DNA from: Betaproteobacteria bacterium | GTDB taxonomy: Bacteria; Pseudomonadota; Gammaproteobacteria; Burkholderiales; Thiobacillaceae | Direction: 5' to 3' | Length of the DNA: 43,342 nucleotides | Assembly: GCA_016873935.1 (NCBI GenBank) | Contig: VGVT01000020.1 | Coordinates: 1-43,342 of the forward strand | Shown here: one piece after another, positions 1 through 43,342 of the stretch | How the letters are laid out: every line of letters starts with the position of its first letter | How positions within the stretch are numbered: position 1 is the first letter of the stretch | Program-made: the position numbers and the translations under genes | The notes under the pieces: generated by a model | What the model was told of the DNA's origin: nothing | The model's database searches: none | The model's input: only the letters and a program-made list of their open reading frames with translations

Positions 1-26
1 CTCCGCCAGATACCGCACCCACATCC

Positions 27-1100
27 ATGTCCACCCTCGACTCCACCCGCATCGACGACCTGCGCATCAAGGCGGTGCGCCCCCTCATCACGCCCGCCCT
101 GCTGGAGGAGCGGCTGCCGGCCAGTCCGGTCGCGCGCGCCACGGTGGAGGCCAGCCGCGCGGCGATTTCCCGCGTGCTGCACGGCAAGGATGACCGGCTC
201 ATCGTCGTGGTGGGGCCCTGCTCCATCCACGACCACGACCAGGCCATGCAGTACGCCCGCGAGCTCATCGAGCGCACGCGCGACCTGGCCGGCGAACTGC
301 TGCTGGTGATGCGGGTGTACTTCGAGAAGCCCCGCACCACCGTGGGCTGGAAGGGTTACATCAACGACCCCCACCTGGACGGCAGCTTCGCCATCAACGA
401 GGGCCTGGAAAAGGCCCGCCGGCTGCTGCTCGACATTCTCGCCCTGGGCCTGCCCGTGGGCACCGAATTCCTCGATCTGCTCAGTCCGCAGTACATCAGT
501 GACCTGGTGAGCTGGGGCGCCATCGGCGCGCGCACCACCGAAAGCCAGACCCACAGGCAACTGGCCTCGGGCCTGTCCTGCCCGGTCGGCTTCAAGAACG
601 CCACCGACGGCGGTATCAAGGTGGCGGCCGACGCCATCGTCGCCGCGCGCTCGCCGCACGCCTTCATGGGCATGACCAAGATGGGCCAGGCCGCCGTCTT
701 CGAAACGCGTGGCAACGACGACTGCCACGTCATCCTGCGCGGCGGCAAACAGCCCAACTACGCCGCCGCCGACGTCGAGGCCGCCTGCGCCCTGCTGCGC
801 GCGCGGGGCCTGCGCGAGCAGGTGATGATCGATGTGTCGCACGCCAACAGCGGCAAGGAACACCGGCGCCAGATCGAGGTGGCCGCCGGGGTCGCCGCCC
901 AGGTCGCCGCTGGCGAGCGCCGCATCGTCGGCGTGATGATCGAAAGCCACCTGCACGAAGGCCGCCAGGACATCGTGCCCGGACAGCCGCTGCAGCCCGG
1001 CGTTTCCGTCACCGATGCCTGCATCAGCCTGGAGCAGACCATGCCGGTGCTGAACGGCCTCGCCGAGGCGGTGCGCGCGCGCCGCGACACGTCCGCCTGA
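27..1100 (+). CDS. aroG: 3-deoxy-7-phosphoheptulonate (DAHP) synthase, class I
   Basis: This enzyme condenses phosphoenolpyruvate with erythrose 4-phosphate in the first step of the cytoplasmic shikimate pathway to aromatic amino acids. The 357-aa length fits the AroF/AroG/AroH type I-alpha family. Visible family motifs include VVGPCSIHD near residue 60, RVYFEKPRTTVGWKG near 95 (PEP and metal site), GARTTESQTHR near 165, and DVSHANSGK near 270. It starts at the first ATG of the frame, 26 bases into the window, so its promoter lies outside. Which of the three feedback classes (Phe, Tyr, Trp) it belongs to cannot be told from reading alone, so the symbol is provisional. Downstream genes are unrelated to aromatic synthesis. 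Confidence 0.93.
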   Translation: MSTLDSTRIDDLRIKAVRPLITPALLEERLPASPVARATVEASRAAISRVLHGKDDRLIVVVGPCSIHDHDQAMQYARELIERTRDLAGELLLVMRVYFEKPRTTVGWKGYINDPHLDGSFAINEGLEKARRLLLDILALGLPVGTEFLDLLSPQYISDLVSWGAIGARTTESQTHRQLASGLSCPVGFKNATDGGIKVAADAIVAARSPHAFMGMTKMGQAAVFETRGNDDCHVILRGGKQPNYAAADVEAACALLRARGLREQVMIDVSHANSGKEHRRQIEVAAGVAAQVAAGERRIVGVMIESHLHEGRQDIVPGQPLQPGVSVTDACISLEQTMPVLNGLAEAVRARRDTSA

Positions 1101-1210
1101 GCTGCGGCGCGCCGACGGCGGCGCGGCCCCCCCTGAAATCGGCGAGCGGGGGTCTATGCTGGTAGCAGCGCGGGCATCCACGGCCCGCGCCCCTTCCGGA
1201 GGTAAGCATC

Positions 1211-1687
1211 GTGAAACTCCCGCGCCTGCCGCGCCGCGCCCTCACCCTGGCGGCGCTTGCGGCTTTCGTCTGGGGCCAGCCGGCCAGCGGCGAAAGCTTC
1301 GTCCCTCTCACCCTGACTCCGGCGGAAATACGCCTGGAGGCGGACGCCAGTCGGCCCGGCGGCATGGCCATCGCCACTCTTGCGGGCGACATGGCCAAGC
1401 CCGGCCTCTATGCCGCGCGCATCCGCATGCCCGCCGGATTGCGGGTGGAACCCCATTTCCACCCCGAGAACCGCGTGGTGGTCGTGCTCTCCGGCACCCT
1501 GCACATCGGTTTCGGTGAACGCTTCGAGACGGAGCGGCTGCGCGCCATGCCGGCCGGCAGCTTCTTCGTCGAGCCGGCCGGAGCCCCGCACTTCGCGCGG
1601 GTCGGGGAAGAGGACGCCATCGTCCAGGTCAGCGGCGTCGGCCCCTCGGGCACCACCTATCTGCACCCCGGCGCGCCAGGGCACTGA
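1211..1687 (+). CDS. Secreted single-domain cupin protein
   Basis: A 158-aa protein with a GTG start preceded by GGAGG about 9 bases upstream. Residues 1-27 look like a signal peptide (basic start, Ala/Leu-rich core, cleavage near PASGES), so it probably acts in the periplasm. Residues 60-145 carry a cupin barrel: PHFHPENRVVVVLSGTLHIG resembles cupin motif 1 with two metal-binding histidines, and FFVEPAGAPHFA resembles motif 2 with a third. Substrate and reaction are unknown. It ends 5 bases before the histidine decarboxylase gene, so the two are probably cotranscribed, which hints at but does not prove a shared substrate. Confidence 0.75.
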   Translation: MKLPRLPRRALTLAALAAFVWGQPASGESFVPLTLTPAEIRLEADASRPGGMAIATLAGDMAKPGLYAARIRMPAGLRVEPHFHPENRVVVVLSGTLHIGFGERFETERLRAMPAGSFFVEPAGAPHFARVGEEDAIVQVSGVGPSGTTYLHPGAPGH

Positions 1688-1692
1688 ACGCC

Positions 1693-2646
1693 ATGGGGGA
1701 GCGCTGCGATTGCGATGATCGGGCCATCGGCCCGTTCGCCGACTACTGCGACGGCTATGCCCGGCCCGGCGCCGAGGGGCTGGGCTATGTCAGCGTGCTG
1801 AAAGTGGCCACCGCCACGGTGGAGAAGAGCGACGACGCCCTGCTCGACGGCATCGTCGCTCTCGACCGCGCGGAGGCGGCGGGGGCCTACCTGGGCCAGA
1901 TCAACATGCAGACCGCCTCCTCCTTCTGCGGTATCGCCGGCCAGGTCTGGGGACACGACCTGGCGGTGGCCGAGGACATCGCCGGGCACCACCTGACACC
2001 CCTGTTCAGCGTCATCCAGCACGATGGCTCCGACTTGCCGGTGTACGACGGCCAGCCTCTTCTGGAGGCGGGCCAGGCCCTCTTCGGCACGGCGGACGCG
2101 CGGCGTTACCCGCCGGCGCCGGGCGCCCACGTCATCTGCGCCAACAAGAGCGTGACCGCCTACCGGCCGCGGGCCGACCCGCTTGATGTGGGCGTGGGAC
2201 AGGCCTACGGCGTCTGGTGCGTGCTGGCCCTGTCGATCGCCCGCGACCGCCGCGTCACCGCCGACCTCTTCATCGAGGATGCAGGGGTGTGGACGCACAA
2301 CGATCGTGAAGCCGACCTCGCAGCCTGGCTGCGCGGCCACCGCCCGCGCGTGGCGGAAAGCATCGTCGCCTGCGGCCGCGGCCAGGGCCTGCTGTTCGAG
2401 CGCACCTACCTGTGCACCGCGCACGCCATCATGCCGCCCGGCCACCTGGGCATCGCCCTGGCCGTGGCGCCTTACGTGGTGCTGGCCCGACGGGCGCTGC
2501 CGGACGGCGATTTCGCCGGCCTGGCGAGGCTCACCTTGCGGGAATGGGAGCGGCGGATGGGCTTCACGCCGGCGGCATCCGGCGCCGCGAGCGGCCGCGG
2601 ACGAGCCGAGGCGGCAGCGGCGAGGTTCATGCCAACAGCGAGGTGA
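1693..2646 (+). CDS. hdcA: Pyruvoyl-dependent histidine decarboxylase proenzyme
   Basis: Predicted to decarboxylate L-histidine to histamine with a covalent pyruvoyl group instead of PLP. The 317-aa product aligns along its length with the Lactobacillus 30a HdcA sequence I remember: LDGIVALDRAEAAGAYLGQI near 51-70, then the self-cleavage site TASSFCG (cleaved between Ser76 and Ser77, the latter becoming pyruvoyl). PAPGAHVICANKSVTA lies near 141, and LFIEDAGVW near 192, where Glu195 matches the catalytic proton donor (Glu197 of the Lactobacillus enzyme). The last 30 or so residues are an Ala/Arg-rich tail beyond the family's usual end and overlap the convergent adenine deaminase gene by 20 bases. 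No histidine/histamine antiporter (hdcP-like) gene is adjacent. The family is described mainly from Gram-positive bacteria, so its presence here suggests transfer or an unrecognised role. Confidence 0.88.
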   Translation: MGERCDCDDRAIGPFADYCDGYARPGAEGLGYVSVLKVATATVEKSDDALLDGIVALDRAEAAGAYLGQINMQTASSFCGIAGQVWGHDLAVAEDIAGHHLTPLFSVIQHDGSDLPVYDGQPLLEAGQALFGTADARRYPPAPGAHVICANKSVTAYRPRADPLDVGVGQAYGVWCVLALSIARDRRVTADLFIEDAGVWTHNDREADLAAWLRGHRPRVAESIVACGRGQGLLFERTYLCTAHAIMPPGHLGIALAVAPYVVLARRALPDGDFAGLARLTLREWERRMGFTPAASGAASGRGRAEAAAARFMPTAR

Positions 2647-4273
2647 AGCGGAACGCGCGCGCGTCGAACAGGCCGCGGTCGCTCAGCTTGAGTTCCGGAA
2701 TCACCAGCAGGGCCATGAACGACAGGGTCATGAACGGCGAGCGCAGGGGCGAGCCGAGCGCCTTCGCCCTGCGCGTCAGCTCAGCGTAGCGGGCGGCCAC
2801 CGCGTCGCCGTCGTCGGCGCTCATCAGGCCGGCCACCGGCAGGGGCAGGCATTGCACGCCCGCGCCGTCGGCCACGGTGATGCCGCCGCCGGCATCGACC
2901 AGGGCGTTGACCGCGCGGCAGAGGCTTGCAGCGTCGGCGCCGACTGCGACGATGTTGTGCGAATCGTGGGCGACGCTGGAGGCCAGCGCGCCGCGCGCGA
3001 GGCCGAAGCCGCGCGCGAAGGCGACCGCCGGCGGCGCCGGGCGGTAGCGATTGAGGGTGGCGAGCAGCAGCACGTCGCGGGATGGATCGGGCACCAGGCA
3101 GCCGTCCTCGATGCGCGGTTCGAGCAGTGCCTCGCGTGTCAGCAGTTCGCCGTCGACGGCGTCGATCACGCGCAGGCGGCCCGGACCGGCCGGCACCGCC
3201 AGATCCGCCGGGGTGATGCGCGAAGCGGCGAAGCGGTTGAGGGGCGTCACCGGCACCCGCTCGATCAGGCTGCGGCCGGCCTCGGCCACCCGATGGCCAT
3301 CCACCCAGGTGCGCAGCGGCCGGAACTCGCGCAGGTCGGCCACTTCCACCGCGTCCATGGCATCGCCGGAGCGCAGCAGCCCCACCGGTAGGCGATAGTG
3401 GCGCACGGGATTGAGGCAGGCACAGCGCAGCACGGCCATGCGGTCGTGGCCCGCCGCCACCGCCCGCGCCACCAGGCGGTCGATGTGGCCGCGCGCGAGG
3501 TCGTCCGGATGCTTGTCGTCGCTGCAGAACATGACCCGCTCCGGGTGGCTGGCGATGAGCGGGTGCAGGGCGTCGAAGTCGCGCGCCGCCGAGCCCTCGC
3601 GAATGAGGATGGCCATGCCGGCGGCGATCTTGTCGCGCGCCTCGGCCAGGCTGGTGCATTCATGGTCGCTGCCGATGCCGGCCTCGGCGTAGCGCCGGGC
3701 GCTCTCGCCTGTCAGGCCGGGGGCGTGGCCGTCCACCGGCAGGCCGAGGTCGCGCGCCAGGGTGAGCTTGGCCATGACGGCCGGGTCGCGCGCCAGCACG
3801 GCGGGAAAATTCATCATTTCCGACAGGTAGGAAAGACCCTCGCGCCGCAGCAGGATGTCCAGCTCGGCCAGGCCGATCTCCGCGCCGGCGGTCTCGAACG
3901 GCGTGGCCGGCACGCAGGAGGGCGCGCCGAAGAACAGCTTGAAGGGCACCCGGCGGGCGTTGTCCAGCATGAAGCGCACCCCCTCGATGCCGAGCACGTT
4001 GGCGATCTCGTGCGGGTCGGAAACCGTCGCCACGGTACCGTGGCGGGTTGCCAGGCGGGCAAACTCGGCGGGCACCAGCATGGAACTCTCGATGTGCACG
4101 TGGGCATCGATGAAGCCGGGTAGCAGATAGCTGAGGCCGGGATTCTCCGGGCCTTCCTCCAGAAGCCGGGTGATGACTCCGTCGTGCCATTCGACCCGGC
4201 CCGCGAAGATGCGGCGCGACTCAAGGTCGACGAGATTGGCGCTCAGGGCGCCGCTGGCCTGGGAGGTTTGCAT
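2627..4273 (-). CDS. ade: Adenine deaminase
   Basis: A purine-salvage enzyme converting adenine to hypoxanthine and ammonia (EC 3.5.4.2), a cytoplasmic amidohydrolase-superfamily metalloenzyme. The 548-aa length is typical of the AdeC/Ade type. Metal-binding motifs are visible: GFIDAHVHIESSM at 53-65, SDPHEIANV at 85-93, and SDDKHPDDL near 252. A C-terminal segment containing SSVAHDSHNIVAVG is characteristic of this subfamily. The start is the ATG at 4273. It is convergent with hdcA, and its 3' end overlaps the end of that gene. It is not obviously in an operon with anything else here. Confidence 0.93.
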   Translation of the reverse strand: MQTSQASGALSANLVDLESRRIFAGRVEWHDGVITRLLEEGPENPGLSYLLPGFIDAHVHIESSMLVPAEFARLATRHGTVATVSDPHEIANVLGIEGVRFMLDNARRVPFKLFFGAPSCVPATPFETAGAEIGLAELDILLRREGLSYLSEMMNFPAVLARDPAVMAKLTLARDLGLPVDGHAPGLTGESARRYAEAGIGSDHECTSLAEARDKIAAGMAILIREGSAARDFDALHPLIASHPERVMFCSDDKHPDDLARGHIDRLVARAVAAGHDRMAVLRCACLNPVRHYRLPVGLLRSGDAMDAVEVADLREFRPLRTWVDGHRVAEAGRSLIERVPVTPLNRFAASRITPADLAVPAGPGRLRVIDAVDGELLTREALLEPRIEDGCLVPDPSRDVLLLATLNRYRPAPPAVAFARGFGLARGALASSVAHDSHNIVAVGADAASLCRAVNALVDAGGGITVADGAGVQCLPLPVAGLMSADDGDAVAARYAELTRRAKALGSPLRSPFMTLSFMALLVIPELKLSDRGLFDARAFRFTSLLA

Positions 4274-4434
4274 GGCGGGGCGGGAAAGCGTGGACGATCC
4301 TCATCGTAGCCCCGGATTGCGCTTGTGGACAGGACCACGCCTCCCATCGTCCACTCTGCTCGCGATCGCTTAATGGCGGCCGGACAAAGCCAACAGGAGT
4401 AAAGTAGCCAAGGATTTCAAGCAGGAGAACAGCC

Positions 4435-4836
4435 GTGAAAGACATCGTGTGGGACAAGATACTCAGCATCGGCGTGGATGAAATCGACGAGGACCACCGC
4501 AAGCTGATCCACATCTTCAACATCCTCAATCATGCGGTCGCCGAGAAGGAATCTCCGGAGTACCTCGCGGCATGCCTGGACGAGCTGATTTATTGCACGG
4601 TCTGGCATTTCAGCCATGAAGAGCGGCTGATGCTCAAGTTTCGCTATCCGGAAGCCGAAGCGCACAAGACCGAGCACCGCGATCTCATCGAGAGCGCGAA
4701 AGCGTTGCAGCAGGCCGTCCTGCAAGCGGACAAACCCATCGCCGAGGAGCAGCTCCGCTTCCTGGAACGCTGGCTCTCGGAGCACATCCTCACCGCCGAC
4801 GGGCGGCTGGGCGAGTATCTCTGCGAGAAGATGTAA
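4435..4836 (+). CDS. Bacteriohemerythrin
   Basis: A 133-aa cytoplasmic non-haem diiron oxygen-binding protein of the single-domain hemerythrin family, thought to store, sense or deliver oxygen. All seven expected iron ligands can be placed: His21 (EDHRKL), His58 and Glu62 (HFSHE), His77 and His81 (HKTEH), His117 and Asp122 (HILTAD). The start is a GTG with AGGAG 8 bases upstream; a preceding in-frame ATG is absent. It stands alone, divergent from adenine deaminase across a 161-base spacer. An oxygen-binding protein fits a microaerophilic sulfur oxidiser. Confidence 0.93.
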   Translation: MKDIVWDKILSIGVDEIDEDHRKLIHIFNILNHAVAEKESPEYLAACLDELIYCTVWHFSHEERLMLKFRYPEAEAHKTEHRDLIESAKALQQAVLQADKPIAEEQLRFLERWLSEHILTADGRLGEYLCEKM

Positions 4837-4933
4837 GTTCCCAGAACCTTATTCTGGCGGTAGCACAACCCGAGGAGCGGGCTTGCCCGCGATACCCCCG
4901 CATTGCCGCCTTAAGTAACTGCTGATTCATACC

Positions 4934-5028
4934 AATTTCGTCGTTCCCGCGCATCCCCTGCAGGGGATGAAGGCGGGAACCCAGAACTATCAACGACCTG
5001 GATCCCCGCCTGCGCGGAGATGACGAAT
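4934..5028. repeat. Extragenic palindromic repeat
   Basis: An imperfect inverted repeat of about 95 bases fills the space after the hemerythrin gene. The left arm (tcgttcccgcgc..., from 4940) and right arm (...ccccgcctgcgcggagatgacga, to 5026) are reverse-complement-like, with a conserved ccagaa/cctgga core between. An extra perfect palindrome, catcccctgcaggggatg (4952-4969), lies inside the left arm. This resembles the dispersed repeats of the form cgtcattcccgcg...cgcgggaatgacg that are common between genes in proteobacteria. It may also act as a bidirectional terminator between the convergent genes on either side. Confidence 0.65.
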
Positions 5029-5040
5029 CAATCAGATTCC

Positions 5041-5766
5041 TTATCGGGAAATCCACTCGATCAGGTGATGGCTTTCCGGCGTCAGGCTCCAGACCGTGTA
5101 CTGGCGGGCCGACGCGGGACAAAGTCCGGCGCTGTCATGGTCGTGGATGGCCAACTCGCCGCCCCGCCAGAAACGGGCCAGCGCCGCGTCCAGCGGTTCC
5201 GCCGAAGCGGTGGCCTGACAGCCATGCCGGTCCGCCGGACGCGCCGTCGAGGCCAGATCGTGCCAGCTCGCCCAGGCCCGGTCGGCCAGAGCGGCTTCCA
5301 GCCCGTCCAGCCAGGCGCGATGCCGGAACTCCGGCCCCGCTCCCACCGGCGTCTGGCCGAGCAGGTTGCAGAACAGGCAGGCGGCCTCCGGCCAGGTCTC
5401 GGCGAGGCTGCGGAAACCGCCCGCGCCGGCGAGGAAATCAGCCGCTTGCCAGTCGAATCGCTGCGCCGGAAAGCGGCTTGAGAGGATGCGGCGGGCGAGC
5501 GCATCGGGTTCAAGCACGGTGATGCGAGAGAAGCGCTGCAGGAACTGGCTGCTCAGGGCGTAGCCGCCGCTGGGACCGACCAGGAGCAGATGCTCGGCAT
5601 CGGGCCGCCAGTCGGTGAGCCAGCGCCGCACCTGGTCGTGGAAGGGAACCCACAGGGTGCGCTGCCAGCGCCAGGCGCGCAGGTGGTAGAGCAGGCCGCC
5701 GCTGGGGTGAAACAAAGGACTGAGTAGCGAGTGCCGAGTATCGACAAAATGACGCGCGGACCACAC
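5041..5766 (-). CDS. Uncharacterised protein, weakly methyltransferase-like
   Basis: A 241-aa reading frame whose function I do not recognise. A segment HLLLVGPSGGYALSSQFL (about 59-76) followed by FSRITVLEPDALARRIL resembles the glycine-rich loop and acidic strand end of a Rossmann-type SAM-dependent methyltransferase, but the later motifs are not clear. No signal peptide or membrane helix is evident. The only start near the frame's beginning is a GTG at 5766 with GAGGAAG immediately before it, which is unusually close, so the start is uncertain. It lies 19 bases downstream of lon in the same direction and may be cotranscribed with it. Confidence 0.55.
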   Translation of the reverse strand: MWSARHFVDTRHSLLSPLFHPSGGLLYHLRAWRWQRTLWVPFHDQVRRWLTDWRPDAEHLLLVGPSGGYALSSQFLQRFSRITVLEPDALARRILSSRFPAQRFDWQAADFLAGAGGFRSLAETWPEAACLFCNLLGQTPVGAGPEFRHRAWLDGLEAALADRAWASWHDLASTARPADRHGCQATASAEPLDAALARFWRGGELAIHDHDSAGLCPASARQYTVWSLTPESHHLIEWISR

Positions 5767-5785
5767 CTTCCTCAGTCCTCAGTCC

Positions 5786-8194
5786 TCATACATTGCCGGC
5801 GAAGACCCGCTTCGCCACGTCCCTGTAATGGCGGACGAAGCTCACTTCCAGGCCGGCCTTCACGTAATCCGGCAGACGCTCGAAATCCGGCTGGTTGGCC
5901 TGGGGCAGGATCAGTTCGTGCACCCCCACCCGCTTCGCGGCGATGACCTTTTCGCGGATGCCGCCCACCGGCAGCACCTGGCCGGTCAGGGTCAGTTCCC
6001 CGGTCATGGCCAGGGGCCGGCCGATCTTCTCGTTGCGGGCCAGGGACAGCAGCGCCGTGGCCATGGTGATGCCGGCGGACGGGCCGTCCTTGGGCGTGGC
6101 GCCTTCGGGCACGTGCAGGTGCACGAAGGCCTCGTCGAAGAACTTCGGGTCGGCCTTGTAGGGCTTGAGGTGGCTGGAGATGTAGCTGTAGGCGATCTCG
6201 GCGGATTCCTTCATCACCTCGCCCAGCTTGCCGGTGAGCTTGAAGCCGCGGTTGAGGGTGTGCACCTTGGTCGCCTCGATGGTCAATGTGGCGCCGCCCA
6301 GGGCGGTCCACGCCAGGCCCGTCACCACGCCGATGCCGGTCATCGGCTTGTCCTGCTGGTAGGGCGGCTCGGTGAGATAGTGTTCCAGGTTGTCGGCGTT
6401 GACCTGGAGCCGCTCGGTTTCGCCGCGCACGATGCGCACCACCGACTTGCGGATGATCTTGCCCAGGCTCATTTCGAGTTGACGCACGCCGGCCTCGCGG
6501 GCGTAGCCCTCGATGACCTTGCGGATGGCCGCGGCGGTGATGCTGACCTGGCCGCGTTTGAGGCCGCTTTTCCTGAGCTGCTTGGGCCACAGGTGATGCC
6601 GGGCGATGGCGAGCTTCTCCTCCAGCAGGTAGCCCGAGAGGCGGATCACCTCCATGCGGTCGAGCAGCGGCGCGGGAATGGTGTCGAGCTGGTTGGCGGT
6701 GCAGATGAACAGGGTTTTCGACAGGTCGAAGCGCACGTCCAGGTAGTGGTCGAGGAATTCGCTGTTCTGCTCCGGGTCCAGCACCTCCAGCAGGGCGCTG
6801 GCCGGATCGCCCTGGTAGGAGGCGCCAATCTTGTCCACCTCGTCCAGCATGATCACCGGGTTCTGCGACTCCACTTCCTTGATGGCCTGGATGAACTTGC
6901 CCGGCAGCGCGCCGATGTAGGTGCGGCGGTGGCCCTTGATCTCGGCCTCGTCGCGCATGCCTCCGACGGAGAAGCGATAGAACTTGCGCCCCAGCGCCCG
7001 CGCCACCGATTTTCCGATCGAGGTCTTGCCCACGCCGGGTGGCCCCACCAGCAACAGGATGGAGCCGGCCACCTCGCCCTTCATGGCGCCGACGGCGAGG
7101 AACTCGACGATGCGTTCCTTGACGTCGTCGAGGCCGTCGTGGTCCTGGTCGAGGATGCGGCGGGCGCGGGTGAGATCCAGCTTGTCCTTGGTGTACTTGC
7201 CCCAGGGCAGGTTGGTGAGCCAGTCCAGGTAGTTGCGGGTGACGGTGTATTCCGGCGAACCGTGTTCCAGGCCGGACAGCTTGCTCAGCTCCTCGCCGAT
7301 CTTCTTCTCCGCGTGCGGCGGCAGCTTCAGCTTCTTCACCCGGCCCTGGTAGAGCTCCAGATCCATGGTGCGGTCGTCCTTGGCGATGCCCAGCTCCTGC
7401 TGGATGGCCTTGAGCTGCTGGCGCAGGAAGAACTCCCGCTGCTGCCGGGTCATCTTCTCCTCGACCTTTTCCCGGATCTGCGTTTGCAGCTTGGCGACCT
7501 CCAGCTCCTTCTTGATCAGCACCAGCACCTTCTGCATGCGCTTCCTGAGGTTGAAGGCCTCCAGCACCTCCTGCAGCTTCTCCTTGGGCGCGGTGGTCAG
7601 GCTGGCGGCGAAGTCGGTGAGCAGGGCCGGCTCGTTGGGGGAGAAGCGGTTGAGAAAGAACTTCAACTCCTCGGAATACAGCGGGTTGAGGGGCAACAGT
7701 TCCTTGATGGCGTTGATGATGGCCAGGGCGTAGGCCTTGATCTCCTCACCGCTGGTGGCCTGGCGGGTCTCCGCCGGGTAGTCGACGCGGGCGAAATAGG
7801 GCGCCTCGCCGGAAATCCACTCGGCGATGCGGAAGCGGCGGATGCCCTCTGCGATGAACTGGATCTTTCCGTCCGCGCGCATCGGGTGATGCATGCGCAC
7901 CAGGGTGCCGATCCGGTGGAAATCCTCCGGCCGGGCGTCGTCGGAATCGTCGCCGTGCACGCAGACCAGCCCCACCAGTTGGTGGCCCGCGTCGCCGATG
8001 CGCTTCACCGTCTCCATCCACGGCCCCTCGTTCATGATCAGCGGCAGGGTCTGCGCCGGGAAGAAGGGCTTCTCGGTCAGCGGCAGGATATAGATGTTCG
8101 ACGGCAGCGTTTGCGCCGGCAGGTTGGGCGTGGCGCCGGCCTCGCCGGGTTTGACGACTTCGCCTTCGATGGGGGTATGGGAATCTTCGGTCAT
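5786..8194 (-). CDS. lon: ATP-dependent protease Lon
   Basis: The cytoplasmic AAA+ serine protease Lon (La) degrades misfolded and short-lived regulatory proteins. The 802-aa chain has the full domain order: N-terminal substrate-binding domain (about 30-230), coiled coil (about 220-275), AAA+ module with Walker A GPPGVGKT at 384-391 and IMLDEVDK Walker B, and C-terminal S16 protease domain. The catalytic dyad is Ser706 (PKDGPSAG) and Lys749 (GGIREKV), with the 43-residue spacing of the family. The start is the ATG at 8194 with a weak ribosome-binding site. A heat-shock-like promoter is visible upstream. Confidence 0.97.
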
Positions 8195-8220
8195 GCTTCT
8201 GTTTGTAGGCTACGCCTGTG

Positions 8221-8252
8221 ACATGGGTATGGCCGAAGCGCCAGGTTTCAAC
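8221..8252 (-). promoter_or_regulatory. Candidate sigma-32 (heat-shock) promoter of lon
   Basis: On the minus strand, GTTGAAA (8246-8252) is followed after 16 bases by TACCCATGT (8221-8229). This resembles the sigma-32 pattern CTTGAAA / CCCCATNT. It lies 27 to 58 bases upstream of the lon ATG. lon belongs to the sigma-32 regulon in E. coli, which supports the reading. The -10 match is imperfect and the spacer slightly long. Confidence 0.4.
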
Positions 8253-8293
8253 CCGACAGCGCGAGAAAAGGATGCGCGACCCGCTCCTGTGAG

Positions 8294-8317
8294 CCCGGTG
8301 ACGTCCAGGTCACCGGG
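8294..8317 (-). terminator. GC-rich hairpin directly after trpS
   Basis: A perfect 9-bp stem (cccggtgac at 8294-8302 with gtcaccggg at 8309-8317) and a 6-base loop begin immediately after the trpS stop codon. No T-run follows on the minus strand, so it is not a classical intrinsic terminator. It may stabilise the 3' end or separate trpS from lon transcription. Confidence 0.5.
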
Positions 8318-9520
8318 TCAGCCGTAGCTCAAGCCCATCGCCTCGCGCACGTCGCGCATGGTCTCCCGCGCCAGATCACGCGCCTTTTCGCAACCGTCGG
8401 CGATGATGTTGCGCACGGTGTCGGGGTCCTCGGTGAGGGCGCGGGCGCGTTCCTGGATGGGCGCGAGTTCCCTCAGCATGGCGTCGATCACCGGCTGCTT
8501 GCAGTCCAGGCAGCCGATACCGGCGCTGACGCAGCCCTGGCGCACCCAATCGCGGGTGTCGGCGCCGGAATACACCTCGTGCAGTTGCCACACTGGGCAG
8601 CGCGCGGGGTCGCCGGGGTCGGTGCGTCGCACCCGCGCCGGGTCGGTCGGCATGGTACGGATCTTCTTGATCACCACCTCCGGATCCTCGCGCAGGGCGA
8701 TGGTGTTGCCGTAGGACTTGGACATCTTCTGGCCGTCCAGACCGGGCATCTTCGAGGCTGCGGTGAGCAGGGCCTCGGGCTCGGTGAGGATCATCTTGCC
8801 GCCGCCTTCCAGGTAGCCATAGAGCCGCTCCTTGTCCCCCAGGGACAGGTTCTGGGTTTCGCCCAGCAAGGCCTTGGCGGACTCCAGGGCGGCCTCGTCC
8901 CCCGCCTGCTGGTAGCGGGTGCGCAGTTCCTGGTAGAGCTTGGCCTTCTTGCCGCCCAGCTTCTTCACCGCGGCTTCCGCCTTCTCCTCGTAGCCCGGCT
9001 CCTTGCCGTAGAGGTGGTTGAAACGGCGCGCGATTTCCCGCGCGAATTCGATGTGCGGCACCTGGTCCTCGCCCACGGGCACCTGGTTGGCGCGGTAGAT
9101 GAGGATGTCGGCGGATTGCAGCAGCGGGTAGCCGAGAAAGCCATAGGTGGAGAGATCCTTCTCGGTGAGCTTCTCCTGCTGGTCCTTGTAGGTCGGCACC
9201 CGTTCCAGCCAGCCCAGCGGGGTCATCATGGAGAGCAGCAGGTGGAGCTCGGCGTGCTCGATGACCTGGGACTGGATGAACAGGGTGGCCTTGGCGGGAT
9301 CCACGCCCGCCGCCAGCCAGTCGATGACCATCTGCGAGGTGGCGTCCTCGATGCCCAGCGGATTGTCGTAGTGGGTGGTGAGCGCGTGCCAGTCGGCCAC
9401 GAAGAACAGGCATTCGTAGTCGTGCTGGAGCTTGATCCAGTTTTTCAGGACGCCGTGGTAGTGGCCCAGGTGGAGGCTGCCCGTGGGGCGCATGCCGGAG
9501 AGGACTCGATCCGCGTACAT
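8318..9520 (-). CDS. trpS: Tryptophanyl-tRNA synthetase
   Basis: A class I aminoacyl-tRNA synthetase that charges tRNA-Trp with tryptophan in the cytoplasm. The 400-aa chain has the HIGH-type signature as GSLHLGHYHG (about 14-23) and the KMSKS loop as GLDGQKMSKSYGN in the second half. It is longer than the roughly 330-aa E. coli enzyme. The extra length is a lysine-rich insertion around residues 175-235, a variant I associate with betaproteobacterial TrpS. The ATG start has GGAAAA upstream. It follows the M50 protease gene by 10 bases on the same strand and is probably cotranscribed with the trpH-yciO-M50 genes. Confidence 0.96.
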   Translation of the reverse strand: MYADRVLSGMRPTGSLHLGHYHGVLKNWIKLQHDYECLFFVADWHALTTHYDNPLGIEDATSQMVIDWLAAGVDPAKATLFIQSQVIEHAELHLLLSMMTPLGWLERVPTYKDQQEKLTEKDLSTYGFLGYPLLQSADILIYRANQVPVGEDQVPHIEFAREIARRFNHLYGKEPGYEEKAEAAVKKLGGKKAKLYQELRTRYQQAGDEAALESAKALLGETQNLSLGDKERLYGYLEGGGKMILTEPEALLTAASKMPGLDGQKMSKSYGNTIALREDPEVVIKKIRTMPTDPARVRRTDPGDPARCPVWQLHEVYSGADTRDWVRQGCVSAGIGCLDCKQPVIDAMLRELAPIQERARALTEDPDTVRNIIADGCEKARDLARETMRDVREAMGLSYG

Positions 9521-9530
9521 GGGTTTTCCG

Positions 9531-10232
9531 TCAGTTGAGAACGATCTGGATGATGGCCAGCAGCTCCATGTGGCTCATGCCGAACAGGAAGGCCGCGAGG
9601 GCGACCAGGGCATCGATGAGGGGCCAAAGGAAGAAGCCCAGCACGCCCAGGAACATGAGACCAAGCAGGATGAAGATGCCATAGGGCTCGATCCGCGCGA
9701 GGCTGTAAGCCATGCCGCGCGGCAGCAGGCCGACGGCGATGCGACCGCCGTCGAGGGGCGGCAGGGGGATCAGGTTGAGGGCCATGAGCACGGCGTTGAT
9801 GAAGACGCCGGCGCCGCCCATGAGGGCGAGGGGGATGCGGATGCCCTCGGGCAACAGGAAGGCCACCTTGATCATGCCGGCCCAGATCAGCGCCATGAGC
9901 AGGTTGGCGCCGGGACCGGCCGCCGCCACCCAGATCATGTCCTGCCTGGGGCGGCGCAGGTTGTTGAAGTTGACCGGCACCGGCTTGGCCCAGCCGAACA
10001 GGATGCCGCCGCCGCCGGCCAGCTTGGACAGCAGCAGGATGGCGATGGGCACGAGGATGGTGCCGACCAGGTCGATGTGGCGCAGCGGATTCAGGCTGAT
10101 GCGACCCTGCATCTGCGCGGTGCGGTCGCCGAAGCGCAGGGCGGCGTAGCCGTGCGCCGCCTCGTGCAGGGTGATGGCGAACACCACCGGCAGCGCGAAC
10201 ACGGTGATCTTCTGGATGAGGTTCAGTTCCAT
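9531..10232 (-). CDS. Site-2 protease family (M50) membrane metalloprotease
   Basis: A 233-aa integral inner-membrane zinc protease homologue. The zinc motif HEAAH (residues 23-27) sits in the first hydrophobic segment, and the third-ligand motif NLIPLPPLDGGR lies near 158-169 in a later segment. About five to six membrane helices are visible. It lacks the PDZ domain of RseP, so it belongs to the short M50 group whose substrates are mostly unknown. It follows yciO by 4 bases and precedes trpS. This order (trpH, yciO, M50, trpS) is one I know from betaproteobacteria. Confidence 0.9.
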   Translation of the reverse strand: MELNLIQKITVFALPVVFAITLHEAAHGYAALRFGDRTAQMQGRISLNPLRHIDLVGTILVPIAILLLSKLAGGGGILFGWAKPVPVNFNNLRRPRQDMIWVAAAGPGANLLMALIWAGMIKVAFLLPEGIRIPLALMGGAGVFINAVLMALNLIPLPPLDGGRIAVGLLPRGMAYSLARIEPYGIFILLGLMFLGVLGFFLWPLIDALVALAAFLFGMSHMELLAIIQIVLN

Positions 10233-10236
10233 CGCG

Positions 10237-10863
10237 TCATTCCAGCCCCAGCAGGGCGGGATCCCCCAGCCCGCGCCGGATGATGGACGGCACCTTGTCG
10301 GTGAGGTCCACCACGGTACTCGGGGTGAGGCCGCAATGGCCGCCGTCGATGATGACGTCCACCGCGTGGCACAGGCGTTCGTCCACTTCCCAGGGATCGG
10401 ACAGCGGATATTCGTCGCCGGGCAGGTGCAGGGTGGCCGACAGCAGGGGCTCGTCCAGCTCGGTGAGCAGGGCGTGCGCGATGGGATTCGAGGGCACGCG
10501 CAGGCCGATGGTGTTGCGCCGCGTCCACAGGCGTCGCGGCGCCTCCTTGGTGGCTTCGAGGATGAAGGTGAAGGGCCCCGGCGTGCCGTGCTTCATCAGG
10601 CGGTACTGCACGTTGTCGACGCGGGCGTAACGGGCCACTTCGGAGAGATCGCGGCAGACCAGGGTGAGGAAGTGGCGGTCGTCGATCTGGCGGATCTCGC
10701 GCAGGCGCTCCATGGCCTTCTTGTCGTCCAGGCGGCAGCCCAGGGCGTAGCAGGAATCGGAGGGATAGGCGATCACCCCGCCCTTGCGCACGACCTCCAC
10801 GGCCTGGCGGATGAGGCGCGCCTGCGGGTTGTCGGCATGGATGCTGAGGAACAGGCTCACCAT
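10237..10863 (-). CDS. yciO: YciO-type Sua5/YrdC/YwlC family protein
   Basis: About 208 aa, belonging to the threonylcarbamoyl-AMP synthase fold family and closest to E. coli YciO: matching segments include IHADNPQ, VRKGGVIAYPSDSCYALGC, GTPGPFTFILEATKE and LRVPSNPIAHALL. TsaC/Sua5 proteins make the precursor for tRNA t6A37; whether YciO does so physiologically is unsettled. An ATG at 10872 is also in frame, but the ATG at 10863 overlaps the trpH stop codon (coupled start) and matches the length of YciO, so it is preferred. Confidence 0.9.
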   Translation of the reverse strand: MVSLFLSIHADNPQARLIRQAVEVVRKGGVIAYPSDSCYALGCRLDDKKAMERLREIRQIDDRHFLTLVCRDLSEVARYARVDNVQYRLMKHGTPGPFTFILEATKEAPRRLWTRRNTIGLRVPSNPIAHALLTELDEPLLSATLHLPGDEYPLSDPWEVDERLCHAVDVIIDGGHCGLTPSTVVDLTDKVPSIIRRGLGDPALLGLE

Positions 10864-11687
10864 TGGCTCCACAGCGGACGGCAGCGCGCCGGCAGGGACT
10901 CCAGGCGGCCCAGTTCGCGCCCGCCTTCGCCCGGCGCATGGAAATCGGAACCGACCGAGGCGGCCAGGTCGAACTCCTCCGCCAGCCCGGCGAACACCGG
11001 CACCTGGTCGGGCGTGTGGCTGCCGGTGACCACCTCGATGGCGTCACCGCCCAGGTGCTTGAACTCGGACAGCAGCAGGCGCATCTTCTCGCGCCCCATC
11101 TGGTAGCGCCCCGGATGCGCCAGCACGGAGAAGCCGCCGGCGGCGCGGATCCACAGCAGCGCTTCCGCCAGGCCGGCCCATTCGTGCGGGGCGTAGCCCG
11201 GCTTGCCCTTCACCAGGTACTTCCTGAACACGGTCTTGACGTCCTTCACCACGCCGCGCTCCACCAGGAAACGGGCGAAGTGGGTGCGGCCGATGAGGGC
11301 GGGGTTGCCGGCGAACCGGTAGGCCCCCTCCAGGGCGCCATGGATGCCCATGCGCGCCAACTCGTCGGCCATGCGGCGCGCGCGTTCGGCGCGGCCGTCG
11401 CGGTTGCGCGCGAGTCCGCTGCTCAGGACGGGATCATCGGGGTCGACGCGCAAACCGACGATGTGCACGGTATGGCCGCCCCAGGTCACGGAAATCTCCA
11501 CGCCGTGCACGAGCCGGATGCCGAACTCCGCCGCCGCCGCATCCGCTTCCTCGAGGCCGCGCAGCTCGTCGTGATCGGTCAGGGCGAGCACGCCCACGCC
11601 CATGGCGGCGGCCCGTTCCACCAGTTGCCGGGGCGCGAGCACCCCGTCGGAGGCGGTGGAATGGCAGTGCAGATCGTAAACGGTCAT
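10857..11687 (-). CDS. trpH: PHP-domain 3',5'-nucleotide / RNase AM-like phosphoesterase
   Basis: A 276-aa PHP-family metal-dependent phosphoesterase like E. coli YciV (TrpH/RnaseAM), which hydrolyses 3',5'-bisphosphonucleotides and trims RNA 5' ends. Motifs include DLHCHSTASDG (5-15), LALTDHDEL (about 38-46), GVEISVTW and VLAHPGRY. GSDFHAPGE near the C-terminus completes the metal site. The frame is open far upstream, but ATG 11687 places the first PHP motif at residue 5 as usual, and a promoter lies 59 bases upstream. It overlaps yciO by 7 bases; the trpH-yciO pairing is also found in E. coli. Confidence 0.93.
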   Translation of the reverse strand: MTVYDLHCHSTASDGVLAPRQLVERAAAMGVGVLALTDHDELRGLEEADAAAAEFGIRLVHGVEISVTWGGHTVHIVGLRVDPDDPVLSSGLARNRDGRAERARRMADELARMGIHGALEGAYRFAGNPALIGRTHFARFLVERGVVKDVKTVFRKYLVKGKPGYAPHEWAGLAEALLWIRAAGGFSVLAHPGRYQMGREKMRLLLSEFKHLGGDAIEVVTGSHTPDQVPVFAGLAEEFDLAASVGSDFHAPGEGGRELGRLESLPARCRPLWSQW

Positions 11688-11745
11688 GGATTGAGCCTGT
11701 TTCAGCGGCAATGAAATAGGCTTCAAGGTTGAGGAATGGCTGGGA

Positions 11746-11754
11746 ATCATAGCA
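11746..11754 (-). promoter_or_regulatory. Extended -10 promoter for the trpH operon
   Basis: The minus strand reads TTTTGCTATGAT, an extended -10 box (TGCTATGAT), 59 bases upstream of the trpH ATG in the trpH/yciB divergent spacer. No good -35 is seen, which extended -10 promoters tolerate. Confidence 0.5.
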
Positions 11755-11795
11755 AAATGCCCGTCGCCCTCCCCCGCTGCCACTCGCCCCCGCCT

Positions 11796-12401
11796 GTGAA
11801 AATCCTGTTCGATCTGTTCCCCATCATCCTGTTCTTCGTCGCCTACCAGCTCGGCGAGAAGAATCCGGAAGCCGCCGCCGCCTGGCTCTCCGCCTTCGGC
11901 ATCAGCCTGGAAAGCGGCGACAAGCCAGGCGTGTTCCTCGCCACCCTGGTGGCCATCCTCGCCACCTTCGTGCAGATCGGCTGGGTCTGGCTGCGGCATC
12001 GCAAGGTGGAGACCATGCTGTGGATCTCACTGATCCTCATCGTGGTATTCGGCGGCGCCACCCTGCTGCTGCACGACGAAGCCTTCATCAAGTGGAAGCC
12101 CACCGTGCTCTACTGGCTGTTCGCCCTCACCCTGGGTCTGGCGCCCATCCTGTTCGAGCGCAACCTGATCCGCCTGATGATGCAGAAGCAGGTCAGCCTG
12201 CCCGACGAGGTTTGGGCCCGCCTCAACCTCGGTTGGGCCGGCTTCTTCACCTTCATGGGCATCGCCAACCTGTGGGTGGCGATGACCTTCTCCACCGACG
12301 CCTGGGTGAACTTCAAGATGTTCGGCTCGCTGGGCCTGATGCTGCTGTTCATCGTCGCGCAGACCTTCTACCTGTCGAAGCACATCAAGGAAGAGCCGTG
12401 A
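11796..12401 (+). CDS. yciB: Inner membrane-spanning protein YciB (septation protein A family)
   Basis: A 201-aa polytopic inner-membrane protein of the YciB/IspZ/IspA family, linked to septation and envelope integrity. The N-terminus [20 protein letters not shown] is diagnostic. Five hydrophobic segments are visible, and there is a conserved-looking [13 protein letters not shown]. The start is the GTG at 11796; an upstream in-frame ATG at 11736 would add a non-hydrophobic tail not found in the family. The stop overlaps the next GTG start by 4 bases, so translation is probably coupled to the YciI gene. Confidence 0.92.
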
Positions 12402-12703
12402 ACCTGTATTACGCCATCGTCGGCGAGGATGTCGCAGGCAGCCTGGACAAGCGCCTGGCCGCCCGCCCCGCCCATCTGCAACGCCTCAACAAGCTGAAGG
12501 ACGAAGGCCGCCTGCTGCTGGCCGGCCCCTTCCCCGCCATCGACAGTCCGGACCCGGGGCCGGCAGGCTTTTCCGGCAGCCTCATCGTCGCCGCCTTCGA
12601 CAGCCTGGAAGCCGCGCAAGCCTGGGCCGAAGCCGATCCCTACGTGGCCGCCGGGGTCTACGCGCAAGTCAGCGTCAAACCGTTCAAGCGGGTGCTGCCG
12701 TGA
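12398..12703 (+). CDS. yciI: YciI family protein
   Basis: A 101-aa protein of the YciI-like fold (dimeric alpha/beta barrel, actinorhodin-biosynthesis-like). It starts [20 protein letters not shown] and contains the family-typical [20 protein letters not shown] and [13 protein letters not shown]. The biochemical role is unknown in the family, though a His/Asp pair is often proposed as catalytic. The GTG start overlaps the yciB stop, and its own stop overlaps the bolA-like start by 4 bases, giving a translationally coupled yciB-yciI-bolA run. Confidence 0.9.
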
Positions 12704-12966
12704 ACGCCACCATCGAAGCGATGAAAGCCCGCCTCGCCGCCCTGCAACCCGAGCACCTGGAAATCATCGACGAATCCGCCTTGCATGCCGGCCACGCCGG
12801 CGCCCGTGGCGGCGGTGGCCATTACCAGCTCACCCTGGTTTCGCCGGCGTTCTCCGGCCTCAATGCCCTGGCCCGTCACCGCCTGGTCTATCAGACCCTG
12901 GGCGATCTGATGCAAGGTCCCATCCACGCCCTTTCCATCACCGCACTGGCGCCGGGCGAGTTGTGA
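12700..12966 (+). CDS. BolA family protein
   Basis: An 88-aa BolA/IbaG-type protein. BolA proteins bind monothiol glutaredoxins and Fe-S clusters and can affect transcription. Recognisable segments are [13 protein letters not shown] (about 20-32), [17 protein letters not shown], and [20 protein letters not shown] with the conserved RHR-type helix. GTG start overlapping yciI. Its place upstream of a periplasmic parvulin is conserved in betaproteobacteria as far as I recall. Confidence 0.92.
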
Positions 12967-13043
12967 GCTCGCGCCGGAACTCCACGCCGGGCCCCGACTC
13001 CATGTCCGCACCCCGCTTTTTCTCTCCCAACCCTGAGACTTCC

Positions 13044-13850
13044 ATGAAAAAGATCCTGCTCCTGTCCGCCCTTCTTTCCTGCAACGTTCTGGCGGCGGAG
13101 CCGTCCGCGCCGCCCGCCCAGGCCCCGGCCAAGCCACCCATCGCCGTGGTCAACGGTGTGGCCGTGCCGGCGGTCTACGCCAATTTCGTGCGTCAGGGCC
13201 GACTGTCCCGAGGCGCCAACCCCGAGGCCCTCACCGAGGAGTCCATCCGCGACGCCCTCATCACCGTCGAACTGCTGTCGCAGGAAGCGGCGCACAAGGG
13301 CCTGGACAAGAACGCGCTGGTGATGGCCGCGCTCGAATACCAGAGAAAGGACATCCTGGCCCAGGCCGCGATTGACCAATACCTCGGCCGCAACCCGATC
13401 GGCGAAGAGGTCGTCAAGGCCGAATACGACAAGGCCAAGGTCCAGGCCGGCGGCGATGAATACCGTGTCCGTCACATCCTGGTGGGCAGCGAGAAGGAGG
13501 CCAAAGACCTCATCACCCGGCTCACCACCGGCAAGAAGACCAAGTTCGAGGACGAGGCCAAGAAACTCTCCAAGGACGCCAGCGCCGACAACGGCGGCGA
13601 CCTCGGCTGGGTGCTGCCCGCCAACCTGGTGCCGGAATTTGCCAACGCCATGACCAAGCTGAAAAAAGGCCAGATCAGCAGGGCGCCGGTGAAAACCCAG
13701 TTCGGCTGGCACGTCATCCGCCTGGACGACATGCGCACCCTCGACTTCCCCACCTTCGACAAGCTGAAGGGGCAGATCGTCCGGCAAATGCAGCAGCAGC
13801 AACTGCGCAGGTTCGTGCAGGAACTGCGCGCCACCGCCAAGGTGGAATAA
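13044..13850 (+). CDS. Periplasmic parvulin-type peptidyl-prolyl isomerase
   Basis: A 268-aa PpiC/SurA/PrsA-like chaperone. Residues 1-18 are a signal peptide (MKKILLLSALLSCNVLAA) and the mature part begins with a Pro/Ala-rich stretch. A SurA-N-like helical region (about 45-125) precedes the parvulin domain (about 135-235): EYRVRHILVGSEKEA, DNGGDLGWV, VPEFANAM, and FGWHVIRLDD are the typical strands. It probably assists folding of exported proteins. The frame is open from 12963, but only the ATG at 13044 puts the signal peptide at the N-terminus. It follows the bolA-like gene by 77 bases. Confidence 0.9.
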   Translation: MKKILLLSALLSCNVLAAEPSAPPAQAPAKPPIAVVNGVAVPAVYANFVRQGRLSRGANPEALTEESIRDALITVELLSQEAAHKGLDKNALVMAALEYQRKDILAQAAIDQYLGRNPIGEEVVKAEYDKAKVQAGGDEYRVRHILVGSEKEAKDLITRLTTGKKTKFEDEAKKLSKDASADNGGDLGWVLPANLVPEFANAMTKLKKGQISRAPVKTQFGWHVIRLDDMRTLDFPTFDKLKGQIVRQMQQQQLRRFVQELRATAKVE

Positions 13851-13893
13851 GGCCGAAACACCCGGTTGCCGGCCTGGTGCCGGCTACCGCCAC

Positions 13894-14403
13894 CTACCCC
13901 AGCACGGCCGGCACATCCGGCAGTTCGTTGGCGCCGCCGCCGGCGGCCGGGTACACCTGCCGCAGCAGGGCATCGACACGGGCGATGCCGGTCAGGGCGC
14001 CGGCCTCGAATTCGCCGCGGCGGAAATGTGTTTCCATCTCCCGGCAGATGGCCTCCCATGCCGCCGCCCCCACGCGGGCGCTGACGCCCCGGTCGGCGAC
14101 GATCTCGACATCATGGTCGGCCAGCAGCAGGTAGATGAGCACGCCGTTGTTGTCGGCGGTATCCCAGACGCGCAGATCGGAGAACACCTGTACCGACCGT
14201 TCGCGCGCGGTGACGCCGCGCAGCAGCGGCAGGAAGTCGAGGGCGGCCTCCACCACGAAGCGGATCTCGCCGCCGTGCCCCGTTTCGGATCGCGCCACGG
14301 CCTCGCCGATGCGCGCCATGGCGGCGGCGTCGAACAGCCGGCGCACGCGCCAGGCGGGCTGCAAGAGATGGCGCAGAAGACGCGGCAAAGTGGAATTCGT
14401 CAT
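13894..14403 (-). CDS. TPM-domain protein (short, cytosolic type)
   Basis: A 169-aa protein with a TPM (TLP18.3/Psb32/MOLO-1) fold. Typical pieces are RIGEAVARSETGHGGEIRFV, RVWDTADNNGVLIYLLLADH (about 80-100) and VEIVADRGVSARVG. There is no signal peptide, unlike its upstream neighbour. In many proteobacteria two TPM genes follow a lemA gene; no lemA is present here. The ATG start lies only 6 bases beyond a 143-bp MITE-like repeat, and no Shine-Dalgarno sequence is visible, so expression may have been altered by that element. The frame could extend into the repeat to 14511, which I consider spurious. Confidence 0.82.
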   Translation of the reverse strand: MTNSTLPRLLRHLLQPAWRVRRLFDAAAMARIGEAVARSETGHGGEIRFVVEAALDFLPLLRGVTARERSVQVFSDLRVWDTADNNGVLIYLLLADHDVEIVADRGVSARVGAAAWEAICREMETHFRRGEFEAGALTGIARVDALLRQVYPAAGGGANELPDVPAVLG

Positions 14404-14409
14404 GCCGTC

Positions 14410-14552
14410 AGAGCCTGTGAAGAAATCGTAGCGAGCGGCCCGAGTGCAAGGCGGACGGAGCGCAGCGACGAGACATATCAAATCGATAGGCGAGGAGCGA
14501 GCACCGCCCAACGCAGCAATCGGGACACGCAGTAGATTTATTCACAGGCTCT
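14410..14552. repeat. MITE-like element with 17-bp terminal inverted repeats
   Basis: The left end agagcctgtgaagaaat (14410-14426) is the reverse complement of the right end atttattcacaggctct (14536-14552) at 16 of 17 positions. The 143-bp element holds no gene and fills almost the whole gap between the two TPM genes. Its size, inverted ends and lack of coding sequence fit a miniature inverted-repeat or dispersed intergenic element. No clear target-site duplication was seen. Confidence 0.6.
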
Positions 14553-14556
14553 CACT

Positions 14557-15411
14557 CTACCAACGCCCGGAGGCGCCGCCTCCGCCGAAACCGCCGCCGC
14601 CCCCGCCGAATCCACCCGAACGCCCGCCACCACGACCACCTCCGGCGCCGATGATGTTGGAAATGCCGATCAGGGTCAGCACGAATACCAGCACTCCGAC
14701 GACCGCGCCGACGCCCAGACTGCCGAGCAGCCACCAGGCGCCGAGGAAGGCCACTCCCCCCGCCACGGCGGCGCCGATCAGCGCGCCGAAAAGCGCGCGC
14801 AGGATGCCGCCGACCACGAAAATGAACATCATCGCCAGGGACAGCGCGTCATCCCCGGACACCCCCGCATCCGCGCCCGGCGCCGGCGGCAGGGCCTCGC
14901 CCTCGACGAGCCGGATGAGCGCTTGCGCGCCGGCCTCGACGCCGCCGGAAAAATCCCCCTCTCGGAAACGCGGAACGATGCTCTCCTCGATGACGCGCTG
15001 GGCCACCGCGTCGGGGATTGCGCCCTCGAGGCCGTAACCCACCTCGATGCGCAGCGCCCGGTCGTCCTTGGCCACCAGCAGCAGGACGCCGTCGTCGACG
15101 CCCTTGCGGCCGAGCTTCCAGGTTTCGGCGACGCCCAGGCCGAACTGTTCGATGCTCTCGGGTTGCGTGGTCGGCACCAGCAGCACGGCGATCTGGCTGC
15201 CCTTGGCCTGTTCCAGCTCGCGCAGGCGGTTTTCCAGCGAGGCGCGGGTGGCCTCGTCGAGGCTGCCGGTGAGGTCGGTGACCCGGCTCTGCAAGGGCGG
15301 TACCGCCACCTGCGCCCAGGCCGCGGCATGGCTCATGGCCAGGCTCAGCGCCAGACAGGCGAGCAGCCAGCGGAAAACCGGGGCGATACGTGCGACGGTG
15401 GATGCGGACAA
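14557..15411 (-). CDS. TPM-domain membrane protein with glycine-rich C-terminus (YgcG-like)
   Basis: About 284 aa. A signal peptide (about 10-36, ending AAAWA) leads into a periplasmic TPM domain (about 40-180) containing QIAVLLVPTTQPESIEQFGL, GVDDGVLLLVAKDDRALRIE and VGYGLEGAIPD. Two or more hydrophobic helices follow (about 200-255), then a Gly/Arg-rich tail ending GGGGASGRW. The frame is open for 2.5 kb upstream, but the domain needs a start near the signal peptide. A TTG at 15411 with GGAG 6 bases before it is the best candidate, since no suitable ATG or GTG is present. The role is unclear; TPM proteins are linked to membrane and photosystem maintenance. Confidence 0.8.
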   Translation of the reverse strand: MSASTVARIAPVFRWLLACLALSLAMSHAAAWAQVAVPPLQSRVTDLTGSLDEATRASLENRLRELEQAKGSQIAVLLVPTTQPESIEQFGLGVAETWKLGRKGVDDGVLLLVAKDDRALRIEVGYGLEGAIPDAVAQRVIEESIVPRFREGDFSGGVEAGAQALIRLVEGEALPPAPGADAGVSGDDALSLAMMFIFVVGGILRALFGALIGAAVAGGVAFLGAWWLLGSLGVGAVVGVLVFVLTLIGISNIIGAGGGRGGGRSGGFGGGGGGFGGGGASGRW

Positions 15412-15502
15412 ACCGGGCTCCGAAACGATGACGGGCGGCCGGGCGCTCGGACGCCGGCCCGCCTCCAGGGCATTATCCTGAGCCCCCGCCGGTGCGCAAG
15501 GC

Positions 15503-15512
15503 TGGCTATCAT
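15503..15512 (+). promoter_or_regulatory. Extended -10 promoter for the HD-GYP gene
   Basis: TGGCTATCAT is an extended -10 box 29 bases before the ATG at 15541, in the spacer divergent from the TPM gene. No clear -35 is visible. Confidence 0.35.
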
Positions 15513-15540
15513 GGGCTCCCGTCCGGCAACGAGGCACGTC

Positions 15541-17112
15541 ATGGATGTCCGCCCCCAGCTCGATCAACTGGAACGCCTGAACGCCATCGGCGTGGCCCTG
15601 TCGCGCGAGGAGAACATCGACCATCTGCTGGAACAGATCCTGCTCTCCGCCATGCAGCTCACGCATGCCGACGCGGGCACCGTCTACCGCGTCAACGCGG
15701 CACGCGCCCTGGAGTTCGCCATCCTCGTCAACCGCAGCCTCGGCCTGCGCCTGGGCGGCCGCCAGGGCGGCGAGATCGACCTGCCGGACATACCCCTGTT
15801 CGACGCCGACGGGCGGCCCAACGACCGCATGGTGGCGGCGCACGCCGCGGCCCGGCAGAAGACCGTGCACATCGACGACGTCGACCGCGCCGAGGGATTC
15901 GATTTCTCCGGCACGCGCGAATTCAACCGGCGCACCGGCTATGTCTCCCGCGCCTTCCTCACCGTCCCTCTCATCGACCATCACCGCGAAACCATCGGCG
16001 TGTTGCAGCTCATCAACGCCCTCGACCCCGACAGCGGCGCCATCCGCGGCTTCACCGAGGAGGAACGGCGGCTGGCCGAGTCGCTCGCCTCGCAGGCCGC
16101 CATCGCCTATACCAAGCGGCGGCTCATCGACCAACTGGAGGAGTTGTTCGAAGCCCTGGTGAACCTGGTCAACACCGCCATCGACGAGAAATCCCCCTAC
16201 ACCAGCAAGCACTGCGAACGCGTGCCGGTGCTCACCATGATGATCGCCGAGGCCGCCCACCGCGCGACAAGCGGTCCGCTCGCGGACTTCCGCATGGACG
16301 ACCGCGACCGTCGCGAACTGCGCGTCGCCGCCCTCATGCACGACTGCGGCAAGATCACCACGCCGGTGCACGTGATGGACAAGGCCACCAAGCTGCAAAC
16401 CCTGTGCGACCGCATCCATCTGCTCGACACCCGCTTCGAGGTGCTGCGCCGGGACGCCGACATCGCCCGTCTGCAAGCGCTGCTGCAACGGCCCGGCGAG
16501 CGCGAAAGCATCGAGGCCGACTACCGCGCGCGCCTCGCGAGCCTGGACGCGGACCGGGACTTCCTGCGCCGCTGCAACCTCGGCGGCGAGACCATGGCGG
16601 CGGCCGACCAGGAACGCGTCTCGCGCATCGCCGGCGAGCGCTGGCGCGACGCCGACGGGGTCGAGCAAGCCTTCCTCACGGCCGACGAGGAAGCTTGCCT
16701 GCGCATTCCCAAGGGCACCCTCACCGAGGCCGAGCGCGAGGTCATCAACCACCACATCGTCGCCACCGTGCGCATGCTGGAGGCGTTGCCCTGGCCCCGC
16801 CACCTGCGGCGCGTGCCGGAATTCGCCGGCGGCCACCACGAGCGCGTCGACGGCAAGGGTTATCCGAAAGGGCTCACCGGCGCGCAGATGTCGGTGCAGG
16901 CGCGCGCCATGGCCATCGCCGACATCTTCGAGGCCCTCACCGCCTGCGACCGCCCCTACAAGCAGGCCAAGCCGGTCTCCGCCTGCCTGGACATCATGCG
17001 TCGCATGGCGGAGGAAGGTCACATCGACCCCGACCTCTTCGCCGTGTTCCTGGCGGAGGACATCCCCATGGCTTACGCGCGCGAGCACCTGCCGCCCGAA
17101 CAGTGGAGCTGA
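15541..17112 (+). CDS. GAF/HD-GYP domain protein, probable c-di-GMP phosphodiesterase
   Basis: A 523-aa soluble regulator. A GAF sensor domain (about 15-190) is followed by an HD-GYP domain (about 205-500), a family that hydrolyses cyclic di-GMP. The metal-binding HD pair is at 267-268 (ALMHDCGKITTP), and the GYP signature lies in GHHERVDGKGYPKG at 431-444, with HH at 404-405. About 110 residues, rich in Arg/Asp/Glu and probably helical, separate the HD segment from the second histidine cluster; this spacing is longer than in compact HD-GYP domains. The ATG is preceded by GAGG. It lies 81 bases upstream of the TIR operon but looks independent of it. Confidence 0.9.
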   Translation: MDVRPQLDQLERLNAIGVALSREENIDHLLEQILLSAMQLTHADAGTVYRVNAARALEFAILVNRSLGLRLGGRQGGEIDLPDIPLFDADGRPNDRMVAAHAAARQKTVHIDDVDRAEGFDFSGTREFNRRTGYVSRAFLTVPLIDHHRETIGVLQLINALDPDSGAIRGFTEEERRLAESLASQAAIAYTKRRLIDQLEELFEALVNLVNTAIDEKSPYTSKHCERVPVLTMMIAEAAHRATSGPLADFRMDDRDRRELRVAALMHDCGKITTPVHVMDKATKLQTLCDRIHLLDTRFEVLRRDADIARLQALLQRPGERESIEADYRARLASLDADRDFLRRCNLGGETMAAADQERVSRIAGERWRDADGVEQAFLTADEEACLRIPKGTLTEAEREVINHHIVATVRMLEALPWPRHLRRVPEFAGGHHERVDGKGYPKGLTGAQMSVQARAMAIADIFEALTACDRPYKQAKPVSACLDIMRRMAEEGHIDPDLFAVFLAEDIPMAYAREHLPPEQWS

Positions 17113-17150
17113 AAGCCGCGCCGCGCGCGCATGCCGATTTCCACACGGGC

Positions 17151-17159
17151 TGCTAAAGT
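17151..17159 (+). promoter_or_regulatory. Possible promoter of the TIR/patatin operon
   Basis: TGCTAAAGT resembles an extended -10 box, 34 bases before the ATG at 17194, in the only gap (81 bases) before the operon. No convincing -35 box is present. Confidence 0.3.
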
Positions 17160-17193
17160 CTGAGTATCGCGCTCAAGAATAACGAGGAGATCC

Positions 17194-19140
17194 ATGGCAT
17201 CGCACGTGTTCGTCGCCATGCCTTACGGCCGCAAGCAGGACATCGAGTTCGACGCGGTGTACGCCGACTATCTGAAACCCGCCCTGGAAGAGGCCGGCTT
17301 CCAGGTATTCCGCGCCGACGAGGAGCGGCGCGCGGGCGATATCCGCACCGACATGTTCCAGGAACTGCTGCTCGCCGACCTGGTGGTGGTGGACCTCAGC
17401 ATCGACAACCCCAACGTCTGGTACGAGCTGGGCGTGCGCCACGCCCTGCGCGCGCGCGGCGTGCTGTTGGTGCAGAGCGCGCGCGCCTACCAGCCCTTCG
17501 ACGTCTACACCGAGCGCAAGCTGCGTTACCACCTGCTGGAGGGGCGTCCCGATCCCGCCCATCTGGCCGCCGACCGCGCCACCCTCGGCGCGATGGCGCG
17601 CGCCACCATGGAATCCTGGCACGGCCGCCCCATCAGCCCCGTCTATCACCTGCTGCGCGACCTGCGCGAGCCGCCCTGGCGCGACCTGCTGCTGGCCGGC
17701 GACAACGAGTTCCGCGCCGCCTACGAGGGCTGGCACCGGCGCATGGAGGTGGCGCGCAAGCGCAACCGGCCCGGTGACGTGCTGGTGCTGGCGGAAGAGA
17801 CCCCCATCTGGGCTCTGCGACTGGAGGCCTGCCGCGCCGCCGGCAAGGCGCTGCTCAAGCTGCGCCAGTACCGCCTGGCCCTGGAACAGGTGGAGGCGGC
17901 GCTGGAACTCGCGCCCGAAGACATCGGCTGCCAGCGCGACAAGGCCCTGCTGCTGGGACGCCTGGGCCGGCACGACGCCGCCCTGGAATGGGCCGAGAAT
18001 CTGCTCCGGCTGCGCCCGCTGGAAGCGGAGGACTGGTGCCTCCTCGGACGCGTCGAGAAGGACGACTGGGTGCGTCGCTGGCGCCTGCCGGACGCGACGC
18101 CCGAGGCCATGCGCGAGGGCGCCGCGCGGGAGATCGCGCAACTCGTGCAGGCCGTCGAGCCCTACATGAACGCCTTCATCCGCGACCCCGCGCATTTCTA
18201 TGCCGGCATCAACGCCTGCACCCTGCGCCACCTCCAGCTCCACCTGGGTGGCAAGCTCAAGCAGCCCGCCAGCCTGCCCAACCTGGAAGGCGGCGTCACC
18301 TGGGCCTGCCTGGCGGCCCTGGAACGCCAGCCCGAGGACTACTGGACGCGCGCCAGCTGGGCCGAACTCAACGTCCTGCTGAGCCCGCCGGAGCAGGTCG
18401 AAGAAGCCTGGCGCGAGGCGGTCACGGTCGCCGACAAGGACTGGTTCGCGCTCGATTCCAGCCGCCAGCAGTTGCTCATCCTGCGCGATCTCGGCTTCCG
18501 TCCCGAGGCGGTGGCCGCCGCCCTGGGCGTCGTCGACGCCGAGATCGCCGACCTGGAGGCGCCCTGGCGGCCGCGCCGGGTGTTCCTGTTCAGCGGCCAC
18601 ATGCTCGACGCGACGGACCGGCCCGAAGCGCGTTTCCCCGCCGACAAGGAAGCGGCGGCGGCGCGCGCCATCGCCGACAAGCTCGCGGAGCTGGGCATGG
18701 GCGCCGACGATCTCGCCCTGTGCGGCGGCGCCTGCGGCGGCGACACGCTGTTCGCCGAGGCCGCCCTGGCGCGCGGCTGCCGCGTCGAGCTGTTCCTCCA
18801 GTTCGAGGAGCCGGAATTCCTCCAGGCTTCGGTCGCCTTCGCCGGGGAATCCTGGGTGGACCGCTACTACGCCCTGAAGGAGCGCCACGACCGGGTGGCC
18901 ATCCGCGTGCAGCCCGAGGAACTGGGCGCGCCGCCGGCGGGGATGAATCCCTATGAGCGCAACAATCTCTGGCAGTTGTTCACCGCCCTGGCGCACGGTC
19001 CCGACCAGGTGCGCTTCGTCGCCCTCTGGAACGGTCAGGGCGGCAAGGGGCCGGGCGGCACGCAGCACATGGTGGAGACGGTGAAGCAATACGCCGGGCG
19101 CGTCGCCATCCTCGACACCCGTGCCCTCTTCGCGAACTGA
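17194..19140 (+). CDS. Deoxyribosyltransferase/TIR-like + TPR/TRAFs-binding-like + SLOG-like protein
   Basis: A 648-aa protein of three parts. Residues 1-120 form a Rossmann-like domain of the nucleoside 2-deoxyribosyltransferase/TIR-like group: HVFVAMPYGRKQDIEFDAVY, then DLVVVDLSIDNPNVWYELGV with a candidate catalytic Glu. Residues about 195-430 are helical with TPR-like pairs (YRLALEQVEAALELAPED, RHDAALEWAENLLRLRPLEA) and resemble the TRAFs-binding domain (DUF4071) region. Residues about 460-600 resemble a SLOG nucleotide-ligand-binding domain: RRVFLFSGHMLD, LALCGGACGGDTLFAEAALARG. SLOG domains bind NAD-derived signals in Thoeris. GAGGAG precedes the ATG. First gene of a seven-gene operon; a sensor or signal-linked role is inferred, not shown. 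Confidence 0.78.
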   Translation: MASHVFVAMPYGRKQDIEFDAVYADYLKPALEEAGFQVFRADEERRAGDIRTDMFQELLLADLVVVDLSIDNPNVWYELGVRHALRARGVLLVQSARAYQPFDVYTERKLRYHLLEGRPDPAHLAADRATLGAMARATMESWHGRPISPVYHLLRDLREPPWRDLLLAGDNEFRAAYEGWHRRMEVARKRNRPGDVLVLAEETPIWALRLEACRAAGKALLKLRQYRLALEQVEAALELAPEDIGCQRDKALLLGRLGRHDAALEWAENLLRLRPLEAEDWCLLGRVEKDDWVRRWRLPDATPEAMREGAAREIAQLVQAVEPYMNAFIRDPAHFYAGINACTLRHLQLHLGGKLKQPASLPNLEGGVTWACLAALERQPEDYWTRASWAELNVLLSPPEQVEEAWREAVTVADKDWFALDSSRQQLLILRDLGFRPEAVAAALGVVDAEIADLEAPWRPRRVFLFSGHMLDATDRPEARFPADKEAAAARAIADKLAELGMGADDLALCGGACGGDTLFAEAALARGCRVELFLQFEEPEFLQASVAFAGESWVDRYYALKERHDRVAIRVQPEELGAPPAGMNPYERNNLWQLFTALAHGPDQVRFVALWNGQGGKGPGGTQHMVETVKQYAGRVAILDTRALFAN

Positions 19141-19200
19141 GCTCCCAGGCATGGCGAAGCGCTCCCGCATCCCATCCCCGACGCGCACGGAGCCGAAGCC

Positions 19201-20778
19201 TTGATCTCCACCGGCGCCCTGCTGTCCGCCCTGCTCGCCGCGGTGTTCCTGTCCGGCCTGCTTGCCTGGCTGGTGGCGGCCCTGTACCGCCGCCGCATGG
19301 TGGCGCTGATGCGCGCCGGCCCGGCCCCGGACGCCGCCCGGCCGGCGGCGGACGAATCCTTCACCCTACTCGAGCAGCGGCCAGCGGTCGCCCTCGACCT
19401 GGCGGCCAACCGCCGCGCCAGCCGGCGCTTCCTGCTCGCCCTCGGCGGCGTCAGCCTGCTGGTCGGCCTCACCCAGTCCTGGCTGGCGCTGCTGTTCGTC
19501 TACGACGATCCCCACTTCTCCCTCAACCGCCTGCTGGTGCTGGGCCTGGTCTACGCCTGGCCGATGACCCTGGCCTGGGGCCTGGCCCTGCGCTGGTCCT
19601 TGGCGCGCACCCTGGGCGCCGTGCTGGCCTACATGGCGGTCATGGCCGTGCTGGTGATGTTGCGCTCCAACGAAAACCAGTCCTTCGCCCAGGTCGCCGG
19701 CTGGCTGGGCAGCGTGGTCGCCCTGCCCATGCTGGTCACCCTGGCGATCGCCGCCAGCGGCCGCATCCGCGCGGTGGCGCCCTACCTGCTGCCGCCCCTG
19801 CTGGTTCTCACCACCGCCTCCGTGCTGGTCTTGCAGGTCATGGCCGCCGGCGCCGCCGATCCGCCCGCCTGGGTGTACACGCTGGTCGGCTGGCTGGGTG
19901 CCTACGGCGCCATCGTCGCCCTCGCCTTCGTGCCCTGGCTGCTGCTGGCCTGGCCGGTGTACGCCCTGGCGCGCTGGCTGGCGGCGGCCTATCGGGCCAA
20001 GCGCTTCTCCGACCTGGCTTACCTGTTCGCCGCCTACTGGTTCGTGGTGCTGTCCGCCAGCACCCTGACCGCGGTGGAGGGCAACGGCGCCGCAGGCCTC
20101 ACCCAGCTGTTGCCCTGGCTCTGGCTGCCGGTCGCCGGCGCGGCCCTGCGCGGCTGGCTGCGGCCCGCCGCGCCGCCCGCCACCCTGCTGGTGCTGCGCG
20201 TGTTCCAGCGCGACGCCCAGGTGGAGCGGCTGTTCGACCGGGTGGTGGAACGCTGGCGCCTGACCGGCAACACCCTGCTCATCGCCGGCACCGACCTGGT
20301 CAGCCGCACCCTGGACGCGGACGAGTTGTTCGCCTTCCTGAACGGCCGCCTGCGCGAACGTTTCATCGCCGACGAAACGGAATTGCCGCGCCGCATGGCC
20401 GAACTGGACCTGCAACCCGACCCGGACGGCCGCTACCGGGTGAACGAACATTACTGCTTCGACGCCACCTGGCAGGCCGCCCTGCGCGCCCTGGTGGCGC
20501 GCAGCGACGTGGTGCTCATGGATCTGCGCGGTTTCCGCGCCGAGAACCGCGGCTGCCGCTTCGAGCTGGGCGTGCTGGCGGCGGCCTCGCATCTGCGCCG
20601 CGTGGTGCTGCTGCACGACGCCGCCACCGCCAGGGACATCGCCCAGGCCGATCTGGCCGACGCGCCGCCCGGACGTTTTACCTGGCTGCGCGCCGACACC
20701 CTGAACCCCGCGACAGCCGGCGCGGCGCTGGCTGCGCTGTTCGCCGCCGGCACGGACGACAAAGTGGAGAACACGTAA
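19201..20778 (+). CDS. Polytopic membrane protein with C-terminal TIR/deoxyribosyltransferase-like domain
   Basis: A 525-aa protein that I cannot assign to a named family. Residues 1-320 contain about nine or ten hydrophobic helices (for example 5-28, 75-100, 111-130, 192-217, 224-262). Residues 325-525 form a soluble domain: TLLVLRVFQRDAQVERLFDR, then DVVLMDLRGFRAENRGCRFE followed by LGVLAAASHLRRVVLLHD. That last block parallels the DLS..NPNVWYELG strand-helix element of the preceding gene, suggesting a related Rossmann-type fold. The start is a TTG at 19201 with GGAG upstream; other starts lie too far inside the first helix. It sits 60 bases after the SLOG-containing gene. It could be a membrane effector or receptor. 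Confidence 0.75.
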   Translation: MISTGALLSALLAAVFLSGLLAWLVAALYRRRMVALMRAGPAPDAARPAADESFTLLEQRPAVALDLAANRRASRRFLLALGGVSLLVGLTQSWLALLFVYDDPHFSLNRLLVLGLVYAWPMTLAWGLALRWSLARTLGAVLAYMAVMAVLVMLRSNENQSFAQVAGWLGSVVALPMLVTLAIAASGRIRAVAPYLLPPLLVLTTASVLVLQVMAAGAADPPAWVYTLVGWLGAYGAIVALAFVPWLLLAWPVYALARWLAAAYRAKRFSDLAYLFAAYWFVVLSASTLTAVEGNGAAGLTQLLPWLWLPVAGAALRGWLRPAAPPATLLVLRVFQRDAQVERLFDRVVERWRLTGNTLLIAGTDLVSRTLDADELFAFLNGRLRERFIADETELPRRMAELDLQPDPDGRYRVNEHYCFDATWQAALRALVARSDVVLMDLRGFRAENRGCRFELGVLAAASHLRRVVLLHDAATARDIAQADLADAPPGRFTWLRADTLNPATAGAALAALFAAGTDDKVENT

Positions 20779-20789
20779 AGGAGAACCCA

Positions 20790-21935
20790 ATGGCGAAAGG
20801 TTTGCGCTACCAGGATGACTATCTCGTCGGCGGTCCCGCCCGCGCCCGCGTCACCCCCAACTTCACGCTCGCCGAATACGCCGGCGCCGACGGCGGGGTG
20901 CGCGTGCACCGGGAGCTGGTGGCCGCGGTGCAGATCCTGCGCGACCAGCTCGGCGCGCCCCTGGAAATCGCCGGCATGGCCCCGGCACACGGCCTTGGCG
21001 CCGGATTGCAGGGGCGCTTCGCCTGGCTTGCGGCGGCCGACGCCGCCGGCCTCGAGGCCGCCGCCCTGCGGCTATTGCGCGAGGGTGATCTGGCTCGGGT
21101 GGAGGCGCGCTCCGGCAAGCTCTACGTGGAAATGCCCGATCCCGCCCACCTGCCCGCCCTGGCCGCCGAGCGCGCCCTCGACCGCGCCATCGCGGTGACC
21201 GCCGGCTTCGAGACCTCCGGCGATCCCTACCTGCAGGTCACCGGCAACTTCGACGGCGCCGGCCTGTCCTTCGGTCCGCTCCAGGTCAACTTCAAGACCG
21301 GCACCCTGCAGGAGCTGTTCCGCCGCTTCCGCGCCCGCGACGAGGCGCGGCTGAAGGCCTGCTTCGGCCCCCTGTGGACAGAATGGCTGGCGGTGCTGGC
21401 CCTGCCCTCGCGCGTGCGCCAGGTGGCCTGGGCCGACGCCCTCAGCCGCGGCCCGCGCAAGGCCGACTTCGACACGCGCTGGAAGGCGGCTTTGCAATCC
21501 GTCGGCCGGGAGCCCGCCTTCCGCGCCGAAATGCTGCGCTACGCCTACGACACCTACGGCCGCAAGCTGGTGGTGGCGCTGTCCTGGCTGCGCGGCCTGC
21601 TGCCCGTGCGCATCGCCAACCTGCGCTGCCTGGCCGCGCTGTATGACCTGTGCGTGCAGCAGGGCAGCCTGGACCGCGCGCACGACGCCATCCGCCGGCG
21701 GGTGGCGCGCGAGCGGCCCGCCGACGAATTCCAGCTCACCCGCATCGCCGTCGAGGAGCGTGGCCGCGCCGCCGACCCACGCTGGCGCGCCGACTGCGTC
21801 AGCCGCCGCCTGTGCATCCTGGCGCGTGAGCCGGTGGCGGTGAGCGAGGCCGGCGAGCGCGCGGAACGCGACAACCCGAATCTCTACCTGCTGCGCAACG
21901 CGCCGGTCAGCCAGATCGAGCGCTATCTGCTGTGA
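20790..21935 (+). CDS. Probable peptidoglycan-active protein (M15-like plus lysozyme/chitosanase-like)
   Basis: A 381-aa protein with no signal peptide. Residues about 20-110 resemble a peptidase M15-type D-Ala-D-Ala carboxypeptidase-like fold (TPNFTLAEYAGADGG, LVAAVQILRDQLGAPLEIAG), though the zinc-binding His/Asp/His set is not clearly complete. Residues about 130-260 resemble a lysozyme/chitosanase-like glycosidase: GFETSGDPYLQVTGNFDGAG then LSFGPLQVNFKTGTLQELF, with the Glu of GFETS as candidate catalytic acid. The C-terminal 100 residues are unassigned. AAAGGAG precedes the ATG, 11 bases after the membrane protein. Without an export signal it could act on the wall after lysis or through another route; this is uncertain. 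Confidence 0.65.
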   Translation: MAKGLRYQDDYLVGGPARARVTPNFTLAEYAGADGGVRVHRELVAAVQILRDQLGAPLEIAGMAPAHGLGAGLQGRFAWLAAADAAGLEAAALRLLREGDLARVEARSGKLYVEMPDPAHLPALAAERALDRAIAVTAGFETSGDPYLQVTGNFDGAGLSFGPLQVNFKTGTLQELFRRFRARDEARLKACFGPLWTEWLAVLALPSRVRQVAWADALSRGPRKADFDTRWKAALQSVGREPAFRAEMLRYAYDTYGRKLVVALSWLRGLLPVRIANLRCLAALYDLCVQQGSLDRAHDAIRRRVARERPADEFQLTRIAVEERGRAADPRWRADCVSRRLCILAREPVAVSEAGERAERDNPNLYLLRNAPVSQIERYLL

Positions 21936-21964
21936 CCCGACGAACCGGAAAAGGAGTCCCCGCC

Positions 21965-23134
21965 ATGCCCACCTCCCTGCACGAACGCCTGCACGCACCC
22001 GGCCCGAAGAAGATCCTCGCCTGCGACGGCGGCGGCATCCTCGGCCTCATCAGCGTGGAAATCCTGGCCAAGCTGGAAGCCGACCTGCGCGCCGCACGCA
22101 ACGACCCCAAGCTGGTGCTGGCCGACTTCTTCGACTTCGCCTGCGGCACCAGTACCGGCGCCATCATCGCCGCCTGCGTGTCTGCGGGCATGGCGATGGC
22201 CGACATCCGCAAGTTCTACGTGGACAGCGGCGCGCAGATGTTCGACAAGGCCTCCGTGTTCAAGCGCCTGCGCTACAGCTACGAGGACGAGGCCCTGGCC
22301 GAGAAGCTGCGCGTCGAACTCAACCGCGCCCTCGGCCACGCCCCCAGCGATCCTCCCGCCACCCTCGGCGACCCAGGCCTGCGCAGCCTGCTCATGATGG
22401 TCCTGCGCAACCACAGCACCGACTCGCCCTGGCCGGTGTCCAACAACCCCGCCGCCAAGTACAACCAGCGCGGCCGCCGCGACTGCAACCTGGACCTGCC
22501 GCTGTGGCAGTTGGTGCGCGCCAGCACCGCCGCGCCCACCTTCTTCCCGCCGGAGGTGGTGACCTTCGCCCCCGGCACGCCGGAGGAATACCAGTTCGTG
22601 TTCGTCGACGGCGGCGTCACCACCTACAACAACCCCGCCTTCCTCGCCTTCCAGATGGCCACCGCCGCGCCCTACCACCTGAACTGGGCCACCGGCGCCG
22701 AGCGCATGCTGATCGTCTCGGTGGGCACCGGCAACGCGGCGCGGGCGCGGCCGGACCTGGATGCCGAGGATCTCTGGCTGCTCGACCATGCCAAGAGCAT
22801 CCCCTCCGCCCTCATGAACGCCGCCTCCGCCGGCTGGGACATGGCCTGCCGCATGCTCGGCGAATGCCGCCACGGCGGCCCCATCGACCGCGAGGTGGGT
22901 GACATGCTGGCGGCGCCGGGGGAGTCCAACTGGACCGGCGCCAAGCAGTTCGCCTACGCCCGCTACGACCCCGACGTTTCCGCCGCCGGCCTGGCCGCCC
23001 TGGGCCTTGCCGACATCGACCCGGCCAGCGTGCAGGTGATGGATTCGATCAAGCACATCGCCGCCATCCAGCGGGTGGGCGCGACCTACGCGAACGCCCA
23101 CGTGCGTCGCGAACACCTGCGGGGCTTCGCCTGA
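21965..23134 (+). CDS. Patatin-like phospholipase
   Basis: A 389-aa lipid acyl hydrolase of the patatin family, predicted to cleave membrane phospholipids. The oxyanion loop is CDGGGILGL (20-28), the nucleophile is Ser63 in GTSTG, and the catalytic Asp215 lies in VDGGVTTYNNP, so the Ser-Asp dyad is complete. There is no signal peptide, as in the cytosolic CBASS effector CapV, but no cyclic-nucleotide synthase is encoded nearby. The start is ATG 21965 with AAGGAG upstream. Its TGA overlaps the ATG of the next TIR gene (TGATG), so translation is coupled. Membrane damage is a plausible output of this operon. Confidence 0.92.
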   Translation: MPTSLHERLHAPGPKKILACDGGGILGLISVEILAKLEADLRAARNDPKLVLADFFDFACGTSTGAIIAACVSAGMAMADIRKFYVDSGAQMFDKASVFKRLRYSYEDEALAEKLRVELNRALGHAPSDPPATLGDPGLRSLLMMVLRNHSTDSPWPVSNNPAAKYNQRGRRDCNLDLPLWQLVRASTAAPTFFPPEVVTFAPGTPEEYQFVFVDGGVTTYNNPAFLAFQMATAAPYHLNWATGAERMLIVSVGTGNAARARPDLDAEDLWLLDHAKSIPSALMNAASAGWDMACRMLGECRHGGPIDREVGDMLAAPGESNWTGAKQFAYARYDPDVSAAGLAALGLADIDPASVQVMDSIKHIAAIQRVGATYANAHVRREHLRGFA

Positions 23135-25488
23135 TGGGCGGTATCTTCATCAGCTACCGCCGCGAGGACGCCGCCGGCCATGCCGGCCGGCTGTTCGACC
23201 GTCTGAAGGCGCGCTTCGGCCCGGCCGCCGTGTTCATGGACGTCGAGGGCATCGACGCCGGCGTGGATTTCGTCGAGCGCATCGACGCCGCCGTGGGCAG
23301 TTGCGACGTCCTTCTCGCCGTCATCGGCCGCCATTGGCTGGACGCGCGCAACGCCGACGGCGCGCGCCGGCTCGACGACCCGCGCGACTTCGTGCGCCTG
23401 GAAACCGGCGCCGCCCTGGCGCGCGGGATCCGCGTCATCCCGGTGCTGGTGGAAGGCGCGGCGATGCCGACGCAGGAGGCCCTGCCCGAGGCCCTGCGGC
23501 CGCTCGCCCGCCGCCAGGCGGTGGAACTGCGCGACAGCCGCTGGGACGCGGACGTGGAACACCTGCTGCGAACCCTGGAGCCGGTTCTCGTCCCCGCCTC
23601 TCCCACCAAGGCGAAGCCCTCCCCGCGGACGGCCTGGCTGGCCGGCGCCCTGGTCCTGGCGCTGGCGGGCATCGGCCTGGGCCTGTGGTCGCGCGGGCCC
23701 GGGCAGGCTCCTGGCGATCCGCACGATGCCCCGCCTGTCTCCCTGGCCCCACCAACCTCCGTGGCCACGCAGCCGCCGGCGGCATCCGTCCAGGTCGAAG
23801 CCGCAGCGCCCGCGCCAACGCCGGCCCGGCCCACATCCCGCCCAGAACGCCAGGTGCCGGCGATCGCGGCCGTACAAGCGCCACCGGCGGTCCCGGCCGA
23901 ACCCGCGCCCGCCGCGCCCCCGGCAGCGGCGATTCCCGCGACCGCTCCGGCTGCGGCGGCTCCCACCCGCGCCACTGCCGAGAAACCGGCCGGCACCGCC
24001 CCGGCCGCGTCACCCCAGGCGAAAAAGCCGAAGGCGCTGATCCACGCGCTGGGCCTGCCCGGCAACCGGGCTTTCTGGAACCGGGAGGAGTCGCCCGGCT
24101 ACAGCGCGAAAATGGCCACCCTGTTCCGCGACCGACTGCTGGAACAGGCCGGCGATCGCTTCAGCGTGGTGCAGGGATCGCCCGGCGAGACCGCGCGCGG
24201 CCTGCTGGAAGGCGGGCCACCCGCGCGCGAACAGGCCTGCCGGGATACCGGCGCCAGCGTGCTCTGGGTCGCCCTCGCGCGCCAGGAATTCAGCATCTCT
24301 CAAGCGGAAAGCGCGCACTGGCCGGAACTGCGCCTGGCCGCGCTGCCCTGCGACGGCGGCGAGCGCCGCGAACACCGGGTGGGTCTGGCGCCTGGCCGCG
24401 CTGCCCTGCGACGGCGGCGAGCGCCGCGAACACCGGGTGGGTCTGGCGCCCGGCCGCGACGACGCCTTTCCCTTCGCGACGGACATGGGCAAGGCCATGG
24501 GCGCCTTCGCCCGCGAACATCTGCACCTCATGAGGTAGGCGGCATGGCCGGCATCTTCCTCAGCTACCGCCGCGACGACAGCGCCGGCTTCGCCGGCCGC
24601 CTGGCCGACGCCCTGGAGGCTGAATTCGGCTCCGGCAGCGTGTTCCGCGACGTCGACGACATCCATCCCGGCGAGGATTTCGTCGCCGCCATCCAGCGCC
24701 ATCTGGAGCGGGTGGATAGCGTGCTGGTGATGATCGGCCCGCGCTGGCTGGTGGCGGACGCACTGGGCCGTCGCCGCCTGGACGAGACCGGCGACTTCGT
24801 GCGCCGGGAGATCGAGGCGGCACTCGCCACCGGCAAGCCGGTCATCCCGCTGCTGGTGGGCGGCGCTGTGATGCCCTCCGAGGCCGACCTGCCCGACGCC
24901 ATCGCCGGCCTGGCCCGGCGTCAGGCGGCAGTCCTGTCCGATGACCGCTGGAGTGCCGACCTGGCGCGCCTGGTCGCCGTCCTTGCCACGCTTGTCCCCG
25001 GGCGCGGCCGGATCGCGCGGCGGCGGCGCCTGTTGCTGGCGGGTGCCACCCTGGTGCCGGCCGCCCTGCTCGCGACCTGGCTGTTGCCAAAGTGGCCGCC
25101 GTCAACGCCGCCGTCAACGCCGCCGGCCAGCCCCGGTCTGCAAGCCGCCGACATCGCCGGGCGCTGGACCGCCCGCGTCAAATACGACTGGGGCGACGAG
25201 CATGACGAGGTGTTCGAATTCAAGGATATGGGCGGACGCCTGCACGGCACCGCGAGCTATCTCACCGGCCGCCTCGCCATCGAGGGGGCGACCCTGGAGG
25301 GCGAATGGCTGCGCTTCTCCACGCGCAGCCAGCAGATGCTCGGCGGCGATCAACCATGGAAGGAGGTCACCCACCGCTACACCGGCCGGGTCACCGCCGA
25401 CGGCATCCATTTCACGCTGCAAAGCGGCGGCGGCTACACGATCCACCCACCGGTGGAATTCGTCGCCCGCCGCGCACAGGCCGGCTAG
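23134..25488 (+). CDS. TIR-domain membrane protein, fused in frame to a second TIR protein by a duplication
   Basis: As written the frame encodes 784 aa. Residues 1-150 are a TIR domain (GGIFISYRRED, VFMDVEGIDAGVDF, LLAVIGRHWLD, DFVRLETGAAL with candidate catalytic Glu90). Residues 167-185 are a membrane helix, then a Pro/Ala-rich linker (about 190-305) and a C-terminal domain (about 306-418). A 58-bp tandem duplication then shifts the frame: residues 419-470 are an Arg-rich out-of-frame stretch leading into a second complete TIR protein (471-784). With one copy removed the gene would end at the TAG at 24536-24538, giving 448 aa, 5 bases before the next ATG. The fusion is therefore recent, or a sequencing error. 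The start codon overlaps the patatin stop. Confidence 0.8.
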   Translation: MGGIFISYRREDAAGHAGRLFDRLKARFGPAAVFMDVEGIDAGVDFVERIDAAVGSCDVLLAVIGRHWLDARNADGARRLDDPRDFVRLETGAALARGIRVIPVLVEGAAMPTQEALPEALRPLARRQAVELRDSRWDADVEHLLRTLEPVLVPASPTKAKPSPRTAWLAGALVLALAGIGLGLWSRGPGQAPGDPHDAPPVSLAPPTSVATQPPAASVQVEAAAPAPTPARPTSRPERQVPAIAAVQAPPAVPAEPAPAAPPAAAIPATAPAAAAPTRATAEKPAGTAPAASPQAKKPKALIHALGLPGNRAFWNREESPGYSAKMATLFRDRLLEQAGDRFSVVQGSPGETARGLLEGGPPAREQACRDTGASVLWVALARQEFSISQAESAHWPELRLAALPCDGGERREHRVGLAPGRAALRRRRAPRTPGGSGARPRRRLSLRDGHGQGHGRLRPRTSAPHEVGGMAGIFLSYRRDDSAGFAGRLADALEAEFGSGSVFRDVDDIHPGEDFVAAIQRHLERVDSVLVMIGPRWLVADALGRRRLDETGDFVRREIEAALATGKPVIPLLVGGAVMPSEADLPDAIAGLARRQAAVLSDDRWSADLARLVAVLATLVPGRGRIARRRRLLLAGATLVPAALLATWLLPKWPPSTPPSTPPASPGLQAADIAGRWTARVKYDWGDEHDEVFEFKDMGGRLHGTASYLTGRLAIEGATLEGEWLRFSTRSQQMLGGDQPWKEVTHRYTGRVTADGIHFTLQSGGGYTIHPPVEFVARRAQAG
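24330..24458 (+). repeat. 58-bp perfect tandem duplication with partial third copy
   Basis: Bases 24330-24387 and 24388-24445 are identical, and 24446-24458 repeats the first 13 bases with one mismatch (gcgcctggccgcg versus gcgcccggccgcg). That pre-existing imperfect repeat, 58 bases apart in the single-copy ancestor, would explain the duplication by replication slippage. Because 58 is not a multiple of three, it changes the reading frame. Confidence 0.95.
24544..25488 (+). CDS. TIR-domain membrane protein 2 (internal start of the fused frame)
   Basis: A 314-aa protein that probably still initiates at its own ATG, with GAGG 8 bases upstream, in the same frame as the fusion. The TIR domain (1-150) shows AGIFLSYRRDDSAGFAGRL, VFRDVDDIHPGEDF, VMIGPRWL and DFVRREIEAAL (candidate catalytic Glu89). 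A basic stretch and membrane helix follow (about 157-182), then a short PSTPPSTPP linker made by a 12-base tandem repeat. A C-terminal beta-rich domain (about 203-314) follows, beginning IAGRWTARVKYDWGDEHDE; its pattern of short strands and glycines suggests a lipocalin-like or similar barrel, probably outside the cytoplasmic membrane. Ligand unknown. Confidence 0.82.
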   Translation: MAGIFLSYRRDDSAGFAGRLADALEAEFGSGSVFRDVDDIHPGEDFVAAIQRHLERVDSVLVMIGPRWLVADALGRRRLDETGDFVRREIEAALATGKPVIPLLVGGAVMPSEADLPDAIAGLARRQAAVLSDDRWSADLARLVAVLATLVPGRGRIARRRRLLLAGATLVPAALLATWLLPKWPPSTPPSTPPASPGLQAADIAGRWTARVKYDWGDEHDEVFEFKDMGGRLHGTASYLTGRLAIEGATLEGEWLRFSTRSQQMLGGDQPWKEVTHRYTGRVTADGIHFTLQSGGGYTIHPPVEFVARRAQAG

Positions 25489-25529
25489 CGCGCCGACCTT
25501 GCTATCCTGAACAGGGAAAGGAACCAAGC

Positions 25530-26486
25530 ATGCAGGGCATCTTCATCAGCTACCGTCGCCAGGACAGCCAGAGCGCCGCCGGCCGCCTGGCCGATCACCT
25601 CAAGGAACACCTGCCAGGGGTGCCCATCTTCCGGGATGTGGAGACCATCGAGCCGGGCGTGGATTTCGTCGAGGCCATCGGCCGCGCCCTGCATTCCTGC
25701 GGCGTGCTGCTGGCGGTCATCGGCCCGCGCTGGGCGAGCGCGCAGGACGATGCCGGCCGCCGCCGCCTGGACAACCCCAACGACTACACCCGCCTGGAGA
25801 TCGCCACCGCCCTGGCGCGCGCCGACGTGCGGGTGATTCCCGTGCTGGTGGAGGGCGCGCAGATGCCGGCGGGCGAAACCCTGTCCGACGACCTCAAGGC
25901 CCTGTCCCGGCGCAACGCCATCGAGCTCACCGACAAGCGCTGGGAATACGACGTCGCGCAACTGGTGGAGACCCTGAAGAAGGCGCTGGGCATTCTGCCC
26001 GGCCCCAGGCCGGAGCCAACACCGCCCGTACCACCTGTACCGCCCATGCCGGCGGCACAATCCTGGAAGAAATGGGCCTGGGGTATCGGCGGCCTGGTGA
26101 TCCTGGCGGCGGCTCTGGATGAAAGCGGCCTTCTCGAGCCGGATCCGCCCATGCCGGACACTTTTCAGGCCGCGCCGCCAGTGGACCATGGCCAAGCCGC
26201 GCCAGCCGCCCTCAACCTGGCCGGCGCCTGGGCGGACGCGGAGGGCGGTAACTACCAGCTGGTGCAACAGGGCGACCGCATCGGCTTCCAGGGCATGAGT
26301 CCGCACGGCCCGGTCATGGGGCGCGGTCTGCTGCGCGGCAACCAGCTGGTACTGGAATACACCCTGGACGGCCAGCCTTACCAGGCCGCCCTGGCAGCGG
26401 GCGCGGACGGCATGAGCCTGACCGGCGCGTATCACGACCCCGCCACCGGCGAGAGCGGCCAGGTGGCCCTGCGACGGGTGCGCTGA
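25530..26486 (+). CDS. TIR-domain membrane protein 3
   Basis: A 318-aa paralogue of the two preceding TIR proteins. The TIR domain (1-155) carries QGIFISYRRQDS, IFRDVETIEPGVDF, LLAVIGPRWAS and DYTRLEIATAL (candidate catalytic Glu90). A proline-rich linker (about 158-174) leads to a weak membrane segment (about 182-196). The C-terminal beta-rich domain (about 215-318) starts NLAGAWADAEGGNYQLVQQG and resembles that of TIR protein 2 in layout but not closely in sequence. It begins 41 bases after TIR 2, with an AAAGGA ribosome-binding site and a possible extended -10 (TGCTATCCT, 25500-25508), so it may have its own promoter. Last gene of the operon. Confidence 0.85.
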   Translation: MQGIFISYRRQDSQSAAGRLADHLKEHLPGVPIFRDVETIEPGVDFVEAIGRALHSCGVLLAVIGPRWASAQDDAGRRRLDNPNDYTRLEIATALARADVRVIPVLVEGAQMPAGETLSDDLKALSRRNAIELTDKRWEYDVAQLVETLKKALGILPGPRPEPTPPVPPVPPMPAAQSWKKWAWGIGGLVILAAALDESGLLEPDPPMPDTFQAAPPVDHGQAAPAALNLAGAWADAEGGNYQLVQQGDRIGFQGMSPHGPVMGRGLLRGNQLVLEYTLDGQPYQAALAAGADGMSLTGAYHDPATGESGQVALRRVR

Positions 26487-26498
26487 ACGGGCGGGGCG

Positions 26499-26807
26499 TC
26501 AGCCCGCTTCCACCCACACCTGCCCGTTTTCCACCTTGGTGTTGTAGGTGCGAATCGGGCAGTCCGCCGGTTCGTTGAGGGGCTTTCCGCTGGCCAGATC
26601 GAAATAGCTGCCGTGCAGGGAGCACTTGATGCTGCGGCCCTTCACGCAGCCGAACCAGAGCGAGTAGTCCTCGTGGCTGCAGAGTTCGTCCACACAGTAG
26701 TGGCCGCCTTCCGCGTGCACCAGCAAGAGGGGATTGCCGGCGGGGGCGACGCGCTTCATCTGCCCCACTCCCAGTTCGTCTTCGCGCGCGACCGCGTGCC
26801 AGGCCAT
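26499..26807 (-). CDS. Rieske-type [2Fe-2S] ferredoxin
   Basis: A 102-aa soluble electron carrier with a Rieske cluster: ligands Cys43 and His45 (LCSHED) and Cys62 and His65 (KCSLHGS). The overall pattern matches the small ferredoxins of ring-hydroxylating dioxygenases and NirD-like proteins (CPIRTYNTKVENGQVWVE at the end). No dioxygenase is nearby. The ATG at 26807 is chosen because the Rieske fold starts almost at once (AWHAVAREDEL). It follows the TrpD-like gene by 10 bases on the same strand, so the two are probably cotranscribed, and it converges on the TIR operon. Confidence 0.9.
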   Translation of the reverse strand: MAWHAVAREDELGVGQMKRVAPAGNPLLLVHAEGGHYCVDELCSHEDYSLWFGCVKGRSIKCSLHGSYFDLASGKPLNEPADCPIRTYNTKVENGQVWVEAG

Positions 26808-26817
26808 GGCCGCCGCC

Positions 26818-27936
26818 TTACCTGACTCGCGCCGCTGCGCGGCCGGAATCCAGCGCGGCGCGCACCCGGTCGGCGGCGTCCCGGAGGGTCGCGGCCCTGC
26901 CCAGGTGATGCAGGATGAGGCCGCCCGCCAGCACCAGCGAATCGTAGGTGGCGCCCCGCTCTCCGCGCAGCGCGGCGAGGCCGGCGGCGGCGGCGGCTTG
27001 CGCGGTGGCCTGGATGTCGACGGCGATGGCCACGTCGTCCTCGCGTTCGACCTTGGGCAGGTCATCGGGCAAGGGCACCGAGCGAGCGGTCTGGGCGATA
27101 CCGAGGGCGGCGGGATCGAAGTCGATCTCGTATTCCTCGCCATGGTCCTGGTAACGGCTGGCCTTGCCCGGCTGGCGCAGGGAGGGGATGACGCCGCCTT
27201 CGACGCCGCGCACGATGAGGGCCGAATCGAAGCCCGCGTGGCGCGCCAGCATGGCGTAGATGGGCGGATAGGGCTTGTGCACGTAGCCGGTGACCAGGTG
27301 GGTCTTGCGCCGGCCGCGCAAGGGCATGGCCTGCGTCTCGATGGTGGTCACCGCCTGGCGCTTGATGATCTTGGTGCGCAGCGGGATGAGGTCGTGCAGG
27401 GCCGGGCAAAACGCGGCCTGGTCGACGTAGCTCCAGCCGATGTCCGCATCGGTCAGGCGGGCCGCGGCATCCGCCGGTGACAGATCGACGTCGACCCCGG
27501 CGGCGCGCAGCACGTGGCGGGCGGTAACGCCGTATTTCGGTCCCACCGCCTCCAGGCCGTGGTTGACCGCCGGCACGCCCAGCTCGGCGAGCAGCGGGGC
27601 AAGGAAGGGCGCGGCGGGCAGGCAGCGGTTGTAGCCGTCGTAGGGGTCGGCGATGTCCACCACCTCGTCGACTTCGGCGGTCATCCGCGCGGTGGCATCG
27701 AGGATCGCGTCCAGCACGCCCTTGAACTCGTCCATGGTCTCCCGCTTCATGCGCAGGGCGATGAAGTAGATGCCGGCCTGCACCGGATCGACGGCGTTCT
27801 CCAGGATGGCGCGCATGCCGAGCCTGGCCTCCTCGCGCGAGATGTCCTTGGACAGTTCCGGCCCGGTGGCGATGCGCTGGATGATGGAATGCATGGTGCG
27901 GGCGAGATCGGGGCCCGAAGCGGCAGGCGTGTTCAT
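26818..27936 (-). CDS. Non-canonical anthranilate-phosphoribosyltransferase-like (TrpD-family) protein
   Basis: A 372-aa protein with the TrpD fold. The N-terminal helical part (SIIQRIATGPELSKDISREE) and the block NHGLEAVGPKYGVTARHVLR align with the TrpD pattern KHGnr..ss..Gsad.L. The PRPP-binding GTGGD loop is replaced by DPYDGYN, so it probably does not act in tryptophan synthesis. A nucleic-acid-binding (TrpD2/YbiB) or unrelated role is possible. AAGGAG sits 6 bases before the ATG, and a strong sigma-70 promoter is visible. It is paired with a Rieske ferredoxin gene. The frame is open beyond the chosen start, but that part is antisense to other genes. Confidence 0.83.
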   Translation of the reverse strand: MNTPAASGPDLARTMHSIIQRIATGPELSKDISREEARLGMRAILENAVDPVQAGIYFIALRMKRETMDEFKGVLDAILDATARMTAEVDEVVDIADPYDGYNRCLPAAPFLAPLLAELGVPAVNHGLEAVGPKYGVTARHVLRAAGVDVDLSPADAAARLTDADIGWSYVDQAAFCPALHDLIPLRTKIIKRQAVTTIETQAMPLRGRRKTHLVTGYVHKPYPPIYAMLARHAGFDSALIVRGVEGGVIPSLRQPGKASRYQDHGEEYEIDFDPAALGIAQTARSVPLPDDLPKVEREDDVAIAVDIQATAQAAAAAGLAALRGERGATYDSLVLAGGLILHHLGRAATLRDAADRVRAALDSGRAAARVR

Positions 27937-27960
27937 TAGCAACTCCTTAAATTCCCGCGC

Positions 27961-27989
27961 AGCATAGAAAGTCGCCGGAATACGGTCAA
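27961..27989 (-). promoter_or_regulatory. Sigma-70 promoter of the TrpD-like/Rieske pair
   Basis: On the minus strand TTGACC (27984-27989) and TATGCT (27961-27966) are separated by exactly 17 bases, 25 bases upstream of the ATG at 27936. It is the best-matching sigma-70 promoter in the window. Confidence 0.7.
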
Positions 27990-28101
27990 CCATGGCCGCA
28001 CGAGGGCATTTCGCGCGGCCCCCTGCCGCGCCCGATGCGCATGGACGCAATACGGTGCGCGGTAGAGAATGCGCCCAGAGCCCCACCCGGAAACTTGTCC
28101 C

Positions 28102-28524
28102 ATGAATCGACTTTTGTTGTGCGGCACCCTGCTGGCGGCCCTGCTTGCGCCCTTGGCACAGGCGGCCGATCTCGCGGTGAACGTGCTCGACGTGCGCTCC
28201 GGCGGCGGCGAGGTGAAGCTGCTGTTGTTCGATCGGGAAGACGGTTTCCGCAAGGAGGACAAGGCCCGCCAGGTGCTGCGCCTGCCAGCCGGCGCCGGCG
28301 CGGTGACCGGCAGCTTCGCGGGACTGCCCGCCGGCCGTTACGCGGTGATCGCCTATCACGACGAAAACGGCGACGGCAAACTCAACCTGCGCCTGGGCAT
28401 GTTCCCCAAGGAGGGCTACGGCCTCAGCAACAACCTGAAACCGCTGGGGCCGCCGAAGTTCGCCGACGCCGCCTTCGATCTGCCGGATGCCGGACTGCGC
28501 GTCGACATCCGCCTGGCCTATTGA
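28102..28524 (+). CDS. DUF2141 family exported protein
   Basis: A 140-aa protein with a signal peptide (MNRLLLCGTLLAALLAPLAQA) and a DUF2141 beta-sandwich-like domain: GGEVKLLLFDREDGF, SFAGLPAGRYAVIAYHDENG, DGKLNLRLGMFPKEGYGLSN. The DENGDGKL segment resembles a calcium-binding loop. Function unknown; it probably acts in the periplasm. First of a plus-strand group running to about 30037, divergent from the TrpD-like gene. Confidence 0.88.
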   Translation: MNRLLLCGTLLAALLAPLAQAADLAVNVLDVRSGGGEVKLLLFDREDGFRKEDKARQVLRLPAGAGAVTGSFAGLPAGRYAVIAYHDENGDGKLNLRLGMFPKEGYGLSNNLKPLGPPKFADAAFDLPDAGLRVDIRLAY

Positions 28525-28595
28525 GCGTCTCCGCCCGCACCCGGCGCCCGCGGAACCGGTAGAATCGTGCTTCCCGATTGACCCGCGCCCTGACC

Positions 28596-29009
28596 ATGCA
28601 GACCCATTACCAGCGCATCGGCGGCGAAGCCAAGGTCCGCGAACTGGTGGACCGCTTCTACGACCACATGGACGAGTTGCCGGAAGCCTGGGGCATCCGC
28701 AAGCTGCATGCCGCCAGCCTGGACGGCGCCCGCCAGAAGCTGTTCGACTTCCTGTCCGGCTGGATGGGCGGCCCGCCGCTGTATGTCGAAAAGCACGGCC
28801 ACCCCATGCTGCGCCGGCGCCACCTGCCCTTCCCCATCGGCGTGTCCGAGCGCGACCAATGGATGCACTGCATGGGCCTGGCCCTGGAGGAAGTGGTGGA
28901 CGACGCGCCATTGCGCGAGGAACTCTACCGCGCCTTCCTCAAGGTGGCCGACCACATGCGCAACCAGGTCCCCGCCGGGGCCGTCCATTTCCAACCCACC
29001 TCACCCTGA
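28596..29009 (+). CDS. Group II truncated haemoglobin
   Basis: A 137-aa 2-on-2 globin that binds haem and probably oxygen or NO in the cytoplasm. Typical features are the RIGGEAKVRELVDRFYDHMD opening with the B10 Tyr, FDFLSGWMGGPPLYVEKHGH, and LRRRHLPFPIG with the proximal-histidine region; QWMHCMGLAL carries the group II G8-region Trp. ATG 28596 is preferred over an earlier TTG because it matches the usual globin start. The neighbouring DUF302 and haem lipoprotein genes suggest a redox or haem-related group. Confidence 0.93.
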   Translation: MQTHYQRIGGEAKVRELVDRFYDHMDELPEAWGIRKLHAASLDGARQKLFDFLSGWMGGPPLYVEKHGHPMLRRRHLPFPIGVSERDQWMHCMGLALEEVVDDAPLREELYRAFLKVADHMRNQVPAGAVHFQPTSP

Positions 29010-29020
29010 AAGGATTCCGG

Positions 29021-29410
29021 ATGTTCGCATTCACCACCGAGGTCGCCCTGCCCTTCGAGCAGGCCATCGAAAAGTTCAGACAGGCCCTGGCCGAGGAAAA
29101 GATGGGCGTGGTGTCGGAGATCGACGTGCAGGCCGTGATGAAGGCCAAGCTGAACCACGACATGCCCCCCTACCGCATCCTTGGCGCCTGCGCGCCGGGC
29201 CTGGCGCGCCGCGTGATCGAATCCGACCGCGACGCCGGCTCGCTGCTGCCCTGCGGCGTGGCGGTGATGGCCGTCGACGCCGCCACCACCCGCTTCGCCT
29301 TCCAGGATCCGGAGATCATGTCCGCCGTCACCGACAATGCCACCATGCGCGATACCGCGCTGGAAGCCAAGACCATGCTGATGCGCGTGCGCGACCGGCT
29401 GGCGGCCTGA
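29021..29410 (+). CDS. DUF302 domain protein
   Basis: A 129-aa single-domain DUF302 protein: FTTEVALPFEQAIEKFRQAL, GVVSEIDVQAVMKAKL, YRILGACAPGLARRVIESD, and LLPCGVAVMAVD. The family has a TBP-like alpha/beta fold and unknown function, often near sulfur and metal genes. A possible metal- or thiol-reactive Cys lies in LLPCGV. AAAGGA precedes the ATG, 11 bases after the globin gene, so they are probably cotranscribed. Confidence 0.9.
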   Translation: MFAFTTEVALPFEQAIEKFRQALAEEKMGVVSEIDVQAVMKAKLNHDMPPYRILGACAPGLARRVIESDRDAGSLLPCGVAVMAVDAATTRFAFQDPEIMSAVTDNATMRDTALEAKTMLMRVRDRLAA

Positions 29411-29458
29411 ACCTCCGTCGTTTCACCCCGTCACACCCACCAAAAAGGAGACAACACG

Positions 29459-30037
29459 ATGAAACACGCCCTGAGCCTTTCCCTGCTGTCCCTGGCCCTG
29501 GCCGGTTGCGCCACCACGCCCTCGCCGGAGAAAGTCGCCGGTCTCAACGAGGATGCCCGCAAGACCGCCGGCGGCCTGATCCAGACCCTGGGCGGCGAGC
29601 TCAAGACCGCCCTGACCGCCTCCGGACCCGGTGGCGCCATCGGCGTGTGCAAGGAGAAGGCACCGCAGATCGCCGCCGAGGCCATGCAGAAGACCGGCTT
29701 CCAGATCAAGCGGGTGAGCCCGAAGAACCGCAATCCCAAGGGCGTGCCGGATGCCTGGGAAACCCAGGCCCAGGCCGAACTGGAAAAGCGACTGGCGGCG
29801 GGCGAGAAGCCGGAGACCCTGGACATGCACGCGGTGGTGGACACCCCCGATGGCAAGGTTTTCCGCTATGCGAAGGCCCTCGTCACCCAGCCGGTCTGCC
29901 TGCTCTGCCATGGCAACCCCGACAGCATGCCGGCCGAGGTCAAATCCGCCCTGGCCAGCCAGTACCCGGCCGACAAGGCGACCGGCTACACCGCCGGCCA
30001 GGTGCGCGGCGTGCTGTCCATCCGCAAGCCGCTGTAA
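29459..30037 (+). CDS. Monohaem c-type lipoprotein, DUF3365 (Tll0287-like)
   Basis: A 192-aa lipoprotein: signal peptide with lipobox LAGC (lipidated Cys17), then a DUF3365-like sensor-type domain (about 25-192) with one c-type haem site CLLCH at 147-151. Other family pieces are IGVCKEKAPQIA, RRVS-like RVSPKNRNPKG, and QVRGVLSIRKPL at the end. It is predicted to be anchored in the periplasmic membrane face and to bind haem for redox or gas sensing. AAAGGAG precedes the ATG. Last gene of the DUF2141-globin-DUF302 group. Confidence 0.9.
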   Translation: MKHALSLSLLSLALAGCATTPSPEKVAGLNEDARKTAGGLIQTLGGELKTALTASGPGGAIGVCKEKAPQIAAEAMQKTGFQIKRVSPKNRNPKGVPDAWETQAQAELEKRLAAGEKPETLDMHAVVDTPDGKVFRYAKALVTQPVCLLCHGNPDSMPAEVKSALASQYPADKATGYTAGQVRGVLSIRKPL

Positions 30038-30208
30038 GGCATGGAGACGGACCGCATCCCGCGTGCCCGTCTCGCATTCCCGCGCCGCCTGAGCCGGTGA
30101 ACAACCCGAACCATCGGGGTACGTTTGCCAGCCCGGGACGGCGGGACGGCATCGGCTCGAAGCGACGTTCCTCGCCCGCCGGAACGGGTACGCGCTAGCG
30201 CGGCGGCC

Positions 30209-31093
30209 ATGTCGCACCGTATCTTCGTCGTCGACGTCTTCGCGGAACAACCGTATTCCGGCAATCCGCTGGCGGTGGTCCTGGACGCGTCGGACCTCTC
30301 CGACCAGGCCATGCTGCGCATCGCGGCGGAGATGAATTTCTCCGAAACGACCTTCGTCTCCTCCACCCCGGATGAAGCGGGTGCCTACCCTGTGCGCCTG
30401 TTCACCCCGGCGCGCGAAATCGACTTCGCCGGGCACCCGATCCTCGGCACCGCCTGGGTCGTGCGCGCCGAATTCGCTTCAGCGGCGCTCCGCTCCGTCT
30501 CGCTGCGATTGCGCGTGGGGCGGATTCCGGTGAGCTTCGAAGCCGACCCGGATGGCGGCGAAGTGGCCTGGTTCCGCGCGCCCCCGGCCGAACTCGGCGC
30601 CTGTTGCGAGCCGGACACCATCGCCCGCGCTTTGGGCATCGCGCCGGGCGACATCGCCGATTTTCCCCCGGTGCAACGGGTAGCCGCGGGCACCGCGGCC
30701 ATGATCGTGCCGTTACGCGGCCTGGATGCGCTGCGTCGTGCCAGCCTCGACCTCAACCACTACGCGGAGCTCCTGGAACGGGGTTTTCCTCCGCTGACCT
30801 ATCTCTTCTGCGGAGAGACGCGCCACCCCGGCAACGATCTCAGCGCCCGTTTCTTCTTCGAGGCCCACGGCGTGCGCGAGGATCCCGCCACCGGCAACGG
30901 CGCCGCTTTCCTCGGCGCCTACCTGCTGTGGCATGCCCCGCGGCCCGGCGCCGAACTGTCCCTGCGCATCGAGCAGGGGCATGAGCTTGGCCGCCCTTCG
31001 CTGGTGCTGTTGCGCGCCGGCCAGGCGGGCGCAGTCCCCGACATCCGCGTCGGCGGACGTGTGTTTCCGATCCTGCGTGGGGAATTGGGCTGA
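30209..31093 (+). CDS. PhzF family isomerase
   Basis: A 294-aa protein of the PhzF/diaminopimelate-epimerase-like fold. The N-terminus RIFVVDVFAEQPYSGNPLAV, catalytic Glu46 in NFSETTFV, FAGHPILGTA near 77-86, and DPATGNGAAFLGAYL near the end are diagnostic. The phenazine pathway itself is not present, so it is one of the many PhzF homologues of unknown substrate. ATG 30209 is chosen to match the family start. It follows a 171-base gap with a possible weak hairpin (30044-30073), and precedes a GST gene by 30 bases. Confidence 0.92.
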   Translation: MSHRIFVVDVFAEQPYSGNPLAVVLDASDLSDQAMLRIAAEMNFSETTFVSSTPDEAGAYPVRLFTPAREIDFAGHPILGTAWVVRAEFASAALRSVSLRLRVGRIPVSFEADPDGGEVAWFRAPPAELGACCEPDTIARALGIAPGDIADFPPVQRVAAGTAAMIVPLRGLDALRRASLDLNHYAELLERGFPPLTYLFCGETRHPGNDLSARFFFEAHGVREDPATGNGAAFLGAYLLWHAPRPGAELSLRIEQGHELGRPSLVLLRAGQAGAVPDIRVGGRVFPILRGELG

Positions 31094-31123
31094 CGCCGGC
31101 CGAGTCCCTGGAGGCTGCATGCC

Positions 31124-31744
31124 ATGCTGAAACTGTACGACCGCGAGTTGTCCGGCAACGCCTACAAGGCCAGGCTGCTTCTGGCCTTGCTGGATGTGCC
31201 CTACCAACGTATTCCAGTGGCGATGAAGGAGGGCCGCAACCTGGTCGACAGCGCCTACGCGGGCCTCAATCCACGCGGCCAGATCCCCACCCTCGTGGAC
31301 GGCGAGGACGTGCTCTGGGGCTCGACGGCGATCCTCTGTTATCTGGCGCTGCGCCACGATCCCGCCGGGTCCTGGCTGCCGCGCGATCCCTTGCCCATGG
31401 GCCGGGTGATGCAATGGCTGGAACTCGCGCAAAACGAGATTCTCGGCGGGCTGTTCCGGGCGCGGGGCATCGTCAAATTCGGCCTGCCCGGGGATTTGCC
31501 GGCAGCCCAGGCCACCGCCGTGAGCGCGCTGGAGGTACTGGAGTCGCGTCTGCGCGGCGATCGATGGTTGGCGGGACCGGAGCCGACCATCGCGGATATC
31601 GCCTGCTTTCCCTATGTCGCGCTGGCCTGGGAAGGCGGCGTGGAGATTGCGTCCTACGCCGGGGTAAGGCGCTGGGTCGGCGACGTGCAATCGCTGCCGG
31701 GGTTCGTGGGCATGCCGGGAATCGAAGGCCAGAGCGTCGGTTAA
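31124..31744 (+). CDS. Glutathione S-transferase family protein
   Basis: A 206-aa cytosolic protein with an N-terminal thioredoxin-like domain (1-80) and helical C-terminal domain (90-200). LKLYDRELSGNAYKARLLL carries a Ser in the usual catalytic position, NPRGQIPTLVDG holds the cis-Pro, and LWGSTAILCYLA the glutathione-binding Ser. LAGPEPTIADIACFPY is the conserved N-capping box. Substrate unknown. It follows phzF closely and is convergent with the thiocyanate/sulfur operon, whose last gene ends 64 bases away. Confidence 0.93.
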   Translation: MLKLYDRELSGNAYKARLLLALLDVPYQRIPVAMKEGRNLVDSAYAGLNPRGQIPTLVDGEDVLWGSTAILCYLALRHDPAGSWLPRDPLPMGRVMQWLELAQNEILGGLFRARGIVKFGLPGDLPAAQATAVSALEVLESRLRGDRWLAGPEPTIADIACFPYVALAWEGGVEIASYAGVRRWVGDVQSLPGFVGMPGIEGQSVG

Positions 31745-31807
31745 GGAGGGAAACGGGAGGGGGACCAGCCGCCGCGAAAATCACTCCACGGACCGGCTTG
31801 CACGGCG

Positions 31808-33103
31808 TCAGGTCGGCACCGTCTCGGCAAACCGCTCGTCCAGCAGTTCGATCCAGTGATTCACCGGCACCGGCGAGACGGCCGACAGATGCGCCAGACA
31901 ACCGATGTTGGCGGTGGCGATGGCTTGCGGCCGGCCGGCGAGCAGGGTCTTCAGTTTCGCCTCGCGCAGCGACAGTGAGAGGTCGCGCTGCAGGATGGAA
32001 TAACTCCCCGCGGAACCGCAGCACATGAACGGATAGGTGACCGGCAGCAACTTGAATCCGGCGCGTTTCAAGAGCTTCTCGACGACGCCGTTGAGGCGTT
32101 GGCTGTGCTGCAGGCTGCAAGACGACTGGAAGACGACGCGCGGTGGCTGATCCGTGATCGGCAGGACCGTTGCCTCCGACCACTCCTTGGCGACGATCTC
32201 GGCGATGTCGCGAACCATCCCGGAAATCCGCGCGGCCTTGTCCCGGTAGCGGGGATCGTTTTGCAGGAGATGACCGTACTCGCGGAAGAACGCGCCGCAA
32301 CCGCTGGCGGTCAGCACGATGGCCTCGATGCCGTCCTCGACGTGCGGCCAAAGCAAGTCGATGTTGCGGCGCATGTGCTCGCGGGCTTCCTCCATCGCGC
32401 TCATGTGCTGGCTGAGCGCGCCGCAACAGCCATCGCTCGCCGGCAGCAGGCGGATCCCGAGACGGTCGAGCACCCGCGCGGCGGCGGCGTTGATGTCCGG
32501 CGCCAGGGCCGGCTGCACGCAACCCTGCCACACCAGCATGGTCCTGCCGTGCGGGCGCTCCGGCCAGTCGCCCGCGCGCCTGGGCGCGGGAATCCTCTCG
32601 CGCAGTTGGTCGGGCAGTCTCGGACGCAAGGCCTGGCCGACGCGGAGCAAGGCGGTGAACAGCGGGCGACGCGTCAACACGCGACGCAGGCCCCATCGCC
32701 AGGCCCGTTCACGGACAGGGCGCGGAGCCGCCCGCTCGGCCAGCTCGCGACCGATGTCCAACAGGCGGCCGTAGCGCACGCCCTGCGGACAGGCCGCCTC
32801 GCAGGACCGGCAGGTCAGGCAGCGATCCAGACGATGCCGCACTTTGGCGGCGTAGGTCCCCGCCTCGCCCAGGGTGTCAAGCGTGTAGGCGGGATGCAGG
32901 AAGTCCTTGCTGGGCTCCTTCCCTTCCAACAGATTCTGGATCAGGAAGATGCGCCCGCGCGGGCCGTCCCACTCGTCATCCAGCAACCTGAAGGTGGGAC
33001 AGATGAAGGTGCATTGCCCACACTGCACGCAGGAGGAGATGAGGTCGCGCCCTTCGCTGCCCAGTTCGGTATCCCGGTAGGCTTCCGCCAGTTCGATCCG
33101 CAT
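31808..33103 (-). CDS. GlcF/HdrD-like (Fe-S)-binding oxidoreductase subunit
   Basis: A 431-aa protein with two [4Fe-4S] ferredoxin motifs (Cys25/28/31/35, CVQCGQCTFICP; Cys95/98/101/105, CLTCRSCEAACP) and two CCG-type domains (CCG at 226 and 361). This is the layout of glycolate oxidase GlcF and of heterodisulfide-reductase HdrD. No GlcD or GlcE is present. Its neighbours are a sulfide:quinone-reductase-like flavoprotein, TusA and DsrE, so an electron-transfer or disulfide-reducing role in sulfur metabolism is more likely than glycolate oxidation; this is inference. It is the last gene of the thiocyanate/sulfur block. Confidence 0.85.
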   Translation of the reverse strand: MRIELAEAYRDTELGSEGRDLISSCVQCGQCTFICPTFRLLDDEWDGPRGRIFLIQNLLEGKEPSKDFLHPAYTLDTLGEAGTYAAKVRHRLDRCLTCRSCEAACPQGVRYGRLLDIGRELAERAAPRPVRERAWRWGLRRVLTRRPLFTALLRVGQALRPRLPDQLRERIPAPRRAGDWPERPHGRTMLVWQGCVQPALAPDINAAAARVLDRLGIRLLPASDGCCGALSQHMSAMEEAREHMRRNIDLLWPHVEDGIEAIVLTASGCGAFFREYGHLLQNDPRYRDKAARISGMVRDIAEIVAKEWSEATVLPITDQPPRVVFQSSCSLQHSQRLNGVVEKLLKRAGFKLLPVTYPFMCCGSAGSYSILQRDLSLSLREAKLKTLLAGRPQAIATANIGCLAHLSAVSPVPVNHWIELLDERFAETVPT

Positions 33104-33178
33104 CAGGAGCCTTCAACGCGCTGTGGAGGATCGGAGTTTGCCGGCGGCCGCGTCATTTCCCGGCAGGGTGTCGGGCGA

Positions 33179-33195
33179 GCGGCGGTTTCCGCCGC
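33179..33195 (-). terminator. GC-rich hairpin between the DUF1641 and GlcF-like genes
   Basis: A perfect 7-bp stem (gcggcgg / ccgccgc) with a three-base loop lies in the 138-base gap. No T-run follows. It may be an RNA-stabilising or processing hairpin that lowers expression of the last gene, rather than a true terminator. Confidence 0.4.
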
Positions 33196-33241
33196 GTCAC
33201 ATTCCCGCCCCCGCGCCGGTACTGGCGCCGCGCCGTCGACA

Positions 33242-33676
33242 TCATGGAATCGCCTCTTCGCCCTTGCGGTGCTGTTCACGCATGCTGTGGCTGAGATGCT
33301 TGCCGAACAGGGAGAACAAACGCACGCCCTCCAACACCCCGGGATCGCGCATCACGCGCAGAATGCAACCCAGTCCACCCACCGCCGGAGGCAGGGTGGG
33401 AATCTCCTTGCCCGCCGCGTCGATGGCCTCGGCGTAGGCCGCCAGGAGGAACTGGCTCTCGCGCTTTTCCAGGACTTGCATCAGGCGCATCAACCCCTCG
33501 TTGCGGGTGACCCGATCAAGCAGGATGAGGCCCTCGCTCAGCGCCCAGGACAGGCGATTGACGATATCGTCGCTCATCGCGTCCCGCGCCGAGGTAATCA
33601 GCTGCGCGACTTCGACCAACCTTTGCAGATCCTCGTTCGAGATCGCGTTCAGGGGGGGTTCGTTTTGCGTTGTCAT
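33242..33676 (-). CDS. DUF1641 family protein
   Basis: A 144-aa protein with DUF1641 features: LVEVAQLITSARDAMSDDIV, LLDRVTRNEGLMRLM and GGLGCILRVMRDPGVLEGVR. The family is of unknown function but often follows sulfide:quinone-reductase-like flavoproteins and formate dehydrogenases, as here (12 bases after the flavoprotein). No signal peptide or membrane helix is seen. It may anchor or assist the flavoprotein; this is inferred only from association. Confidence 0.88.
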   Translation of the reverse strand: MTTQNEPPLNAISNEDLQRLVEVAQLITSARDAMSDDIVNRLSWALSEGLILLDRVTRNEGLMRLMQVLEKRESQFLLAAYAEAIDAAGKEIPTLPPAVGGLGCILRVMRDPGVLEGVRLFSLFGKHLSHSMREQHRKGEEAIP

Positions 33677-33688
33677 GTCGGGAGTTCC

Positions 33689-34822
33689 TTAGAGCAGTCC
33701 ACGGACGCTGGTCCAATACATCTGGTTGTAGGCCATCTTGAACCAGTGCATGGGTTTCGATGCCGGCTTCAGATCTGGAGGAATCTGGTAATTGAACATG
33801 GCGTAGGTCGCGCGATCGTGGCCGGCCTCGATGAAGCAGTAGACCTTGCCGTCGTAGTCGCGCACCGGCGCACCGATCTTGACGATGGAGGCGATGTTCT
33901 CGGCGACCACTTCCGCCTCGAAGTGCGCCGCCGATCCGGTCTTGCTGACCGGAAGGTTGGTCGTGTCGCCGAGGACGTAGACGTTGTCGTGGCCGTTCAT
34001 CGTGAGTTTGTAGCGGTCGGTGGGAATCCAGCCGCCCTCGCCCAGGCCGTTCTTCTCGACCACTTCCATGCCACGGTGGGGTGGGATCGCGATGAGGAGA
34101 TCATAGTGGGTCTCCGTGTCCTCCTCGCTCCTGACCACCCGGTTCACGGGATCGATTTCCTTGACGTTGAAGAGCGTCTCGTACTCGATGCCCATGCGGT
34201 CGAATTCCGGCTTCGCCCACTTGGCGACGTTCTCGATGGTGTGAATGCGGCCGATCGGGTAGTGGTACTTGATGTGGACCTTGTCGCGAATGCCGCGCGC
34301 CTTGAAGTAATCGTGCAGAGAGAAAATCACCTCCACGGGCGCGATCGGGCATTTGTGCGGCACTCCCACCACCACCGCGACGTTGCCGCCCTCGAACTCG
34401 CGCAGGCGTTTGAACATCTTCACTGCGCCCGCCTCGGAGTAGAAGGTTTCGGCGCCCTCCCGCATGCCGGGGACGAGTTCCGGAACGATGCGCGACCCCG
34501 TGGCGATGACCAGAACGTCGTACTCGTGGACCTTGCCGCTCTGGGTCCGTACCCGGTTCTCATCCAGCTTGAATTCGACCACCGGATCGACGTGGAAATC
34601 GATGTTGCTCTCCAGCAAGCTGGCCTGTTCTCGGTAAAGCTGATCCGGGCTCATCTGGCCGAAAGCCACGTACAGCAAGCCCGGCTGATACATGTGTTTG
34701 TCCGACGCGGACAACAAAGTGAGCCGAACCTTGCGCGCGCGGATTTCACCGACCAGGCGGCGCGATAGGTTGTTGGCCACGATGGTTCCACCCGTGCCAC
34801 CACCGACGACGACTATTCTCAT
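33689..34822 (-). CDS. Sulfide:quinone oxidoreductase-like FAD flavoprotein
   Basis: A 377-aa FAD/NAD(P)-type oxidoreductase of the SQR/FccB group. The FAD motif VVVGGGTGGT (4-13) opens the chain, ATGSRIVPEL (108-117) and YVLGDTTNLP (282-291) are the other cofactor motifs. It has Cys158 (PHKCPIAPVE) and Cys329 (KVYCFIEAG), which fit the two cysteines that carry sulfur in SQR, but the third cysteine of the N-terminal half found in classical SQR is missing. It probably oxidises sulfide or a persulfide and passes electrons to quinone. AGGAGAG precedes the ATG. It lies between tusA and DUF1641 genes. Confidence 0.88.
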   Translation of the reverse strand: MRIVVVGGGTGGTIVANNLSRRLVGEIRARKVRLTLLSASDKHMYQPGLLYVAFGQMSPDQLYREQASLLESNIDFHVDPVVEFKLDENRVRTQSGKVHEYDVLVIATGSRIVPELVPGMREGAETFYSEAGAVKMFKRLREFEGGNVAVVVGVPHKCPIAPVEVIFSLHDYFKARGIRDKVHIKYHYPIGRIHTIENVAKWAKPEFDRMGIEYETLFNVKEIDPVNRVVRSEEDTETHYDLLIAIPPHRGMEVVEKNGLGEGGWIPTDRYKLTMNGHDNVYVLGDTTNLPVSKTGSAAHFEAEVVAENIASIVKIGAPVRDYDGKVYCFIEAGHDRATYAMFNYQIPPDLKPASKPMHWFKMAYNQMYWTSVRGLL

Positions 34823-34901
34823 TGAACTCTCCTAAGTGAACGAAGCGTCTGGCATCCGGTGGCGCGGCAGTGCGACGGCCGCCACCGGACCGGGCGCGGG
34901 A

Positions 34902-35132
34902 TTACTTGGCCTTGCGAATCCTGATGTGCCAAACCCCCTCGACCCTTTCCTTGCTCACCAATTCGTGGCCCGCCTTGTTGACCCACTCGGGGACATCGGC
35001 GCCTGAGCCATCATCGGTGGAAAGCAATTCGAGGGTATCCCCCACGCTGGCCTGCTTCATGTAGGTGATCAACTCCATGAGCGGTCCGGGACAGAAGGTG
35101 TTGCGGGCATCGACAATCTTGCAATCATTCAT
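34902..35132 (-). CDS. tusA: TusA family sulfur carrier
   Basis: A 76-aa sulfurtransferase carrier. The active motif NTFCPGPLMEL places the persulfide-carrying Cys14 in the standard CPxP context, and the chain has the usual short alpha/beta layout ending HIRIRKAK. The frame begins earlier (35162), but ATG 35132 has AAAGGA upstream and the family length. TusA moves sulfane sulfur between enzymes in the cytoplasm. It sits between a DsrE-like gene and the SQR-like gene, an arrangement typical of sulfur oxidisers. Confidence 0.93.
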   Translation of the reverse strand: MNDCKIVDARNTFCPGPLMELITYMKQASVGDTLELLSTDDGSGADVPEWVNKAGHELVSKERVEGVWHIRIRKAK

Positions 35133-35173
35133 GGCGAATTCCTTTGGTTGAGAGCCATTCAATGGGCCGGGCC

Positions 35174-35563
35174 TCAGAAGGTGAGCAACTGCGCGCCTTC
35201 CGCGTCACTGAGAAAGCGCGTCAGGCCGGTGGGCGGGCCGACCTCCTCGTCCATGCTGTCCTTCGACAAGCGCATCAAATCCAGAGCCATGGAACAGGGC
35301 AGGAGCTTCGCGTCGCCCAGTTGCACCGCCTGCTGGAACAGTTGTTTGAAAGGCGGCACGCCTTTCTGCTCCATCAGCGTCCCCATCTCCCCTTCCACCG
35401 GCGGCTCGGCCACGCGGCCCTTGATGAAATAGGGCAACGCGTTCATGGACAGGAACACCGACACTTCATCCCCGGTGGCCGCCGCGACGGACGCGAACAT
35501 CGCCGCCATCTGCAGTTTTTCCCGGGTACCGGTCACACACACGATAAACAGTCTTCTCGCCAT
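35174..35563 (-). CDS. DsrE/DsrF-like sulfurtransferase family protein
   Basis: A 129-aa protein with the DsrE fold: [20 protein letters not shown] at the N-terminus, [19 protein letters not shown], and the likely active Cys90 in [14 protein letters not shown] second Cys is at position 9. Members take sulfane sulfur from or give it to TusA. The DsrE2-like variants in sulfur oxidisers are membrane-linked, but no helix is clear here. GGAG precedes the ATG. It follows the ABC permease by 104 bases and precedes tusA by 41. Confidence 0.88.
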
Positions 35564-35667
35564 TGCGACTCCACCTCGTTCAAATGACGGCTGGCGCGCG
35601 GTGAACGGTCTGTTCCCGGGTCGGGCGGACCGGACGTTGGCGCGGGGCAGCCGGGTTCATTGCGGCC

Positions 35668-36504
35668 TCATCCGCGGTGCCAGCTGAACTTCCGGATCAG
35701 CATCACGCAGATCGTATCCAGCACGTAGCCGACGGCGCCGATGATCACGACCAGGGCCATCAGGCTGGAATACTCCAGGCTTTCGCGGGCATCCTGGATG
35801 GCGTAGCCGAAGCCGGATGTGACGCCCAGGAATTCGGCCGGGATGATCACGATCCAGGCCACGCCCAGGGCCAGCCGGATGCCGGTGAGGATGTCGAAGG
35901 TGATGGCCGGGATGATGATGCGGGTCACCATGTGCCAGGGCTTGGCGCCGAGATTGCGCGCCACCTTGAACCAGTTCGGATCGACCTTCGCCAACCCGGC
36001 CGCCGTGGCGAACGCCACCGGCCACACCGCGGCGACCGCGATCAGGAAGATGATCGCCTCCTCCCACCCGGCGAACACCACCACGGCGATCGGCTCCCAG
36101 GACAACGGACTGATCATGCGCAGGAACTGGAAGGGCACGTCGGTGAGTTGCTGGAACCAGCGGATGCGCCCCATCAGGATGCCGATCGGCACACCGATGG
36201 CGATCGCGAGCAGCATCCCCATGCCCAGGCGATAACCGCTGGTCTCCAGAGCGGCGGGAATCGTACCGTCCGCCCACAATCCGGGCATCGCCTCGAACGC
36301 GGCCTTGGGCGCGAAATCCGAGAACTGGGACATGGAGGGATCCTGGGTGATGAAGTGGATGCCCAGCCACCAGGCCGCGAACAGAACCGCCAGGCCCCCG
36401 AAGAAGTGCACGGATTTCCCAGCGGTGGATTTCAGCATCCGGGAGATGCAATTGCCGCTCACACCCGCGCTTACCACACCGGATACGGCCGCGTCATCGC
36501 TCAT
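35668..36504 (-). CDS. ABC transporter permease (NitT/TauT type), second copy
   Basis: A 278-aa inner-membrane permease with about six helices. The cytoplasmic coupling-loop motif of importers (EAA loop) is VARNLGAKPWHMVTRIIIPA. The short N-terminal cytosolic part contains a Cys. It is clearly related to the permease just upstream (shared GMxLAIAIGVPIGxLMGR and FQFLRMISPLSWxP), so the pair is a tandem duplication that probably works as a heterodimer. GGAGG precedes the ATG at 36504. Closest class: nitrate/sulfonate/cyanate importers; the substrate is inferred from context to be thiocyanate. Confidence 0.9.
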   Translation of the reverse strand: MSDDAAVSGVVSAGVSGNCISRMLKSTAGKSVHFFGGLAVLFAAWWLGIHFITQDPSMSQFSDFAPKAAFEAMPGLWADGTIPAALETSGYRLGMGMLLAIAIGVPIGILMGRIRWFQQLTDVPFQFLRMISPLSWEPIAVVVFAGWEEAIIFLIAVAAVWPVAFATAAGLAKVDPNWFKVARNLGAKPWHMVTRIIIPAITFDILTGIRLALGVAWIVIIPAEFLGVTSGFGYAIQDARESLEYSSLMALVVIIGAVGYVLDTICVMLIRKFSWHRG

Positions 36505-36550
36505 CTCGATTCCTCCCCCGCGCCGGTCCGGATATGTGCAATCGGATTCA

Positions 36551-37387
36551 TCAGTTCGCGCCTCCACGGTGCCAGCTGAACCGCTTGATCAACATCACCA
36601 GCGTGCCGTCGAGCACGTAGCCGATGCAGCCGATGGTGAGCACCAGGGCGGTCAGATGGTTGTAGGACAGGGTCTCTCGCGCATCCTCGATGGCGTAGCC
36701 GAGGCCGGACGTGACGCCCAGATACTCGGCCGGAACCAGGACGATCCAGGCCACGCCCAGCGCCAGCCGGATGCCGGAGAAGATGTCGAAGGCGATCGCC
36801 GGCATGATGATCTTTGTCAGCATCTGCAAGGGCGAGGCACCGAGGTTGCGCGCCACCTTGAACCAGGCCGGGTCGACCTTGGCGAGCCCCGCCGCCGTGG
36901 CGAAAATGACTGGCCACACCGAGGCGATGGCGATGAGGAAGATGATCGAGCCATCCCAGGTCGCGAACACCAGTACCGCCAGGGGCATCCAGGACAAGGG
37001 GCTGATCATGCGCAGGAACTGGAAGGGCGAGTTGCTGTACTGCTGGAACCACTTCACCCGGCCCATGAGAACGCCGATCGGCACGCCGATGGCGATGGCG
37101 ATGCCCAAGCCCATGCCCAGACGATAACCGCTGGCGATCGAGGCGGCCTGGATCTTGCCGGCGGCCCATAACTGAGGAAAGGCTTCCAGCGTGGGAATCA
37201 GGCCGAAGGTGGCAAAGTTGGTGGTCCTGGGGTTGTTCTCCAGCATAGACCCCGCGATCAGCCAAAGGACGGCAAGCACCGCGATGCCGGCGACGCCCCA
37301 CAGCAGACGTCTCAGGCCCTGCGCGGCCGCGAGCCCGGCAGCGCCGGGCTCCCCGGCCGCGCCGGCTGGCGTGGCCGCTTCGCTCAT
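36551..37387 (-). CDS. ABC transporter permease (NitT/TauT type), first copy
   Basis: A 278-aa permease with a 25-residue cytosolic Ala/Gly-rich N-terminus and about six membrane helices. The EAA loop is VARNLGASPLQMLTKIIMPA, and WFQQYSNSPFQFLRMISPLS is conserved with the second permease. The ATG overlaps the stop of the binding-protein gene (ATGA), so translation is coupled. Together with the other permease and the ATPase it forms the membrane part of an importer next to thiocyanate hydrolase genes. Confidence 0.9.
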   Translation of the reverse strand: MSEAATPAGAAGEPGAAGLAAAQGLRRLLWGVAGIAVLAVLWLIAGSMLENNPRTTNFATFGLIPTLEAFPQLWAAGKIQAASIASGYRLGMGLGIAIAIGVPIGVLMGRVKWFQQYSNSPFQFLRMISPLSWMPLAVLVFATWDGSIIFLIAIASVWPVIFATAAGLAKVDPAWFKVARNLGASPLQMLTKIIMPAIAFDIFSGIRLALGVAWIVLVPAEYLGVTSGLGYAIEDARETLSYNHLTALVLTIGCIGYVLDGTLVMLIKRFSWHRGGAN

Positions 37388-38817
37388 AGCTTGATCACCT
37401 CCTGACGCTCGAAGGGATTGCCCTTTTGCGGCACGCTGAGATCCCACTTCCACTTCGGATTGTCGTCCAGGGCCTTCTTGATGTAGGTGTACTGGACCAA
37501 GTCCTTGGCCACGAAATCAGGCGTGAGTTTCTTCACGAAATCGATTTCGCCGCCCACCAGGGTGGTCTTCATTTCGGTGACCACCTGCTTGGTCGCGCTG
37601 GGGAACGGCCAGCCCTGGAAGTTGATGCGACTCTGTTCCCAGTCGACGTTCTTGATGGCGGCCGGCTGCGCATAGTCGGCGGGCTCGTAGAACATGAGGG
37701 CGCGCTCGACCACTTCCTGAGGGAACGGCAGATACTTCTTGCCATCCTTGGACAACATCTGCGCCATGGCCTTGCGATTGGCGCCCAGGTGGAGTTGGGC
37801 CTTGACGATGGCGTTGTGGATGCCCTGTGCCCAGGCGGCGCGCGCGGGATCCATGGCGTCGTCCTCGTGCATGACGACCACGCAGCAGGGGTGGCCCTTC
37901 CAGACGTCGCCAGTGAAGCGCAACATCTCGCCGCCCGCCTTGAGTTCGCCCAGTGCGTTGAACGGTTCGGCGACACAGTAGCCATCGATCTGTCCGGCCG
38001 CGAGCGCGGGTGGCATGTCCGGCGGGTTGAGCACCAGAAGGTTGACCTCGTTCGGTGCGAGCTTGGCGTCCTGCGGACGGATCACCGGGGTGAGGCCGGC
38101 ATCGCGCATGATCTTCTGGGAGATGATGTTGTGGATGGAGTACCAATAGGGCACGGCGAACTGCTTGCCGCCGAGATCCTTGGGCTCCTTGATGTTGCTC
38201 TTCTTGCTGACGATGATGCCGGAGCCGTTGGTGTGGTTCCAGGCGGTGATCTTCACCGGGAACTTGTTGTTGTAGCGCATGTAGATGGGCACCGGGATCA
38301 GCAGGTGCGTGAGATTGAAGCGCTGCGCCGAGAAAGCCTCCACCAGCGGCGACCAGCCACGAATCAGGGTGGGCGGCTCGGAGTCGATGCCTTCTTTCTT
38401 GAAGAAGCCCATCTCGTGCGCGACGAGCAGGGTGGCGGCGTCGGTGATGGGGATGTAGCCGATCTTCACCACCGGGTCGAAGGGCTTGGTGAATTTCTGC
38501 GCCGCGGCCTTTTTCGCCTGGGCGAATGCCGAAGCCGAGGACATCATGCCGCCCAGCCCCCCCAAAGCGGCGATCCCCGCCATCTTCAGGAGATCCCGAC
38601 GGCTGACGCCACTACCGAGCACGGAACTGAACAAGGGATCGTAATCGAGCGACAGACGGGGGTCGGATTTGCCATCGGCGATATCCGGGTCATCCGGCAT
38701 CATCGCGCTGAGGCGCGGATCCACCGAACCGGAGTTGCCACACTTGCCGCAGGAACATCCATCCACATGCACCAGACCGCGCGGCTTCAGGTGGATATCG
38801 TCAAGATATTTCTTCAT
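37384..38817 (-). CDS. ABC transporter substrate-binding protein with Tat signal and Cys-rich N-terminal extension
   Basis: A 477-aa NrtA/CmpA/SsuA-type periplasmic binding protein. A Tat motif SRRDLLK (72-78) and hydrophobic stretch GIAALGGLGG precede the mature protein (from about 101), which has IGYIPITDAATLLVAHEMGF, the opening typical of nitrate/bicarbonate/sulfonate binders. Unusually, about 70 residues lie before the Tat motif and include a cysteine cluster CSCGKC (21-26). This extension may bind metal or a cluster before export, or the start may be annotated too early, although no good alternative ATG is seen close to the Tat motif. Likely ligand: thiocyanate or a related anion. Confidence 0.88.
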   Translation of the reverse strand: MKKYLDDIHLKPRGLVHVDGCSCGKCGNSGSVDPRLSAMMPDDPDIADGKSDPRLSLDYDPLFSSVLGSGVSRRDLLKMAGIAALGGLGGMMSSASAFAQAKKAAAQKFTKPFDPVVKIGYIPITDAATLLVAHEMGFFKKEGIDSEPPTLIRGWSPLVEAFSAQRFNLTHLLIPVPIYMRYNNKFPVKITAWNHTNGSGIIVSKKSNIKEPKDLGGKQFAVPYWYSIHNIISQKIMRDAGLTPVIRPQDAKLAPNEVNLLVLNPPDMPPALAAGQIDGYCVAEPFNALGELKAGGEMLRFTGDVWKGHPCCVVVMHEDDAMDPARAAWAQGIHNAIVKAQLHLGANRKAMAQMLSKDGKKYLPFPQEVVERALMFYEPADYAQPAAIKNVDWEQSRINFQGWPFPSATKQVVTEMKTTLVGGEIDFVKKLTPDFVAKDLVQYTYIKKALDDNPKWKWDLSVPQKGNPFERQEVIKL

Positions 38818-38908
38818 GCTCCATCTCCTTGTCTAGGTCATCGTCGATCGGACGATGTGTCGTGTCCGGGTCTCCCGCGGAACAGCCGCGGGCGCCCCTC
38901 TCCGTACC

Positions 38909-39706
38909 TCAGTGAACGGCGCCGGCGAGGGCAACCTCCGGCTTCCGGTAATTGGCCGCCTCCTGGAACGTGGCCATCAGTCGCGCGCGCAGTTTTTGTA
39001 CCTCGGGGTCGGTGCGATCACGCGGGTTGGGCAGGTCGACATCCATCTCGTGCACGATGTCGCCCGGAGAGCCGGCCATGATCACGGCCCGGTCGGCCAT
39101 GATCACAGCCTCGTCGATGTCATGCGTGACGATGACGATGTTGAAACCCAGGCGCTTGGAGATGGAACGGACGTCCTTCTGCAGCGCGGCGCGGGTAAAG
39201 GCGTCGAGGGCGGAAAACGGCTCGTCCAGCAGCAGCAGCTCCGGCTCCATGACCAGCGACCGGGCCAGCGCGACGCGCTGCTGCTGGCCGCCGGAAAGAT
39301 CCTGCACGTTGGCCTGCGCGAATTCCTGCAGTTCCACCAGGCTGATCGCGTCGTTGACGCGCTCGGCGATTTCCTTTTTGCCCCAGCGCGCGAAGGTCAG
39401 ACCCACGCCGACGTTCTCGGTCACCGTCATCCAGGGATAGAGGTGGGGCGCCTGGAACATCATGACCCAGCGCGGAGAAGGGCCTGCGACCTCGGTGCCG
39501 TTGAGCAGGATGCGTCCCTCGGTGCCCTTGGTGAGGCCCGCCAGGATATGCAGCAACGTCGACTTGCCGCAGCCGGAGCGCCCAATGATGGCCAGGGCCT
39601 CACCCGGCGGGGATACCAGATCGACCCGGTTGAAGGTCGGCACCTTGCGTGTGGGGTATCGCTGGGACAGCCCCTGGATCTCGATTTTCGTTCCACGTAC
39701 TGACAT
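38909..39706 (-). CDS. ABC transporter ATP-binding protein (NitT/TauT type)
   Basis: A 265-aa ATPase subunit. Walker A is GRSGCGKST (about 43-51), the signature is LSGGQQQRVALARS, Walker B is LLLLDEPFSALD, and the H-loop is VTHDIDEA. It resembles NrtD/SsuB/TauB. ATG 39706 has GGAG upstream; an earlier in-frame ATG at 39751 is possible. It powers the importer formed with the downstream binding protein and permeases and lies just downstream of the thiocyanate hydrolase genes. Confidence 0.93.
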   Translation of the reverse strand: MSVRGTKIEIQGLSQRYPTRKVPTFNRVDLVSPPGEALAIIGRSGCGKSTLLHILAGLTKGTEGRILLNGTEVAGPSPRWVMMFQAPHLYPWMTVTENVGVGLTFARWGKKEIAERVNDAISLVELQEFAQANVQDLSGGQQQRVALARSLVMEPELLLLDEPFSALDAFTRAALQKDVRSISKRLGFNIVIVTHDIDEAVIMADRAVIMAGSPGDIVHEMDVDLPNPRDRTDPEVQKLRARLMATFQEAANYRKPEVALAGAVH

Positions 39707-39815
39707 CGGTCGGTCTCCATCCTCTGTCCCGGGCGAAGAAATGCCGCCCAAGGCGCATCATGTGTTTCCGGTCCCCGCCTCGCGCGGCCGGCCCGTTGAG
39801 CCGGCCAAGCGCGGG

Positions 39816-40238
39816 TCAGGCACAGTTCAGGCGATCCCCCACGTCCTTCATGCGCGCGGCCAATTCCTGCTCGGTGAAGAAGCCACGCTTGAGCATGGAA
39901 TGCGCCAGCGCGAGCAGTTGCCGTTCGGGAAAGGGCACGTCGGCATAGATGGTCTCGGACAGGTCGTCCTCCTCGGCGCGACGTTCCAGGGAGGGCAGCG
40001 CGCAGGAACCCGGCTCCACCTCGTCGTAGGGTTTGACGCAGGAATCGGCCGCGAGCATGTCGCAGGTCGCCTCCAGGTCGATCTTCCAGGGCGGATCGGG
40101 ATTGGTGACGCCATATTCGGATGCCAGATCGCCCCATACCCGGCCGTGATCGCGCACCTCCTCGAGCACCGGAATGGGGGTGACGTCCGTGCCCTGCCAG
40201 CCGCTCTTCGTTTCCATCGTGGTTTCATGCAGGCCCAT
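39816..40238 (-). CDS. P15K-like thiocyanate hydrolase maturation protein
   Basis: A 140-aa protein directly downstream of scnC, the place and size of P15K, which in Thiobacillus thioparus is needed to activate the cobalt site of thiocyanate hydrolase. It resembles the N-terminal half of nitrile hydratase beta-type subunits (PIPVLEEVRDHGRVWGDLA) and has an acidic middle with two Cys (SCVKPYDEVEPGSC). Probably cytoplasmic. AGGAG precedes the ATG, 24 bases after scnC. The identification rests on position, size and weak similarity. Confidence 0.75.
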   Translation of the reverse strand: MGLHETTMETKSGWQGTDVTPIPVLEEVRDHGRVWGDLASEYGVTNPDPPWKIDLEATCDMLAADSCVKPYDEVEPGSCALPSLERRAEEDDLSETIYADVPFPERQLLALAHSMLKRGFFTEQELAARMKDVGDRLNCA

Positions 40239-40262
40239 GATTCACTCCTCGCGGACGCGGGT

Positions 40263-40994
40263 TCAATGGTCGTGGTGCACGGGCCGGTTGGCCTTGAGCA
40301 CCGGCCGCTTGGCGTTCGCAGTGATGCCGGGCTTCGGCACGGCCACGCCGATCAGGCAATCGCGTGTGACGATCTCGGCGAGCTGATCCTCGGTCCAACC
40401 CTCGGTGCCCTCGGGCCGCACCGGCATGACGATGTAGCGGGTCTTCTGGTTGGAGTCGGCGACGCGAATCTGAACCTCCGGCGGCAACTGGAGACCGAAT
40501 TCGGCGAGCACCTGGCGCGGCCAGCGCACCAGTCGGCGTCGGTAGCTGGGAGTGCGATACCACTCGGGCGACTGGCCAAGGATGGGGCGCGGATAGCAGG
40601 AGCACAGGGTGCACACCACCACGTGCTTCAGGGTCGGGGTATCGGCGAGCACGCGCAGGTTGCAGTAGTCGCTGGGCGTGCCGAACTGGGTCGGCGGGCT
40701 CGTCACCCAGTTGACCCCCACCGCCTTGCTGGCCTCGACCCCATCCTCGACGCACAGCCTCTTGTAATCCGGATCGAGCCACGCCTTGGCGACCAGGCGC
40801 GCGGCCGGCAACGGCCCAAGGGTGTGCACGTATTCCTTCCAGACGCGGTGGTCTTCGGCGGAGAAAAGCCCCTTCTCGATGGCCAGTTCACGCACGGCCA
40901 TCTCGAGGATTTCGAAATCGCTCACCTCGTCCACCATCGGGGCGGGCTTGTGATCGTGGCTGTGCCCATGGGAATGATCGTGATCTGCTGACAT
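40263..40994 (-). CDS. scnC: Thiocyanate hydrolase gamma subunit (cobalt subunit)
   Basis: A 243-aa catalytic subunit that hydrolyses thiocyanate to carbonyl sulfide and ammonia. It is homologous to nitrile hydratase alpha. The low-spin cobalt site is VCTLCSCYPRP with Cys128, Cys131 and Cys133, the same numbering as in the Thiobacillus thioparus enzyme as I recall, and the same total length. Cys131 and Cys133 are expected to be oxidised to sulfinic/sulfenic acids. A His/Asp-rich N-terminus (HDHSHGHSHDH, 5-15) may help bind cobalt. Third gene of the scnBAC set, 35 bases after scnA. Confidence 0.96.
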   Translation of the reverse strand: MSADHDHSHGHSHDHKPAPMVDEVSDFEILEMAVRELAIEKGLFSAEDHRVWKEYVHTLGPLPAARLVAKAWLDPDYKRLCVEDGVEASKAVGVNWVTSPPTQFGTPSDYCNLRVLADTPTLKHVVVCTLCSCYPRPILGQSPEWYRTPSYRRRLVRWPRQVLAEFGLQLPPEVQIRVADSNQKTRYIVMPVRPEGTEGWTEDQLAEIVTRDCLIGVAVPKPGITANAKRPVLKANRPVHHDH

Positions 40995-41029
40995 CTCTTG
41001 TTCCTCTTTGAAAATGTTTCGGTAACCGA

Positions 41030-41401
41030 TCAGGCCTTTTCGAGATAACGCTCGGGAATCTCGGTTTCCAGGGTGTCATTCGAGTAGGTGTCGCTGTATT
41101 CCGGCCACAAATCCTTCTGCGAGAACACGATGCTGTAGAACCACTCCGGATCGTCCTCGTTGCCGAAGGCCTCGTCCTCGGCGGCGGGGCTCTCATACAC
41201 CAGCTTGACGATCGTGCCCGTGGCTCCACGCGTATAGGTCATGGTGCGCGTGTAAAACAGATCGGGCAGGTCCTTGATGCGGACGCGATCGCCCTCTTTG
41301 AACTTCGGCGTTCCGGCCATGCCCTTGAAGCATTGGGGATCGCCGATGCCGGTGGCGACCTTGGCGTGGTGGGTACGGTCCCATTCGGGTTTATGACTCA
41401 T
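41030..41401 (-). CDS. scnA: Thiocyanate hydrolase alpha subunit
   Basis: A 123-aa subunit related to the C-terminal half of nitrile hydratase beta: FKEGDRVRIKDLPDLFYTR and YTRGATGTIVKLVYESP are the SH3-like barrel strands, followed by EDDPEWFYSIVFSQKDLWPE. It forms the heterododecameric enzyme with ScnB and ScnC. GAGAGG precedes the ATG, 17 bases after scnB. Slightly shorter than the 126 aa I recall for T. thioparus. Confidence 0.95.
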   Translation of the reverse strand: MSHKPEWDRTHHAKVATGIGDPQCFKGMAGTPKFKEGDRVRIKDLPDLFYTRTMTYTRGATGTIVKLVYESPAAEDEAFGNEDDPEWFYSIVFSQKDLWPEYSDTYSNDTLETEIPERYLEKA

Positions 41402-41418
41402 GGTGTTCCCCTCTCGGT

Positions 41419-41892
41419 TCAAGAGTTTTTCGGCGGAAGGTATTCGCCCAGGCCCTTGCCGGCGGCGACACGCTCGCGCAGTTCGACGATCTTGTTGTGC
41501 AGTTCGGTCAACGTGCAGTACTGCTTGTCGACCAGGATGCGCGCGGCGGTCATCAGCCAGCGGCCGTAGTAGGGCATGCCGAGGTACACCGTCTGGCCGA
41601 CGTCGACGTTTTGCTTGCGGCGACGCTCCTCGGCGGTCCATACCCCTCGCCAGGCCAGGCACTCGCAGGTGGCGAAGGTGTTCAGTTCCCAGACCTCCTC
41701 CTCCTTCTCGTGGTATGGAATCGAGATGTCATACTCGCCTCCGACGTCGTGCGGCGTACGGGTATAGGCCCTGAACAGCGAATGGTCGATCTCGGTTGGC
41801 GCCGGCGCGTGAGTCTGATAGTGCAGGGCGGGCTGCAACTGTCCGACTGTCTGGAGATGTCGGAGCACTTCATCTCTGGTGGACGATGACAT
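41419..41892 (-). CDS. scnB: Thiocyanate hydrolase beta subunit
   Basis: A 157-aa subunit related to the N-terminal half of nitrile hydratase beta: VGGEYDISIPYHEKEEEVWE, FATCECLAWRGVWTAEERRR, YLGMPYYGRWLMTAARILVD. Its length equals that of T. thioparus ScnB. GAGGAG lies 9 bases before the ATG. First gene of the scn operon; a promoter-palindrome region lies 144 to 193 bases upstream. Confidence 0.95.
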   Translation of the reverse strand: MSSSTRDEVLRHLQTVGQLQPALHYQTHAPAPTEIDHSLFRAYTRTPHDVGGEYDISIPYHEKEEEVWELNTFATCECLAWRGVWTAEERRRKQNVDVGQTVYLGMPYYGRWLMTAARILVDKQYCTLTELHNKIVELRERVAAGKGLGEYLPPKNS

Positions 41893-42035
41893 GGTGTTTG
41901 ATCTCCTCGAAATGATTACGAACCATGGTGTACGCGACATCGCATCCACACCGCGAACCGGCACCCGGATGGGTCGACGCACAAGCTTCGACGGTCTCGT
42001 GGCCAGGCCTGACGGCAAGCACTTCCGGGCCACAT

Positions 42036-42055
42036 GCTGAACATCGATGTTCAGC
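42036..42055. promoter_or_regulatory. Perfect 20-bp palindrome, candidate operator of the scn operon
   Basis: The sequence gctgaacatcgatgttcagc is its own reverse complement. It directly abuts the predicted -10 box of scnB, so a bound dimer would cover the transcription start; alternatively it folds as a hairpin at the very start of the mRNA. The regulator is unknown and not encoded in the window. Confidence 0.6.
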
Positions 42056-42085
42056 AATATGGATCATGCAAAAACAAATTCCCAA
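42056..42085 (-). promoter_or_regulatory. Candidate sigma-70 promoter of the scn operon
   Basis: On the minus strand TTGGGA (42080-42085) and CATATT (42056-42061) are separated by 18 bases in an AT-rich patch. The predicted start point falls inside the adjacent palindrome, about 155 bases upstream of the scnB ATG. Confidence 0.45.
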
Positions 42086-42275
42086 GACTAAATACCGATC
42101 ACTTCCATAGGGCTTGGCTATGGGCGCCGGGGCGGGAAAACATGCTCGGAGATGGGCGAGACACCCGAGCGGGAGGGCGGCCGCCGCATCTGGCGTTCCG
42201 CCAATCGCCAAATGGCAATGCGCGAACGCAGCGCGACGGTAGGTGTCAATGAAGATCTGCGCGGGAGCCGCCGCG

Positions 42276-43097
42276 TCAGACGCGGCGGGCGATATACGTG
42301 TAGTAATTGCACGCGGCGAAGAAGGTGCCGTGGGCCATCGCCATCTCCTGCTCCTTCAGCCAGACGTCCACCGCCTGAGCCGGCAGGACACCCGCCCGCT
42401 TGACATAAGGCGCGTAGGTCTCGGCAAAGGATTTGAAATAGTCGCCATCACCGATTTCCACCACGGCATCTCCCCAGGCCGAGGCGAGTCTCAGACCGAA
42501 CCTGGGCAAAAACCGCGGGATGTCGCGCATGATTCTTGGATTGTTGAAAGTGGCGGTCGCCAGGGCCACATCCATTTGATGGCCGAAGCCATGGTCCGGG
42601 TAGGCATAGGTCAACGAGGCGTAGTCACCGTCGAAGATCACGACGGCGCCGCCCGGACGCGCCACGGACGCCATTTCCCCCAGCACCAGGGCGGGATCGG
42701 TGACATGGCTGATCATCGTGTGGGCGATGACCAAGTCAAAGGAGGAAGGGGGAAAGTCAAGGTTGTGGGCGTCGCCCACCGCGAAATGCAGGCGGCCGTC
42801 GAGACGCTCTTCGCGCGCGTAGTTCCGGGCTGCCTCGACAAAGTGAGGGGAATGATCGATGCCGACACATTCACCGCGAAAATCGGGCCGGCGCGCGAGC
42901 ACCCTGAGCATGGCTCCGGTGCCGCAGCCCACCTCAAGGATCCTTGCCACGCGAGGCAGATCGAGCCGGTCCAGATACTTCTCGAACAGGCCCGCGAATA
43001 ACGGATTTCTCGCCCGTCCCTCCAGTCTCTCTATCAAAGCCGGCAGAGTGCTCGGATCGAGTTCATTGATGAATCGATGGGGATCGCGGGCGGCCAT
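42276..43097 (-). CDS. Class I SAM-dependent methyltransferase
   Basis: A 273-aa methyltransferase with the SAM-binding motif VARILEVGCGTGAMLRVLAR (about 50-69), acidic strand end CVGIDHS, the post-II block FAVGDAHNLDFPPSSFDLVI and the post-III block LVLGEMASVARPGGAVVIFD. The C-terminal 80 residues carry substrate-specific helices (YAPYVKRAGVLPAQAV). Substrate unknown. It is 3 bases after a 41-aa ORF and upstream of the scn genes on the same strand, so it may be expressed with the thiocyanate set or with the porin. Confidence 0.9.
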   Translation of the reverse strand: MAARDPHRFINELDPSTLPALIERLEGRARNPLFAGLFEKYLDRLDLPRVARILEVGCGTGAMLRVLARRPDFRGECVGIDHSPHFVEAARNYAREERLDGRLHFAVGDAHNLDFPPSSFDLVIAHTMISHVTDPALVLGEMASVARPGGAVVIFDGDYASLTYAYPDHGFGHQMDVALATATFNNPRIMRDIPRFLPRFGLRLASAWGDAVVEIGDGDYFKSFAETYAPYVKRAGVLPAQAVDVWLKEQEMAMAHGTFFAACNYYTYIARRV

Positions 43098-43100
43098 GAC

Positions 43101-43226
43101 TCAACCCCTGTTCAGGTGATTGATCCGGTGGATGACATAACCGATCGTGCGGATGACGGCATAAGAGGCTTCGCCCGGATCGGACAGCGGGGCCTTGCCG
43201 GACTCGGGACTGGACGCGTGGTTCAT
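43101..43226 (-). CDS. Small 41-aa hypothetical protein
   Basis: A short frame (MNHASSPESGKAPLSDPGEA... ending HRINHLNRG) with GGGGTG just before its ATG. It starts 17 bases after the porin stop and ends 3 bases before the methyltransferase start. The tight spacing on both sides supports it being translated, but nothing in the sequence suggests a function. Confidence 0.45.
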   Translation of the reverse strand: MNHASSPESGKAPLSDPGEASYAVIRTIGYVIHRINHLNRG

Positions 43227-43243
43227 GTTCACCCCGGCGGCGC

Positions 43244-43342
43244 TCAGTAGGACGCCTTGGCGCGCAAACCCCAGATGGTGACGTCCCCGGCCGATTGGTC
43301 GCCGCCCGGGTCGCCGATCCATTGCAGGTTGGGGCTGATCTG
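43244..43342 (-). CDS. C-terminal end of an outer-membrane porin-like protein (partial)
   Basis: The last 32 residues of a protein running off the window edge. It reads QISPNLQWIGDPGGDQSAGD and ends TIWGLRAKASY. Short alternating strands, an NLQWIGDPGGD turn and a terminal aromatic residue are typical of the last strands of outer-membrane barrels; similar endings occur in OprB-like carbohydrate/organic-anion porins. Only the 3' end is visible, so the family is tentative. It could supply outer-membrane passage for thiocyanate. Confidence 0.65.
   Translation of the reverse strand, partial: QISPNLQWIGDPGGDQSAGDVTIWGLRAKASY

Follow-up and report, generated by a model that had tools for sequence, protein, structure and literature searches.

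What does a short run of genes do that brings TIR proteins together with a TPR-S/SLOG protein, a patatin and an endolysin-like protein? Such a run is found in an environmental Betaproteobacteria bacterium (Thiobacillaceae), assembly GCA_016873935.1. The window is the whole stretch analyzed, 43,342 nt of contig VGVT01000020.1 on the forward strand. The seven genes, A to G, are co-directional and densely packed on the + strand at 17194-26486. The features are as follows; the flank labels HD-GYP, Rieske and PRT were given by eye, without family assignment.

Ends at 17112: left flank, HD-GYP-type gene (label by eye)
17113..26498, no strand: accessory block between the HD-GYP-type and Rieske-type flank genes
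17194..19140, +: gene A, 648 aa; predicted DrHyd/TIR-like + TPR-S + SLOG
19201..20778, +: gene B, 525 aa; has seven hydrophobic segments and, at the C-terminus, a domain like Nuc_deoxyrib_tr
20790..21935, +: gene C, 381 aa; endolysin-like, two predicted fold halves
21965..23134, +: gene D, 389 aa; predicted patatin-like phospholipase
23134..25488, +: E/F ORF, 784 aa; TIR E from 23134, TIR F with its own ATG at 24544
24330..24458, +: 58-bp tandem repeat, 2.2 copies, within the first TIR gene (E)
25530..26486, +: gene G, 318 aa; last of the three TIR proteins, frame checked
26499-26807, -: right flank, Rieske-type gene (label by eye)

The stop codon of D overlaps the start codon of E (TGATG, 23132-23136), and the remaining intergenic gaps in the operon are 11-60 bases. 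D probably starts at 21965 and G at 25530, and B has a TTG start. Scans for sigma-70 promoters and terminators gave none scoring above shuffles, and a tRNA search of the window with ARAGORN was negative. A sequence-only reading had described seven tight, partly coupled genes. The direction, spacing and overlap bear this out, but the first two TIR genes form a single ORF here because the repeat, which is perfect, shifts the frame. In a sister genome E and F are separate and the first TIR protein is 445 aa, so E is frame-disturbed in this assembly. We read the locus as a horizontally acquired, modular immune-type system ending in self-lysis, an answer held tentatively and at a little below an even chance.

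The pathway would begin with the TIR proteins. TIR_2 (PF13676; cut-off 28 bits) matches the E/F ORF at 109.4 bits over two stretches and G at 59.6 bits. E aligns with the TIR domain of SARM1, an NAD+ hydrolase, including the Glu that is its catalytic residue. F and G are also members of the TIR family and have a Glu at the equivalent place, judged by eye. To go by these alignments, E, F and G are probably NAD-cleaving enzymes. Hydropathy predicts a membrane segment near residue 166 of E and residue 163 of F, followed in each by a C-terminal domain expected on the outside. No segment of G scores above its TIR domain, where the hydropathy maximum falls. Of the three membrane-anchored TIR proteins first proposed, all remain TIR proteins and two keep a predicted anchor. 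Envelope sensing is suggested only by the one predicted membrane segment and C-terminal domain in E and F. As a first step these proteins, perhaps with B, would be triggered, probably at the envelope and possibly by phage, and would convert NAD+ to an ADP-ribose-type signal.

B has seven hydrophobic segments by hydropathy, in keeping with the polytopic protein with a Rossmann-type C-terminus described earlier. Its C-terminus matches Nuc_deoxyrib_tr (PF05014) below threshold (18.3 bits, cut-off 28.8), as does the C-terminal part searched by itself (20.5 bits), and a Glu is invariant in 18 aligned rows. An hhalign comparison of the alignments of the B C-terminus and the A N-terminus gave a weak result (probability 1.5%, E 0.033). 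B occurs in 5 of 117 genomes of the family, its own included, and is also found among housekeeping-type genes at L118 and L119. Plasmid-borne B or C was rejected, as neither had a match at E 1e-5 among 72,556 plasmids.

The signal would next be read by A, via TPR-S and/or SLOG. The strongest sequence match of A is TPR-S (PF20308), with 64.8 bits against a curated cut-off of 27.6, which places A in that family. The N-terminus has a weak TIR_2 match (15.3 bits; Pfam cut-off 28). Fold comparison gives the predicted order DNPH1-like, TPR-S, YpsA-like SLOG. For the TPR-S part the best fold match is ASK1, a human cell-death kinase (8qgy, aligned over 7-456), and the Foldseek matches listed for it are to TPR and other helical proteins. 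The matches to DNPH1 and YpsA were obtained in a second fold comparison, a less thorough test of those two parts than of the TPR part; the fold model lends support to a predicted SLOG domain. The earlier description of A as deoxyribosyltransferase/TIR-like plus SLOG agrees with the models at both ends and missed TPR-S in between. A is probably a sensor scaffold that reads an NAD-derived signal.

TPR-S was reportedly predicted by Burroughs and Aravind in 2020 to sense NAD-derived signals, and to our knowledge its bacterial role is still a prediction only. The predicted TPR-S conflict systems share with this locus TPR-S itself, TIR-type enzymes and the logic of an NAD-derived signal. Their reported kinship of TPR-S with ASK1 agrees with the fold match of A. 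Calling the system undescribed was therefore too strong. In the open-licence literature no paper was recognized as describing this gene set, which is weak evidence of absence.

The TIR proteins, with B, might instead kill by depleting NAD+. A would then belong to their complex as a scaffold or an enzyme, patatin and lysin would be separate, additive effectors, and no diffusible messenger would be needed. The alignment of E with SARM1 fits such an outcome. So do the DUF4062 TIR-like proteins of Swarozyc, which act through NAD+ depletion (PMC13174449); a DUF4062 gene adjoins a C homologue at L028. Swarozyc shares the TIR-like NADase logic but differs in its DUF4062 protein, for which the operon in the window has no match. 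The nucleotide-sensor-type TPR-S and SLOG of A, and the TPR-S that accompanies CHAT in a giant protein of relatives, suggest signal reading instead, and we consider killing by depletion unlikely.

On the signaling reading, A would license the patatin D, which would attack the inner membrane. D matches Patatin (PF01734) at 79.4 bits (cut-off 27.7), and also patatin-17 and CapV. Its motifs are intact (GTSTG at 61, DGG at 215), and it belongs to the patatin family. D is a predicted patatin phospholipase and a likely effector, as had been proposed. The lipase is shared with CBASS carrying a CapV-type effector. CBASS was rejected since no CD-NTase matched in the six ORFs scanned, and D scores 100.6 bits against the CBASS_lipase equivalog cut-off of 200. 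Thoeris (ThsA/ThsB) shares the TIR enzymes and, to go by the fold model of A, a YpsA-like SLOG domain. Here, however, SLOG is fused to DrHyd-TPR-S, and a lipase and a lysin stand in place of the NAD-depleting SIR2. Thoeris proper was rejected because the same six ORFs gave no SIR2 match, and Thoeris type III because the scores of 73.1 and 38.6 bits fall below the ThcB4 equivalog cut-off of 220. The sequence-only reading that SIR2 and CD-NTase are both missing agrees with these scans of six ORFs.

The last step would fall to C, a cytoplasmic lysin lacking a signal that would pass the damaged membrane and cut peptidoglycan, so that the cell bursts before the invader finishes. Phage endolysins likewise cross the membrane after holin action. 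C has no Pfam match. Residues ~6-121 give a weak hedgehog/M15-like fold match, and residues ~123-366 a GH46-chitosanase/VgrG3-like fold in which the candidate acids E141/D155 are conserved. No signal peptide and no hydrophobic N-terminus were found in C. C is a predicted endolysin-like protein with a glycan-hydrolase fold in the model, and a likely effector. This supports the wall-hydrolase-like label given earlier and the pairing of lipase and wall hydrolase as likely effectors.

Effectors that appear directed at membrane and wall, and the predicted outer domains of E and F, would also suit a non-defence circuit for programmed lysis or envelope stress, for instance one that releases DNA or answers damage to the envelope. 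The flanks are in its favor, being mostly housekeeping by the Pfam families of sampled flank proteins. PADLOC (E<=1e-15) found 13 families among 130 of 266 flank ORFs and 7 among 110 of 221 comparison ORFs, a comparison set that wrongly took in four ORFs from L035, one of the system loci. With few matches among the sampled flank proteins, a location in defence islands is not supported. Other evidence has the look of a conflict system. Among 117 genomes of the family, C occurs in 8 (its own among them; two have fragments), B is likewise patchy, and one relative lacks the whole block at the corresponding site. In that genome (G019, L215) both flank genes lie ~50 bp apart, and the block is present in the close sister G013/L026. 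The empty site is one genome; at L216 and L217 the sequence examined includes the left flank gene but not the right. A-like parts also occur in 58 plasmid records, 31 of them predicted conjugative (72,556 plasmids), none with at least 80% of A covered, and effectors are shuffled among relatives. A circuit outside defence, which the sequence-only reading also allowed, has a low probability in our view.

The operon of sister L026 has 92-98% protein identity to that of the window. In every gene the differences fall most often at third codon positions, the proportion running from 24 of 47 in F, where the pattern is weakest, up to 49 of 66 in D; E was compared only up to the repeat.

Across 399 genomes of the order, A or part of A was counted in 25, B in 16 and the CHAT giant in 24. 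The cut-offs were chosen by the analyst: at least 80 bits for A (any match, 65 genomes), >200 bits for the giant (any match, 43), and all 16 genomes for B. A and B occur together in 11 genomes (1.0 expected), A and the giant in 12 (1.5) and B and the giant in 7 (0.96), by Fisher and binomial tests uncorrected for kinship and with the window's own genome within the A and B counts. To this extent the genes co-occur above chance. This co-occurrence is physical linkage only in part of the cases. A and B are close together in 5 of the 11 genomes, namely that of the window and four from a single genus, and in the remaining genomes A is present only as a SLOG or N-terminal part. A and the giant are near each other on one contig in 4 of 12 genomes, and B and the giant in 2 of 7. 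Among 13 full-length A loci of the order survey, some on short contigs, the stretch examined contains a patatin in 5 and B in 4.

The relatives are a modular family whose members combine, in varying ways, A (or domains of it), B, patatin, TIR, caspase, the CHAT/TPR-S giant and C (at L126 the TIR label and some called ORFs disagree in strand or extent). Every piece is also found without the others. This, and the largely unlinked co-occurrence, would suit independent accessory modules (the TIR set, A with patatin, B, and C) that occupy a common hotspot without working jointly. The stop-start overlap and short gaps of the operon argue against it, as does the recurrence of the same pairs, in differing orders and orientations, in several lineages. 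We regard independence as distinctly improbable. Neither a caspase nor the CHAT giant was found in the window's own genome, which counts against the proposed activation of C and D here.

C itself is not dedicated to this system, since 25 of 44 C loci have no other component in the stretch examined; 19 have at least one. TIR genes, all matches to E or F, occur at ten C loci (L026, L029, L034, L035, L042, L043, L050, L055, L062, L063). At L034, L035, L042 and L050 the order is TIR, giant, C. Full-length C among the 399 genomes is the window's own only, with partial matches in 10 others; the co-occurrence figures of the order survey cover A, B and the giant.

Unrelated wall hydrolases (GH19, M15, N-acetylmuramidase) adjoin core genes of relatives. 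EAD1 systems also carry lysozyme or papain-like peptidoglycan peptidase domains, and so share the idea of immune effectors that attack peptidoglycan (PMC7159879). Those hydrolases are EAD1-associated, whereas the ones here stand alone, come from several unrelated families and lie beside TIR/TPR-S/SLOG/patatin genes. The pattern may point to a widespread modular immune pathway, a possibility that we rate as doubtful. In it, TIR/DrHyd enzymes would signal to ASK1-like TPR-S/SLOG receptors, which would act on a lipase and on an endolysin that lacks a signal and may be exchanged for others (GH46-like, GH19, M15 or muramidase). The cell would in this way bring forward the lysis step of the phage. 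Its minimal form would be TIR, CHAT/TPR-S protease and lysin, where the protease may activate the lysin. If true, this would be a bacterial immune circuit in which endolysin-like proteins finally lyse the wall, an outcome so far seen only as a suggestion (PMC7159879). It would also open TPR-S, a domain that ASK1 has too, to experiment, and the different hydrolases found next to the same core genes would serve as natural replicates.

Three hydrolase families were selected post hoc, after first sightings beside core genes. GH19 lies within 5 kb of a core position in 3 of 15 genomic matches (0.07 expected). M15_3 does so in 5 of 25 (0.11 expected). Two of the five are close to weak core matches (G182, G282), and G012, G329 and G443 are related; the M15_3 sequence of L218 is a translation from an arbitrary upstream base. 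PG_binding_1 is little enriched, at 2 of 49 against 0.22 expected, with 34 of 37 genomes searched and the 37-genome total used for the expectation. Rhizobium plasmid CP050566 encodes SLOG, SLATT, an N-acetylmuramidase, a patatin and two proteins with an A-like N-terminus plus TPR-S. An unrelated wall hydrolase is thus found within a set resembling this operon, and the patatin of this plasmid is 49% identical to D.

The window spans all of contig C20 in a draft genome of 2.70 Mb, and ARAGORN finds no tRNA within it. Genes A to G occupy 17194 to 26486 on the forward strand; the gaps are short, and at one junction the stop and start codons overlap. A sister block (L026, from MAG X2_MaxBin.002) encodes proteins with 92-98% identity to those of the window block. 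Codon position 3 holds the largest share of the differences in every gene, with E included only up to its repeat, and this is weakest in F (24/47). In G019, a genome of the same genus, the genes flanking the block site (HD-GYP, Rieske, and PRT types, assigned by eye) adjoin each other with ~50 bp between them. This one genome indicates that the block was gained or lost as a single unit. G018 and G023 contain the left flank gene, and the right flank genes are without a match in the stretch examined.

B is composed of seven hydrophobic segments followed by a C-terminal domain with weak likeness to nucleoside deoxyribosyltransferase, in which one Glu is invariant across 18 aligned rows. D, a patatin, carries the motifs GTSTG and DGG; among solved sequences, patatin-17 is the best match and CapV the next. 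E, F, and G contain TIR domains. E and F have a predicted single membrane segment near residue 165 plus a C-terminal domain, and membrane segment scoring gave none in G. One repeat affects the reading frame:

24330-24458: 58-bp tandem repeat within the first TIR gene, fusing E and F into one ORF in the window

E and F are separate genes in the sister block, and the repeat may be a real allele, a phase switch, or an assembly artefact.

The order survey covered 399 genomes with cut-offs of at least 80 bits for A or a part of it and more than 200 bits for the giant, the large CHAT/TPR-S protein of related loci. A or part of A is present in 25 genomes (full length in 14, the window's own counted), B in 16, and the giant in 24. 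With kinship ignored, A and B share 11 genomes vs 1.0 expected (p 2e-11), A and the giant 12 vs 1.5 (p 3e-10), and B and the giant 7 vs 0.96 (p 9e-6). By coordinates, these pairs are physically close in 5/11, 4/12, and 2/7 genomes, respectively. In the stretches examined around the 13 full-length A loci other than the window, a patatin is found in five and B in four. The four with B are convergent and belong to one genus, with the patatin in between in one. In the family survey, C occurs in 8 of 117 genomes, two being fragments, and B in 5.

One scan of genome contigs yielded 44 loci with C homologues, and at least one other component lies within the stretch examined in 19 of them, including the sister and a 3.9-kb contig (L068). 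The partners are TIR (10 loci, plus one TIR-NB-ARC protein in L028), the CHAT giant (9, only a fragment in L028), patatin (5), caspase (5; a separate gene by Pfam in L027), the A-type N-terminal part (5), the SLOG part (5), and B (2). The sole partner in L058 is an A-type N-terminal match 7 kb away on the other strand. The order TIR, giant, C is found in L034, L035, L042, and L050, with 20-30 bp from the end of the giant match to C; the giant examined, in L034, is 1823 aa with DUF7379, CHAT, and TPR-S. Other components are absent from the stretch examined at 25 of the 44 loci. Twelve of these come under the names Zoogloea, Zoogloeaceae, Denitromonas, Cognatazoarcus, or Rhodocyclaceae; remote, partial matches account for five (L064-L067, L069). 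In Luteimonas sp. FCS-9 (L064:10001-10798), the C-like domain lies inside a 1100-aa ORF, and nearby ORFs resemble, by eye, T6SS TssK and VgrG. These surroundings agree with the VgrG3 fold match of C. At L028:6165-12495, a C homologue sits between a DUF4062 protein, of a TIR-like NADase family, and a protein with the layout TIR - weak NB-ARC - TPR.

Unrelated wall hydrolases also occur near the core genes. The conjugative Rhizobium leguminosarum plasmid CP050566 encodes, in order, SLOG, a TPR-S protein with an A-like N-terminus, a hypothetical protein, SLATT_1, an N-acetylmuramidase with an attached PG-binding domain, a patatin (49% identity to D across its length), and a second such TPR-S protein, with TIR genes on both sides on the opposite strand. 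In betaproteobacterial genomes, GH19-type proteins lie near B, SLOG, or the giant in L124 (slightly under the GH19 cut-off), L147 (opposite strand), and L221. An M15_3 protein lies between the giant and B in L121, and an M15_4 protein adjoins the giant on the opposite strand in L220. For families picked after first sightings, hits within 5 kb of 65 core positions in 37 genomes number 3/15 for GH19 (0.07 expected) and 5/25 for M15_3 (0.11 expected), and 2/49 for PG_binding_1 (0.22 expected from 37 genomes, 34 scanned), both in the GH19 proteins. The cases in G012, G329, and G443 are alike, and those in G182 and G282:C309 adjoin weak core matches. Six of nine hydrolases lack a hydrophobic N-terminus (0.45-0.82), two are intermediate (1.29), and that of L147 is higher (1.75).

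The recurring theme is one of predicted NAD-type enzymes (TIR, DrHyd) with nucleotide-type receptors (TPR-S, SLOG), and of proteins putatively directed against the membrane (patatin, SLATT) or the wall (C, GH19, M15, muramidase). Signal-gated self-lysis would be the simplest account of this gene set. A damaged membrane would release lysins without signal peptides, which would then attack the wall. TPR-S was reportedly predicted by Burroughs and Aravind in 2020 to sense NAD-derived signals, with kinship to ASK1. For EAD1 systems, PMC7159879 suggests that immune effectors attack peptidoglycan. Searches of open-licence papers brought up no description of the DrHyd-TPR-S-SLOG protein, the membrane protein B, the lysin C, or the interchangeable hydrolases.

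A location in defence islands, a point raised for checking by the sequence-only reading, is not clearly supported by the flanks. With PADLOC (E<=1e-15), 13 families matched among 130 ORFs sampled from 266 in the flanks vs 7 among 110 sampled from 221 for comparison, a set that wrongly included four ORFs of a system locus, and the 25 flank Pfam families listed, of 158, are mostly housekeeping. Patchiness, absence as a unit, relatives on plasmids, and kinship to immune families point to a possible defence purpose.

An alpha-amylase-family protein recurs near core genes at L025:3795-5759 (PF00128), L027:12742-14676, and L147:12390-14186 (the latter two by similarity), with a partial match in L020. 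Lipoprotein-type proteins alike by eye (L221:1646-2662, L030:8314-9270) lie in CHAT giant clusters, the L030 one after C; Pfam gives no family for the former and chance-level matches only for the latter. Small proteins at L129:795-1331 (without a Pfam match) and L221:1140-1646, also alike by eye, lie close to TIR genes, each in a different cluster. Rhizobium plasmid CP050083 (L239:4460-8878) encodes a 1473-aa TIR - nSTAND1 - WD40 protein between a SLOG gene and a giant-related CHAT protein. In the window, two neighbouring minus-strand ORFs of ~300 aa each (35668-37453) fall in the same sequence cluster and are perhaps a tandem duplication.
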